From Microbotryomycetes sp. JL201 (lineage: Eukaryota; Basidiomycota; Microbotryomycetes), in assembly GCA_033819885.1 (NCBI GenBank), contig JAQYUZ010000002.1, forward strand, positions 62,001 through 126,000: a stretch of DNA of 64,000 nt, given 5' to 3'. A program made the translations under genes and the position numbers. How positions within the stretch are numbered: the first letter of the stretch is position 1; each line of letters opens with the position of its first letter. Below are positions 1 through 64,000 of this stretch, in pieces. The notes below the pieces were generated by a model that saw only the letters and a list, made by a program, of their open reading frames with translations, was not told the DNA's origin and did not search any database.

Positions 1-185
1 AAGGTGCCGGTCGAGAGGGCCAACGAGTCCAAAAAGGGCGGCAAACGCGGCGGGAGAGGTCATGAAAAGAACCACAAAATGCGCGAAGTTGAAAAGTGAG
101 TTGTCCCAATTGCTCGTAGGCTGCTTGTGCGCTGACGACTACTGTCCTCTTTCAAAGATACTCGTACAAGCACTGGCGAGGGTAA
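1..185 (+). CDS. 3' end of an unidentified basic protein (partial at left edge)
   Basis: The window opens inside a coding exon. Frame 1 reads a Lys/Gly/Arg-rich stretch (GGKRGGRGHEKNHKMREVEK). A plain reading stops at 97-99, but that stop lies inside a good donor (GTGAGT at 96), with an acceptor TTTCAAAG ending at 157. Splicing 96-157 extends the frame by the short tail KYSYKHWRG and a TAA at 183-185. I prefer this model because the tail is coherent and the 62-nt intron has the usual size here. The basic, glycine-rich end would suit a nucleolar or RNA-binding protein, but nothing identifies the family. The rest lies left of the window. Confidence 0.45.
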
Positions 186-348
186 TTTTCGTTCTGAGCC
201 ATATTTCTTTGTACGAATACTGTATTTCTATGCATCTTTTGCCTCAGTTTACCGTTTGCATCAGTCTGATCGCGTGATTTCGAGAGCTGCGAAGCCCGCG
301 CGCCGTTGTCCGTACCTCGCTCAGTCGGAGTGTGCTATTCTGTGAGCC

Positions 349-1909
349 ATGTCGGACTCTACTCCGAGTCAAGATTTGTCTGCGCAGGCCCACGTGAGAG
401 CGCCATCGACGCTGGCGTCGCTGATCGCGGGCTCGTTCGGCGGAGCGTCCCAAGTTGTCGTCGGACATCCTCTCGTGAGTCGAAACAGCGTCCGAACGCG
501 GCATCAAAAAGTGCTCAACGGGCTCATCTCAAGGACTTGATCAAAACGCGAGCTCAAACGGCACCGAGAGGCGCATTCAAAGGTCCGATCGACATTGCGC
601 TGCAAACGATCAGAAAGGAAGGCATACTCGCTTTGTACAAGGGCATCTCTCCTCCATTACTAGGCGTTGCAGGAGTCAACTCGTTGTTGTTTGCAAGCAA
701 CGCGTACGCGAGAAAGCTGGTCAGCCCGTATCCACACTTGACGATTCAACAAGTGGCGTTGGCAGGAGCGATTGCAGGCGCGGCGCAGAGCGTCTTGGCA
801 TCGCCAGTTGAGATGTTCAAGGTACGTCAGCTCGACCACACGACGCGCGTCGCCAGCTGGAACGGCCGCAAGATCGCGACTCGGTTCGACCTGGCAGCTC
901 GGGACTGGAACCAGCGACAGATTTTGAGAAAAGCACACGCTGGTCGCATTTGGGAAAAATAATCTTTGTTCCAATTGGTCGCTCTGGCTTGCGACGCGGT
1001 CGTCGTCACTAACAAGCGTTCCCGATTGACTCTTTTCAGCAAACAGGTCCGAATGCAGGCACAGTACAGCACCAACCCGAAAAAAATGAGAGAGATCGTG
1101 TCAGATATGTACACAAAGTACGGATGGTCAAAGGGCATCATGAGAGGGTATTGGGTTCGTCGTCGATGCCGTCGGAGTTTGACCAGATCTGACTCGGATC
1201 GGTCACGCAGATTACTGTGGTCAGGGAGATTCCGGCATATGGAGGCTTTTATGCAGGGTATGAGTATACAAAACGGACATTTCAGCAGAAGCTACAGGTG
1301 ACCGATCTGCCGGTGTGGGCCACATTGACGGCTGGTGCCATGGGCGGTATCGCATATTGGACGGCTTGGTGAGCGCGGACCGTAATCACCGCTTGAAAGG
1401 AGTCTGACCAAGACATTTGCCATTGAAGCTATCCTCTCGGTCAGTAGATGGTCGCATTGCCGCGCTCACTACTGAACGGATTCTCAAATAATTGTACAGA
1501 TGTCGTCAAGTCGCGGATACAACTACAAGAAGCGCCGCCCGGACGCAACTACATTTTTGCAACATTTGCAAAGGTCTATCGAGAAGAAGGCGCGGGTGCG
1601 TTCGTAAGAGGTATCACACCAACATGTCAGTCATGCACGCCGAGAAACTCCGTGAGACCTTTGCTGCTAGCTGACCTCGATCTGACGTCCAACAGACATT
1701 CGAGCGTGAGGTTTTCGAATGCCAGGCAATGGTGTGCTTTCTGTTGCTGACTGTACCAACTTTTCTGGCGCAGTGTGCCTGCAGCGGCCTCTACGGTGTG
1801 CACGCTCGGGTTACTGGACCTGCGTGTTCAATTTCGCTGACACGTGAAACTGCAGTTCCTCGCATTCGAGTTTGCCATGTCATTCCTGCAAAAGCATACG
1901 AATTTGTAG
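349..1909 (+). CDS. mitochondrial carrier family (SLC25) protein
   Basis: Solute carrier of the mitochondrial inner membrane; the substrate cannot be told from the sequence. My model has nine exons: 349-474, 534-821, 1047-1154, 1211-1368, 1429-1439, 1500-1625, 1696-1705, 1774-1795 and 1856-1909. Together they give 300 residues, the usual carrier length, as three repeats of about 100. The PX(D/E)XX(K/R) signatures are GHPLDLIKTR (repeat 1, across an intron), ASPVEMFKVRMQ (repeat 2, across an intron) and CYPLDVVKSRIQ (repeat 3). The third exists only if an 11-nt exon is included. A 10-nt exon similarly rebuilds YIRAVPAAAST near the end. Each repeat also carries the usual glycine-rich second-helix motif (YKGISPPLLG, MRGYW, VRGITPT). 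The donor after MRGYW (GTTCGT at 1155) is weak and is the least certain join. General type resembles the carnitine/ornithine carrier branch, but this is only an impression. Confidence 0.88.
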
Positions 1910-2139
1910 TCCCATTGTGTATTCAAATTAAACCTGTCGTTTGTGCTGACACATCGGCGGGGAAACACGAACTGGCGCACGCCGGGTTGACTCCTGACGT
2001 TTCAAGACGTTGCCGACTGGCGCGTCGTCTCATGGAACAGCGTGAAAGCTTTCCAGCCTCACAGATCGTCTTGCAGTGATCTTCTTGTGTCGGCATCGGC
2101 CGCTTTGCCCGTTGACCAAGGCAGTGTAGACGAGTGCAG

Positions 2140-3340
2140 ATGCAGTCGTCAGCCGCAGCCAATCAACCCTCGCGCCGCCCTTGCGCCACTTGCCAGAGAC
2201 GCAGTGGGTGTCGCGAATCACTCCGGACAAAGTATGAAACTGATACCGCTTACATTGACAGAGGTGCGCTGCACCGGCGAGCGTCCAGCATGCAGCGCCT
2301 GCAAAAAGCATGCCATCACGTTAGGACTTGAGCCGGAGACTTTTGTGTGCAAGTACAACGACGATCCCGTCTTTACTCCTCGTCCTGTCCGTCCATCGTC
2401 CGGGTCAGTGTCCGTCCCGCTTACGCCGCCACGGTCTTCGCAAACTGCCGCGTCATCGCCTGCGCCATCATTCGGTTCGCTCAGCTCGTACTTTGATGGT
2501 TCGCCCCAACAACAACGCAAAAATGACAAAAGATCAAGCAGCCTAAGTTTGAACTCGACAGCTAGTTCGGCAGCGGCTTCTTCCCACCTATCCGTGCCGC
2601 CACCGTTTCCAATTGCAATGCAAAGCCGACCTGCCGGACCGAGGAAACAGAAGACGGGGCCAAAACTGGCTTTACAACCGACGACGAAGCGACCTTCCGT
2701 ATTCAAACACAAGTCGCATCCAGTTGTGACAAAGAATGTGGCGACACAAACGACGACGGCTGTTTCAGGCAGCGCAGACCCCAGTGCTTTGCCAGGCAGC
2801 CGCGATGGTATGTCTATCCTGCCATCTACCATGGCGCAATATTCTGACGGGAATGAGCTAGTTGAAATGGAAGATATGGCTGCGTCACCGCTTGATGCAT
2901 ATCACCGCTCATCTCAGCGCCGACACACTTTTCCATACGCACAACTTCCAGGACCATTCCAATCTGGCTACGAGATCGAATCACTGCCTCTGCTCCCCGT
3001 GTTTCCGACGGATCCTTCAACGTCGCCTTCGTCTCCGAGTGAATACAGCTCACCCTCGGAACTCACCTTTGCGCCAGCGGCATTGACAAGGCTCGGAAGG
3101 CAGTTCCATGCTCCGCACCTTCCTTATGTCGAGCCTCGGATCCTTGCCAACTCGATCACCAGCGAGCGCTCAGCCGCTATCGAACCGTCAACGCCACCAA
3201 AGCAGAATCCGTGGACGACGATGCACGCACCTCACCTGACTCTGTCGCCGAGTCTGTCATCTTTGCATTATTTAGATGATGACGGCGATGTGACGAGCAG
3301 TCCGTTGGATGACTTTGCCTTTCATGTGCCTACTCCTTGA
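2140..3340 (+). CDS. Zn(II)2Cys6 fungal transcription factor
   Basis: Two exons, 2140-2203 and 2262-3340, give 380 residues. The ATG at 2140 starts MQSSAAANQPSRRPCATCQRR; splicing then gives the zinc cluster CATCQRRKVRC...CSAC...C within about 55 residues of the start. Known for the family: six cysteines bind two zinc ions and contact CGG-type DNA sites. The spacing is CX2CX6CX6CX2CX15C, so the last loop is longer than the usual 6-8 residues. The remainder is low-complexity Ser/Pro/Thr sequence with basic patches (KRPSVFKHKSHP) and no recognisable fungal middle-homology domain. It ends in an acidic segment (LDDDGDVTSSPLDDFAF) that could activate transcription. Target genes are unknown. Confidence 0.8.
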
Positions 3341-3956
3341 CCGTACGTGCCGCCTCCTTGCCGGACGTCCGCGCCTCTAAACCCGGTCGCGCTACAAAAT
3401 ACTCAATGAGCGTCTGCCATGTACATTCTACATACTCACTCTGGCTGTTCTTTGTTCTGCTGAATTTGCTTGTTGACACTTGAAGTTGTCGTCATTGTCC
3501 TCGTCGTCAAATACTGCCTTCTCCTCATTTCATTGTAGATGTCCACGATAGGAAATAGTCTGTTCAACATAGCTTCATGTTGTTGATCATCGGATACGGA
3601 TACACTTGGCTTTGAAGGTTACAAAAGCGGGGCTCAGGGTCGGCAAAGAGCTGCGCCACACGCTTGGGCCGTTCGAAACCTTGAAACTTTCGGGTTACGC
3701 AGTCTTGTCTTCTTGACAGCGTGATCGTAGCACAAAGTCGATTGGGTCAATCTTGCGCTCGGACGACTCTCAAAGAGATAAAGTTCAGTTACAGACCTAC
3801 AAAAGCGACAGTGCAACGACGAAAACGAGGCCCGAGCGCAAGAACAAAGGCGCGCACCGACTAGCATCACCTCAACCCCCCGCATCCCCCGGTGCTGTTC
3901 AAGCAGAACATCTTGAACCAGGATTTGACGTCCTTTCTTGGCTGGTTGTTGCAAAC
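3341..3956. other. intergenic region
   Basis: 616 bp between two genes in the same direction. It should hold the 3' UTR of the zinc-cluster gene and the promoter and 5' UTR of the next gene. It is locally AT-richer near 3540-3620. I see no convincing small gene, RNA or repeat. Confidence 0.5.
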
Positions 3957-5623
3957 ATGGAGGGAAGAAAAGGCTCGCACGGTTCTTTCGTCCGGCATGC
4001 AGACGCATATCCTACTCCAGACTCGTCTCCAGTCTTGGCAGTGACACCAAAGATGCTTCCGAGAGAACATTCGCCAAGAACCGGCCATCCTAGAGACGGA
4101 TCAGACGATTCAGAGGATGAGGATTTTCAAGAATTTGGGTTTCAAAAGCGCCGAACGAGCAAAAAAGAATCCCTGATTGGTGCATTTCATTGATCTGATC
4201 CTCTTTGATGTTGTTTAGGGGACTGACCATGTAGCGCAGATCTGCTCAACTCTGAGCCGCCAGACTGGATCTTGCGCCAGCAAATTCAACGTCCGGGAAA
4301 CGGAGTGCAGGTTCAAGCTTCGGCATCGCCCAAGAAGTCAACGTCATTCTTTTCCAAGAGCAAGCTCACCTCGCCAGTCAAAGCCTTTGGACGCAAACAA
4401 TCGGCGCCTGCCTCCACTTTTGCCTGTCAAGAATCAGATTCGATGCCGCCACACCCAAAGCGAGACCCAAACACACTGAGGATCTCCAAGTCCGTTAGTT
4501 CTTTTACAAAAAGTCTTGCCACGATCAGGAGCGGATCGTACCTCAATCCCGAACCATTGATGTACGGTCCAAATTCCCGCAACGCGAGCGTTTCGACGTT
4601 CGGTCGACCTCTGCATGGCCTTCAAGCCAAAGACGCACACGCCAATGACACAGTCTCGAACTCTCAAGATCTGGTCCCTTTGTACGCTAACAACAGCGAA
4701 AGACCAGCCTTGCCGCCAAACGAATCGGGTCGAAATCACAGCCAATCGACGTCAACTGCTTCAAGCTTATCCGAATCAATGTCGACAACAACGACGTCCG
4801 CTATTCGCAGCGTTGTCAACAAAGCAAAACAACACGTGCAACGACGGGGGTCTCTCGCTCGACCGCCCTCGACGACAGAACATGAGTCGTTCATTGGACG
4901 GCATGTCAGGCAGAGTTCGTTCAGTCATATTGTTGATACGGCAACCCGAGATGAAAGTCTCGACTTTGGGCATGAGACGGAGGAATTGGATTCCGGCAAA
5001 GTATTGTATTACGCCTCACCGAGTTACGCAAGCGAGTTTGAAAAAGGCGAAGTAATTGAAACGCCAGAGACCCCGACGCGTTCGTCAAGAGAGTCGATAT
5101 CCTCATCTTCAGTTAGCGGATCAGCGAGGTATGTCACTTTGACTAGCTCACTCAAGCTTGAAGAGTGGTTCGCTGATTCGAGCTCTGAAATTTCAGCAAC
5201 AAGCGAATTCCTCGCAAGCCAGCACCTGTACCATCGCCAGAATTCGATCAACACACGAGCGTCGAATGTGATCCTCCAATTTCAGAGCATGACGCCCCGC
5301 AATCAGGCAAGGTCCCAACGGCTGTGCAAACAAGGTCGGAACCGTCCGTATCTGCCGATGGAATCGAAGCGTTACAAGAGCCCGACAAGCCGTCAACCAA
5401 CAAGAGCACAGGACAATCAGAGACATGGGTCCATACACTCTCAAGCATCGATTCAAAGCTCGATCGGCACATGGTCACTCTCGATCGACTCGAGCTCAGA
5501 CTCGACCGACTTACACAGCTTTTTGAGACTGTGTGTCAGGCGGCCTGCGTGCCCGTTTGCAAAGAATGCAATTCATGCGTCGTCGAATCCAGTGACGAGA
5601 CGGGAGCTCCTTTGGTACGATAG
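3957..5623 (+). CDS. unidentified Ser-rich protein with C-terminal coiled coil
   Basis: Three exons, 3957-4179, 4240-5128 and 5197-5623, give 512 residues. The first join yields KKESLIDLLNSEPPDW, the best ordered part of the N-terminus. It follows an acidic patch (DDSEDEDFQEFGF) and a basic one (KRRTSKK). The middle 300 residues are Ser/Thr/Pro-rich and probably disordered, with many SP and SxxS sites that look like kinase targets. Removing the second intron (donor GTATGT at 5129) joins the frame to a heptad-like helix (LDRHMVTLDRLELRLDRLTQLFETV is read at about 5460-5535) and a Cys-rich end with VCKEC. I do not recognise the family. The layout suggests a scaffold or signalling adaptor, which is inference only. 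Confidence 0.7.
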
Positions 5624-5770
5624 ACACTTTTCTCACAACCTTGATGTATTTTGTTGATCAGTTTCACAACGAGGGAGGATGAGATTTGCATTTGCAAGGA
5701 GGAGGCGTGTCTTGTTGATACATCTACAGAACTAGCGATCGCTCAAGGAAGCGCAGCAAGCACATACCCG

Positions 5771-8700
5771 TCAAAGCTGCCTCGCAATCGAATTAATTGC
5801 TTCGCTGCAAACGAGCGACACGTGAGCTGTCGTACTCGTCATGGTAAAAGCCAACTCACGTTTTGTCCTTCCTACAGTACACCAAAAAGTAGGCGTTTGT
5901 GTCTCCGGCTGCACGGGAGATTATTGACGTTGGCATGAGCGTGACATTTCCGCATGAATGGACTTACTCGTAGGAGCAAACACTGTTTGCAGCGCGTCAG
6001 CTTGAGACACCGTGGCATCGTTGTCTGAGATTTGCATAGTCCGTCAGCAACGTCAAGAATTGGATGTTCCGGAACAACGAACATTTGAGCCACCGACGAG
6101 GATTCTTGCTGTCTCGTTGGTAGATGAAATAGTGACCGCTTGTTGCAGTGCCACGATGCATAAACACTGCCACGAGCTCGTACGAAGCTCGAGCCGTGTA
6201 CGTGCCGTCCGTCGACCAGATCGATTCTATCTCGAGCCGCAACGATTGGAGACGCTCAGTTGTCGCCGTAATCTCGGCATCGAGCTCTTGTGACGTGATG
6301 GCAAGGTCTTCGCCGAGTTGTTCATCACGGATTGCAGCCAGCTCAGGGGCCTTGGACGTAAATGACAGTATGTCTCTGAAGAGCTTGCCTCCATGCTGTC
6401 ATCAGAGACCGTCAGCTTGCACGCTTTCGAGGCCAGGCTTCAGGTTGGCTCACTTCGGGCTTGACAAGCTTCTCAAGCTTGGCGCGAAGTGACTCGATTT
6501 CCAGCCGGAGCACGTCCGTCCTCTTTCGGCGTTGGACAAGTTCTAAATCACCGTCCTGTCCTTCGAGGTAGCGATCAAGATTCAGTTCCGGGCCAAACGC
6601 CATGTAGTGATTTGATTTGAAGATCTGTTGCTTGACTCTGTCGTACTGCACGCGTTGCAGTTGAATTTGCAACAAGTCTGGCACGTCAACGAGAGACACT
6701 CGTCGTCGAGCCTTTTTGCCCTCAATCTCGACAACAGAGTCGTCAAACACGGCGTCCAACCCGTCATACATGTCACGACCTTCCTCTGCAACGTCCACCA
6801 GGAGTGAAAAAAATGGTTCTTGACGTATACGCACGGGATCTGTGACGTTCGTGTCCTCGAACGACAACTTTTGCTGCGTTTTGCCAAAGAATGTCCTGTC
6901 GAGCATCCCGAGTCAGAACCGAGACGACGCTATCTTACCTCACGCTTACCTTTTCAAAACAGCCGTTACCTCGGATGCGTCTTGTGCTGTCGCAGAGTTG
7001 AAAGCGCATTCGAGTTGAAACATGACGTTATCCATACATTCGGTAACATCATTTTGTCGCCCTGACCATTGAGCAGGTCAGACTCGAACCTTCCTCGCCA
7101 ATTCCGGATTCCTCACCAAAAGCCATGTAGTTCGAGACCTGTGCGCTCAAGTCTCGTTCTTTCGATGCAGCGTCTGCGGTGGTCGGTCTCGGGGGTAGGG
7201 GAGGTGGAGCCGGAGCGACATCGACTGCCATGTCTTCGAGTGCACGAATCTCTCTCACTCCGTCTGCTGCCTCATTTGTGACTATTTCGGTCTGCTTCGT
7301 CGCCACGCTATCAATCGATCGTCCTCGTTTGATCGATCGCCCGTCAGCGTTCTGCTCAGTCGTCGACGTTGTCTCTGAATCTGTTACGTCCGCCAAAATG
7401 TCATGATCTAAGGCTGGCTCAGAAGGGGCGATCTGTTCGTCGACCGCTATCGCATCTTGCTCCTCGTGCGCTTCGTCGAACGGGTTTGCACGCCTTTTGC
7501 CAAGAATCGATGGCGAGATGGGTTCTTTTGTCGCACCAGATGTTGCTTGAGGAGCGAAATCATAAGCAGCAGGCTCCTTGCTGGCGTCTGCTGGCTTCTC
7601 CGTCGTGTTGCTCTGTTTCGTCACACCCGTATTCTCCTCTTTTGATGGCACGAGGGCCAGATATGCCAACTCGGTTTCCGGCGTGACGGCATTCACAGGA
7701 GAATGAATCAGTTGTCTGAACAGGCCTTGAAGTAGCTCTACGACTGCAAGTGATTTTCGTCGTCAAGCAATCGTTACGTTCAGCGAATTACCTCTGCACT
7801 CACAGCGTCTGCTGCGCTCGACTTCGGCCGCTGTGACGATTCGACCACCTACTCGAGGTAAATCTTGCGTCGCGGCGGATTCCGGATTTTGGTACTGCAA
7901 AACGGCATCGCGCACTTCTCGAACCGTAAAGAGGTACTAGAGAAAGAAATGATCAGTTTGCCAAGCAAGGATTCGCTCTCGTCGAGGGAGAGAGTACCTG
8001 AAGCAACGAGTTCAGGTAGCAAGTGTTGGCGATGTTCGTCAGACCGACTGGGACGTCTGGATCGACCGACGGTGCAGCCTGCCACGGCTCCCAGGCTGCA
8101 GAAAGCAACATGTGGAGAATCAGTCTATGACTGCGGCAAAGATCAGGCCAGACGCTCACAGTCCTGGCCCGTCATGAGATAATGTCGTATCCGGTCGCTG
8201 TTCTTATGATCTGCGATAACTTCTAGCGCTTCTTTGATAGTGTCCGCGCTGACACCATCGTCTACCTGCGCCCGATAGGGAATGTATCGTCAACAAAATT
8301 GGAGGTACTGTCCAAGCAGGGCACAGACAACCTACCCTTAGTCCCGAAACCATGATCAGCATTGAATCTTCCTGCTCATCAACATTGCCCACTCCCAGAA
8401 CTTCTTGGGCTCGCTGCAGAGTCATTTCAGGCTTCTGAGGCTGGATGAGCGATTGGACCATGCTGCGAAGGTAGTCGCTTTGCTTAATTTCTGCCAGCGC
8501 AGATAGCGAGTCGATCAATTTTTGCTTTTGTTCCGGCTGCTCGAGAGACTCGTCCTGCCTATGAAAAGCGCTGACGATCGTCTCATCATCGACCTGGCGT
8601 AATTGAAGCAGATTGTCGTTGTAAATCGCGGCCAGACCAAAAGTTCTGAAAGCGTCAAGCAATTCTTTAGACGTCTTGTGGCCCGCGCTCTGTTCCAGTG

Positions 8701-11250
8701 CGACAGTCGTTAGCAGTGCTTCTGACGAGCGATACTGAGCGATGCCGTCGAGCGCAGTGAGGACTGCGCGCATGAAGTGAGCACGATCCTGCGTCAAGGA
8801 CGGGCTGGTTTAACGCACACTCTGGACCAAAGTAGCTTTGGTAGAAGCACTGTTGTTTGTATACGGCGATGATCGAATCATCTTCCAGGGTGTATGGCAC
8901 TCCGAGGAAATCGTAGTGTAGGCTTGCCGTCAGTGACTCGGCGCCATCCCGCTGGACAAGCGCTTCTGTTGCTTCGAATGATTTCACTGCGCTCAGAACG
9001 TATCAGATGGCTCTCCCGCAGAATTTTCGCCAACGTCACTGACAATTGTTCTCGTACTCGAGCGTAGCCAACAGTCGGGTTCGAGACGGAGAAAGTGTGA
9101 TTCGCGTGTCAGACATCTTGACCGTCTGAAACTCGGTCGAGGAGCCTTTTATCAGAGGAAAGGCTTTGAGTATAAAGACATCCCTGAAGAATTTCCGGCG
9201 AACGAACCAAATTTGGTTTTGCAGTCTTCGATCCAAAGACCTAATTCGAGCCAACACCGCAAACACCTAGCTCGATTGATGCGACCGTGTTCAGATCGCT
9301 CATCAACGTCAGGAGCGTGCAGGGTAGGTTGAGTCTGATCTGTGCCATCGCGATCCATGAATGTGAAGCCCAGAGTCGACACGAAAATCTCGCGCCTGTT
9401 GAGCCAGCCCTCGCGTGAGTGAACACGCAACGGACATGCGGAGCGCAAGCTTACGAGATAGGGTTCCATGACACCCACTTGGAGAACGTCTTGCCCTCTG
9501 TAGGAAGGGCTCTCGTTTCACCCTTGAACAAGACGTTGTCCAGCGCACTGCGACAGCTTCATGAGATCTCGATCACCTTTTCAGAAGGGGACTGTTGCAC
9601 TCACGTCCAAATGAGATTGACCGCTCTGTACATCGAAAGCTGGCTGGACGCGCCGAGTGGCGGATGCTCCCGTCGCTCCTTTTCGAAGGCGGTCCACAGC
9701 GCGTTCGGAATAACAGACGGATAGAAGTCGACATCCGAATACGTGACGACGGCGCCCCTCGTGGAGAACAACACGTACAAGAAGCGTTCGTGCAAGTCTG
9801 TCGGTCTAGGACTGAACAATTCTGGCTGGCCGACATCGTCTGGCTTGGCGAGATCGAAAGGCTGCGGAAGCGGAATTTGAAGCTTTGATACGACGTCGAC
9901 GCAGTCATATCTTGACCTTTGCCAGAGGGTCGGCTGCGAGCGAATCGGTGCTATAGCCGAATCTTTGATTCTCGAAAACAAGACCCATGACATGGTTTTC
10001 CGGCAGAAATACATGTCTGGATGCGGTCGAACTGCGTCCAGCTCGTCTTTTGTGATGGTCGAATAGCCTTTCCGCGTCTGCATCTCGGATCTAAGCAGCT
10101 TATCTGTCGCCTGGGCCTCGGCGTCTCCGTCGAGATCTATCAAATCAGTTTCTGCCGGCTGCCGGATTGACGCGCTTTCAGTCTCCGTCGATGCGGCCCC
10201 TCCATTTGGCTTCACGTCTAGCGAACCCCGCGCCACAAAGCTGCCCATGTCTGGATATTTATCGCCTCGAGGAGTCGGTCCGACATCAAAGTCCCATAGT
10301 GTCGTGTTCTCCCAAATGCCGCCCTTCTCGTGCCAAGAGACTGCAGGGTCCACAATTTTGAGGGCCGTCCAGCCGACGTCGTACAGCCCGTGAAACGAGT
10401 CTTCGCCTCGCTCTCGGCTGCTGACGGCGTCAGAGATGTTTGCCGGCTCTGGTAAAGTCCAGCCGGAAGAGATCATGTGCTGGGGAGTAGCGGCTCCCGG
10501 AGTCTGCTGCTCCAGGCTTGACAATGTGTGGCGCAGAGAGTCTTCTGGTTCCCAAGATTCCTTGTGATCTCGCCCACGCTGTGGCCACCTGTCCACATCG
10601 TCTACATACGGGCTCTGCCAATCCAAGTGTTCATACGTGGGAATGTCGTCAGAATGCTTGCTCGAGCTGTACACGTGCGACAACCTTGGATTATATGGTC
10701 TCGTGACTGACGACGTTGACTCGACCGTCATGTCGATGTCAGATTGGCTCGAGGTCGGCTCAGATTCCACAATGCTGTCGACTTCTCTGCTCTGCACGGC
10801 TCTGACCGCAGCTCGCTTGCCTGTGCAGGTCTGACTGGCAGTGGCCTGTGCTGGCAAGCCCACAATCTCTTCATAGCTCGGCGGGGCAGTCGGCGGCGGC
10901 GGCGCATAATTGCTCGTTGATGCTCCATCGTTCGTGATCTGCGCTGTCTTTGCTCGTCTGTCGCCTGACAATGACGCGTTGTTGAAGAACGAGGCCGCGC
11001 TGACCGGCTTCTCGTACAGGTCGTCCTTTGGAGGCGCGCTTTTCTTGGACTCGGGGGCCAATGAAAGCTCTGTTGACGCCTCGTCGGATTTTGGTGGCAG
11101 CGGGGGCGGCGGTGTACTGCCGAGTGTCGTCTCGTTCAATGACGAGGCCCGAGCGCCCTGCTCGGCCGCGACTGCAACATTGCACAGGCAGACCACGTCA
11201 GCAACAACAAGCAATCATATCAGAAGAAGACGCGCACCACCATCAGCCAT
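5771..11250 (-). CDS. UBP2: ubiquitin carboxyl-terminal hydrolase, UBP2 type
   Basis: Cysteine protease that removes ubiquitin; in yeast Ubp2 trims K63-linked chains together with Rsp5/Rup1. About 14 exons give roughly 1,550 residues. The ATG at 11250 starts a 13-nt first coding exon spliced to 11171. Residues 1-530 are low-complexity followed by the UBP2 N-terminal region. The USP core carries the Cys box GLTNIANTCYLNSLLQ (about 7985-8035), the conserved GRQNDVTECMDNV (about 7020-7110, formed by a splice) and the His box TATSGHYFIYQRD (about 6110-6160). WLKYNDATVSQ and AYFLVYCRKDK follow, also formed by splices. A long Pro/Glu-rich insert with a basic KRGRS patch sits between the Cys box and GRQ (about 7130-7700), as large inserts do in this family. 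An apparent stop at 5856-5858 is read as a donor (GTGAGT); a last exon 5804-5771 adds TEAINSIARQL. Confidence 0.9.
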
Positions 11251-11552
11251 GCAGGCGGGGTTCGTGAGGAGGCAGTACAAAGGTGGAAACGCAAGTCATT
11301 TGTCAAAGTTGTGCGGCCCACAGGAATTGGAATTCATTGTTGCTATATGTATTGCGATGATGCGCTTCGACTTCAGACCGCGGCATTGGATCCTAGTTCT
11401 TGCACAAAGTCACTTCACCAAAGTCTCGAATTCCAAGCCACAAAACAGATTACAAAACTCGAACGCCAACCATTCTTATGCACAAAACGAAAGTGGGGAT
11501 TGTCCGGAAGAGCCAGGGTACGCCACGTTCAGGCCGAGACTACCACGACATG
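11251..11552. other. intergenic region upstream of UBP2
   Basis: 302 bp between the UBP2 start and the GLC8 stop, both on the minus strand. It should contain the GLC8 3' UTR and the UBP2 promoter. I see no gene or repeat in it. Confidence 0.5.
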
Positions 11553-12576
11553 TCATGAACCATTTACTGAAGGCAGAGGCGGAACTGCAGGAGGCGCCGA
11601 TTCGTCATCATCATCCTCATTTTCGATGAGTGCTGCTGCTCGCTTCATCGCCTCGGCTTCGTTCCTGCAACGATCGGAGCAAAAGCACGGACGTGAGCAT
11701 AGATACTCTTGTGAAAACCGTCCACAAGCAGACGAACCTGTAGTGGCCACCGCGCTTCTTTGCAAATTGCTCGCGATGAGCTCGTGCTGTCGAAGAGGCA
11801 AGAACGGTAAAAATAAGTGTCTGATTCATGGCATAAACATGAAGTGTAGAGATCGGGATCCGCGAAAGGCTTTCCCACTAGCTGCTCTCCACTTGCTGGT
11901 GAGCGAGTGGCGCGATTTTCGTCCCTCACCTTCTTCATCCTGCAGCTCATCCTCCTCGTCGTCGTCGTTGCCGCTGAGTGCAGCCGCGTCGACCTTGACC
12001 ATCTTCTCACTGGCTTCCGAACCGCGCCTTGAAGCCGACGCGCTTGTACCGCCTGGCGACGCCGGCGACTGCATATTATAATCCGATCCGCTCTCTTCTG
12101 CTCTGCCCAGCTCAAAGCCGGGTATTTCTTTGTGCACCGGATGGTGTTAGCTACAGTGATTTGCGTTACAAAGTCCCCGGTGACTGACTGTCGAGGTCCA
12201 TGACGGTGTCTGTCTCGGCGTCATAGCGAACGTACGGTGTCTGCCCGGAAATGCACGAGTTCAGATGAAAGCAGGATATACATCATGCACGCCGACGGAC
12301 CTTTGGCTCCGTGATCTTCATGGTGCTGTCGCGCTGGACCTCGTTCAACGTCAAGTTGGTCTCGTCCCATTGTAAGTTGTTGCCCGTCCTGCTGTCTGCT
12401 CCTCTCACTGGCGGACTTGTTGACGAAGAGCCGGCGCTCGTGCTGTGTTGACGACTGTTCTTGAGGATACCGCGCGGTTGCGAGGTCGAGCGCGTGCGTG
12501 GCGGTTGATGCATCGCCCGGCCCTGCTCATCCTCGTCTGCGATTGCAGATTCATTCTGTGCATGTAGACTCGCCAT
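11553..12576 (-). CDS. GLC8: protein phosphatase inhibitor 2 (IPP-2/Glc8)
   Basis: Regulatory partner of protein phosphatase 1. Five exons are supported: 12576-12301, 12240-12189, one from 12127, one giving ARAHREQFAKKRGGHY, and the last ending at 11553. The family blocks appear in order. They are RGILKNS (the N-terminal PP1-docking region), LQWDETNLTLNE, ITEPKTPYVRYDAETDTVMD (formed across the first intron; the TP is the conserved regulatory phosphosite in the family), KIPGFELG, and FAKKRGGHYRNEAEAMKRAAALI (the PP1-contacting helix, across the last intron). The tail is acidic (ENEDDDDES), as in other members. Because each splice restores a conserved block, I am confident of the identity. It lies head-to-head with PSY2, another phosphatase regulator. 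Confidence 0.9.
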
Positions 12577-12815
12577 GCCGAATCTCGGCTCCGCGCGCTA
12601 CGCGTCGGTGCTGAACAACTGAACGTACGTCATTGTTTGAATTTGGTCACAATAGCTTCGGCAATTCCAACTACCGCACGGGCTAATGAAGATTTACGGT
12701 CCAAAGGCATGCGCATACATCCTCGTCTTTCTGACGAGCATCGATACGACCACACTCTGCATCAGGCAACACAGTACACACGCATTGGCAGCGTGTCGCA
12801 CTCGTTGATAACGCC
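12577..12815. promoter_or_regulatory. shared divergent promoter GLC8 / PSY2
   Basis: 239 bp separate the ATG of GLC8 (minus) and of PSY2 (plus), so both 5' UTRs and promoters must share it. No TATA box or clear activator site stands out to me. Both products regulate PPP-family phosphatases, PP1 and PP4. Confidence 0.5.
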
Positions 12816-15800
12816 ATGTCTGGCGCGCGACAGTCGGCGCCATCGGCTTCAACGAGCGCGACGGCAACGACGCCGCAGAAGCGTGCCAGGTCTTCTTCGC
12901 CGCCGTTGACAGACGTGAACGGCAAGCGCAAGTCGCCACTTGCACACGCGGCGACGGCAGGCCGCACGCAGTCGCCGCGCTCCGGCACACGAGCAGCAGC
13001 AACGACGACTCCACCACGCACCGCGCAAGCACATGCTGAGCGGTCGCACGCGCCTTCGCCCCAACCTGTTGCGTCCACGTCAAGCAGTGCCGGCACTGAA
13101 ACGGTTGCGGCAGATGCAGCTCAGGCGTCTAACGCTGGACCATCGTCCTCACCTCCACCGTCATCCTCATCATCTACAGTAGTCGCAGACGGCTCATCCT
13201 CGCCGTCAGGGTCACCGCAGCATAGCCAGCGGCGCGTCAAAGTGTACAGGCTCCAGGACGACAAGTGGATCGACCTTGGCACGGGCCACTGCGCAATCGA
13301 AATCAAAGACCCGAGCTCGAACGAGCCGAGCGAAGCTGGTTTGGAAGACGGAGCTCACATCATCGTCAAGAAGGAGGCCTCAAAGGACGGCCAGGGCGGA
13401 GGCGAGATCATCTTGCGGACGAAAGTCACTCCAGCGCCTCCAGGATATACGTCAGATGACGAGGAAGAAGTCATTGAAGGGACTAGCGGCTCTGGCGAGA
13501 ACGGTGCAGCGGCTGACGGCGCAGCGGGCAAGACAATCGACATTGGCGGGTACCAGCGCCAGCAAGACACGCTCATTGTCTGGACAGAGGCAGACACGGA
13601 GCACGAGATGGCACTGTCGTTCGCCACATCGACTGGTTGTGGAGAGATCTGGGAGTTTATCAAAGCTGCCCGCAGATGGCTGCGTGAGTTTCTTTTTTTT
13701 CGGACCTAGCTTAGCGGTCTCCCTTCCCTCGCTGACATGGGAGCCATAGACAACACGCACGAAAGGTCAGCATCACCATCACCCACATTGTCGTCACCAC
13801 AGCCGTTCCCTCACCATCATCATCCTGCGACGCCGATGCCTACGCGGATACCCAAGCCTGAATTGAGCAACATTCCGCAAGTCGAAGAGACGATCCGAGC
13901 AATGTCACGGACAGCTGTTGGCCGCGAACGGACAGCCAACATGATTGTCCGAACACAGCTCATACAAGAACTGTTCGAAATCCATCAACAAGCGGAAGAT
14001 CTCGAGGATCTGGACACTTTGCACGCATTGTGCCGGCTCATGCAGACTATTTGTGCGTCGAGCGCATGTGCACAATCTGTGCAAAGCTGACATCGTTTTG
14101 GCCTAGCAGTGCTTCTAAACGATAACGTCATTTTCGAGCTTATCCTCCGGGACGATGTGATTCTCGGCGTAGTGGGCATTCTCGAGTGTGAGCAACATCG
14201 CCGGTCCGCTTGATTTGTGACTGATTCGAAGAGCTGCGCAGATGATCCCGAGTTCCCGACCATGAAAGCTGCGTACAGAGAGCACCTGGCGGATCCGTCG
14301 CACTTTACCGAAGTCGTGCCGATACGAAACAAAATTCTCGTGAACAAAATTCATCAGACGCACCGGTTGCATTATCTCAAAGACGTTGTGCTTGCCCGCG
14401 TTATCGAAGATTCGACCTTTAGCATGCTCAACTCTGCCATCTACTTTAACGAGGTCGACATTGTTCAAGAAATTGGCTCGGACAACGACTTCATCACCGA
14501 GCTGTTTGCGCTCTTTGATGATTCTACGGCAAGTGACGACAAGGGCAAACAAAAGGCTGGCGAAGCTTCCAACATTGGCCCGCAACTTCCGCCCGAACTC
14601 GCCGCAGATGACAAGTCACAGGCGCCAACACAGACGACAGAAGAACGACAAGCCAATGCGATACTGTTTCTGCAACAGTTTGTGCTCATGGCAAAGAATC
14701 TGCAGCTGCAAGCACGAGCTGGCTTTTACAGATCGCTCGTCGACCGCGGCTTGTTGAAGGTCATCGAGGTTGCTCTCACCTCTTCCTCGATGGAGAACAA
14801 CCCGACGAGCAAGAGCGCTACGTTCAGCATATTCATCGCGCTCGTTGATCATGACTCGAACAACGTTCGCGCGTACAGCTTGAGGCAAAAGAACGCCGGC
14901 CAGCGGACTTTGATCGAGCTGGTTATCAACTTGTTCCATGACGAGCAAGATCTGGGTCTCAAGGCTCAGATGAGCGAAGCATTGAGAGTGTTGGTCGACG
15001 CAGTCGGCGATGGCGTTCCGTTCGAGGTTCCACCGCGGATACGGCAAGAGGATCCCGAAGCTGAAAAATTTCTGCAGTACTTTTACGACGACTGCGTTGC
15101 CCATTTGTTCAAACCTTTATTAGATCTGCCCGAACCGACTGCCGGTGAGTCTTCTCGCTTCGTTTCAATGTTTGTTTGCTAGGCGCCCTAACGACTTTGT
15201 ATCAGAACATCCTCTTGCTCTTTCGACGACCAAAGTCGCCTTGTGTGGTCATTTGTGCGATCTACTGTGCTTCTTCATCAACCACCATTCATTCCGCTCA
15301 AAATACTTTTTCTTGTCGACGAACGTCGCGTCGAGTACGGCGAAATTGTTCTCAGCTAAACAAAAACCTTTGCGCTTGGGCGCGATGCGAGTGTTGCGAG
15401 CGACAGTCAACAAGAACGATGATTTCTTCAACCGATTCTTGATCAAGAATGACTTGTTCAGGCACATTTTGCAAGTGGCCGAGCACGAGAGAGAAAAGGA
15501 CAATCTGTTGAGGTCTGCCGCACTCGAGTTCTTCGAGTATATCAGGATGGTGAGTCGTCTTCTGTCCAGTGTTTCACGGCCAGTGGTTTCGCTTCATCAA
15601 GCTGAGTCTGAACGGGGTTGTCAGACAAACGCCAAAGCCGTCATCAACCACGTCATGGACCGGTACGAGAAGCGGGTCAGAGACTTGGCCACCAGCTTAA
15701 AGACTTTTGATAATCTCGTCATCAAGTGGGAGCAAAACAATGCGCCACCGCCTCCTTCGAAAGAGTCTGCCGGCAGCGCCGTGTCCGCGTGAGTTTGAAA

Positions 15801-16588
15801 AATCTGTCCAGATCGGCCGATTCGAGTGTGTATTGAGCTTTACGATACCCTACAGTGACATGTCTCGAGAACGGTCTACGTCATGGTCTCGTATGGTCGA
15901 AGAGGCTGAAGAGAAATACTTTAACGAGGATGACGAAGATGACATGACTGCTTCGACGAGTGCATCTGTCGACATGTTGTCCACTCACGTTGACACGCCA
16001 CGCAAACGACCATCGTCTGACGATGTTCTGCGGAAACGGTCAGCCGCTCAAGGAGACGAATCTGCGGCAGAGACGGGTTCGCCTAGCGGTGGTGGAGCAA
16101 GCAAACGAGCAAAACTTGAAAAGACGAAAAGCCTGACCGACTTGTTGGAGAATTTAGAAAGACTTTCGTCATCGTCCACGAAAGTGACTGGCAAGAAGCC
16201 TTTGGTCGATTATTTCGATGAAGAGGAGGATGACGATGAAAACGTCAAACCTTCAGAAGGTGGTGGTTTCATTCGTGAATCCGAACTTGCGTCTACTTCT
16301 AAGCCTGTGGCGAACGAGGCTGGCGAGCCTCGTTTGTTGGCTTCTCCACCTCCGTTGCCACCGCTTCGCAAGAAGGCCGAACATGACGACGAAGACGACG
16401 GCACATTAGGACTCTTGAAATCAAAGGGGCTAAAGAACGATCCTAAGAAACCCACAACGACGACGTCGGACGACTCGAAAGAAAAGGCCGGGTCGGCGGT
16501 GGCCGGTGGAATCAAGATCTCACTCGGAGGGTTCAGATCTTCGCTCGCAAAGCTAGGTCAAAGCGCCGGTAAAGAGTCAAAAGAGTGA
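12816..16588 (+). CDS. PSY2: PP4 regulatory subunit 3 (SMEK/Psy2)
   Basis: Targets the PP4 catalytic subunit to substrates such as phosphorylated H2AX and checkpoint proteins (family knowledge). About seven exons give roughly 1,000 residues. After a 130-residue Ser/Thr/Pro leader comes the EVH1/PH-like domain, starting RRVKVYRLQDDKWIDLGTG and ending near GEIWEFIKAARRWL. The SMEK armadillo-like region follows: IPQVEETIRAM, LLLNDNVIFELILRDDVILGVVGILEYDPEFP (formed by two splices), FFINHHSFRSKYFFL and LLRSAALEFFEYIRM. An acidic and Lys-rich tail (WSRMVEEAEEKYFNEDDEDD, KRPSSDD, SKRAKLEK) follows, as in fungal Psy2, and the protein ends GKESKE. The long Ser-rich N-terminal leader before the PH-like domain is the main departure from yeast Psy2. 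Confidence 0.92.
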
Positions 16589-16778
16589 AACAAGACGATC
16601 GCAAGGGGGTGGCGCAAAGTGGAATCAGACGGGAATAGACCATGTCAGAGTTCAGATACTTGTTGTGCAATCTGACTTGTTTCGAAATTCTTGAATGTGT
16701 ATGACGATGAAATCTATTTGCAGCAGCGAGAAGAACAGGACAAGATACATGAAAAAAGACGTAGGCAAAGTGGAGAAA

Positions 16779-18233
16779 CTAGTTGACAGATCGCCTGACT
16801 TGCTCTTGATACTCTTTGAGCCTCAACAAATTGCGCTGCAGTAAAACGATCGTCGCCTTGCCGATACCAGGGCAGTAAATAGACGCCTGTTCAGCGTACT
16901 TGTCAGCTCCGCAACCAGACGTCTTACGCATGCGATTTCACGAAGGCTAGGCACAGTATAGAGAGCAAAAAGAGCGAAAGCGTACCTTGTCCTTGATGTT
17001 GTCTTGGAAGTTTTTCGACTCTGAAAAGTTGATGGCGACGACGCCTTCTTTCAAATGATCAGTGTTGACTTTGTATTCTTTGCTAGGCACCTGCGCGATT
17101 TATTTTAATGGTGAGTTATTTTAAAGCTTGTACATGACCAGCGTGCCAAACTTACGCCAGCGACGACAACGTCCGACAGGGCCAAGCACTCTTGCAAGCT
17201 CATTTTGCAACTCTTGACAAGGTGGTGAGGGTGGAATGAAGGCTTTGTGACTTTCGCCGCATTCTCGTCCGTCGTTTCTGCCGGTTTCCGCTTGGTGAAC
17301 TCTTGGATGCCGTCCAAGTCTACCGAAAAGACGCGAGCGCCGTCATTAGACAAGAGAGCGGCCAAAGGTCGTCCGACGACCTCGGACCTGTATGACAGCT
17401 CGGAGAATCAGACCGCGTTGTCACGTCATTGAACAGGTCCAGGCTATAAGACTGACCGGTTGATGACGGTGATTGTTCGACCGAAAGCGCGCGAGCCATA
17501 CGGTAGCAGAGGATTGTATACTTGGCAGTGCTCGAGCGTCTTGACGATTGCAAGCGGTGTGCATGGCAGGATTGCCTTGACAAGCGACCCGTCCTTGTCA
17601 GAAATGCTAGCGGCCGTTGCTGAGGCGGACGAGCTCGAGGTGACTTGGGCGGCCATGGCCAACTTGCGCGGATCGATGAAACGCTGATTGTGATACAGAG
17701 AGAAGAGCCTGAAATATTGAATCTGGCGTCAAGTCACGCGCGCGAGAGCAACGCAAGGGGCTGCGCCACATTCGTCTCCTCCCGAGACGAAAGACTGACC
17801 ATGAAAAGTTGAGGCCCTCTACATCTTTGAGGGGGCTGACTGCCTGTTGCAGGTACGAGTCTTGTCTCGGGCCAAAGATAGGGTAGTATACCATGATGCC
17901 GTGCACGCTGTCGTCATCATTTGCCTCCAAAATGGCCTGTTCGACTTCTGCGTGCTCGGCCGTCTCGCGCTGGTCCTCATTTTGCTGCTGCTGGCCAATC
18001 TCGCGCAGCTCGTACTCGATTCCGACTGCTTGGCATGCCTTTGCGGTCCATTGCGCGTACGCCCTCGATGGGGCGCTCGAATTTGCGAGCAAGCCGACGA
18101 GCTTTGGCTTGACCGCCGCTTGTGACGTTGCGGCGACGATTACGGCCCTGAACGGCTTGGCGACGCTCTCTCCCGTCACAGTTGCGCACACCGGGCCCTG
18201 ATCAACGACGACGGACGGCGAGGGAGTCGTCAT
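16779..18233 (-). CDS. MTD1: methylenetetrahydrofolate dehydrogenase (NAD+), cytosolic type
   Basis: Oxidises 5,10-methylene-THF to methenyl-THF with NAD+, feeding one-carbon units to purine synthesis. Homology to yeast Mtd1 runs through the whole protein: GLLANSSAPSRAYAQWT, DDDSVHGIMVYYPIFGPRQD, YLQQAVSPLKDVEGLNF, LPCTPLAIVKTLEH, the Rossmann segment VINRSEVVGRPLAALLSNDGA, the cofactor-side SVDLDGIQEF, SDVVVAGVPSKEYK, and ASIYCPGIGKATIVLLQRNLLRL at the end. About six introns interrupt it. I place the start at ATG 18233 (MTTPSPSVVV), giving a cytosolic protein like yeast Mtd1. The same frame stays open to an upstream ATG at 18404, which would add 57 residues rich in Arg with hardly any acids, resembling a mitochondrial presequence. 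Confidence 0.9.
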
Positions 18234-18401
18234 GGCTGGGAACCGCAGTCGGTCTCTGATCGGACTCGTCGAATGCAGACGTACACGCGCACAGCGCACC
18301 ACTCGAGAACAGATCGTGTCACAAGCAAACTTTTTGGCGCCGACGAGACTGCGAAAGTGCGTCAAGCGATGCCGCATGCGTTTGAGGAAAACCGGCGAGG
18401 T

Positions 18402-18407
18402 CACGTG
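18402..18407. promoter_or_regulatory. CACGTG box upstream of MTD1
   Basis: A palindromic CACGTG lies 169 bp upstream of the preferred MTD1 start. In fungi this is the core site of bHLH factors such as Cbf1, which act on sulfur and one-carbon genes. Only the match is seen; function is inference. Confidence 0.25.
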
Positions 18408-18484
18408 CGCGTCTCTTGCGCTCGAAAAAAGTAAATGAAAATTGAATACAGAATCGTCACTAGTTCTGAGAAATTACCAAAAGT

Positions 18485-20228
18485 CTATGCCTGTGACTCC
18501 AAAGGCTTGTCCAACCTGCGCATGCGAAATCCACCCTGCCAGCCGAACCACGTCCCATTTGCAAGCATTGGCCCACGACACAATAGTACAAGCACTGGTT
18601 GCACAGCACAAGGAATCGTCAGACAAAGTTGAGGCCGTGCAAGGACTCGCAAGCACTCACGCATAAGTCCCAACAACCCGAAATTAAAACCGCCTGCTGC
18701 TCGCCATCCGCCTTTCAAAAAGACGCGCGTGCCTACGGCTGTACCGACAAGTTGACCCACGAAAATGCTCGTGACGTACAAAGCGCTCCTTCTAGCCCGT
18801 CCTGCATCCCCGATACCGTACACGGCCGACGAGTTTGAGACTTGAGTCATTTGTTGAGCAATATCGAGAAGGAAAATGACAATGACGACGGCGGCGATGT
18901 GGACGCCGGCAGCACCAACGTAAACAGCTTGAGTCACGAGGTTGATGGAGATGCCAATCGCCACGCCAAACCAAGGCACCAGCTTGTCAACCAGCCGACC
19001 GACGAAAGGTGCGGTACAAACTCCGGCAACACCAACGAGTCCAAACAAACCAATCTGCAACTCGTTATAGCCATATTCGTCACCGAGCAAGAATGTCGAT
19101 GACACCCAGAATGCGCTGAAAATCATCGAAGAGCAACAGCCGATGAGGCAAGATTGAACGAGCAGAGGTTCCGTCACGGCAAACTTGAGGCCAGCGTCAT
19201 GATTAGCGACAGCTCAACGTTCGATGAATTCTTGTTTGTGCATGTGCTCACTTTTGCCATGGTGCGGAGGATAGTCAGGTAGCCCAAGTCCTTGTTTTTG
19301 GCTGGCACGTCTGGCACAAACCAATACACGAGTAGCCACACGAGCACTTGCAGCCCAAAAGACATGAAGTAAACGTTGGCGACGTTTGTCGTTTCCGTGA
19401 TTGCGCCACTGAGCACGCGCGCAAACAAGATGCCGAAAATCAACCCTGCAAACACGATGCTGAGAGCAGAAGCACGCTTGTGTGGCTTTGCCAAGTCGCC
19501 AGACAGAGGCAAAAGGATCTGAGGTGTCACTGAAAAGATGCCGATAAAAAACGAAAGGACTTGGAACGCAACCAATCTTTGAACGAGCGCGAGTATGAGC
19601 GTCAACGAGGATGTCGCAAACACCAGGAGCAGGAGCAGTGGTCGACGCCGAACGAGGTCCCCGGTGGGACATAGGAATAACAAGCCGAGCAAGTAGCCAA
19701 CTTGTATTAGTGTTGGAATGTTGACCACGGATGAATACGAGACGTTGAAATCGCGAGACAAGTAGACGAGGATTGGGTGCACGTAGTACAAGTTGGCGAC
19801 GGCTACGAGGAAGCACAGTCAGTGCGTCGTGCCAGCGTTCAACGCCAACCCCTCCAAGGGGAAATGGCCAAGTGCGAGTGGCGGCGGGCAGGTGACGTAC
19901 TAAATGTTGAGCAGAAGCCGAAAACGACGTTCAAGACGGGATTGAAATCAATGTCTCTGTCTGGATCGTACTGCAACCGTTTTGGGATGGGCAGAAAGGC
20001 AAAATCTTTCGTTCGAGGTTTGCGCGGCGACTTTGTCTCGTTGCTCATCGTCCGTGCCAGCTTTTCAACGCCTGCGCCAGTCGCTGTAGCTTCAGTCTCT
20101 TTATCGGTATCGTGGACGGTGATGCTGGACGGCGTCAGTGCTTGCAACGAAGCAGCCGCGGGCGTATCGGCGGACGGTACGATCGACATCGTCTGTGCGC
20201 TCTGAAGCTCGATCTTGTCGACTGACAT
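18485..20228 (-). CDS. major facilitator superfamily transporter
   Basis: Membrane transporter, probably a proton-coupled exporter of small molecules; the substrate is unknown. A hydrophilic N-terminus of about 110 residues (MSVDKIELQ..., with RDIDFNP before the first helix) precedes about twelve hydrophobic helices. The first helix is interrupted by an intron: FGFCSTF joins TVANLYYVHPILVYL. The loop between helices 2 and 3 has the MFS motif A-like PTGDLVRRRPLLLLL, and the central loop is hydrophilic (PDVPAKNKDLGYLTI). In the second half GRLVDKLVPWFGVAIG repeats motif A. The last join gives LLGLMLLVLLCRG and the protein ends RLDKPLESQA with a stop at 18485. The arrangement resembles bacterial-type DHA1 exporters found across fungi. 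Confidence 0.8.
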
Positions 20229-20533
20229 GAATCCGAGCCCTTTCTTTGAGTGCCAAGATCCTATCTGACCATGTGTATCGTTGATTCTTGGGCTCGTGTC
20301 GGGTTTGCGATTGGGCAGAAGTTAGTCAGCGAATTCGCCGCACCTGTAAATAGTATACTTATTTTCGCCGCAGTGTCTCGCCAGCACGTAACGCTAGCGA
20401 TGGATGGAGACTGTTTGAGACGCGAAGTTTCCTCTGCCCGTGAGCGCCTGAAATTGAATGTTCGCGGGTGTCAAAAGGGCCGGCGGGCCGGGGTCGCGCA
20501 AGCTTGCCTCGCACCGCAACTGCCACCGTCATC
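20229..20533. promoter_or_regulatory. divergent intergenic region, MFS transporter / isochorismatase gene
   Basis: 305 bp between two starts facing away from each other. AT-rich sequence around 20345-20375 (AAATAGTATACTTATTTTCG) is the only composition change I notice. No specific regulatory site is identified. Confidence 0.35.
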
Positions 20534-21434
20534 ATGGCGCATCGCTCAGTCGTCAAAGTAGTGCCTGGCAAGGCGAGTGTGCGTTGAAAGGCCTTTCTGT
20601 CGCAAAGCTGACGGGTCATATCGGGGCGGGCCCCACTTGTCTGGGCTCGGGGAAGCAGACTGCGTTCTTCGTGTGCGACATTGTGAGCAAAGTGGATGCG
20701 ATACGACTTGGAGAAACCCAGTCTGACGTGCTCGCACTGCAGCAAGAGCGTTTTAGGTCTGCGATCCACGCCTATCCCGCTGTCATCTCTACGGCCGAGA
20801 AGATGGCAAGTTAAAGGGCAAAAAGGTCAGAAGTCACAAGTGGCTGAACGCAATCGCGCCTTTAGATCAAAGGCGCCGCCATCTTAAAGGTCCCGGTCGT
20901 CGTCACTGAGCAGAATCGCAAAGCGCTCGGCGCCACTGTCTCTGAGCTGCCATTGTCGTCATTGCCGACCGAATGCGTGCCAGCGTGGTCACCTCTTGAC
21001 AAGACAAAGTTTAGCATGGTCCTGCCAGAAGTCGTCAAATCTCTACACGACTGGGGTACGAAAAGTGTCGTCTTGTTCGGAATCGAGAGCCACGTCTGTG
21101 TACTTCAAACCGCACTCGACTTGCTCGAACGAGACATTGACGTGCACGTCCTTGCTGACGGCGTCAGCTCTTGCAATCATGGTGAAGTGGCCATTGCTCT
21201 CGATCGATTAAGGCAAGCTGGCGCACAAGTCACAACGAGCGAAAGCGTCCTATTCCAGCTGATGGGTAAGACTGGAGGTATTTTCAGATTTTCCACCTGC
21301 ATGTATGCTGACTTTGTCATTGCCACCAAGTCGATGCAAGCCACCCTCAGTTCAAGCAAGTGTCTGGATTGATCAAAGAGTCGAAGCAACCGACAACGGA
21401 AGCGCTCGAGCGTCTGGTCGTCGGCAAACTTTGA
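20534..21434 (+). CDS. isochorismatase-family hydrolase (ISOC2-like)
   Basis: Cysteine hydrolase fold protein of the ISOC1/ISOC2 branch, often mitochondrial or peroxisomal in animals; the fungal substrate is unknown. Exons 20534-20572, 20659-20682, 20743-20805, 20866-21265 and 21331-21434 give 209 residues, the usual ISOC2 length. Motifs in order are VVPGKTAFFVCDI (containing the catalytic Asp), QERFRSAIHAYPAVISTAEKM, ILKVPVVVTEQN, LDKTKFSM (containing the catalytic Lys), VVLFGIESHVCVLQTALDLL (containing the nucleophile Cys) and VHVLADGVSSCN. Introns 1 (GCGAGT at 20573) and 3 (GCAAGT at 20806) begin with GC instead of GT. I chose them because only these joins restore the family sequence. The second exon is just 24 nt. 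Confidence 0.85.
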
Positions 21435-21494
21435 GACTCAGTAGAGCAAGAGACACGTAGGGAAGAAAAGTCGCAACTGAATTTCCAGCTCTGA

Positions 21495-22410
21495 TCAGTG
21501 ACGTATCTTTCTGGCGACTCCCGGCAAACTCTGTCCGAAGTATGGCATGACGCCCATACTCTGCAATCGCATAAGAGTGCGACCGAGGGAAAAAAGTCAG
21601 AAAAAAAAAACAGTCAAGCTCAACCGCAACACCCGCGTACTGACCCGTGCTCTTCTGATTGCCTTTGCCACCTTGCGTTGACTTTTGCGCTGCAATCCCG
21701 TCTTGCCTCTCGTGTTGATCTTGCCCATGGACGTTGTGAATTGCGTCTTGATGTAAGGGTTCAATACTCCGTCCTTTAATGGATCGACATTTAACCGCAC
21801 GAACGGGTCGAGTTTGAGCGCCTCGGACTTTGGCGGACCGAGGGGATAGGCAAGCGACATGTCTGGTCTTGGCAGATACGGTTTGAGGAGGTAATGAGGT
21901 GACAAGTGTCGAGGAGAAATGACCTGGCGGTCCGACAAGTGTCTGGTGATTGTCCCTGTGCTGACTGCGTCCATATCGACGGCTGCAAAGCGCGGAAGCA
22001 AGCGTCGACAGATGTCAGGACTTTGTAACTCGGCGAGACTTGAAAGATCATGTGCAATGCTGACCGAGGGCGCTGTCTATGGGGTCCGATTGAGCTTCAG
22101 CCGCCCCGCGTACGATGTTGCCCAGCGCAGCTGCCCCAGTTCCGTCAACCTTGTTGAGCAGTCTGGTCGTTTCCGACTGTCTGTGCTTCGACGTTGACGC
22201 CTGAGGCTGATTGCGCGCGGCGAACGTCGAAAACGGCGCCGTCCTTGTTGCCATTGCCGCTGCTCGACTGCTTCCTGCGTGCATGGTCGATGCAGTCCTC
22301 GCTTTCGACAGCGTGCTTGTCGCTGTCCACATAGTGCGCTGCATTTTGTGCTGCGCAGACGCTGTTTGAAAGCCAACGAACGCTCGACGGCGCTCGGCGA
22401 GTTTCGCCAT
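21495..22410 (-). CDS. RSM18: mitochondrial small-subunit ribosomal protein bS18m
   Basis: Component of the mitoribosomal small subunit. The conserved block is near the C-terminus: NPYIKTQFTTSMGKINTRGKTGLQRKSQRKVAKAIRRAR joins SMGVMPYFGQSLPG by an intron, ending VARKIRH with TGA at 21495-21497. This RKxQR...AIRRAR...G..P pattern is the bS18 RNA-binding core. The N-terminus is basic and Ala/Ser/Thr-rich (SKARTASTMHAGSSRAAAMATRTAPFSTF), as expected for a mitochondrial targeting sequence. Another intron joins DPIDSAL to AVDMDAVSTG. The start is uncertain: ATG 22410 (MAKLAERRRAF) is chosen, 22431 is possible, and a later Met would still leave a presequence. It faces away from the small membrane protein gene at 22545. 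Confidence 0.8.
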
Positions 22411-22544
22411 CGAACCACAACCAGGGTCCACGCACGCGTACCGTGACGCGCGCTACTGTTGCTCTGCTCGAGAATTGTCGCTGCAGATCGATCTCGACGC
22501 TCGGACGCGCCCTGCTCTGTGTCAAAACAGGCGAGTCGAAAAAG

Positions 22545-23054
22545 ATGCAATCGGCCGCCACGCGCTACCCACGCCCTCTGACGCGCCACACGGCCGCACA
22601 AGCAAGTTCAAACACTGTTCGCTCAATGACCCGACCGGCTGTACGGTTCCTTGCGCCGTCTGCGCCTCGGTCCCCGTTTCGCCACTGTCGTTCGCTGTCG
22701 TCTTCTGCACCAGTGCACGCCATCCACACCAAACGTCCATCATGGTCAACTCGATTGTTTACTCCAACGACTCGAACTAGGTTGACGAATCTGACGTTCG
22801 CGACGGCCGCCGTCTTTAGCATGATTGTCGTTTCAATGTCGATGAGCGTCGGAGCGACAGTCAATGGCGTCAAAGTAGGACTACCTTGCCCTGCCAGACC
22901 TACCTATCAAGACGAGGCAGGACGTGCTGACGGAGTGGATGGCCACGCGCCAAACATCATGAGACTGCAAGGTACAAAAGATTGGCTCGCAAAGGATGAT
23001 ACAGACGTATTGCGCAAAACTAGGGCAAAGAGAAAGTGGCTTGATGATCCGTAA
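22545..23054 (+). CDS. small mitochondrial-looking single-pass membrane protein
   Basis: One uninterrupted frame of 169 residues from ATG 22545; an in-frame ATG at 22443 would add 34. The first 85 residues hold many Arg, Ser, Thr and Ala and almost no acids (RYPRPLTRHTAAQ, RSPFRHCRSLSSSAPVHAI), a strong mitochondrial presequence look. One hydrophobic helix follows (LTNLTFATAAVFSMIVVSMS), then a hydrophilic tail with CPARPTYQDE and a charged end RKTRAKRKWLDDP. I do not recognise the family. It may be a lineage-specific inner-membrane or respiratory assembly protein. Its divergent pairing with bS18m agrees with a mitochondrial role. Confidence 0.6.
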   Translation: MQSAATRYPRPLTRHTAAQASSNTVRSMTRPAVRFLAPSAPRSPFRHCRSLSSSAPVHAIHTKRPSWSTRLFTPTTRTRLTNLTFATAAVFSMIVVSMSMSVGATVNGVKVGLPCPARPTYQDEAGRADGVDGHAPNIMRLQGTKDWLAKDDTDVLRKTRAKRKWLDDP

Positions 23055-23209
23055 CAAGTCATCAAGGGCACGCACGCTCGCAAGGTGGTTGCTTCGATGG
23101 GGGCATTTCAGAGACGGCTTGAATGGTCACGTGCCAGTTCATAGGATTTCACGGGCGGCATAGAAAACTTGTTGTTGTATCGTAGCAGTCACGCGTCTGT
23201 CTTTCCTAG

Positions 23210-26200
23210 TCAATGCGGGGCCGACTTGGCATCGTCGGCAACCTTCGACTCGCCTGTCGTCGACGCCACCCCAGCCAACTGCTCCCTCTTGACGCGCTCT
23301 TCCATCTGCTCCGTCAACATGCGCTGATGCACATTGCTCGTCCTGACTTTCATAATCTCACGCAAAGCCATCGTGCAGTCTACAAACGTGGCCGATGCAA
23401 GCGCGTGCCATTAGCCAAATTGAACCCCGTCAAACTTCTTCAAGTAAGAGGTGGACTCACATGTACTCGAGCCCAAAGACATTTCAACTTGCAATGCCAA
23501 AGTTTTGCCAGCCGCTTCTGCCGGCCATTCGTTCATCTTTTCTTTGTTAATAACAACTTCGTGAATTTCCGGTTTGGGCTTGCCAAGCAACACGTCTTCG
23601 TCAGATTGAGCCAAATCTTGGTTCGGTGATGTGTATATCAAGAGTTTGTGAGAAACATCCGTCGGCAAGTGCATGATGCGCCTGTAAGTGCCGCCCTGAA
23701 CAGTCATCCAACGAGAATGATTGTTTCAGCGTCCGCTTAACGTCAGAGGCGCTCCGCGAATCAAACAACTCACCATCGAATACTCCTTTTGATGTCTGAA
23801 CAAGGCGTCTGGATCCAATCCATCGTCCTGCATAATCTGCCTGTACCTCGCACCGAGTTCGTTCGTCGGATAAGTGACGGCGTACCCTGGCATAGGCAGA
23901 ATAACGTCAAAGATCGAGTACGTTCCTGCAGAAATGTCGTCCTGAGTGAGACTTTTGACTTTCGGCAACCGCGAGATTGACGTTGCTCGGACAGCGTTGA
24001 TGGGCCCGGTTGAAGGCGTCGGAATATCTGCATCCGCAGCCTGTAAGTCTTGGGCGGATGGAAAATAGCATAGAGCGCGCATGGACTTGCCTTCGTCAAG
24101 ATCAGGGTCGAGCGACTCGACAGTGCTCAATATTGGCGTCGCGTCCAAATTTGCAGGCGCAGCAGAGGCCTCGTCCGGCGCGTCATCATTTGCAACAGGC
24201 TCGGCGTACACGAGGTCGCCGACGACAGGATTGAGGCAGCCATGGAGCTTGATGCGTTCAGAGGCAATCTGGTTCCAGACGTACGATTGCCACGAATGCA
24301 CGTACATGAGTCGAAGATTCTTCGGAACCTGACGATCGGCTGGGACAGTAAGTAGTCTGCGAGACAGAACCAACTTCAATGAAGCCCACCTTTGACAGGG
24401 CTGCAAGCGGATCTTTCGAGTTTTTGAGCAGTCCCTCCATAACTATCAGGATGAAGTTAGCCGGACCTCGAAGCTACAGGTTGGTAGGTCTTCTCACCAG
24501 CTCGTTCGGCAATCGCCCGCCTCGGTATCGTTCTAAACGCGTCTTCTTTCTTTCCTTCGGCCCACAGCTGCCTGGCCAGCGTAAGATCATCCTGCTCGCC
24601 ACTTCTCGGCCTCAATATCAATTCGACCGCCAAATCCCAGTCGCTGCGCATCAACGCCAACCCTATAGCGTGCGTCGGAATTGGCCCCGTTCCAAATCGT
24701 TGCATACCAAAGTAGTTGATAAAGCCCCTCGCGCGCAAAGACGCCATTGCTCGTTCGATAACGGCCGGCGAATCAGCTTTGACATCTCTCAACGTCACAA
24801 TGAATTTGTTGCCTTTGAGCATGCCGAGGTCGAGGTGAGTTGAAGCGTATCCGACGTCGCCGATTCTGACACCTCTGTCCGGACCTCCGTTGTTGCCTCT
24901 GAACCCTCCTCTGCCTCGACCGCCACCACCGCCGCCACCTCTGGCTGCTCTCCAGACTTCTTCAACAGTCTTGTTGCCCCTCTTGAAAGAGATGCGTTGA
25001 GTGGTGATTGCGCGCTTGTCTTTTGTGCCGGCGATACCAAGATCTTTTGGTCCGAGTTTGAGCTGACGGCTTAAACCGTTCAAAGCATCGTGCATTTCTT
25101 TATTGACCTTGTGCAATGTGAAGTGTATGTAGGGCGGCAGAGAGTTGCGTTGAGCAAAGTACTCTTCTGCATGCCATGTTGATGCAACTCATGAGTAATC
25201 AACATCTGACGTTTATTTGCGAGTACGCGCACCTTTGCTCATTCGGTCAGAGCGCTGTGTCGAATGCGCCGGACGCCATGAAACCTGAATCACTTGACCG
25301 ACGTCTGGAACGTTCCTGAGCTCGGTCGACAGCCTGCCGTCAAACGCGTTGCGCACGCCCTCATGGAACGAGGTTCTCGCGGCTTTCCCTTCGATGACCT
25401 GCGCGAGGAACATTCAATATGTCAGAACGCGTTTGACATCAGAAGAAGAGTGACGTACATTTGTTTGGAACAAATATTCCGGCGAGCCTCTCGATGTGCC
25501 GTTTGGAGGGCTGCCCCTTTCGATGAAGGCGCGGAAATCATCAAGTTTCGAGGAGCTCAGAATGGGCGAGAACGCTTCTTGCTCCGTATCACTCCATGTC
25601 TGCGCGAGCAAACTTGATCAATGGCTTGCAGAAGCGAGCAGCATTACCGCATCCCGACTGACGACTGGTGGCGATGCTGCGTCCACTTCGTTTTTGGGCT
25701 TGCTGTCTCCGTTGATAGCCTCGCTTGGATCTTGTTGTTGTTGTTGCCTTTTGCCCTTCTGCTGCTGTGGTCCTTTGATGTCTGTCAAACGTGCGACTTT
25801 GCCGTCTAAGCCAATCTCGAACACGAGAAAGTCGGTAAATCTGAACGGAGCGGCCCGATGATTGCGTGTCAGCAGGAGGAATTCGTGAGATACATTGGTA
25901 GAGAACGTGCCTGTGCTTGATGATGCCCTTGAATGGCAGACAATCGCCATCGGCGTATTCTGTCACGCCCACATCGTCCTCGGTGCATTGCGTCTGGTCT
26001 TGCTTGCCCTGTTGAGCAAACATCTTGAACAGGCCTCGCTCTTGCCTGAACCGGTCTGTCCATGCAGGTATGGCGGGCGTAGGCTCGTCTGCAGTCTTGT
26101 CCGTCAAAGTTTGTGGTTGCTCTCGAGCAGCAGAGACGCCAATGCTCGTCGACACGGTGTCGCCATCAACATTTGCGTCCAGTCGGACGCGCTTGGCCGC

Positions 26201-26218
26201 CGGCTCGCCGTCAGTCAT
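23210..26218 (-). CDS. PUS7: tRNA pseudouridine synthase Pus7 (TruD family)
   Basis: Makes pseudouridine in tRNA (position 13), 5S rRNA, U2 snRNA and some mRNAs. About ten exons give roughly 800 residues. The start is ATG 26218 (MTDGEPAAKRVRLD). FKGIIKHR joins FTDFLVFEI, the TruD N-terminal RYTDFxVxE-like motif. Catalytic motif II is LGIAGTKDKRAITTQRIS, containing the catalytic Asp. GFINYFGMQRFGTGPIPTHAIG is the conserved NYFGxQRFG, and MYVHSWQSYVWNQIASERI and YAVTYPTNELG follow in the C-terminal half. The last exon ends DCTMALREIMKV then a charged tail. Between the KRG strand and VRIGDVGY lies a Gly/Arg-rich insert (GGGGGGGRGRGGFRGNNGG) absent from yeast Pus7 as far as I recall. An acidic region near 24100-24220 is another insert. 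Confidence 0.92.
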
Positions 26219-26453
26219 GGTATGGGCACGCGCAATGCGAGTTTTTGAGGAAATTGTATGATTTTGCATACACGCAGCCGCGAGATTACCCAGGATTTCG
26301 TTGACACAGAGCAACGACTTGATCAGTTCTACAGTTCCCGAAATAGACATTGTACAAAACTGGCGGCGGCTGTTTGCGCTCAAATTATCCGTTGCTTCGG
26401 CCCCACTTCGCTTGCTTTCTCGGAGATTGTTCCTCACACTACGCTCATTTCGC

Positions 26454-27965
26454 ATGGCAAAGACTGTGCTCGTGACAGGTGAGGTCCACTCTTTCGAGGG
26501 CTTAGGTGCGCTGGTGCTGATGTTGTGCCATCCCTCGCATCATGCAGGCGCGACTGGCTTCTTGGCGACGTATGCAAGTGCCAATCTCGCGCAGGGCATG
26601 GCCATACATTACTGACACGGTGTCGGTCTGCTGGCCTCGCTCTTGCTCTAGGTCGTCAAAGCATTCCTCGACGGAGGCTACAACGTCCGCGGCACTGTTC
26701 GATCCGCTCAAAAGGCTGAACATCTCCGGCAGCTGTTCCCAGATGAGCAAAAGTTTCAGATCGTAGAGGTTAGTTTTGATTTGCATTGTCGGCCAAGAGC
26801 TAGCTTGCGAGCCATATCGGGCACGACCTGGCCGCGGACGGCGCTCGGCTCGAGCCGGCGGGGGTATTATTGCTTATCGCTGACCCGATGAACGCCCCAT
26901 TAGGTTAAAGACCTCGTCACAGGGGACGGGCTTGACGACGCTTTCAAAGGCATAGACGTCGTCGCGCACGTGGCCTCGCCATGTACGTTCTGTTCGCCGC
27001 CGCCGCACCCTTTTGGATCGCGCTCGGGCCTCTAATACCGAATGGTCACGCAGACACTCTCACAGTCAACGATCCGTACAAGGACTTGCTCGAACCCGCG
27101 ATCCAGGGTACATTGAGCGTCTTGCGAGCCGCGCACAATCACGGCATCAAGCGTGTAGTGCTCACATCGTCCTTTGCCGCCGTAACCAACCTGCTGGCGG
27201 GCGGTCCGTGGCGAGACTATACGTATACAGACAAGGACTTTAACCCGACGACGATGGAGGAAGCTGTCGAACCTGGCAAGCCTGGACCCTTTGTCTATTC
27301 GGCCAGCAAAGTCTTGGCCGAAAAGGCTGCGCACGAATTTGCGTTGGAACATAATCTCGAGCTAGTCGCCATCAATCCACCAATGATTTGTGAGCTCGAG
27401 TGGTGTCCAGAGCACAGAGCCGTCGCAAGAGCTGACTCTCGGACTTGAAAGATGGCCCGCCACTACAACGCATAGGAGCAAAGGCAGAAGTCAATACTTC
27501 CGCCAACGCCATTTACAGCTTGATCCTGCCCGACGTGCACAAAGGACAGGTGCCGTGGAACAGGCTCCCCTTGTTCTGCTCCGTGCGAGACACGGCGTTG
27601 GCACACTTGAGGGCTGCACAAGCCGACGCGGCCGACGTCGCCGGAAAACGCTTTTTAATCTGCGGTGGCGCATTCACTTGGGAAGACGTAAGTCGCATTC
27701 AAGCTTCCTTTGAGCTCGACATTGAAGGCTAACGAACGTCGTCCAGGCCATCCAACACTTGCAAAACGTTCGACCAGAACTCGCATCACGTCTGCCCGAA
27801 CTGCCAGCCGACCCTACACAATACAAAGACCATGGCAAGTCGATCGCCAAGATTGATTGCACACCCGCTCGTGAGAAGCTTGGATTTGACAAGTTCGAGA
27901 CGTGGCAAGACACGCTCGAAGAAACGATTGATGCGCTCGTCAAGATTGAACAAAATTGGCAATAA
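26454..27965 (+). CDS. NAD(P)-dependent reductase/epimerase (extended SDR, Gre2-like)
   Basis: Extended short-chain dehydrogenase of the dihydroflavonol-reductase/Gre2 group, which reduce ketones and aldehydes such as methylglyoxal; the substrate is unknown. Seven exons. The first two joins give MAKTVLVTG-ATGFLATYVVKAFLDGGYNVRGTVRS, containing the nucleotide-binding TGxxGxxA. The second intron starts with GCAAGT at 26574, a GC donor, and is the only option I found that keeps frame and motif. Further on are VVAHVASPYTLTV, IKRVVLTSSFAAV (catalytic Ser), FVYSASKVLAEKAA (YxxxK catalytic pair), AINPPMIYGPPLQ (formed by a splice) and a final exon ending ALVKIEQNWQ. The GTVRS segment with its Arg after the second strand suggests NADPH preference. 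Confidence 0.88.
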
Positions 27966-28073
27966 GAAAGCACACTTCAGAGAATTCACCCTCAGTTTTG
28001 GACCTAGAGACATTGTGTAGAAAATACACATATTTTGCAAAGAAAGCATGTGTCTGGTCTTGTGCACATGAAC

Positions 28074-29882
28074 CTATTCGTCCTCCCACCAACTGTCTTT
28101 GCTTTTTGGCCTTTTGACCTCGGTCGACACGACTCTGGAACCCGTTTCAGAACCTTTCGCTGACGTTTTGGTCTTTTTCGTCCTCTTCTTGTTGCTCGTC
28201 GTCGAAACACTGCCACCGGCAGCAGCGGTCGCAGTCGAGTTGTCGACGATGCTCCTTCGAGCCGGCTCATCAAAGCTAATTCCGACGACTAACCCGTCTT
28301 CGTCTTCGTTCCTTCTCTTCTTACGCTTCTCGTTATCGATAGCTGTACTGGGTTCGTCAAGCACCTGGTTTTGTGCATCATCGGCCTCTTGCTCTGCCTT
28401 TGCCAACCTGATTGCTTTCGCCAAACCAAAACTCTTTGATCCAGTCCCACCACCTCGTCCGATTCCTCTCAAACTGGAACCCAACTGTTCCCGCTTTGAA
28501 ACAAACTTGGAAGTGTTGTGCAAAGCCGTCAAATCAATACTTTGCAGAGCTGGCGTTGAAGTTGTAACCAATTTTGGTTTAGAATGCGTGTGCAAACTTG
28601 ATTCCCACGCTGATTTCTGAGTACGGTACACTGCCATCGTAGCTCTTGCGTCCGTGATCTGATCAAGCAGCAAGAAAGAACAAGACCGAAAACTAGTGTC
28701 AGTGAGCGAAACTTGAGCGAGCTGGTCGTGACATTGGCACTGACCGAGCTGTGCTCGCCACTCTGGATGTCGATTCCGAGGCATAACTTGGCCAGACTCT
28801 TCAAACCTGGTCGTTTCGTCCGAGCGAGGGCTTGAAGAGGTCCATACTTTGCAGTGTCTCGAATCATTGTCCAAGGATGCGACAAGAGCAGGACCTACAA
28901 CGGACAGCGGCCAGACAGTCGTTAGCCCGAATTTCAATGACATGGACAGGCGATTTCGAGCACTTGCTTGAGTGTCATTGGACAAGGCGTGCCCTATCAA
29001 GATGCGGTCTTTGATCAAAGCCGCAACCTCGCGTTGCACTTCTGCGAATGTCGGAGCTGGCGTATGGCAAAACATGAGCACACGTATGCAAGATACCAGA
29101 AGAAATCGCTGCTACAAGCACTCACCATGCACCAAGTCTTCTTCTCGAACGCCGCTGACCCAAGTTCGATAGTCTGTCACTTTTTCTCTGGGTTTGACAA
29201 ACCGGTCAAGCACGCAGTGACCGTGATAATTGACGATGGATACACGAGCGAGTGTCGACTCTTCAGCGTCAGGTCCCACTCCAACCATCTCGCAGTCCAT
29301 GGCTGCGGTGGGTCTATCGTCAATGGCGAGAATCGACTACCGCATGCCCTCTCGACGACAAGCTCACCCAAGTATTGCCCGATACTATCATAAAAGCAAA
29401 CAAGTTCGTAAGACTATCAATGCCACGACCGCGACCAATAGCCTGATCGCGAAAACTCACTCTTTCTGCCACTCTTGCTGTCCGTCACTCATGATTTCCT
29501 CAACAGGTACCATCTTTTTATCAGCCACCTTTGGCCTCTCTTTGAATCGTTCTGTCGACTCTGCATCCTTGGTAGGGCTCGAATTGACTACAGAACGCGT
29601 TGAGGAGGTTTGGCTGCCGTCGTCTGCAATCGACAAACGTTTGCGCTTCAAAGGCCTGGCGTCAGAAGAGTTTATAGACTTTGTTGTTGCAGATCCAGAC
29701 GGTTTGATGACCTGCACAAGGCACGGAAGAGGCGATTGCGATCACCAGCGAGTTTTGGACAGGCGCGCGCGCGCGAGAAACACACAGTGACACGGCATCA
29801 GTCAGCGCGCGACACCTGAGATCGTTCGTGAAGCGACACACACCTGCTTAAGACTCTTCCAGTTGGATGATGCCGCTGCCAT
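28074..29882 (-). CDS. REX4: RNA exonuclease 4 (REX4/ISG20L2 family)
   Basis: DEDDh 3'-5' exonuclease acting on pre-rRNA in the nucleolus. Exon 1 begins at ATG 29882 ([13 protein letters not shown]) and joins [13 protein letters not shown] basic, Ser-rich N-terminal part with PLKRKRLS follows. The exonuclease domain shows [11 protein letters not shown] (first D and E), [34 protein letters not shown] (second D region), [17 protein letters not shown] joined to [18 protein letters not shown] (H and last D). The tail of about 150 residues is Lys-rich ([25 protein letters not shown]) and ends SKDSWWEDE, typical of a nucleolar protein. The C-terminal extension is long for the family. Confidence 0.88.
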
Positions 29883-30073
29883 CGCGGGACTAAGAGTGAA
29901 ACGATAGAGGTCGTTGCTGCGGGAAAGTGCAAGTCTTTCTCACGATGAGAGCAGTTGTTTGTAATTGTAAATCCGCTGCGCCGCGACGCACTCTCTCGCC
30001 GTACTCTCTTGCCGTACAAGTGAAATAAAGAAAAACCCGGTTGAAACAGTTCGCATTTACAACAGAAGCAACC

Positions 30074-31310
30074 CTAATCTCTAACACCGTACACATCCTT
30101 TGCGATCCTGTTCCAATTTTCAACGTTTACAGCCCACCTTCTCGCAAAATCCCGCTCGAGCGCATGGAAAGTTCGCCCGACAATCACGAAACTGTGCAAT
30201 GGAGGTCCAAACTTTTCTTCATCCAACTTTGACAGCTCTTCAAGTGTACCGGCCACAAACACTTGAGAAGGGTCACCGATCCGTGAGCAAGAAATCGCGA
30301 GCGTCGTTGATGGGTCAAGTTGTTCAGCAGCTGGACTAGCAGCCTTCTCGCTCGAGCGCTCGTCAGATCCTTCGTCGTCGAGGACAGACAGCAATTGGCT
30401 GATTGCTGTCGGAACAGACATGTATCGCGGTGGCTCGTAGATCTTGCGCCCTCTGCGTAGTAAGAGAATGGTTCTGTCAATGAACTGACGAGTGCTTGGT
30501 CTCGACCCGCAACGCACCGCGCCATATTCTCTTCACTTTGCTCCTTGACTTTGATGTCAAGCAAACACAGCGTGTGCAGTCCAAGTCGCGAATTGTCCCT
30601 CACTCGAGCGAGCCATGAATCGGGTCGCCAAGTGTCTGTAAAGAACGGAATCGACACTGTCTGGCCATAGTTGTACAGGGCAAGGCCGAGCGCTCCAACA
30701 GCGTTCATGATGGATGCGTTATGGATCACCGTATAGGGAATAGACAGGGCGTCTGCTCTGAGTAGCAAGTCGGCGTGCGTGGTGGCGCTGGAGCGACGAA
30801 TGACCAACGAATGTAGTTTTCAATGTCAGCGCAGGGGGGCCCGAGCGCAGCAAAAGGGGTACATGTGGCTCGACTGACCCGAAAGGGTCCCCAACGACGA
30901 GGAATGACACGTCGACCTTGTCTGCGTCTCGCAGAATGTCGTCCGCTTCGAGTTCGACCTTTTCGCGGTCGGCGACAATGACTTGTTTACCGTAAAATGC
31001 TTCCTGTTGACATCAGCATGTGTCAATGTGATGACGTTGAACGAGTCTCCCCTGACGACTCTTGTCTTTTTCCAGTGCATGCCCGGTCAAACGAAGCTTG
31101 CGTTTTGCAAGTTCATCGCGTCCGTGCATCTCGCCAAGCAGCCGTTCACGAGCTCTTTCGAGGCTGTTGACTGACCAGTCTGTCTTTGCCGACGCCGAGG
31201 ATAGACGTGTACGCCTCCAAATAGACTCGTTCGCTGCGCTTGATCGCCTCCAAACCGCGTACCGTCACGTCCTTCTCATCGCTCAGACCGAGTCCGACGA
31301 GGTACAACAT
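30074..31310 (-). CDS. DPH5: diphthine methyl ester synthase
   Basis: AdoMet-dependent methyltransferase of diphthamide synthesis on elongation factor 2. Four exons. ATG 31310 starts [22 protein letters not shown], the canonical Dph5 N-terminus. A long intron of about 170 nt ends at a CAG before [17 protein letters not shown]. Then come [15 protein letters not shown] joined to [11 protein letters not shown] (the conserved GDP(F/L)xATTH), [70 protein letters not shown] and [11 protein letters not shown]-like [19 protein letters not shown]. The stop is TAG at 30074-30076. A segment of about 30 residues rich in Ser and Glu ([15 protein letters not shown]) is an insert after the LL(S)VLDD helix. 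Identity is clear across the full length. Confidence 0.93.
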
Positions 31311-31730
31311 GAATGTCACAGCCGAGGAATCTGGGTCCGACCGAGTGACACTGACGCGGGAAAAGCGGCGGAAACTCGAAATGAGAATTCAAGCGCAAGA
31401 CCCGAACGCAGTCTGCTCTAGCGTTTGACTATTGTATGATCCAGAATGTCGTCTGCTTTATTTCATTGTGGGATGGAAACTTGTTCCGAAATATCAAATA
31501 TTGCACGCGCCTCGTTAGTCAATCACGTACAAATCCACCGAGATAACGAATACAACGACTGAAAACAAAGAACCATAAAACAGAACGGCAAAACACTGAT
31601 GCTAAGAGAGACACGGTGGCGCAACGAGCCAGCCGCACCATACAACACGCGAGGAATGACGAGAAACCGGGAAGAAAGAATATACACAGTGGCTCAATAT
31701 CGTTGGAGTTTCAGGGTGCAGAGGCCATGA
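31311..31730. other. intergenic region
   Basis: 420 bp between the DPH5 start and the RIM15 stop, both on the minus strand. It holds the RIM15 3' UTR and the DPH5 promoter. No gene, repeat or clear site seen. Confidence 0.5.
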
Positions 31731-34700
31731 TCACCCGGCGATCATGCCGCCGTCCAACACTGAAGCAGCGTCGCCGGATCCTCGTCGGTCCTCGCCCGAT
31801 CCTCTCCGGTCTCCAACTTTGGTCTTGTCGGCCAACACAAATCCGAGGTCGCGCAACAAGTCGAGCAAGTCGTCGCGCAGGACGGGTTTGGGCAGGATGC
31901 CGTCAAACAATGACCGCGAAGCGTCAATGGCCGAAGAATGTGAGCACATGGCTACAATCTTGGCGTGTTGACTTGGACCTTTCGTACTCTTGATCATCCG
32001 AGCCATCGACTCGCCAGAGATTGTCGGCAACGTCAAGTCCGAGAGGACGAGATCAAACGCGACACCTTGGGCAACGAGCAAAGCTTCGCCACCATCATTG
32101 AGGCATACAACGCGAGCCCCGAGACGCTGCATGATAGTCTCGAGCATGCGCGTAACAATAGGGTTGCGACCGGCGATCAAGACATCCAACGTACTCAGTC
32201 CGCTCGAGGCAGGGACCGACGATGACGGGGCAGAGCCGACACTCGAGGAAGCAAGCGGCGCTGGAACCGGAGCAGAAGCAGGCTGCATCATGCTGCTGTT
32301 GCTGCTCTCGCTGTCTGCTCGTGGTTTGGCACCCGGGATCGATAGCGGCGGTAATGGCACTCGGACTTGCTCTGGTGACGGCGACATGCTCTGAGCCGAA
32401 GTGCGACGTCGCTCGTGCGGAGCCCAGCTATCTTTGGCAGGACGTTCGCGCTCGGACATAGACAGGCTACGAGTGCGCGCCGGCACTGAGCTGCGGCGGC
32501 CAGGTTGCTCCATCGTGGCGACGGCCGGTCCTCTGGCTTTGAAACGTTCAAGTGCGATTGGCACTTCAGACTGCCGTCGCGAGTGAGCGCTGTAGGGCGA
32601 AGACGGTGCCGTTTGCCGAGACGGATTCGAACTGTTTGAAGCTGACGAAGGCGACGATGGTGAAGGAGGCATGAATGCCTGTATCCGCAAGGTCGTAGCA
32701 TCAGACTATGTATAATCCATGCGCACAAGATGACAGACAACGTACCCTCATATCAACGCTGCCAGTCCGCGGCTTGCCTTTGGCCCAGGACGGCAAAGCT
32801 CTCGCTTGCATCGAAGGCGAGTCTAGCGCGTGCGAGATCGGAGGCAAGAGTTGCTCGTCGCGCATCTTGCGTATGACATCGTCGTTGGCCTGCTTAAGGA
32901 CCGTCAAGTTGCGGAAAGTGAACGCGCCAAAGTCCGCTTGAGGAGACGGCTCGGTCTCGGATCGCTCGCGACGGGCCCGCCTGCCAATGCTGCCCGTAGC
33001 AGACTGGCTCACGACGCGCATTGGAGATTGTCTGGCTTTGTTGGGCGTCGGCGCAGGCTGAATCTTGAGCTCTTCGTCTGCAATGTCGTCATCTGCAAAC
33101 ATCGACTCTGTGGCTCCACGAGGATCAAAGTACTCAGTATTTTCGGGATCGCTGACTTGCGGAACAAAGTCCACCTCGCCGTCGAGAAGATTGGCCCAAT
33201 CGATGCCTTTGAGCCACGAGTGCGATTTGACCTCAGCGGCACCTTTGGCTCCCAGTCGCTTGCTCGGATCGGTAGCCAAGAGCTTTTCCATAAAGTCTCT
33301 GGCCTCGGGCGAGTAGTCGACAAGGTCCTCGTGCCATTGGATTCTCCTCGACAAAATGTTTTCAAAAACCTTCTCTGGCGTCTCGTCATGGAAGGGCGGG
33401 AAGCCATACAGAAATCTGCATCAGAGACCGTCAGCACCCAAGCAGAACAACAAGTATGCCGACTCACTCGTAGCAGATGACGCCAAGAGCCCACTGAACG
33501 AGGCATAGTCAGAACGGCGCGAATTATGGGTCTGGAGCGTGACTCACCCAGTCGACGCAAGCGTCAGTTCCAACGCCGAGAATCGACTCTGGCGCGAGAT
33601 AATCTGGCGTTCCAACAAATTTGCGAGGAGCAGCCTCAGACACGTCCTTGCCTTTCGCGTTCTTGTCCGTCTTTGCACGCTCTGTCAACGCCAATTTCAT
33701 CTCCGAAAGCGAAGGCGTCGGCTTGGCTCGCGTGTGGCTCCCACTTTCGCTGCTAGGCGTGTCGAGAGAGAAGCTGTCCGTGACGTTGCCAAAGTAAGAA
33801 GGTCCTATGCTGGCACCGAGGGCGTTGGCGGGCGTTGATGACGGGGAAGACGTATTCGACACGGCCGAATCTTTGGAATTCGAATTAGCTCGCCACCGAT
33901 CGCGCGTGAGCGGCATTTGCGTTTGACGGCCGAGAAGACCAATGCGCGACAGTCCAAAGTCGGTAAGCTTGAGATGTCCTTTTGAGTCGATAAGCAAGTT
34001 GTCCGGTTTCAGATCACTGCAGGCCAGTCGAAAGCGGTGAGTGTAAGCCACCAGACAGAACCCGCTCAGCTCACCGATGAACAATTCCCGATGCGTGCAA
34101 ATACTCTAAGCCATTGATGACTTCGGCAATGTACCGCCTAGCCCAATCCTCTGGCAGCTCGCCCAGATTCTTGACAAGCGCAGCACAGTCGCCGCCATTC
34201 AAGTACTCCATCACGAGGTACAAGTAGTCCTTGCTTTGGAACGTGTAGTATAGCTTGACGACAAAGTTCGAGTCGGTTTGAGTCATAAGAATCATGCGCT
34301 CTGCTTTGACGTTTGTAACTTGATTTTTGGCAACCATGTCCGACTTTTTGAGCTGCTTGATAGCGTAGTAGTCGCCCGTTGTGATCTTCTTGGCCAAGTA
34401 GACAGAGCCGACTGAAGAGAAACGATGAGTATCATTTGTGAACCGACGCAATGCACATCCAATCCGAACTCACAGGCACCCTTGGAGATTGGCTTGAGAA
34501 TCTTGAAGTCCTTGATAGACGACCCCTTGTTCTTGGTTGGCACTCCAGAAGGTATCCGTGGCGATAAGAGCAGACTTGCAGCTGGCGGACTGCCAACACT
34601 GCTCGCGATCCCTTCGTCCGGGGACAAAGAGGGCGAGAGCAGCCCAAGCACGTTCGATGAGGGCCTTCGGACCGCTGCCGCTGGACGAGGCAGGTCGAGT

Positions 34701-37700
34701 AAATCTATCGCTTGAGGTGATTCATCGTGCGAAGGTACAGGCTGTAGCGCTGGTGATTCGAACGGAGACTGATCGCGCCAATCTGTCGTCACCTGCTGCT
34801 CCTGCTGCTGTTCTTGCGCTGCGTTGGCCAAAGCTTCGCTCGCCTTCTGCTCCCATTCTTGCCTAACTTTTTCGGCATACAAGATCGTGTTGCGAAGGCG
34901 GATGACCGAGTTGAGTTTGAAACGGATTTGATCATCAACGTCGGCCACGAGACGGTTCAGCGCTGCTTCTTCAACCGTCGGTCTTTGCCACCTCATCACG
35001 ACCGCTAGGTTGCTCTCGGACTGCGAACGGGAGAGTTCAGTAAGTATGATCGCATAGGTCACGTGCGACAATCCTCACGTTTGGACTGAGCAGCCTCTGC
35101 TCCTGAATTGGCACGTCCACCGTGTCGTCATGGACTGCAGGCGTCGAAATGGATTCGGCGGTCTGTAAGATGTCGTGTAGCAGGTCAAGAACACGATGCT
35201 GATTCTTTTTAACTTGATGACCTTGCGGTTTCGGTGAAAGTGGCGGCTTGAGGTTTTCAAGGTAGTTCGGCGGCGTTGGCGCGTCTGGCGAGACCTTGAG
35301 CGGAATGCCGCGGTACTCCGGTGGCTGATCCGCACCCTCGAAATCCTCAATCGCCATCGAAATTTCGTCAATGGTGCTTGCAAGCTCTTTGAGCCTGTCA
35401 TTGCACTCGGAAATGTCGCCTTCGAGTCGATGCGTCTCGTTGCACGTCTCATTGTGCTTCTCAAAGAACCAGACTGGCGTTGGTCGCTCGCAAATCCGAC
35501 ATAGGACTGTTTCAAGCGAGAATGGCTTGGTGGGAAGCGGCACAGTCGGGTCGCTTGCTGCTCGTCTCGGTCGCGTGTCTATGCCGTATCGAGCTAGAGC
35601 TTCGTCTTGCTGAGCTGCCATGTCAGGCGAGAGGGGAGCTGGGCGGATAACCCACATCGTGTGCGAAGGTCGCCCGGTCAAGCCATCGAGCATGAGCATG
35701 CCCTTGCCTTCCATCGCCTCGTATAGGTCGTCTGGAGGTTCCTCGTCCTGCGACGATTGCGACGTCGCGCCGACGCGTAATCTAAAACTGACTTCTACCG
35801 TATGTGAGTCGTCGGCTTCTAGCTGACGGGTCGCCTCGGCAAAAACCGCAGCATCGTCAGGATAGACAAACTCAGAGATAGGAAGATCGATGCATTCAGA
35901 TGGAATCAAGCTGGAAGCGCACAAGCATCAGCGAAGAGCCCACGAGATGAGCATAGACTGATCACTCACCCAGTCAGCTCTTCCCATGCAGAGCTCAGGA
36001 ACTGGAATAGCTGGCCGTCGAGACTGAGCTCCATCAGCAAAGTCGAGCTTCGAATTTCGTCAACTGTCTGACGCAAGTCGGCGGCGCGCTGATCTGCAAA
36101 CTCTTGAGAAGTTCGCCCTTCAGGTGCTCCAGGCCGCTCAGGCCGTGCTTGATCTACGATTGTCGTAGCGTCCTCGCGCATCTGTTCTGGAGCTGGCACG
36201 CCCAAGTCGATTCCTAGCGGCGACCATTTTGAAGGCGCGGGCAATGACATTGGCTCGACGTAGGAAGATTGACTGTCACCTCGACCTCTTTGCAGTTCCG
36301 AGCCTGGCGCTTTGTCCTCGTTACCGGTAGCAGCTTTAGCAACAAACAAGATTGGTTCGGCGTCCGCATCATCGGCATCCTCGAAAGACCAGAACCCTTT
36401 TTCTGCTTCCCACCACTCGATGACTCGACTGAGTCCAGCAACAGCCAGCAAAAGCTGAACGTACCAACCTCGACAAGGCAGCTCTGGATTGTCTTCCCAA
36501 GCTTTACCAATCTGCTGGACTCGATTGATAAACTCGGCGCATGTTCCAGGCTGGTTTGTCAACTTGGTCACCGGCGTATCTAGAATCTCAGTTGCGACGG
36601 TAATGATTTCTTGAAGAAGCACAATGAAAGCGCTCTGTGCAAGATTGGCGTTCCCCGCTGCCGCAGATTGACTCGAGTGGCCAGGCGATCGTGAGCCAGT
36701 AGAAACCGTCCTCAACTGAGGCGGCATGGGCGATCGAGACCGAGAATTTGACCTCGAGCTCGTAGCTGACCCAGCGCGAGATTTTTGGCGCGAATCGGTC
36801 AACGAGTAACCGCTAAAGTCCGGGTTTCGTGGAGCGCTCGTCAAATGACGTTTGCGAGGCGCAAGTGACGCACGTCGAGGGGAGCGCGCGCGTTGTGTTG
36901 TAGTCACTGACGGTCTTCTTGTGCCACTACTTGCCGAGGAAGGCGTTCCCGTACTCAGAAGAGGCCCCTTGACTCGCGACTGCGGTCTGCTCGTCGCGCC
37001 GTCCGAGTCAGTGTAGCCGGCGTTCTCTTCTTGATCCACGTCAGCCAGTGCTTCACTCTCTGAATCCATCTCGAACGTCGTTGGAGCAGGAGCCAAAGGA
37101 TCTTCGATCGCCATTTCTCCAAATTGTCCCTCTTCAAATGGCGCTGCCGGCAGTCCAGGGGTTGCCAGTTCGTGATGCAATTCTGCCTCGACGTAAGCCG
37201 AGATGCCGTGAACAATCTTGCGCAGCTCTTTGTCGCATACTTCTTTGGCGCTGACGAGCCGAAATCTGATCTGTTGCCGGACAGTGTGCATAGAGAAGTT
37301 TGGTGCATTTTTTGGCTCCTTTGCGTCTTTGGATCCAGATGAAGCCGGGACACTGCGGACAGGGAATGCCGTTGAGGTCGGAACGATGTACGGCGTCTGG
37401 TCCCAAGGAGCTGGCTCTGGCAAAGTGCTCGTGTCTGCTCTCGGCTGGATCCGCACGGGCTCAGACGGCGTAGCCATCGTTGAAGTAGGCAGCGGAGGCG
37501 AAAAGAAGTGGCCACCTAGAGAGGACGATTGTCTACCAGAACCAGAGTTGCTCGAGCTCGAGTGAGAAGTAGTGGCGGACGGCAACGAGCTGTTTCGTTT
37601 TGGAGGCACGAGCGCGTTGAACGACGGCCCAAGATTGAGCGACAAGCCTGGATTACGTTTGCGAGAGTCTGACCGGGCCGTACCGCCTTCGCTCTCTGGA

Positions 37701-40700
37701 TCCGATCCAGAAGACGATAAAGTTTGCTTCGGAGGTGCCAAGCGCCCTGTTGAGACTACTCGAGCGCCAGGTGCGAGCGCACCCGCTGGAACGAACCTCG
37801 ATCTGCTTGTATCTGCCTGGCTTTGAGCTTTGTCTGCTTCAGCGTCGGCAGTCGTTGGTCGAGACTTGAGATCCTGGGCCGACGAAACATTTCGAAGCGA
37901 CGGCCGCTTCGGCGTCGTCGGTCTGACAAACGTGCCCGAAGGTCGAGAGATGATCGGTACTAGCTCGCTCGTCGGAACAGAGTGGTCGACACTTGTACGT
38001 CGACCTTGTGCTCGATGACGCAGCTCTTCCTCCGGCGTGGCCGAGAAGCTCGACCGCACAGCGCTCCACCAGGCGTCAATCTTGTGTCCCAGTTTATTGA
38101 AGTTGCGACGCTTCTTGACGCCCGGTGAGCCAGTGGTTGTCGACAACCTCGATGTGGTTCTCGACAGCGGCTCATAAGGCACCGAAGTGGTTGGAGCTGA
38201 TGTCGGTTTTGGCTGGAACGCCGAAGAGGAAGACGACGTCGAGAGACCCCCAAGTGGAAAGTACTGATTTGCCTGCTGTGATGGCAAATTGGGCGTCAAA
38301 AAAGCGTCTCCTCCGCCCAAGTTCATCGTCGCTGCGGTCGCTTCGAACGGATTGTACTCGGATGCTGCGTGCGAGAAGCTGATCAGCCATAGCGACCTAT
38401 AGCAGTGTGCGCCAAATCTTTCACCTTTTGTCGACTCTGTCACAACAGCAGATGCACTTTGCGAGAGCTCGCCCTCAGTGTCTTCGGTCACGTCGCCGCG
38501 AGCCTCTCGCTCAGCTCTGAGCTTGGCTTCTTTCATCTTGTTGTACTCGTCCATCCAGTCAACCCACTCAAACTCTTTGCTGCCAATTCCGATGCCAAAG
38601 CCGACTCCCTCGGCCGCCGTGATGTCGGTCTCGAGTGGCGGTTTCGATGAAGACGATGATCCACCCCTGACCAAATCGGCTCCACCCCAAGAAGACGATC
38701 TTGCATGACCGCCCGGCGTCTTTCCTTCAGCAGCGAGGGCGCTCGTACGCCACTTGCGCATTTTTGCCTCTCTCGTCTCTAGCAAGAATTGAGCGTACTC
38801 TTTGGTCGTGTCATCCTCCGTACGGCGACTGTGGTTGCCACCAATGCCATGACTACTTCCCACGCTGGCCGACAACAGATTCTCGCCTGGCGCGATCGAC
38901 ATCCTATGTGAGCTGAGTCGACCGGCACCGCGAGTCGGATCTCGTTGCGAGGTCGTTCGCCGATGCTGACTGAACGAGGCAGGGTCAACGGCGGACGCTT
39001 CAGCCAGAGGAGACAAGCCGAGAGAGAGTGGTGAGACGCCCAAGTCGGCAGAAGATCCGCTCGACATGCTGAAAGGATCTGACGAGGGCGACGTGAACAC
39101 GCTCTTCGAACGTGATCTGTTGCCTGGTGTAACAGAGGGGCCGGCCAGGCGCCCACTTTGAAATGAAAACATTGGCGAGAATGCCGGTGACGCAGACGAG
39201 TGAGCAAGTGAGCTGCCGGGAACGGCAGTCGCAGGCGGTGATTGGCTCGTCGAACCAGCCAGGTTTTCTCGGCTGCTTGTTCGAGACACTGGCCGTGACC
39301 CTGCTCGCGAAGGTCCTCTGGAAGACGCCTGAGACGTCGATTGCGACCGATTGCCCGAGTGCATAGAAGGCGACGCAGATCCAGAAGCCGGCGACGGCGC
39401 ACGTGTGGCAGAAGGTGTCTTCGGAACTCTGATCTCGCCCGTACTTGTAGCACTGATCCCAGAAAATGTTGCATTGAGACCGCTCGCATCTCCGGCATCT
39501 GATGATACAGGCATCGAAGGCCGGAGCTCGAGTGCCGTCCGCACAGATTCGGGCACCTTCTGCAGCTTGATGGCTTCTGCAGGAGGCGGTGCAGCTGGAA
39601 ACGGTGACAATGCGGGGGATGAGAGCTGGCCGGATAGGCTCGTGCGCGAATTGCGCGACAAACCTGGCGAGCCCGGCGCAAACGGCCGCGGAGGCGAGAC
39701 AAGATTGATGGACGCGCGGCGCGAAAGCGAATTCGCCGCAGCAGACATTGCCGGAGAGGACGGTGATGACGATGCGCTGCTAGGCATTATGACGCTATTG
39801 CGTGGCGAGCTTGCAAGGCCTGTCCGATTCGTCTCGAGACTGAGACTGCCAAATGCATCTCCGCGGGACCGTCTCCGGCTCGATGGACTCTCCTCTTGGC
39901 TCGAGCTGCTTCCAACGAAAGATCCGCTGCGACTCGAGATTGACCTGACACGTGCTGCCCGTGCCGTCTTTGCGGAGTCGACTTCCGGCGAGCTGTCGCG
40001 CGGCGCCGGGCTTCGGCGGTCCGACGCACGTTCTCGAGCGCGGGGCGTAGCAGAAGAATGCTCGGGCGAGTCGCCAGCTGACTCGATAGTCGGCAACGAG
40101 ACCGTCTGCGCCAACGGTGACATGTCGGGTTCTGCGCCAGGAAGATCAGCATCAAATGTGAAGGGAGAAGCAAGTCCTGAAGTAGCGCGCGTACCTCCAA
40201 ACAATGGCAAAGATGCCTCCTTCGCAAGCGGACTGCCTGCAGCGCCCAAATTTGAGCTGCCTGTCCTCGTTCTGCCTGCCCACGTGTTGACGAGTTCTTC
40301 CTCCTCATCCTCGTCGTCTTCTGATTCACCGTCGCCATCGTCACCTTTCGCGTTGTCTGCATCCTCTTCTGGACCGGAAGCCTGTGCAAGAGGGGAAGGA
40401 AACAGTGGCGTTGTCGAAAGCCTGACGCTGCTGGGAGCGCCGTTATTTGAAATCGAGATCGGAAGCGGGTTCGTTGCGAAGCCCGTAGCGGCTGAAGAGG
40501 TCGAAGCAGACTGCTCAGAGCTGGATTGGGAATGGTGCGCGTTTGCGAGTGGGATGCCAGTGCTCGTGCGACGACTTGGCGCGGAAGCCGTCAGGCCCGA
40601 AGGTCCGGTTGATGTTGCTGGCCCAGGATCAGCGTCGGCTAGCAACGCGCTGGTCGACATGCCCGAGCCAGCATGTGTTGGCGGTGTTAGTTTGTCAGGC

Positions 40701-41074
40701 AGTTTGTCGTCCTCGCTGTCTTCAAACGAGGTTGCGTCCGTGCTGGACAAGGTCGACGAGATCGAGTCTTGCCGGTGCCGGCCGCGCCGAGACGACGACG
40801 ACAGCGGCGAGCTCGAGTAGTTGCCGCTCGAGACGCGCCTGATCAGGCCCGGAGAAGGGTACGGTCGCGAGCCTGCTTGAGTCGCCGAGCCGACGAGGCC
40901 TGACGCGCCCAGAGACGGCGGCGAGAGCGACGAGGAGGTGGACGACAACGAACTCTGCGACGTTCGCGGGGACAGCGCAGGGCGAGAGGCACTGGCGCGG
41001 GCTTGATTATCTTTGATAGCGCGTCCAGATGCGTCTGTGACGCTTCGAGGGCTGTCGTGGGTGCCCGTGTCCAT
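31731..41074 (-). CDS. RIM15: RIM15-type protein kinase (PAS, zinc-binding, AGC kinase, receiver-like domain)
   Basis: Greatwall-related kinase that drives quiescence and stress programmes downstream of PKA and TOR in fungi. About ten exons give roughly 2,900 residues. The first about 1,300 residues are Ser/Pro-rich and disordered. Ordered sequence begins near 36700 and leads into a PAS-like domain ([24 protein letters not shown], then [12 protein letters not shown]). A Cys/His motif [20 protein letters not shown] follows. The kinase reads [11 protein letters not shown] joined to [18 protein letters not shown] joined to [18 protein letters not shown], an insert of about 110 residues typical of Greatwall/Rim15, then [13 protein letters not shown] and [12 protein letters not shown]. 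The C-terminus is a response-regulator-like domain with [11 protein letters not shown] and GILPKPV. A 60-nt in-frame intron fits at about 38370-38430. Confidence 0.9.
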
Positions 41075-41873
41075 GCAGGACGCACCGAGAGCGCCGGCGG
41101 GGCCTGGTGACGTCGCCTTGCTGGCTGTTACAGCGCGTCAGCAACTGAGCAAATGCCACAGATGGCGTCTAGCTAACCTGGCAAGTCGCGCTGTCCAATT
41201 TATCGAGTAAAGAGTCGCGCGTGTGTCGAGTTATTCGAGTAGGCGGGCCGTGCGTCGCGCGTGCGCGTACGCTAAAGAAAGTCGAGCTGCTGCGCACAAG
41301 TGGGGCCGAACACAATGGTCAGTCAGCTGTCACAGTCGTGCAATAGAGAAAAGAATTTCTCACAAGTTTTCAAGTCGCGATGCGATCCACCGCTCGAGAG
41401 CAGGCTCCTGGTTCGAAGAAGCCCTCGACGGCGATCGCCTCGAGCTAGAGCGCACGGCGAATTACACAGCGCGAAACAGGTGCTCAATTGCTTCTCTGTA
41501 GTTGACAACTCACATCAAGCAGCAAAAACTCGAAAGCGGGAGCGCCCATCATTGATGTCCAGTAAGTGCACTGGACATCTCATCGCTCGCCAGCTGCGCA
41601 TGGCACCGGTTCTGATACGGCTCGTGTCGCTCCGGCAAACCTTTGATAGTGCATTCATGCTTCCTTCTTCTCATGCTCAGTCCGCTCCGCATGTGGTACT
41701 AAAGTGCTCGGCCGTCTTCCGCCAGACGAGAAAGATTTTCGGTGGCGCACGTGAAATGGCCCACGCGTCGAATCTGGGCTCTCGAAAGGGCACCGAGTGG
41801 CATTACTGAATACACAACAAAGAGGCAAGACGAATCATACGACGTATAGAAAAGAACAAGAAGGGAATAAGCG
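41075..41873. promoter_or_regulatory. long upstream region of RIM15
   Basis: 799 bp between the RIM15 start and the stop of the upstream TPX2-like gene, the longest gap in the window. It must carry the RIM15 promoter and 5' UTR. Apart from a 10-bp perfect inverted repeat at 41554-41579 I see no gene or further repeat. Confidence 0.45.
41554..41579. repeat. perfect 10-bp inverted repeat in the RIM15 upstream region
   Basis: GATGTCCAGT, a 6-nt spacer AAGTGC, then ACTGGACATC: both arms match at all ten positions. It lies about 480 bp upstream of the RIM15 start. It could be a site for a dimeric regulator or a hairpin in a long 5' UTR; neither is shown. Confidence 0.5.
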
Positions 41874-44224
41874 CTACTTTGGTCGGCACGGCACTAGGCT
41901 CGCCCTAAGCGCCTGCAGTTTGTTGCGTTCTTGCTCCTGCGTACAATGTGAAGCGGAACTCAACAAAGCAGAAAATTGACAAATTGATGAAACTAGAGCG
42001 AAACTGACCTGCTTCACCTTGATCTCTGTCTGCAAGGACTGCTGACGAGCTTCCTCGCGCTCACGTTGGCGTCGACTCCAGTCTTGGCGTTCGCGTTGCC
42101 TCTGCTCCGTTCGAGAGACCCACTCAGGTGCTGAAGCGACTGTTCCAGAGATCGTTTTTGATGACGAAAGGTCTAGAGTTGACTTTGTAATCGACTTGGA
42201 CGCCAAAGACAGTCCTGCCTTAAGAGGTTGCTTGCCGAGCGCCTTCGGATTCGGCCGGTCAAGATGTGGGTGCAGCCGCTTTCCGGGCTCACACTCGTTC
42301 ACTTCGTCAGCTTCACGATGATACGCCTTTCTCGACGTTGTTGAAAAGTTGAATGGCACGGCCTTTGTCGCCGGCTTAACGTGGACCACCTCCGTCGGCT
42401 CGACGAAAGGTGTCTGCGCCATGTCACGTTCACGCTCCACCGCTCTTCGTTTGCGTTCGAGTTCGCGCGTCTCGTGATGTGATCTGAAAGCAAAGTCGCG
42501 GGGCAGAGTGAGGCCGCCCTTCTGCTTCCCAGGCGCCACGTTGGTCCGAATAGTTGTAATCTTTGTCAATCTCTGCGAGTCATCGGGTGGAGGGTCTACG
42601 CGAGGTGTGAGGTGTATGATTGTCAAAGGTGCATCGTCGTGGGTTCCAGACAGCGTCAAGAGGGGTGTGGTAAGATGTTCGACGCGCTGAGCAGCGCGGG
42701 CGCGAGGCGCGAAAGAGTTCCGCCTGTCTGTTCGTGATTGTCCCAAAGACGAAGCTTTTTTGATGACGAATGGCTTGTGCGGCTGCTCAGTAGGCGCATT
42801 CTCCTTATCCGAAGGCTCAAACGCTCGGGATGCCCGACGCTTGAGCGTTGCCGGCTGCATGGGTTGGGAAGCAGTAGAGTCGCACTCATGCTTTGATCTA
42901 TCTAAATGTCTCTCGATCGATTGCTGTGGGGGAGATGGCAAGGCGAAAGCCACCGTCGTCCTCCGACGAGTATTGAACGGCTCTTCGGACCCGCCCATGC
43001 TAAGTTGAGATATCTTGAATGTTCCAGTAGCGGATATTGATGAAGTAAGTGCGCGAGCTGGCGTACTAGTTGAGCGCGCTAACTCTCCAGCGAGCGGCAG
43101 TGACAAGTCTCCAAAGTTGATCTCGTTCAGGTTTTCGAAGGTCTCATCGTTGGCTTCCAACTCATGAAGTGAAAACTCGTCCTCGATGATCAGGATCGGA
43201 GCAACCTTTGGTGACAAGGGCGCAGTTGTTGTCGTCTGAGGTCGGCTCGCAGGCGCGATGGACGAACGGCGTGCCTGTCGTAGCCGCGTCACCGGGGCTG
43301 ACTCCTTCTTGCCCTCATCTTTTGCCCCAGAAGAACATGAAATCGACTCGATTTCTTGAAGATTCGTCTCTGGAGCAGTAGCGAATGTCAATCGCGATCT
43401 AGGATGAGCCGGGTGACTCTCGGGCAGGATATGCGCTGGCCGTGACAGAGAAGCGCGCGGTCGTTTCTTTGACGCAGTTCTTCTGACTGTTAGAGTGGCC
43501 GGGGAAGAAATTGAGGGCAGTGCCTCAATCTTTGACAGAGCGGGAACCTGTGTCGGTGGCAAGACTGGAAGTGGCGCAAGCGAGCTTTTGCGATGTGCTG
43601 GAGACAGATCTGCTTCTACTGGACAGATTCACACATCAGTTCATCCAGTCGCGGACTGTTTTCGATGTCTGAGCTCACGTGCTACGCTGGACGCACGCTG
43701 GGACTGCACAGGTGAAGGCGAAGGAGCCGGTGCCCTGGTTTGTACAGCCGGTGCCTGACCCGCAGACAATGATACAATGTTGTGCGGCTTGTTCATCGCC
43801 TTTGCTGGTGCGAAGCTATTGTCTGCCGAAGCCAGCGAAGGGGCGTCGTCGTCACTCAACAATGGCTCGTCCGCCACGAACATGTCGCCAAAGTCGAGCG
43901 CAGACACGTCCTGGATGGATTCTACTTGGGTATTGACTCGTCCAGCAAGCGCATCGATGCCTGCGGCCTGCTGTAATGGTGCAGGCGAGGGCGCCAACAG
44001 CTCAAACGCGGCGAACGCAGCAGCTGCACACGGCGTTGAAGGCACCATTGACGGCCGTAGATGTGTTCTTTGTGAGCGAGGGAATGGGGACATCCTGTAA
44101 GACGCAGTGCCGGGTTTGAGGTGTGTCGCCAAAGTCAAAGCACCGTGTATGCGCAGCACTTCCACAAACTGTCAAGCTGCAGAACAATGCTATGCGTCGA
44201 AGACTTTACAAGGGACTGAGACAT
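41874..44224 (-). CDS. TPX2-like microtubule/spindle protein
   Basis: About 700 residues, mostly disordered, with repeated basic and short aromatic motifs. Features resembling TPX2 are PRDFAFRSHHETRELERKRRA and KAVPFNFSTTSRKAYHREADEV, which look like the F-containing microtubule/kinesin-binding repeats. The C-terminal charged helix (TEQRQRERQDWSRRQREREEARQQ) is joined by an intron to EQERNKLQALRASLVPCRPK, close to the TPX2-domain ending LRKxLVxKAxP. An acidic N-terminal part has ALDFGDMFVADEPLLSDDD. In animals and plants TPX2 nucleates spindle microtubules and activates Aurora A. The 5' end is uncertain: DVPIPSLTKNTSTAVNGAF follows an acceptor at about 44093, and ATG 44224 (MSQSL) is my best candidate for the first exon. 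Stop TAG at 41874-41876. Confidence 0.6.
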
Positions 44225-44446
44225 TGTGAAGATGTAGTTAAGAATCTTGCTCATGTAACGCACTGTACTCGCCGTGACCACACAGGAGACTTGCTTGCAA
44301 ATGTCCTCGGAGTGGATGATGGTTGAAGTTAGGAGAACAAATCGACCCTTCGTGTTGCCAAACGACAATTTCAACACTTGCTGTCAGACTGCTTCAGTCT
44401 CTCGGCCATCCGTTAGAATTGGAGTCTGGCAGTTTCCTGAATACGG

Positions 44447-45860
44447 ATGATGCGCTCGTCGATGTGGAAAAGACTCGCCTGGGCGGCTTGCCTAGTACAA
44501 GTCTCCGTGGCTAACCTGGGCATCACTGTCCCCGAGAAAGTGGAGCAGGGGAAGCCGCTTGAGGTCTCGTGGCACGGGGGCGAGCCGCCATGTACGGTCA
44601 CCACCATCCTCTCTGGTCCATCTCACTTGGCTGACATGGGCTCGTTTGCAGACATATTCAAGATCTTGATCAACGACGTAGTCGTCAGCCAGTCAGTTTT
44701 CGCCCATTCAATGCCGCAGCGCCAACTAACCAAAGGTCTACTCCTGAATCGCAAGATCGAACGGATGGATGTCGAAGCAGAACGCATGGGTCGCAAGCAA
44801 AGACAATTGCGAAGTCGGAAATGTCGTCAGAGTTCGCGTGATTGAGAAAGGTGGAGACATGGTGCTTTCGTGAGTTGTGCGGGATTCAATTTCTAGTTCC
44901 AAACAGCTGACTTCAACCTGATCAGTGACGGCACTGAAGTGATTGCCCCAAGTGAAAAGTCCCACAAACTCAATCAAGAAGACACCATCGAGTACATACC
45001 AACGTCCACCGGATACAGCAAAGACAAGGACAAGCAAACAAACTCAAAGGAAGCTACAACAAAAGAAGGACATGTTGATACTGTCATTGTCACAGAGACG
45101 GTCACTGAGCAGCAGACAATGGCGGGCGGCAGTATCGCAGACCCGGGCACAACAGCTGCAGTGGGCCTAAATGCTGACCCTGTCGCAAGTCCGAGCCCGA
45201 CAGACAAGCCAGCAATGCCCGCCGACACTTCTTCGGACAGCCTAGCCGCTGAAGGAACTGACATGATGGTAGGAACCGGGATGACTTCCGCTTCGAATTC
45301 GGCGCCTAGATCCGGTGCTTCAAGTCTAGGAATGGGCGGCGGCGGGGAAGCAACAGATGCCTCAGGTGAAGGCCAATCGTCCAGCACAGACATGTCACCA
45401 GCCCTAAAATGGGGACTCATCGTTGGCGGAGCAATACTCTTGCTCATTGTCATCGGCTTGATCGTTTGGTTCTCAATGCAAGTTCGGAAATAGGACAGTG
45501 TACGCTGCCTGCACGTGCTGATCTTTTACTTTCGGCGGCGATAGGTTCAGGAACAAAGCTGAACACCGGCGGCTGCCCGAACAAACCGAAAACGGGGGCC
45601 CGCGTCGACGTGGAAAAGGGCAACGCCACATTGAATCGGACGAGGAGGCTCTTGTTGGCCACCAAGGGAGAGACTCAGACAGCGACAAAGAGGGTCATAA
45701 GCGCAGCAAATACACAGACTCTGAAGGGTCTGGTGACGAGACAGACGAGTTGAATCATCACAAGGACAATCGCAAAGATGCAGGCTCGAAGCCGTTGAAC
45801 AAGAACCTAAGCGACAGCGAGCGGGATGATGATGATGATGACAAAGTGAACAAAAAATGA
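44447..45860 (+). CDS. unidentified type I membrane protein with acidic cytoplasmic tail
   Basis: An N-terminal signal peptide (MWKRLAWAACLVQVSVA) is followed by ITVPEKVEQGKPLEVSWHGGEPPCTV, the Ig-like start seen in many fungal cell-wall and GPI proteins. Splicing gives ILINDVVVSQSNGWMSKQ and DNCEVGNVVRVRVIEKGG. A Ser/Thr/Ala/Gly-rich stalk leads to one helix (WGLIVGGAILLLIVIGLIVW). An unspliced reading would stop at 45493 just after the helix. Splicing from a GTTCTC donor at about 45469 to 45544 instead gives FRNKAEHRRLPEQTENGG and a strongly charged tail ending in an Asp run and KVNKK (TGA at 45858-45860). I prefer that form because the frame stays open and basic residues directly follow the helix. 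Function unknown; possibly a surface sensor. Confidence 0.65.
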
Positions 45861-46152
45861 CGAATTGAGGAGCAACTCCAGGTCTGTAGTAATAGATCTC
45901 CACTGGAATGCGAGCTCGGGGAAGACTTTAGAAATGAGGACCATCGGCGGCTGACATTGCAGTCATGTACTTTTTCTGGATCGGTCATGAGGAGCAAAGT
46001 TGTCATGCTATCAAGCTGTGCACCTCCTGATCGACCGACGTCAGTGAGCGCGAGTTGGCGAGGTGCCATTCGAGAAGTGCCCTCTTTCTCGTGCGCGTCT
46101 GCGATCGATCAACTTGAGCAAATAGACGCTAATTCGTCTGCCTGCGAACGCG

Positions 46153-48739
46153 ATGGCGTGCGCATCGGCGTGCACGCGAGCTCGATTCGGCTCGGCGCTG
46201 GTGGCCGGCCTCGTGCGGTCCTCACCGACAAGCGCAGACGCCATCAAACCCGTTTCAGCTCGCTTTTTTGCTCACAAAAGCATCAGCACTCGATCCTGGG
46301 CAGCGGAGGGCATGGCGCGGCCGATTACGTCCATTTCGATCGCCGGCTGTTCGACTAGATTACCACTAGCTGCGTTCTCGGGGCGGATACGGAGCAGATT
46401 CGCATCAACGGAAGCCGATCGACCAACAGCGCAATCAGCAACGCAGCGACCAGCTGACGCAGACCGGAACTTGGCTCCGGCGACTTCACCAGACGCGACA
46501 AAAGTCACCAAGCTCGCAGAAAGGGTCCAAATGGGCGAGATCAGGCGTTTGGTTCAACTGGCAAAGCCGGAGCGCAAGACAATCGGCTTGGCAATCGGAC
46601 TCGTCAGTAGCCCTGGCTCGAGGCTCATTCTGGCGTGCTTGCTCACATCTAAGTTACAGCTGTGTGTCTCCTCAACTGTATCACTATCCATACCAATGTT
46701 TATCGGCAAAATTATCGACTTGTTCTCGGGTTCGGCCAAAGACCTGCCCATTTCTGTGCCGACCGCCGCCGGCTTGCTCGCTCTGTTCTTTGCCGTGGGA
46801 GCGGCAGCGAGCATGGGAAGGACCATCTTGATGCGCATCAGCGGTCAAAGAATCGTCGCGCGTCTGCGAGAGGCGGCATATACGAACGTGCTGCGTCAAG
46901 ACATTGGCTGGCAGGATCTACAAGGCACCGCTCGACCGACACCGCTGTCAGACTCTTCGCCGACGGCCCAGAAACAGAACCAAGACGCATCGCCGTCTTC
47001 TACAGCAGTTGCCACAAAAGATACTGGCGTGCGCTCGACCGGAGACATCATCTCCAGGCTTGGTTCAGACGCCGGTATCGTCGGAGAAAGTCTCACTCGC
47101 GAGTTGAGCGAAGGTCTTCGAGCACTCGTTACGGCTACAGTCGGAATCGGTGCCATGCTGTACATTTCGGCTAAATTGACGGCTGTCATGCTGTTGATTG
47201 TGCCGCCGATCTCTATCGCAGCAGTGTTCTATGGTCGATTCCTTAAGAAGCTTTCGCGACGGACTCAAAAAGCTGTCGGTGACATGGTAGCCGTGTCTGA
47301 AGAACGTCTGGGAGCGATCAGAACTGTCCAAGCCTTCAATGCGGTCGAACCTCAAGAAACTCAGCGGTTCAAGGAAAAGGTTGACAAAATCTTTGCACTG
47401 GCGAAGACTGAAGCTTGGGCTTCGGGTCTATTCTACGGCGGCACTGGATTTGCTGGCAACACGACGCTGATTCTGCTGCTGCTGTACGGAGGCTCTCTTG
47501 TGTCTCGCGGCGTCATTAGCGTTGGTGACTTGACTTCGCTCATGGTCTACACGTTCTAGTACGTAGCATCCAGCCTCATGGTTCCGGCGCGTGAACTGAC
47601 CCGTCGCTGTGTAGCATTGGCTCGTCCTTGATCGGCCTTACGTCATTCTTTGGCACAATCATGAAAGGCTTGGGCGCCTCTGCCCGCGTTTTCGAACTAC
47701 TGGACGCAAAGCCAGTCTCTGTTCAACTTGGACAGGGCACCGTATTGCCAGTAACGGCGCCTCCTCGTCGACTCGTCTTTGATGATGTGCACTTTGCGTA
47801 CCCTTCGCGTCCAACGACCGACATTCTGCGTGGAGTCAACCTCGTCATTGAACCAGGTCAGTCGTCCTGCCCAAGACTCGCTGGCGCTCACGGCGCTAAT
47901 CACTGGCTTGGGGACTTTCAGGCACAATCACGAGTATTGCTGGCGGCTCGGGCAGTGGCAAATCTACGCTCGCCAACTTGCTCATCCGTTACTATGATCC
48001 TACGGCTGGGCGTGTGCTGTACGGTGACGAGGACATCCGAACGTACACGCCCGAGTCGTGGCGCAAGCGTATCGCGATCGTGCCTCAGGATCCTGCCTTG
48101 TTTTCAAACACTATCGCCGAGAACAGTCAGTTACTCAGATCGCTTTGGCAGGGACTCTTGCTGAGAAAATGTTTTCCTCTAGTCGCGTACGGCAGACCAA
48201 GTGCAACGAGGGCAGAGATTGAAGAAGCAGCCAGGCTCGCCAACTGTGGGTTTATCGACAGTCTTCCGCGGGGATTTGACACATTGGTCGGAGCACGTGG
48301 CGCTCAGCTGTCGGGTGGACAACGTCAGCGGTTGGCAATTGCCCGCGCGCTCTTGCTGAAGCCGAAAATCTTGGTCTGCGACGAGTAAGTGCGAGCTTTC
48401 GTGACCGTGCTCGATTCAGTCTTGCTGACACGCAAGACGGTTTTCATCAGAGCCACGTCTGCACTTGATGCCGCCAGTGAAAGTCTCGTCAACAAGGCCA
48501 TCAACAATATCTCGACGTCACACTCTTTGACGACCATCCTGATTGCTCATCGCTTGTCTACGATCAAGCAGGCCGACCGCGTCGTGTTTATGGACAATGG
48601 CGTCGTTGCTGAGCAGGGGACATTTGATGAATTGACAAGGGACGGCACTAGGTTCGCAGCTCTGGTGCAGAGTCAAATGTTGATGGGAGGTGCGGCCCCG
48701 CCGACTAGGGATCCACCAGCGAGCGATCACGCTGCGTGA
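46153..48739 (+). CDS. MDL2: mitochondrial ABC half-transporter (Mdl1/Mdl2, ABCB10-like)
   Basis: Half-size exporter of the mitochondrial inner membrane; yeast Mdl1 exports peptides. About seven exons give roughly 740 residues. The Arg/Ser-rich N-terminus is a presequence; an in-frame ATG at 46312 (MARPITSISIAG) gives a shorter, equally plausible one. The membrane domain runs from PMFIGKIIDLFSG to SLIGLTSFFGTIMKGLGAS. The ATPase domain shows VFDDVHFAYPSRP, Walker A GGSGSGKST, IAIVPQDPALFSNTIAEN (Q-loop), the signature LSGGQRQRLAIARALL, Walker B KILVCDE joined by an intron to ATSALDAASE, and the H-loop LIAHRLSTI. A linker of about 40 residues (PLSDSSPTAQKQNQD) is inserted after the RQDIGW loop. 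Whether it is Mdl1 or Mdl2 is not decided. Confidence 0.9.
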
Positions 48740-48915
48740 CCAGCCGGAAATGGAGTGACGGAACGAAAAAAGGGAAGAAATTGAGAGCAGGTCTCGATTA
48801 CTTCTATGTAGAGATACTAGATGTGCACGTACCACATAATCGCAACTTTTGACAACACTTGTCGCCCGAACGCGCTGCGAGGCTTTTTTTTTGGACCACA
48901 GCGCGCGCGCGAGCG

Positions 48916-51054
48916 ATGGCGCGCAACAAGACGCCCAAGAAGCGTTCAGCTCAACGGACTATGAGTGTAGCCGACTCTCCTCAGCCGACGTCTCAAATTC
49001 GAACGCCATCGAGTTCGCGTGCACAATCGGCGCAGCCAGCAGAGGCTACGCCTGTAGGAGCCGACGACGAAGGCGTATCCCAGGCACGCGAGGACGACAA
49101 ACCTTTAAGTGCTTTGCCTTTGAGGATGCAAGCTCGTACGGCGGGACAGAAGCGGCGTTTGCCTGGAACGGCGACTGGATCGGCAACAACGTCGAACGAA
49201 AGTGAACAGGCGATAGACTCGCAGCAGCAAGGCGTTAGAGATGATGATGCTTCTCAGTCGACCCCCCGACGCGTCAAGAAGCCAAAGTGGGACAAGGCGA
49301 AGCGTGAAGCGCGGCGACAGGCTGCTGGAGCTACTGCTGCCACTCATGACGATAGCAATGCAGCAGACGAGCAAAAGGACGTGCAAGGAGATTTCAGCGA
49401 CCTGTTTGTCATCGATACGACGCCGAGCGCTGTGCCCAGGCAATCAGCTCTGAAAGACGAGGACGACGTCGAAAACGATCAACCAGCGGACGAGATTAAC
49501 CAGTTTACGAAAGAGGTTTACGTCGTCAGCAGCAGTGAACCAGAAGATGATAGTGAAGAGGAAAGCGAAGACGTTAATAGCCAGAGCGAACAAGGGCACA
49601 GCCGGCCGCAGAGCAGAGACGGTACAGCAGACATCGCCACAGGCCAAGAGGACATTGACGATGACAGTTTCGAAATGCCGGAAGAGCTCAAGGGAACAAT
49701 CGTCGACGACAGTGCGGCCAAAGTCACTGGGAGGTACTACAAGGAGGCAGACTTGACAAAGAGCTGCGCATTGTGTGGCGGCAAGTCGGCTCTGTCCATC
49801 TGCTCCAGATCTTGGGCTCACGTCGCTCGTTACAGAACGTGGGCATTCATCAAGAGACTGTGATCATTCGCAATGCTTTGTCTGCGGCGCCATTGACAGT
49901 GAACACGAAGCGAGACACTGCCCAGTCATGCTCGTGTGCGCTGGTTGTGGCTCGCGGGGTCACTTTGTCAAGGTGAGCCTGATCAAATCGCAGATGGGCG
50001 CTTTGGCAAGGTTGTGACTGTTTCTCAATTGCAGAACTGTCATCTGTCAAATGGAAGGCGAGCTCCTATGCATCAACGATGCGCCTTGTGTCCGAGCACA
50101 CTGCACATGACCGTTGTATGTCGTCGTTCCTGATTGACTTGTAGCTTCTCTTGCTGACTTGCAACCATTGGATGCAAGAATTGTCCGACATTATGGCGGA
50201 TTTACGATCGGAAAGGCGCGAGACCTTCGAAGCGCTCGATCGTGCTCGCTTGCGCTAACGATGGCACAACCAAAGATCACTTCATTGACGACTGGTGTGT
50301 TGTGTTGTGTCAGAGCCAAAATATTTCACGAGCTGATTACGAATGACTGATGTGCAGCTTTTTGCCTCGAGGTCATCCAATCCGTTTGGCCGACCCATCA
50401 GCATTCAATCGTGCAGCACTCGGAGATGCTGCTGCTCGTGCGCCTCAACCGTCACTTGCACCAGGTGGCGCGGCGGGAAAAGCGAGACGTCAAGCCAAGG
50501 TCAACGCAGACAGGCAACGAATGATTGACGATGACGACGCGGATGACGACTGGTTCGCTTCGAGATCAAGATTTGGACAGAGTGGTCATCGTCGAAACAA
50601 TGATCGGCACAGTCAGTCTTCGAGAGGAAGCACGCCCACACATGCGTCGAGCACCCGGTTCGCGGATGGACGAGCATCTTCAAGTGGCAAGGGTGGAAGG
50701 TTTGCACGGGCAAACGCAATGAAGAAGCTCTCAGGAGGCGGAGCAGACGAATCCAGACATTTGAGATTCAGCGAGAATCTAAAGGACCGGTTTTCAGATT
50801 CGCCGCGGGAGCGTAGTCGAGGCTCGAGAGATTGGGACAGACCAAATGACGACGACCGACGGTCACGAGCCAGTCGAGGCGGAGACGAGAGGCAATCACT
50901 TGACTATGGTGACAGGCGGCGCGGTGACATTTACGAGGACAGAGATAGGTCGGGCGGCGCTCGCAGGCACGGGGGCAATGGTGGCGGCACGCCTTCGCTC
51001 GCGTCTCGCATAGGACCCAAGCCGGCGCCGAGGTACCAGGGAGGATATTTCTGA
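48916..51054 (+). CDS. AIR1: zinc-knuckle protein of the TRAMP complex (Air1/Air2-like)
   Basis: RNA-binding subunit that links a Trf4-type poly(A) polymerase to the Mtr4 helicase for nuclear exosome decay. The N-terminal 270 residues are acidic and disordered, with a basic PRRVKKPKWDKAKR patch. The knuckles are CALCGERGHSSRDC, CFVCGAIDSEHEARHC, CAGCGSRGHFVKNC and CALCPSTLHMTVNC, the last followed by PTLWRIY as in Air proteins. Introns split knuckles 1, 3 and 4. The first of these begins with GCAAGT (49781-49835), a GC-AG intron that restores C-G-E-R-G-H. The C-terminus is rich in Arg, Ser, Gly and Asp and ends SRIGPKPAPRYQGGYF, an RGG/RS-type RNA-binding tail. Start ATG 48916 follows a CG-repeat tract. 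Confidence 0.85.
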
Positions 51055-51610
51055 GCTTGAAGTTTGCGTCATGCTATGTTGTCATGTACCACGCGCAATC
51101 TGCCCTTTGCATGTTGACAAGTCGGCACTCGGCAACCTTGGCACGAGCTGCCAGTCCGAGTCTCGACTGTGCAGATCTCTTTCGCTGCTACGTTGCAATT
51201 GGTCTCGCGATTCTCGCAAGCCAATCATTCGTCGGAAGCGAATTCATTCGCGAGTCTCGCAGATAGGGCCTGGCCGTCAATTTATTGTGCGCCAGGTGGC
51301 TCTGAAATGGCCCAGAAAGGAATGCGTTCCAGGATGCTGGCAAAAAGACGTGGGAAAGAGCACAGATGTCAAGGCCGTTGGTCTCTTGCTGTCTTTATAC
51401 AAAGCGAACAGCTTGGACACTACATTCCAGCATCAGACTTGGCTGCAGAAAAGGGCAGACAAGGGCAAGACATAGCTTCGCCGCCGAAACGACCCGAGGG
51501 GCGAGGTGGCGCTCGAGTTCTGGAAAACGAGAAACCGAGCTCGAGCGAACCTGGGCGAGCTACGATCGACGGCAGCGGGCAACACTCGCCGTATACTCCA
51601 TAGCTAAGGA
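51055..51610. other. intergenic region before the GPCR gene
   Basis: 556 bp holding the AIR1 3' UTR and the GPCR promoter. It contains an 8-bp inverted repeat CGCTCGAG (51510-51517) and CTCGAGCG (51540-51547). The long frame near 51071-51475 has no protein-like features. The true first exon of the GPCR could lie here. Confidence 0.4.
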
Positions 51611-53043
51611 ATGGGCGATGTCAGCCAGACGCAATGGATCCCGATCGGCGACAAGCGGCCTTGGATGATTGGCCTGTGCACGAGCATCACCGCGAGTCGG
51701 AATCCGATTCGTCCGACAGCAATCCGAACTTACCATTCTCATACGTTTAGATATCATGCGTATGCTTGCTCTCGTTTACGACGTACTGCGCATATCTTTT
51801 GGTGCAATATCGTCGCAAGAGTCCGGCCGAGCGGATGCAAGATGACTCCAAGTCGATCAAGTTCCTCATGTCACAGAGCGGGGTCCTGTTTCTGAACCTG
51901 ATTGTCGGAGGCGAGTCTATGAGGTTTGTGAGGAATCGCTCACGCGCTGAAGCTGGACCGCGTTGCGCGACGTCTGCGAACGTTTCCTTTTCAGACTTTG
52001 CACATTGCATTGGCTTGTTCGTCACATACAGGTGGTTGGCGATCGGAGCAATGCCAAACCCTGCAGACACGTTATGTACCATGCAAGGTGCGATTCCTGA
52101 CTCTTTCGAATGCCGACAATCTTCGCTGATGCCGAGAAACAGCTGTCACGCTGCAAATGGGCAATATCTTGTCGGCGTTTGCCAACACGTGGATCGCAAT
52201 ACACTCGCTCCTGCTCATTGTATTTTCAATCAAGCTGCCGTGGTGGGTACTGTGGACGTGGGTCGCATTCGAATGGACAGTCACGACCGTGCTCGCGATC
52301 GTTGGGCCTTTGCACATTGCAAAGGGTGGCCCAGCCTTCTATGGCATCGCTGGAAGCTATTGTTGGATCGCTCAAACCTACAGCCCTTGGCGTGTGTACC
52401 TGCACCACGCTTTCGTCATCGCCGCCGCCGGATTGTGCCTCCTGCTGTTCTCGATCACGAGCTTGTACATCGTCACAGCTCGCAGAAGAGCGCAGGGGTC
52501 GTCCGCTGCAGCTTTCCGAGTTGCCAAGGTCATGATGTTGTATCCGACCGTTTACATTGTCACAGTGTCAGCCTTGGGTGGGAATCATTTCTCGCGCCCA
52601 GCGTGCTGATCAGAGTTTCTTGCTACAGCGCTCCTCTATCGTCCACAAGAATTGCCGCCCTTGCAGGACATCCTTGGCCTTTGCAAGCGACCTTGGCAGC
52701 CGGCATCGTCATCGCACTATCGGGTGCCCTCAATTGCATTGTTTACGGCATGACGAGGTCTGTCGTGTCGATTCCGAACCCGACTCGTTTCTTCACGACG
52801 CAGGCAACGCAAAAGACTCGAGCTACAAGCGGTCACGATTTTTCGAGGAGTGGTACGAGTATTTTTATGATCCGATCACCGAGACTTTGCTGACGGTGCT
52901 TTTTTGGGTCGACAGCCGACCCAGGGCTCTCGAGACATCTCTTGACTGGCACAGCACCGAGCAAGGCACATTCGACTCGGTCTCACAGAAGTGCTACCGA
53001 CCCTGATTTCGATTCTGAAAAGGACGACGGGCAGCAGGTGTAA
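51611..53043 (+). CDS. seven-helix G protein-coupled receptor, Git3/cAMP-receptor-like
   Basis: Plasma-membrane receptor resembling the fungal Git3/Gpr1 and Dictyostelium cAMP-receptor-like group, which signal nutrients through G-alpha and PKA. Helix 1 is LLSFTTYCAYLLVQYRRKS; helix 2 is GVLFLNLIVGDFAHCIGLF, formed over an intron starting GCGAGT at 51911. Helix 3 is LQMGNILSAFANTWIAIHSLLLI, helix 4 WVLWTWVAFEWTVTTVLAI, helix 5 HHAFVIAAAGLCLLLFSITSLYIV, helix 6 VMMLYPTVYIVTVAPL (splice), and helix 7 LQATLAAGIVIALSGALNCIVYGMTR. The Ser-rich tail ends in an acidic DSEKDDGQQV. Cysteines in the loops near helices 3 and 5 could pair. The first exon is uncertain: ATG 51611 (MGDVSQTQW) is a candidate, but I could not find a clean join to helix 1. 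Confidence 0.72.
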
Positions 53044-53154
53044 CCTGCGCCAGTGCGTTGCTCAAGTTTCTGCTTTGTACATGGACCATATACGCTCTGG
53101 TCTACTATTTGTATAAAAGTTCTATCAATCCATTGTAATGCAATGCATCATTGG

Positions 53155-53212
53155 CACGTGAATGTTGACGGCTAGCTAGCCTTTGGACCGCTCGAGCCTC
53201 TTTCGCCACGTG
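53155..53212. promoter_or_regulatory. two CACGTG boxes upstream of EMC3
   Basis: CACGTG occurs at 53155-53160 and again at 53207-53212, the second only 6 bp from the EMC3 ATG. These are bHLH-type core sites. The second may lie inside the 5' UTR. Function is inference. Confidence 0.3.
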
Positions 53213-53218
53213 CCCAGC

Positions 53219-54560
53219 ATGGCTCAAGACCTCGTGCTCGATCCAGGTCAGTCGCACGCTGAAGTCTTAAGAACAAGTGATCGGTCCATCGAGCTGATCA
53301 CGTGGATGCATGCCGTGCAGCGATTCGAGACTGGGTGAGCGGACAGGCGCGTACGTCTGCAACCGTTTCAAACTGCTGATCTGGTCCCTTTTTGATCAGG
53401 TGTTGCTTCCTCTGACGGCTATCATGCTGCTTAGTGGGCTCATCAGGCACTACGTCGCCGTCATGATCCAATCCCCGCCCAAGCGACACTCGCTCAAAGC
53501 CATCAGGGAACAGTGAGCTGTCCGAAGCGTAAATTATCGTTCAAGAAGCATATTGTGACTTTGCCTCTTGATGTCCGTCTGCGTCACCGGAAAACAGGCG
53601 AGCACTGGCGCGTGGTGCTTTGCTGCGCAACAACGCATCGCACGTCGATCCCTCCTCGTTCGCAGCTCTGAAGCAACATTTGCAACATGCGTACACGACA
53701 GGGTCGTATCTGCAAGAACCACCAAAAGACAAGACGACAGACGAGCAATCTTCAACGGCGCCACCGAACCCACTCGCTGATCCGAAAGCAATGGATGGCA
53801 TGATGGACATGTTCAAGAAGCAAGCAGTCGGGTTCTTGCCACAGGTAAGCAACAAAGGCTGAACTGATCTGTCGAGAGAACCGGTCAAGAGGGTGGCTAG
53901 CTGACCAAAATGTTGTGCACACAGACGTTGCTCATGTACTACATTTCTTATTTTTTTGATGGATTCGTCCTCAGTACGTCCCTTTTCCATGGTCCGTGTC
54001 CCGTCGTGGCCAAAAACTCATGCAAGCCGGGTTCAGCTCGATTGCCGTTCCCGTTGACGGTCAGGTTCAAAGCAATGTTGCAACGCGGTATAGACACTAC
54101 AGACATGGACGCAAGCTGGGTGTCGAGCGTATCTTGGTATTTCTTGTGTTTGTTTGGTTTGACGCCAATCTATAAACTTTTGCTCGGACAAGACAACGGT
54201 ACGTCATTCCACCTCTCGATTTGCCATTTTTACATTCAAACGTTTGCAAAGCGATCACTCACGGGTTCTCTTGATGGTGTCGGTCACGTGTTTTCCCTTT
54301 CTTCCAAAACAGCCGCGGACGATTCACTCAACCCAATGCAATCTATACCAGGTCAACCGGCTCCACAACAACAACAACAACCTCTTCAATCACCTCTTCA
54401 CTCTTTCAATTGGTCAAACCAACCACAACCACCTCAAATGCCAGGTCAACCCGTACCTGATTTTCAAAAATTGTTTAAACAAGAAAACGAAAACTTGCAG
54501 TTGGTTAGGTACGATTGGGTTGCGAATGACGTAGAAAGTAGAATATTAAATTTGTTCTAA
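53219..54560 (+). CDS. EMC3: ER membrane protein complex subunit 3
   Basis: Insertase subunit of the ER membrane complex, of the Oxa1/YidC/Get1 superfamily. About seven exons give roughly 300 residues. MAQDLVLDP is joined to AIRDW (a 14-nt exon) and [19 protein letters not shown], the first helix. Then come [50 protein letters not shown] joined to [19 protein letters not shown] (conserved LPFPLTxRFKxMLQRGI) and [27 protein letters not shown]. The C-terminus has a polyGln/Pro stretch and ends [28 protein letters not shown], close to the yeast ending. Three hydrophobic helices are visible, as expected. Confidence 0.92.
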
Positions 54561-55092
54561 GGTGGTAGAATAACAAAGGGTTTTGACGTGAAACGATACG
54601 CTCATATTGGAGTAACTGTTGACGCGGGCAGTCAAGATGAATGAACGTCCATTGTTGCAAAAAGACACACGTGAGAGAGGCGCGCAGGAAGAGAAAGGGG
54701 GGGGGGGGGGGTGAGGGTATCTATCAAAAAGTATTTCGCTGGACAGGGAGAAACACGGTCAAGGCAAAAGTCTACCTGGGCAAACGAAAAAGAAAGAGAG
54801 AGACCAGTGTCTGTTTTGGTCCAGAAATCGGACCGGTATGGCCGTCTGCGGAATAAGGTGCATGAACCGCAGGGGGAAAAAAAAAAAAAAGAAAAAGAGA
54901 TCGAGAATTTGCGTATGTGCGAGAACCCAGTCGTAAAAGGAAGAAAAGAAAAGCGCAAACCGACGATTTAAACCGTCGAATGAAAGACCAATCGCCGGCT
55001 CTGGCGGCGTTTGCGGGGATGCTGCATATGTACCCGTCGACGATCGCAACATCACTTGATTCACGTCGTCGACTTCTTCTGTTGCTCCAAGT
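54561..55092. other. convergent intergenic region with homopolymer tracts
   Basis: 532 bp between the ends of EMC3 (plus) and the GH26-like gene (minus). It is strongly purine-biased on the plus strand, with a 15-G run (54697-54711) and a 14-A run (54887-54900). It presumably holds both 3' UTRs. No gene seen. Confidence 0.5.
54697..54711 (+). repeat. G15 homopolymer
   Basis: Fifteen G in a row, set in a G/A-rich strand. It is the longest mononucleotide run I see in the window, and its length is likely to vary or be miscounted by sequencing. Confidence 0.8.
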
Positions 55093-57248
55093 CTACAACG
55101 TCTTCATAACGAAGAGCGCACCCGCGACACCCGCAGTCATCATGACGCCGAGCTCGATGAATTCCGTCAATTGGCTGCCGTCGCTCGTCGTACCAAACAA
55201 GGAAGGGAATCCTGTCGGACGTGACCGAGTCGTGGCCGTGATCGCCTGAACGACTGTCGATTGCGTGTTTTCAATGTTTGTTGCGGCCGGCGCTCCGGCC
55301 GAGGAAATGGACGTTGGTGGCGCTCGTGAATTTGCCCAAGAGATGCGGCTGCCCATGCTGGCAAAGTCGGCACGCAACTCGCGGACGACGGACGAGTCAT
55401 TCGTGATGCGGAAATCACGGAAATCTTGGCCGCCAGAGTTGTCAGTCTCGTATTTTTCGTACTCAAAGTGCATGACGAGCTTGAGTCGAGGGAATTCGTC
55501 GTAGAACGACACGTTGGTGATGCAGTCAGTAATCCTGCAAGCGCGCGAGAGGAAAAACTCCCAGGATCAGTAAATGAATAGCGTGCAGGGTCACACATCA
55601 AACTGCTTACCAAGCCTGCTGCAACTCGGCGCGGGTGACACCAGTGGTGGTGTCGTTGACGTGGAAGGCCGCACCAGACTCGGCAAACTACAATGTGAGG
55701 CGGTCAGCTCCATAGATTGCTGCAGGCAGTTTCGAACGCGTCTCACCATGCAAGCCTTGTCAGGCTTGTTCTCGCAGTACGTCGTGTAAAAGTTGGTGAT
55801 TGTGGCGCCAGTGCCAGGATTGACACCCATGATGGCTTGCGAGCAGTACCCGGGCGTCTGCGGATTGTTCAAGACTTGTGCCTGATCTGTGCCCTTGTAG
55901 TCTGTGTCGCGCGCGGTCCTCGAGTCAGAGGACGGGGCTGACGCTCGGTGTGTGCAGCGTCGCAACTTACAAATGGACACGCCAATCCAGTCGACATAGT
56001 CGTCTCCAGGATAATAAGGTGCGAGCGAGTCATCGCCAGAGTCCAGCACGCCATTGTTGTTGGTGTCGAGCGCCCGAATGTCGGCTGCACTGCTTGCGTC
56101 TAATGTCTGACCATAAGGGTAGCTGAAGTCACAGCGATCGTCAGCGCGTTGCGCGAGAATTATTCAACGTTTCGCCAAACTGACCCTTGCGGCGTGTTTG
56201 GCGCCCAGACCATGATGGTGTCTGGCGCAATCGACTTGACGGCCGTGTACATCTCGCGCCAGTGCGAGACAAACTCGGTAGGCTGATTGCCGTACCTGTT
56301 CCATAGACCTTGCATTTCCGGTGCGTAGCGGAGGTACGTTGTGCGATTCAGTGAAGTTTGATCTATAGAGCGAATCGCGCGCAGGCGTCAGTGAGCAGAC
56401 AGACAGAAGCGCTGCGTGTTTACGCACAATCCAAAATCTGTTGGCCGAGAGCCGTAAAGTCGTCGTCGGAGACTGCTGCAAAGCCCTGCGCAGGATACAC
56501 TGTCAAAAAGACAGCCGCGTCCGTGCCCGATTCTTCAATGATCTGTAGAGCAGAGACGAAAGTTGAGTCGTGAGCTTTCAAGATGCACGCAGACAATCAA
56601 CTTGCGTTTTCTGGTGCCGGTCCACCTGCGCCGGTCACCCAGTTGTAGGGCGGTAGCGGAATATCCTGAGCGATCTGGAACACGGCGACATTCTGCTGTA
56701 GCTGACGATTGAAGAATGCAGGTCGATCGTTATAGCCTGCGTTGGTGACAGAGATAGTACGATGGTGGGATCAGCATGCAGGTGCGGGCGAGAGCTACTG
56801 TTGTTGCTGTAATGAGACGAGTCGAGCCTGCGCCGTTCCAAGGATACGGCGCGATCGTCGTGGGCCACGGGTAGCGTGTGGCGCGTGCAGGACGGGGCCA
56901 GCAGCTCGATCGGAGCACTCGAGAAACGCTGAGCGTGTGTGTGACCGCGCGGATGGGCGTGGGACGGCAACGAGGTCGGGGCACCGGTTGGTCGCCGCCG
57001 CGCCGTCACGCGCGACTGGCCATTTCTGAGGCGCGCGCGTGGGCCAGTTGTACAAACTCACCGTCTGCAGGATCCAACCATGCTCCAAAGATGACCTGGT
57101 CTCCCGGTGGCTCGCCCGGTGCGGCAGTGGCGAGCAACGGTGCGCGTGTTGTCGCGGCCAAGGCGACGGCGAGGCACGCAACGGCCGTCACGGCGCGTCG
57201 GGCGCTTGTGCGACGGCGCTGACGCTGCCGATGAGCGGATGATGGCAT
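55093..57248 (-). CDS. secreted glycoside hydrolase, GH26-like, probably GPI-anchored
   Basis: Likely cell-wall polysaccharide hydrolase of clan GH-A. A signal peptide (basic start, then AVTAVACLAVALA) precedes VIFGAWLDPADG. A 325-nt first intron (57061-56737) joins this to YNDRPAFFNRQLQQNVAVFQ. Further on are WVTGAGGPAPEN, DAAVFLTVYPAQGF, YLRYAPEMQGLWNRYGNQPTEFVSHWREMY and IAPDTIMVWAPNTPQGY. RYAPEMxGxW and VWAPN match the GH26 pattern RxxxExNGxW...WxWSPN, with the Glu as probable acid/base. The segment DYVDWIGVSI comes next in the barrel. The C-terminus has a Ser/Gly spacer (TTSDGSQL) and a hydrophobic end (ELGVMMTAGVAGALFVMKTL) without basic residues, as in GPI signals. Family placement is moderately sure; beta-mannanase activity is only the family's commonest one. 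Confidence 0.68.
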
Positions 57249-57974
57249 GTTGAGTGCAGTGAACGGCCTTGAACTCGGCCCTGCGACGCAAGACATGGGC
57301 AACGGCGGGCCGAAAAAAGAGAGCGCGCGCGCGCGTCTCGGCGAACAGGCGAGAGCGGGTTGTACGCGGTCGAAGCGAGCGCGAGATCGGACACACGAGC
57401 GTCACAAGAGCAGACGTCAAGCGCGAGGCAGTCACTCGACAGCACACGAGCGCGACGAGGGCGCGGTCGGGGCGTTTGCTCTGTTTGAAAAAGGGTCCGC
57501 GGGCGTGTGACGGACGACGCGAGCGCGTATGCACACTACACACCACGCGCGCGCAAGTCGAGCCGAGTCGGTGCTGAACGGCTGTTCAAGATCGGTCGCA
57601 AGGACAATCACAAGGCGGTCGGGCTGCTGGCGTGTGATCGCAGGGCGGGCACAGGTGTGTGAGCGAGACGGGCTCAATCGCCGACCGCAGGCGCGCACAG
57701 CCCAAAAACAAGCCTGCTGCGCATCTCGCCCTTGCGCTTCCACTGGCATCGCAACACGGTCGCGCCCATAAACTCACACAAGCAACACGCTATTGACCAC
57801 CTTGAATGCGTCACCATCATCCACCCATTTATTCAACCATTGTGCGTCTTTGTGAAGAAATTCCGTTTTCATCAAACAATAGCGCGGACGAAACGTCACG
57901 ACGATAACAGCGTGTACATTTCATTGATGTCTAAACACTTCCCTAATATGGCTTTTGTCCGCAAGTGATATCGC
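57249..57974. promoter_or_regulatory. upstream region of the GH26-like gene
   Basis: 726 bp between the GH26-like start and the SDR stop, both minus. The half next to the GH26 gene is very CG-rich with an alternating CG tract near 57323-57332; the half next to the SDR is AT-richer and probably its 3' UTR. No coding sequence is convincing. Confidence 0.4.
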
Positions 57975-59363
57975 TTAGAAGATGGTATCTGTACACGGAT
58001 AGCAATCAGCTCGAACAGTCAATCTCACGCCTGAAGCGGCATCATAGCGAACAAGACCGCGCGCTCGGAATCACAAACTTACATCCACCGTCGACAATGA
58101 TCTCTCCGCCAGTCTGGTACGAGGCAAAAGGTGACGCCATCCAAGTGACCCAATCAGCAATCTCCTTTGGTTGCGCGAACCGGTGCATCGGTGTCAACTC
58201 TTTCCACTTTTCTGCATTCTTCTTGCCAGACTCGGAGCCCTAAGATGGGTCAAGTGTCAGCACAGCAAGCACACAGCCGCTCGGCAAAGAGCAAGCACTT
58301 GCCTCGGACATCTCGGTCGCTGTGTCGAGGCAGGGAAAAGCAAGCCAAAAATGTCAGCGTTGTGACATACATCAGCGTAGGAAAAAGAGAAGCGTTTGGG
58401 CGACAATTGAGTCCAATTCCACTTACAGATGTATCTGCAAAATTGAAACGGTCAGTCCACTCGATTCGAACGTTGGACAGCAGTCGCTCGTCAAGACTCA
58501 CCCAGGCGACAGTGTGTTGACGCGCACTCCCTGGTCGACCCACTCGCCAGCCAAACTCTTGCCCAAGTGCGTCAACGCCGCCTTTGAGGCATTGTAAGAG
58601 CACTGGTTCTGGGGCGTGTTCGAGATGCTGCCGCTGATCGAAGACACGAACAAGATGACCTTGTCTTTGGGTTGAGCGCCAGATCGGCCGTTAGGGAACC
58701 ACGAACGATAAGCTGTATTTCGAAAGCGGGATAAAAAGTTGGCAACCGAGAGCAAATCGCGGGCCATGCAGGGGACTGACCGGCACGAGCCAGATAGTAC
58801 GGGCCAAATGTGTTGACGCGGAACACGTCCTCGAATTGCTCTGCGAGCAGGCGAGAACACAATCTCACGTCAAGCGTTGTCCTGCGAGCAGGTCGACATT
58901 GTCCAAGCTCACTGTCGCTCATCGTTTCGGCATCCTCGTGAATGCAGATGCCTGCGTTGGCAACAATGACATCCAGCTGCCGTGAGGAAGGATTAGCTTT
59001 GAAGCAATCAATCGGGTGAGACGGCACTGACCTCGCCAAACTCTTTTGTGACCTGCTCGACCGTGCTCGAGATGGCTTGCGAGTCGTCTCCTGGCATCTT
59101 GTATGCTTTGACCTTGACACCAAACTCCTTCTCCAACTCGGCCGCCAACTTGTCGGCGGGTGACGAATTGTCTGTGTGAGACAGGGATTTGCAAAACATG
59201 ATCAGGGTTCGTCTTGGCCCGAAACGAGCAACAGCGGAAGCGGACAAGTCAAGACGAGGTTTGCACCAGCTGTCGCGAGTGACTTTGCAATGTCGATGCC
59301 GAGTCCACGACCGCCGCCCGTCACGAGGACGTTCTTGCCCTTGAGATCAACAGTGAATGGCAT
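57975..59363 (-). CDS. short-chain dehydrogenase/reductase (sorbose reductase-like)
   Basis: Classical SDR of the NADP-dependent polyol/ketose group, such as sorbose reductase or arabinitol dehydrogenase; the substrate is unknown. ATG 59363 starts MPFTVDLKGKNVLVTGGGRGLGIDIAKSLATAGA, with the TGxxxGxG cofactor loop. Then come ELEKEFGVKVKAYKM, LDVIVANAGICIHEDAETM (NNAG-like NAG), VFRVNTFGPYYLARA, DKVILFVSSISGS (catalytic Ser), QCSYNASKAALTHLGKSLAGEW (YxxxK pair) and VRVNTLSPG. A splice leads on to SESGKKNAEKWKELTPMHRFAQPKEIADWV and EIIVDGG joined to YTIF, stop TAA at 57975-57977. It has about eight introns. The join just after the first helix (near 59230-59270) I could not settle. Confidence 0.85.
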
Positions 59364-59836
59364 GACTAGCTGCGTATGGGTTTTGGAAAGGGTAGAAGTG
59401 GTCGCGTGTCAGTCGAGAAGGAGAACGCAAGGAAACACGACGAGCTGAGCTTTCGGGGTTTTTTGGGCGATGACGTCCTTTGGACCGATCGCAACGATGG
59501 CTAATCGCGCAGAAAGGGGAACGCGTCGCATAGACTATGCAGCACTGTTGTTAAACCATTAAAGGCCAATGTGTTGCTCGACAAGTAGCGTGCTCGGTGG
59601 TCTCGCCGAATGATCCGGCGTCGAGAGGGGGGAGAGGCGACTCGCAGCTCGAGCTCGTATTCAAGTGGGTTCGAGCTGCATTGGCTCGACCAGGGAAGTA
59701 TATCCGTGCCTGGACTCACTGATAGTTCTCGAACGGGTAGAGAATGCGGAGCGAGGACGTCGAGTCTGAAAGAGTGTTGACCGATCAAAGCGACGCTTTC
59801 GCTTGATCCGCAGCGCCACGCTTGACAGTGCCAGAC
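59364..59836. promoter_or_regulatory. divergent promoter region, SDR / cactin
   Basis: 473 bp between the starts of the SDR (minus) and cactin (plus). No gene, repeat or recognisable site stands out. Confidence 0.4.
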
Positions 59837-62391
59837 ATGGACCGCCGCCGAGACCCGTCCCCCGCGGCATACAGGCACAGGCACGACGACGAGGACGACA
59901 GGAGACGGTCGAGGCACAGGTCACGCTCGCCAGAACCGGCGTCGCGCGCATACGAGCGCACCACTGAGCGAGACTCGAAACGAACAAGGCGACAAGATGA
60001 CGAGGACGGGCATGACAGGCACAGACACAGAGACAGAGACAGAGATCGCAGGCATCGTGACGACGACGACGACGGCGGCGGCGACAGAGGCAGGCACTCG
60101 AGTCACAAATCGTGAGTGTCTCGCACACACCCGCTGCACCCGACTGCGCTGGCATGGACTGACGTGACTCATATGCTAGCAAATCACACAGACACCGTGA
60201 GACTTCTGCCGAGCGTGCGGCGCGCAAGGCAGAGCGCAAGGCGCAAAAGGCCGCAGACGCCGCATTGCTCTTGCCACCCGAAGCCCGCCTGGCCGCTGCA
60301 GAAACATCCTACTACTCGGCCCAAGACAATCCGTTTCATGATGCCAACCTCGGCGATAAATTCGTCTGGGGCAAAAAGAGGGAAAAGGAACGCAAACAAG
60401 GACTGACTCCGGAAGAGGCAGCCAAGCGAGACATGCAGAGGCGGATAGATTCGCAGGTGCATTCAGCAGTCCACTCGTGTGTGTCTTCATGCCTCAAGCT
60501 GATCGACTGGCACTTGCATCCGACAGCAAGAGATTGAAAAGCTCAACCAAAGACGAGCCCAGCGCGAACAGGAAGAGAAACTGCGCGAGGAAGAGGCTTT
60601 GCGAGCCCAACGCATGGCCGAGTCGGCTCAGATGGCAGCATGGATCGACAAGGAGGACGACTTTCACTTGGAGCAGGCGAAACGCAGGGCAGCGATTCGA
60701 GTTAGAGAACGACGCGCCAAACCGATCGATTACCTCGCGCTCAATCTCAAGTGGAGTCAACCACCCCTGCAGCCCGGCGACGAGGGCTATGACGAGCACG
60801 CCGAAGAGGACGATGGCACTGGCCTCGAAGTCGATTTGGATGAGCCATACGCTATCTTTGACGTGAGCTCTCGGTCTTTATCGGGAAAAACCCTCCCCGC
60901 TCATGTTGTTCAACCGCAGAATCTGACTCTTGAAGACGCCGAGGAGCTTCATGAGGACATCAAGATGTACTTGTCACTCGAAAAGGCCGACCAGAACCTC
61001 GAATTCTGGAGATCACTCTTGATCGTGTCATCGGCTACGCTCGAAGCCTTGCGCGAAGAACGCGCAATCGGTCACAGCGCATTTGCCGAACAAAGACGAG
61101 CGAATGCTGCCGTAAAGGACGAAATAACGGCGCTGCTCGCCGGCAAAACGTTCGAACAGCTTGTCGCTCTCCAAGGCCAAGTCCAACGCAAGCTCGCTAG
61201 CGGCGAACCTGTCGACGTAGACTACTGGGAAGGCTTGCTGAAAGAACTGATCGTGTGGAAAGCAAAGGCAAAACTGCGCGACATGCACGAAATCGTGCTT
61301 CAGAACCGACTTGAGCAATTGAGGAAGAAGCAGCGCGACGAGGCGCTCAAGATCAAGGAAGATTTGCAAACCGCACTGGCTGATTCAAAGGCCAGGAACG
61401 AAGCTAGCGACGAGGCTCGAGACGAAGAGGACGAAGAAATGCCGGAGCAAGATCAAGGTCCAGCCATCGAAGCTGCTCCATGGGATCAAGTCCTTGAGCC
61501 CCCTCGTTTGACCAAGTTGCCGGACGAGTACAAGCAACTTCCGATTATCGACCCTGCGGAACAGTGGCGTCGTCTCGTCAGTTGCTCGCTCTCGAGTCAG
61601 TCTGCTTCTATGCTGACCACACAGACACAATCTCACAGATTGAAGCGCGCCGCAAGATCATTTCGACCCGCTTTGTTGCAAAAAAGCAACAACAACAAGC
61701 GCCTACAGCGGTCGGAGCTTCATCAAACGGCAAGGACGAAGAAATCTACCAGGCGGCCGTTGGGCAAGGCATGGACGAGGAGGAAGAATTGTTCAACTTG
61801 GAAGTCGAGATGGCAAAACAGTCTTACTCTTGGGAAGACAAGTACAGGCCTCGTAAACCCAGGTACTTTAACAAGGTTCACACGGGTTACGAATGGAACA
61901 AGTACAACCAGACGCATTACGAGTACGTTCACCTTATTTCGCGCTCGGAAGCGCCTCTGCTGACCTTCGACGAGCAGCTCGGACAATCCGCCACCAAAAG
62001 TCGTACAAGGATACAAATTCAACATCTTCTGTATGTGTACTCTCTGCTTCAGCTTGATCGCAGAACAGTATTGACGGCACTATTGCAGATCCGGACTTGA
62101 TTGACAAATCGAAAGCGCCACAGTTTCGCATCATTCGCAACGCAAAAGACGACGAGACTGCAACGCTCTTGTTCACCGCAGGACCGTAAGTCGTGCTTTA
62201 TAAACAGTCTACATTCCTGTCGCTGACGGGTAGTCTGACACGTATCTTTGGGCAGTCCTTACGAAGATATTGCCTTTCAGATCGTCAACAAACCTTGGGA
62301 AAGGTCTCACAAGCGCGGGTTCAGGTCAACTTTTGACAGAGGCGTCTTGCAGTTGCACTTTACGTTCCAGCGACAGTTCTATCGTAAATAG
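59837..62391 (+). CDS. cactin, splicing factor
   Basis: Nuclear spliceosome-associated protein needed for faithful splicing (known from fission yeast Cay1 and animal cactin). About eight exons give roughly 700 residues. The N-terminus is an Arg/Asp/His/Ser-rich domain (RHRDRDRDRRHRDDDDDGG). Next come AQDNPFHDANLGDKFVWGKK, the mid-domain (PIDYLALNLKWSQ, DAEELHEDIKMYLSLEKADQNLEFW, DVDYWEGLLKELIVWKAKAKLRDMHE) and an acidic linker. The conserved C-terminal domain has EDKYRPRKPRYFNKVHTGYEWNKYNQTHY, QGYKFNIFYPDLIDKSKAPQF, DETATLLFTAGPPYEDIAFQIVNKPWERSHKRGFRSTFDRGVLQLHF and ends RQFYRK. Several of these are formed across introns. Start ATG 59837. Confidence 0.92.
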
Positions 62392-62588
62392 TTTTGAACA
62401 AGCAAAAACAGTCAATGGAATCGATCGCAATTACATCAGAATCATAAGAATCAAACGATGAGGAATCTCCGAGAGGGATTGAGGTCCGAGGTTCGAGGCA
62501 GTGTCTGTTTAAATTCCTATCACATCGTTTATCGTCACGCGAGAACCTCACTTGGAAAGAGATCCAGCTCCACAGTGCACTCGTTTCT

Positions 62589-64000
62589 TTAATACGTTCT
62601 GTAACTAGGTGCTTGCGATCCGTTGACGCTCGCGTTCCTTCCCAACCCTTCAGTCAACCCATCATACGCGTCTCCGTTCCTCGTTCCAAACCTCCTCTCC
62701 TCCTCTGCCCTCCTCTGCGCTTCTTCATCAGCACCGCTCAGGTAATCCCGATCCTTGTCTTCAGAAGAACCAACGCTCGAATCCTTGTCAAGTCGTTCTT
62801 CCTCTTGCGGTTCAGGTTCCTCGTTCATGACCCGAAGTTGACCTGACCTTCGATCGTCTGAAGCGTGACCTGACAGACCAGGGGCCCATGCCATTCCGCC
62901 CATTCCTGGAATCGATCTGTGAGAGGGTGCAGGTGACGCGATCGGTCCCGGGAAACCGTTCGCACCACCGCCACCGGCCATGAGAGACGCGGGTGGAGAC
63001 AAAGGCGCGCCGGCATCCGGCGAAGGCAAGCGGTATGGAATCGAAGGCATGGTGTTCAACCCTGACGAGACTGTTGGAGGAGGTACCCGAGTCGAAATGC
63101 CACCGATACCAGGTCCCGCTGAACGTCGGTCAGGTGAGCTCGGTCCATACTGTTGAGAGTCGCGCATGCGGTTTGCAACGCCCCATCCACCTTCATTGCG
63201 ACCGGATTGCTCGTTCGCGAGACCGCCGTACAAAGGATCGTGAGGTTGCTGTCGAGAGGCGGCGCCGACACCGGCCATGCCAGCGCCGAACGCAGTCGTG
63301 TTGAACGTTGTCGAAGACATGGGCGTCGCAGTATTATCGCGAGATGGAATGCCAACGGCAGAATAGTAATTGTCTTGTTCGTCCGCAGGTCGATTGCGTC
63401 GTGGCGATGTGCGCGAGCCTCCGCCGCCACGTGTGAGGGCAGCAGCGCCAGCACCGGCAGCAGCGCCGGCAGCAGCTCCTGCTCCAACGCCACTGCCTGT
63501 CGAGTACCTCGAGCTGCGCAGCACCGAACCAGTCGAGTGTTGGCGCATGTTGGACGAAGAACCGTAAGCGGCCCCAGCCGGGTCCCACGTGTCGTCGCCA
63601 AAGTCAAACTCCTTGTCGTTGCGCTTCTTCTTGCAGCAGAAAAAGATGAGCGCCGCAAGAATGGCGAGACCGGCAATACCGCCGACAACTCCGCCAGCGA
63701 TCGCACCCGTGTTGGAACCACTTGACGACCCCGATCCAGGTCGGTTTGATGCCAGAGTTGCCGAAGTCGCTGAACTCGTGCTCGAGGTGCGTGGCACGGT
63801 CGTGAACTCGGTGATGGTCGACTGCGATGGCGTGTTCGAACTAGTTGTTGTCTGTAAGGCGCACGATGTCAGCACTTGCTACACGTTCCTCGACTTGTCT
63901 TGCTCCGACACGCACCGTCGTTGTCTTAACAGGAAAAGAACCGAAAATTAGCATTCATGGTCGCACGCCTAGAAAACAAGCACTTACCGTCGTGCTTGAG
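62589..64000 (-). CDS. Ser/Thr-rich single-pass surface protein (partial at right edge)
   Basis: C-terminal part of a membrane protein whose N-terminus lies beyond the window. Seen from the right edge: a 13-nt exon piece (63988-64000), a 9-nt exon (63916-63924), then the main exon from about 63855. The frame reads [23 protein letters not shown], a Ser/Thr stalk. One helix follows (GAIAGGVVGGIAGLAILAALIFF) with CCKKKRND directly after, a stop-transfer and possible palmitoylation site. The cytoplasmic tail of about 330 residues is Gly/Ser/Pro-rich with RTSPRRNRPADEQDNYY and ends GSQAPSYRTY. The plan matches Mid2/Wsc-type or KRE-like fungal surface sensors, but no ligand-side domain is in view. 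Confidence 0.7.

Follow-up and report, generated by a model that had tools for sequence, protein, structure and literature searches.

Very small exons in several paralogues of one gene family have a precedent in one fungal genome: for the P450 genes of Phanerochaete chrysosporium, the passages concerned report exons down to 6 bp, frequent introns of 45–55 bp and many paralogues (PMC1184071). The mitochondrial carriers of the fungal genome analysed here share this likeness but belong to a transporter family and have their small exons concentrated at one motif, a preference on which those P450 passages are silent (PMC1184071). A micro-exon in a fungal gene is also described for Xlr2 of Trichoderma virens, where the relevant part of the report distinguishes a micro-exon form made in low glucose from a short form made in high glucose; our carrier likewise contains predicted micro-exons but, as far as its sequence suggests, is without sign of such regulation (PMC11121469). 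For carriers themselves, Monne et al. 2026 state that human intron positions are only exceptionally conserved in fungi and describe recurring intron positions, as in the genome analysed here, and the unhyphenated word 'microexon' is absent from the paper (PMC13385207). Among the literature matches listed, none dealt with micro-exons in fungal mitochondrial carriers.

SLC25 carriers (PF00153) are made of three repeats, each with the signature PX[DE]XX[KR], and the protein considered here has the same layout, with nothing that stands out. The gene is predicted to encode an ordinary, intact mitochondrial carrier (SLC25/Mito_carr) with a putative transport role, and it is the predicted gene structure that is the unusual part. 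The window is the whole 64,000-nt stretch analysed, positions 62,001–126,000 of contig JAQYUZ010000002.1 of Microbotryomycetes sp. JL201, and the gene lies at 349–1909 on its forward strand. An earlier note had proposed nine exons, two of them micro-exons of 11 and 10 nt, and its coordinates for these two proved right, the reading frame and an unprimed alignment agreeing on them. The features of the model, each exon with the evidence for it, are as follows.

349–474 (+): exon 1, 126 nt, from the start codon (picked by eye; profile coverage of the gene starts at 409) to GHPL, the start of signature 1; frame and spliced alignment
534–821 (+): exon 2, 288 nt, DLIKTR... to PVEMFK (signature 2); frame and spliced alignment
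1047–1154 (+): exon 3, 108 nt, with donor GTTCGT at 1155; frame and spliced alignment
1211–1368 (+): exon 4, 158 nt; frame and spliced alignment
1369–1428 (+): intron, 60 nt, GTGAGC...AAG, with CTGAC 21 nt upstream of the 11-nt exon
1429–1439 (+): micro-exon, 11 nt, holding the final base of a Cys codon, all of Tyr-Pro-Leu and the opening base of Asp, in the third signature; frame, Pfam, spliced alignment, shuffles and penalty series
1440–1499 (+): intron, 60 nt, GTCAGT...CAG, without CTRAY, with CTGAA 24 nt upstream of exon 6
1500–1625 (+): exon 6, 126 nt, DVVKSRIQ... to RGITPT; frame and spliced alignment
1626–1695 (+): intron, 70 nt, GTCAGT...CAG, with CTGAC 21 nt and 10 nt upstream of the 10-nt exon
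1696–1705 (+): micro-exon of 10 nt, end of Tyr, Ile-Arg and start of Ala (start of helix 6); frame, Pfam, spliced alignment and shuffles
1706–1773 (+): intron, 68 nt, GTGAGG...CAG, with CTGAC 23 nt upstream of the 22-nt exon
1774–1795 (+): small exon of 22 nt, end of Ala, VPAAAST; frame and spliced alignment
1796–1855 (+): intron, 60 nt, GTGTGC...CAG, with CTGAC 15 nt upstream of exon 9
1856–1909 (+): exon 9, 54 nt, FLAFEF...TNL and stop; frame and spliced alignment, the profile reaching 1891

Joined, these exons give 903 nt, the 301 codons including the stop that had been counted before, and a protein of 300 amino acids; the frame has no internal stops, all eight introns run GT...AG and seven of the eight are 56–70 nt long. 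An end of exon 3 at 1148 was rejected, being without a GT donor and giving a total of only 299 codons. The whole protein matches Pfam Mito_carr (PF00153) in three stretches at 206.7 bits against a cut-off of 22.3, which bears out the proposed carrier identity, and the signature is present in all three repeats (PLDLIK, PVEMFK and PLDVVK). In a comparison with the PDB, eight distinct chain sequences matched, the best at 61.5 bits, indicating family membership only. The pair RE in helix 4 presumably resembles that of carriers of basic amino acids and carnitine. Pattern searches for relatives returned three matches in a viral set (viral_contigs) and 52 in a bacterial and archaeal set (genome_contigs), none of which was confirmed.

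The third signature, PLDVVK, requires the 11-nt exon. At this exon and at the 10-nt exon the junctions read CYPLDVVKSRIQ and TYIRAVPAAAST. Joining 1368 to 1500 without the 11-nt exon places a TGA at the junction, and omission of the 10-nt or 22-nt exon causes a frameshift. The earlier note's claims that the 11-nt exon rebuilds this signature and that the 10-nt exon, followed by the 22-nt exon at 1774–1795, gives YIRAVPAAAST hold in the joined frame, the alignment agreeing on both. Against Mito_carr, repeat 3 scored 88.7 bits with both micro-exons present, 67.7 bits when Cys-Tyr-Pro-Leu was left out with the frame forced, and 67.3 bits when the 10-nt exon was skipped. We then aligned the locus, by a splice-aware Viterbi method, to a profile of 28 uninterrupted repeats taken from the same genome's other carriers, the gene under study excluded; the alignment, run on the raw sequence with no exon hints, recovered all internal boundaries of the nine-exon model. 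When the interiors of the two gaps were replaced by dinucleotide shuffles, none of 300 attained the true score for 1369–1499 and none of 300 for 1626–1773. Spliced alignment can invent micro-exons where a motif is missing: an internal exon no longer than 15 nt appeared in 39 of the 300 first-gap shuffles and in three of the 300 second-gap shuffles, in each case at a lower score. Because no shuffle of either gap reached the true score and the frame is lost on skipping, the predicted micro-exons are needed for the conserved protein, beyond what chance would supply.

The two are not equally firm. Forbidding the 11-nt exon cost 14.5 nats and forbidding the 10-nt exon a modest 4.3 nats, and the 11-nt exon was retained at each of the five intron penalties tried (−3, −5, −7, −9 and −11). 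The 10-nt and 22-nt exons withstood the three milder penalties; under −9 and −11 the local alignment breaks off at 1654, and these two exons and the last one are missing from it. On the nats lost and the penalty series, therefore, the predicted 11-nt exon is very secure, and the predicted 10-nt exon secure but less so. The 22-nt exon at 1774–1795 was equalled in score by one of 120 shuffles. When internal exons of up to 24 nt were disallowed, the model came out with a wrong repeat 3 (97.5 versus 116.8 nats), lacking Tyr-Pro-Leu of the signature and everything from Tyr-Ile-Arg onward. The gene is a concrete case in which imposing a minimum exon size on the gene model would damage both the third signature and the last helix. 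A database entry for the protein may be wrong, as the earlier note supposed.

We looked for comparable exons in the other carriers of the genome (17.15 Mb in 92 contigs). At least 94 exon-level Pfam matches were grouped by hand into 37 other carrier loci, which with the gene under study makes 38; a score above 90 defined a well-modelled carrier, and the 32 that passed entered the intron counts, the six scoring 90 or less being left out. L050 and L055, with called exons of 11 and 12 nt, are among those six. In the 32 carriers, with GT donors only, 13 of 145 internal exons are 24 nt or shorter, and these fall in nine carriers, the gene under study included:

gene under study: 11, 10 and 22 nt
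L025: 14 nt
L029: 19 nt
L032 (G000:C27:193500-196200): 5 nt, in the signature of repeat 1
L035 (G000:C19:44700-47000): 15 nt in repeat 1 and 17 nt in repeat 3
L037: 21 nt
L042: 22 nt
L048: 24 and 12 nt
L049: 22 nt

For 12 of the 13, including those of 5, 12, 14, 15 and 17 nt, none of 120 shuffles attained the true score; in L048 (12-nt exon) and L037 (21-nt exon) the best shuffle came within 1 nat of it. At the 5-nt exon of L032, 69 of 120 shuffles yielded some small exon, though none attained its score. Eight of the 13 overlap profile positions 18–27, which hold PX[DE]XX[KR], the overlap in L042 being partial only. As modelled, the micro-exons of the gene under study are not isolated among the genome's carriers. 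Both small exons of L035 appear to bear the signature, and this locus is the nearest parallel to the gene.

Splice signals were counted over the 184 introns of the 32 well-modelled carriers, the gene under study included. Their median length is 63.5 nt; a CTRAY element lies 8–45 nt before the 3′ end in 117–118 of them, the count shifting with the distance convention, compared with 14 of 184 reverse complements and 12.7% after shuffling. CAG is the acceptor in 149 and AAG in 11. Around the two micro-exons all predicted splice sites are GT donors and AG acceptors, one of them the AAG upstream of the 11-nt exon, and CTRAY is present in three of the four flanking introns; 1440–1499 is without it, as is the intron 475–533 earlier in the gene. 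Short introns with their own signals can be recognised as units (intron definition), and exon size then matters little. We consider it very probable, from the predicted structure, that the gene is an intact SLC25 carrier that is spliced constitutively, with its 11-nt and 10-nt exons included by intron definition, and that the 11-nt exon came from two introns flanking an intron-dense signature. The eight introns would be removed constitutively from the message, and exons as short as 11 and 10 nt would be tolerated with each short intron carrying its own donor, branch-like site and acceptor; exon size would hardly matter here because each short intron is recognisable as a unit.

The modest cost of losing the 10-nt exon leaves a slim chance that the 11-nt exon is real and the end of the gene is spliced otherwise, exon 6 extending as far as 1651 or 1654 and neither of the next two exons (10 and 22 nt) being used. 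It is to this end of the gene that the stop at 1654 under penalties −9 and −11 points, and with the 10-nt exon forbidden the alignment joins 1500–1651 to a 6-nt exon at 1726–1731 and is only 4.3 nats worse. That path, however, needs a still smaller exon and reads CQSCTPRNSAM where the nine-exon model reads YIRAVPAAAST; moreover, the 88.7 bits of repeat 3 with both exons, against 67.3 bits with the 10-nt exon skipped, and the failure of all 300 shuffles of the 1626–1773 gap to attain the true score favour the nine-exon ending.

It is also improbable, if somewhat less so, that the micro-exons are regulated cassettes, skipping of which would give a frameshifted message that is destroyed or a truncated protein, tuning the level of the carrier. 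The lengths would suit such a device, 11, 10 and 22 nt being no multiples of three and a skip of the 11-nt exon leading to an immediate TGA, as would the rarer AAG acceptor of the 11-nt exon and the microexon switch that the part of the report concerned describes for Xlr2 of T. virens (PMC11121469). Against this, the donors fit the genome consensus, the acceptors of the other small exons are CAG, no test in the present analysis pointed to regulation, and small exons were called in eight other modelled carriers, which suggests routine splicing. That the gene is a decaying pseudogene and its micro-exons an over-fitted reading is barely credible: it has no close paralogue, the best-scoring modelled carrier being 33% identical over 282 aligned positions, but nine exons with an intact frame, GT-AG sites, mostly branch-like sites and a three-repeat Pfam match are hard to reconcile with decay.

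Introns of the genome's carriers crowd at the signature. Of 184 introns, eight lie in insert positions and were uncounted, giving n = 176; of these, 53 fall at profile positions 18–27, where 20.3 were expected over the 32 carriers. This window was chosen after seeing the data, a choice that an all-window scan allows for and binomial tests do not, and in 20,000 uniform simulations the fullest ten-position window held 42 introns versus the real 53. The 28 repeats used to train the profile come from genes also counted for introns. With GT donors only, the same window holds 53 of 169 introns, and 49 of 161 without the gene under study; by repeat, it holds 24 of 67 in repeat 1 and 21 of 56 in repeat 3, and repeat 2 alone is unenriched (8 of 46, expected 5.3, P 0.15). 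Intron density follows conservation along the repeat weakly (Spearman 0.23, P 0.03).

Several other causes of the crowding were considered and rejected. An artefact of the aligner would have shown on random re-insertion of 1104 introns, which, counted over profile positions, placed 14.4% of calls in the window where 13.8% truly lay, against 30% in the real data; 870 of 966 re-inserted introns were recovered exactly. Ascertainment through long exons failed twice, the mirror window at 64–73 holding 20 of 169 introns (expected 19.3) and the signature window still holding 43 of 133 (expected 15.5) when the repeat with the longest uninterrupted stretch was omitted from each gene. Proto-splice context does not account for it, the exon context of the junctions predicting 20.7 of 176 rather than 53, nor does shared ancestry alone, with 36 of 140 distinct combinations of repeat, position and phase in the window where 16.3 were expected. 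GC donors were dismissed by the GT-only rerun. As a control within the same genome we modelled 40 protein kinase genes, taken from the top of a list of at least 153 exon-level matches. No ten-position window stood out among them (12 of 136 introns, P 0.56), a weaker control in that its 136 introns are spread over 263 positions at a score cut-off of 60 versus 90, so that a mild hot spot could escape it. Internal exons of 24 nt or less made up three of 102 in the kinases.

We propose only tentatively, with more doubt than confidence, that in this lineage the signature, which closes the odd-numbered helices, is a genuine hot spot for introns, struck repeatedly in different carriers and in repeats 1 and 3 at varied codons and phases and leaving the most conserved residues alone on exons of 5–22 nt, its introns either kept by selection or favoured by insertion. 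Under selection, introns at the signature would be kept, for example, where an unspliced message then makes no working or toxic carrier; under insertion, intron gain would prefer the DNA of the signature. Monne et al., writing in Mol Biol Evol in 2023, reportedly found that some carrier intron positions recur at threefold-related places, and through these positions the hot spot may be partly known already. In a family whose members each consist of three related repeats, the crowding opens the old question of intron placement to testing. Should the hot spot recur in other fungi, comparison of the paralogous repeats could set introns that were inherited against those gained repeatedly. Directly after the signature lysine (position 27, phase 0), eight carriers have one intron each, between them in all three repeats, possibly as a relic or as repeated gain at one place.

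An intron at positions 17–28 is found in 49 of 96 repeats, and two or more in seven of 96, where a Poisson distribution would give 11.2. Because double hits are no more frequent than that, no special pairing of introns need be invoked, and the micro-exons appear to mark places where an intron-prone stretch was hit twice by chance. For the 11-nt exon, two introns would have landed either side of PX[DE]XX[KR], where carrier introns concentrate. Of the introns bordering it, the upstream one, in phase 2 at position 19 of repeat 3, is common to the paralogue L048. The downstream one, in phase 1 at position 23 of repeat 3, is absent from the four best-scoring paralogues, L037, L024, L048 and L047, though an intron at position 23 is present in L038; this distribution makes it probable that the exon was created by the gain of an intron next to an existing, older one. 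The other two small exons, of 10 and 22 nt, are not in the hot spot but between three close introns at positions 68, 71 and 79 of repeat 3, and no other modelled carrier shares any of these three. Micro-exons in the carriers of this genome seem, for the most part, to be side effects of intron crowding at one functional motif.

Some minor observations concern other parts of the genome and the window. Two pairs of kinase fragments, at G000:C21:14551-14913 on the reverse strand and C21:203940-204302 on the forward strand, have identical scores and lie some 189 kb from each other on one contig, oppositely oriented, a pattern suggestive of a large inverted duplication or an assembly effect. In the window, an uninterrupted open frame of 1702 codons runs at 35969–41074 on the reverse strand, with no Pfam match at E 0.001; it is long for a genome with such intron-rich carrier genes. 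On the forward strand, an open frame at 46153–47556 contains an ABC transporter membrane region (PF00664, 165.1 bits), and one at 60599–61960 matches cactin, a splicing-linked protein, over the whole of its mid region (PF10312, 204 bits).
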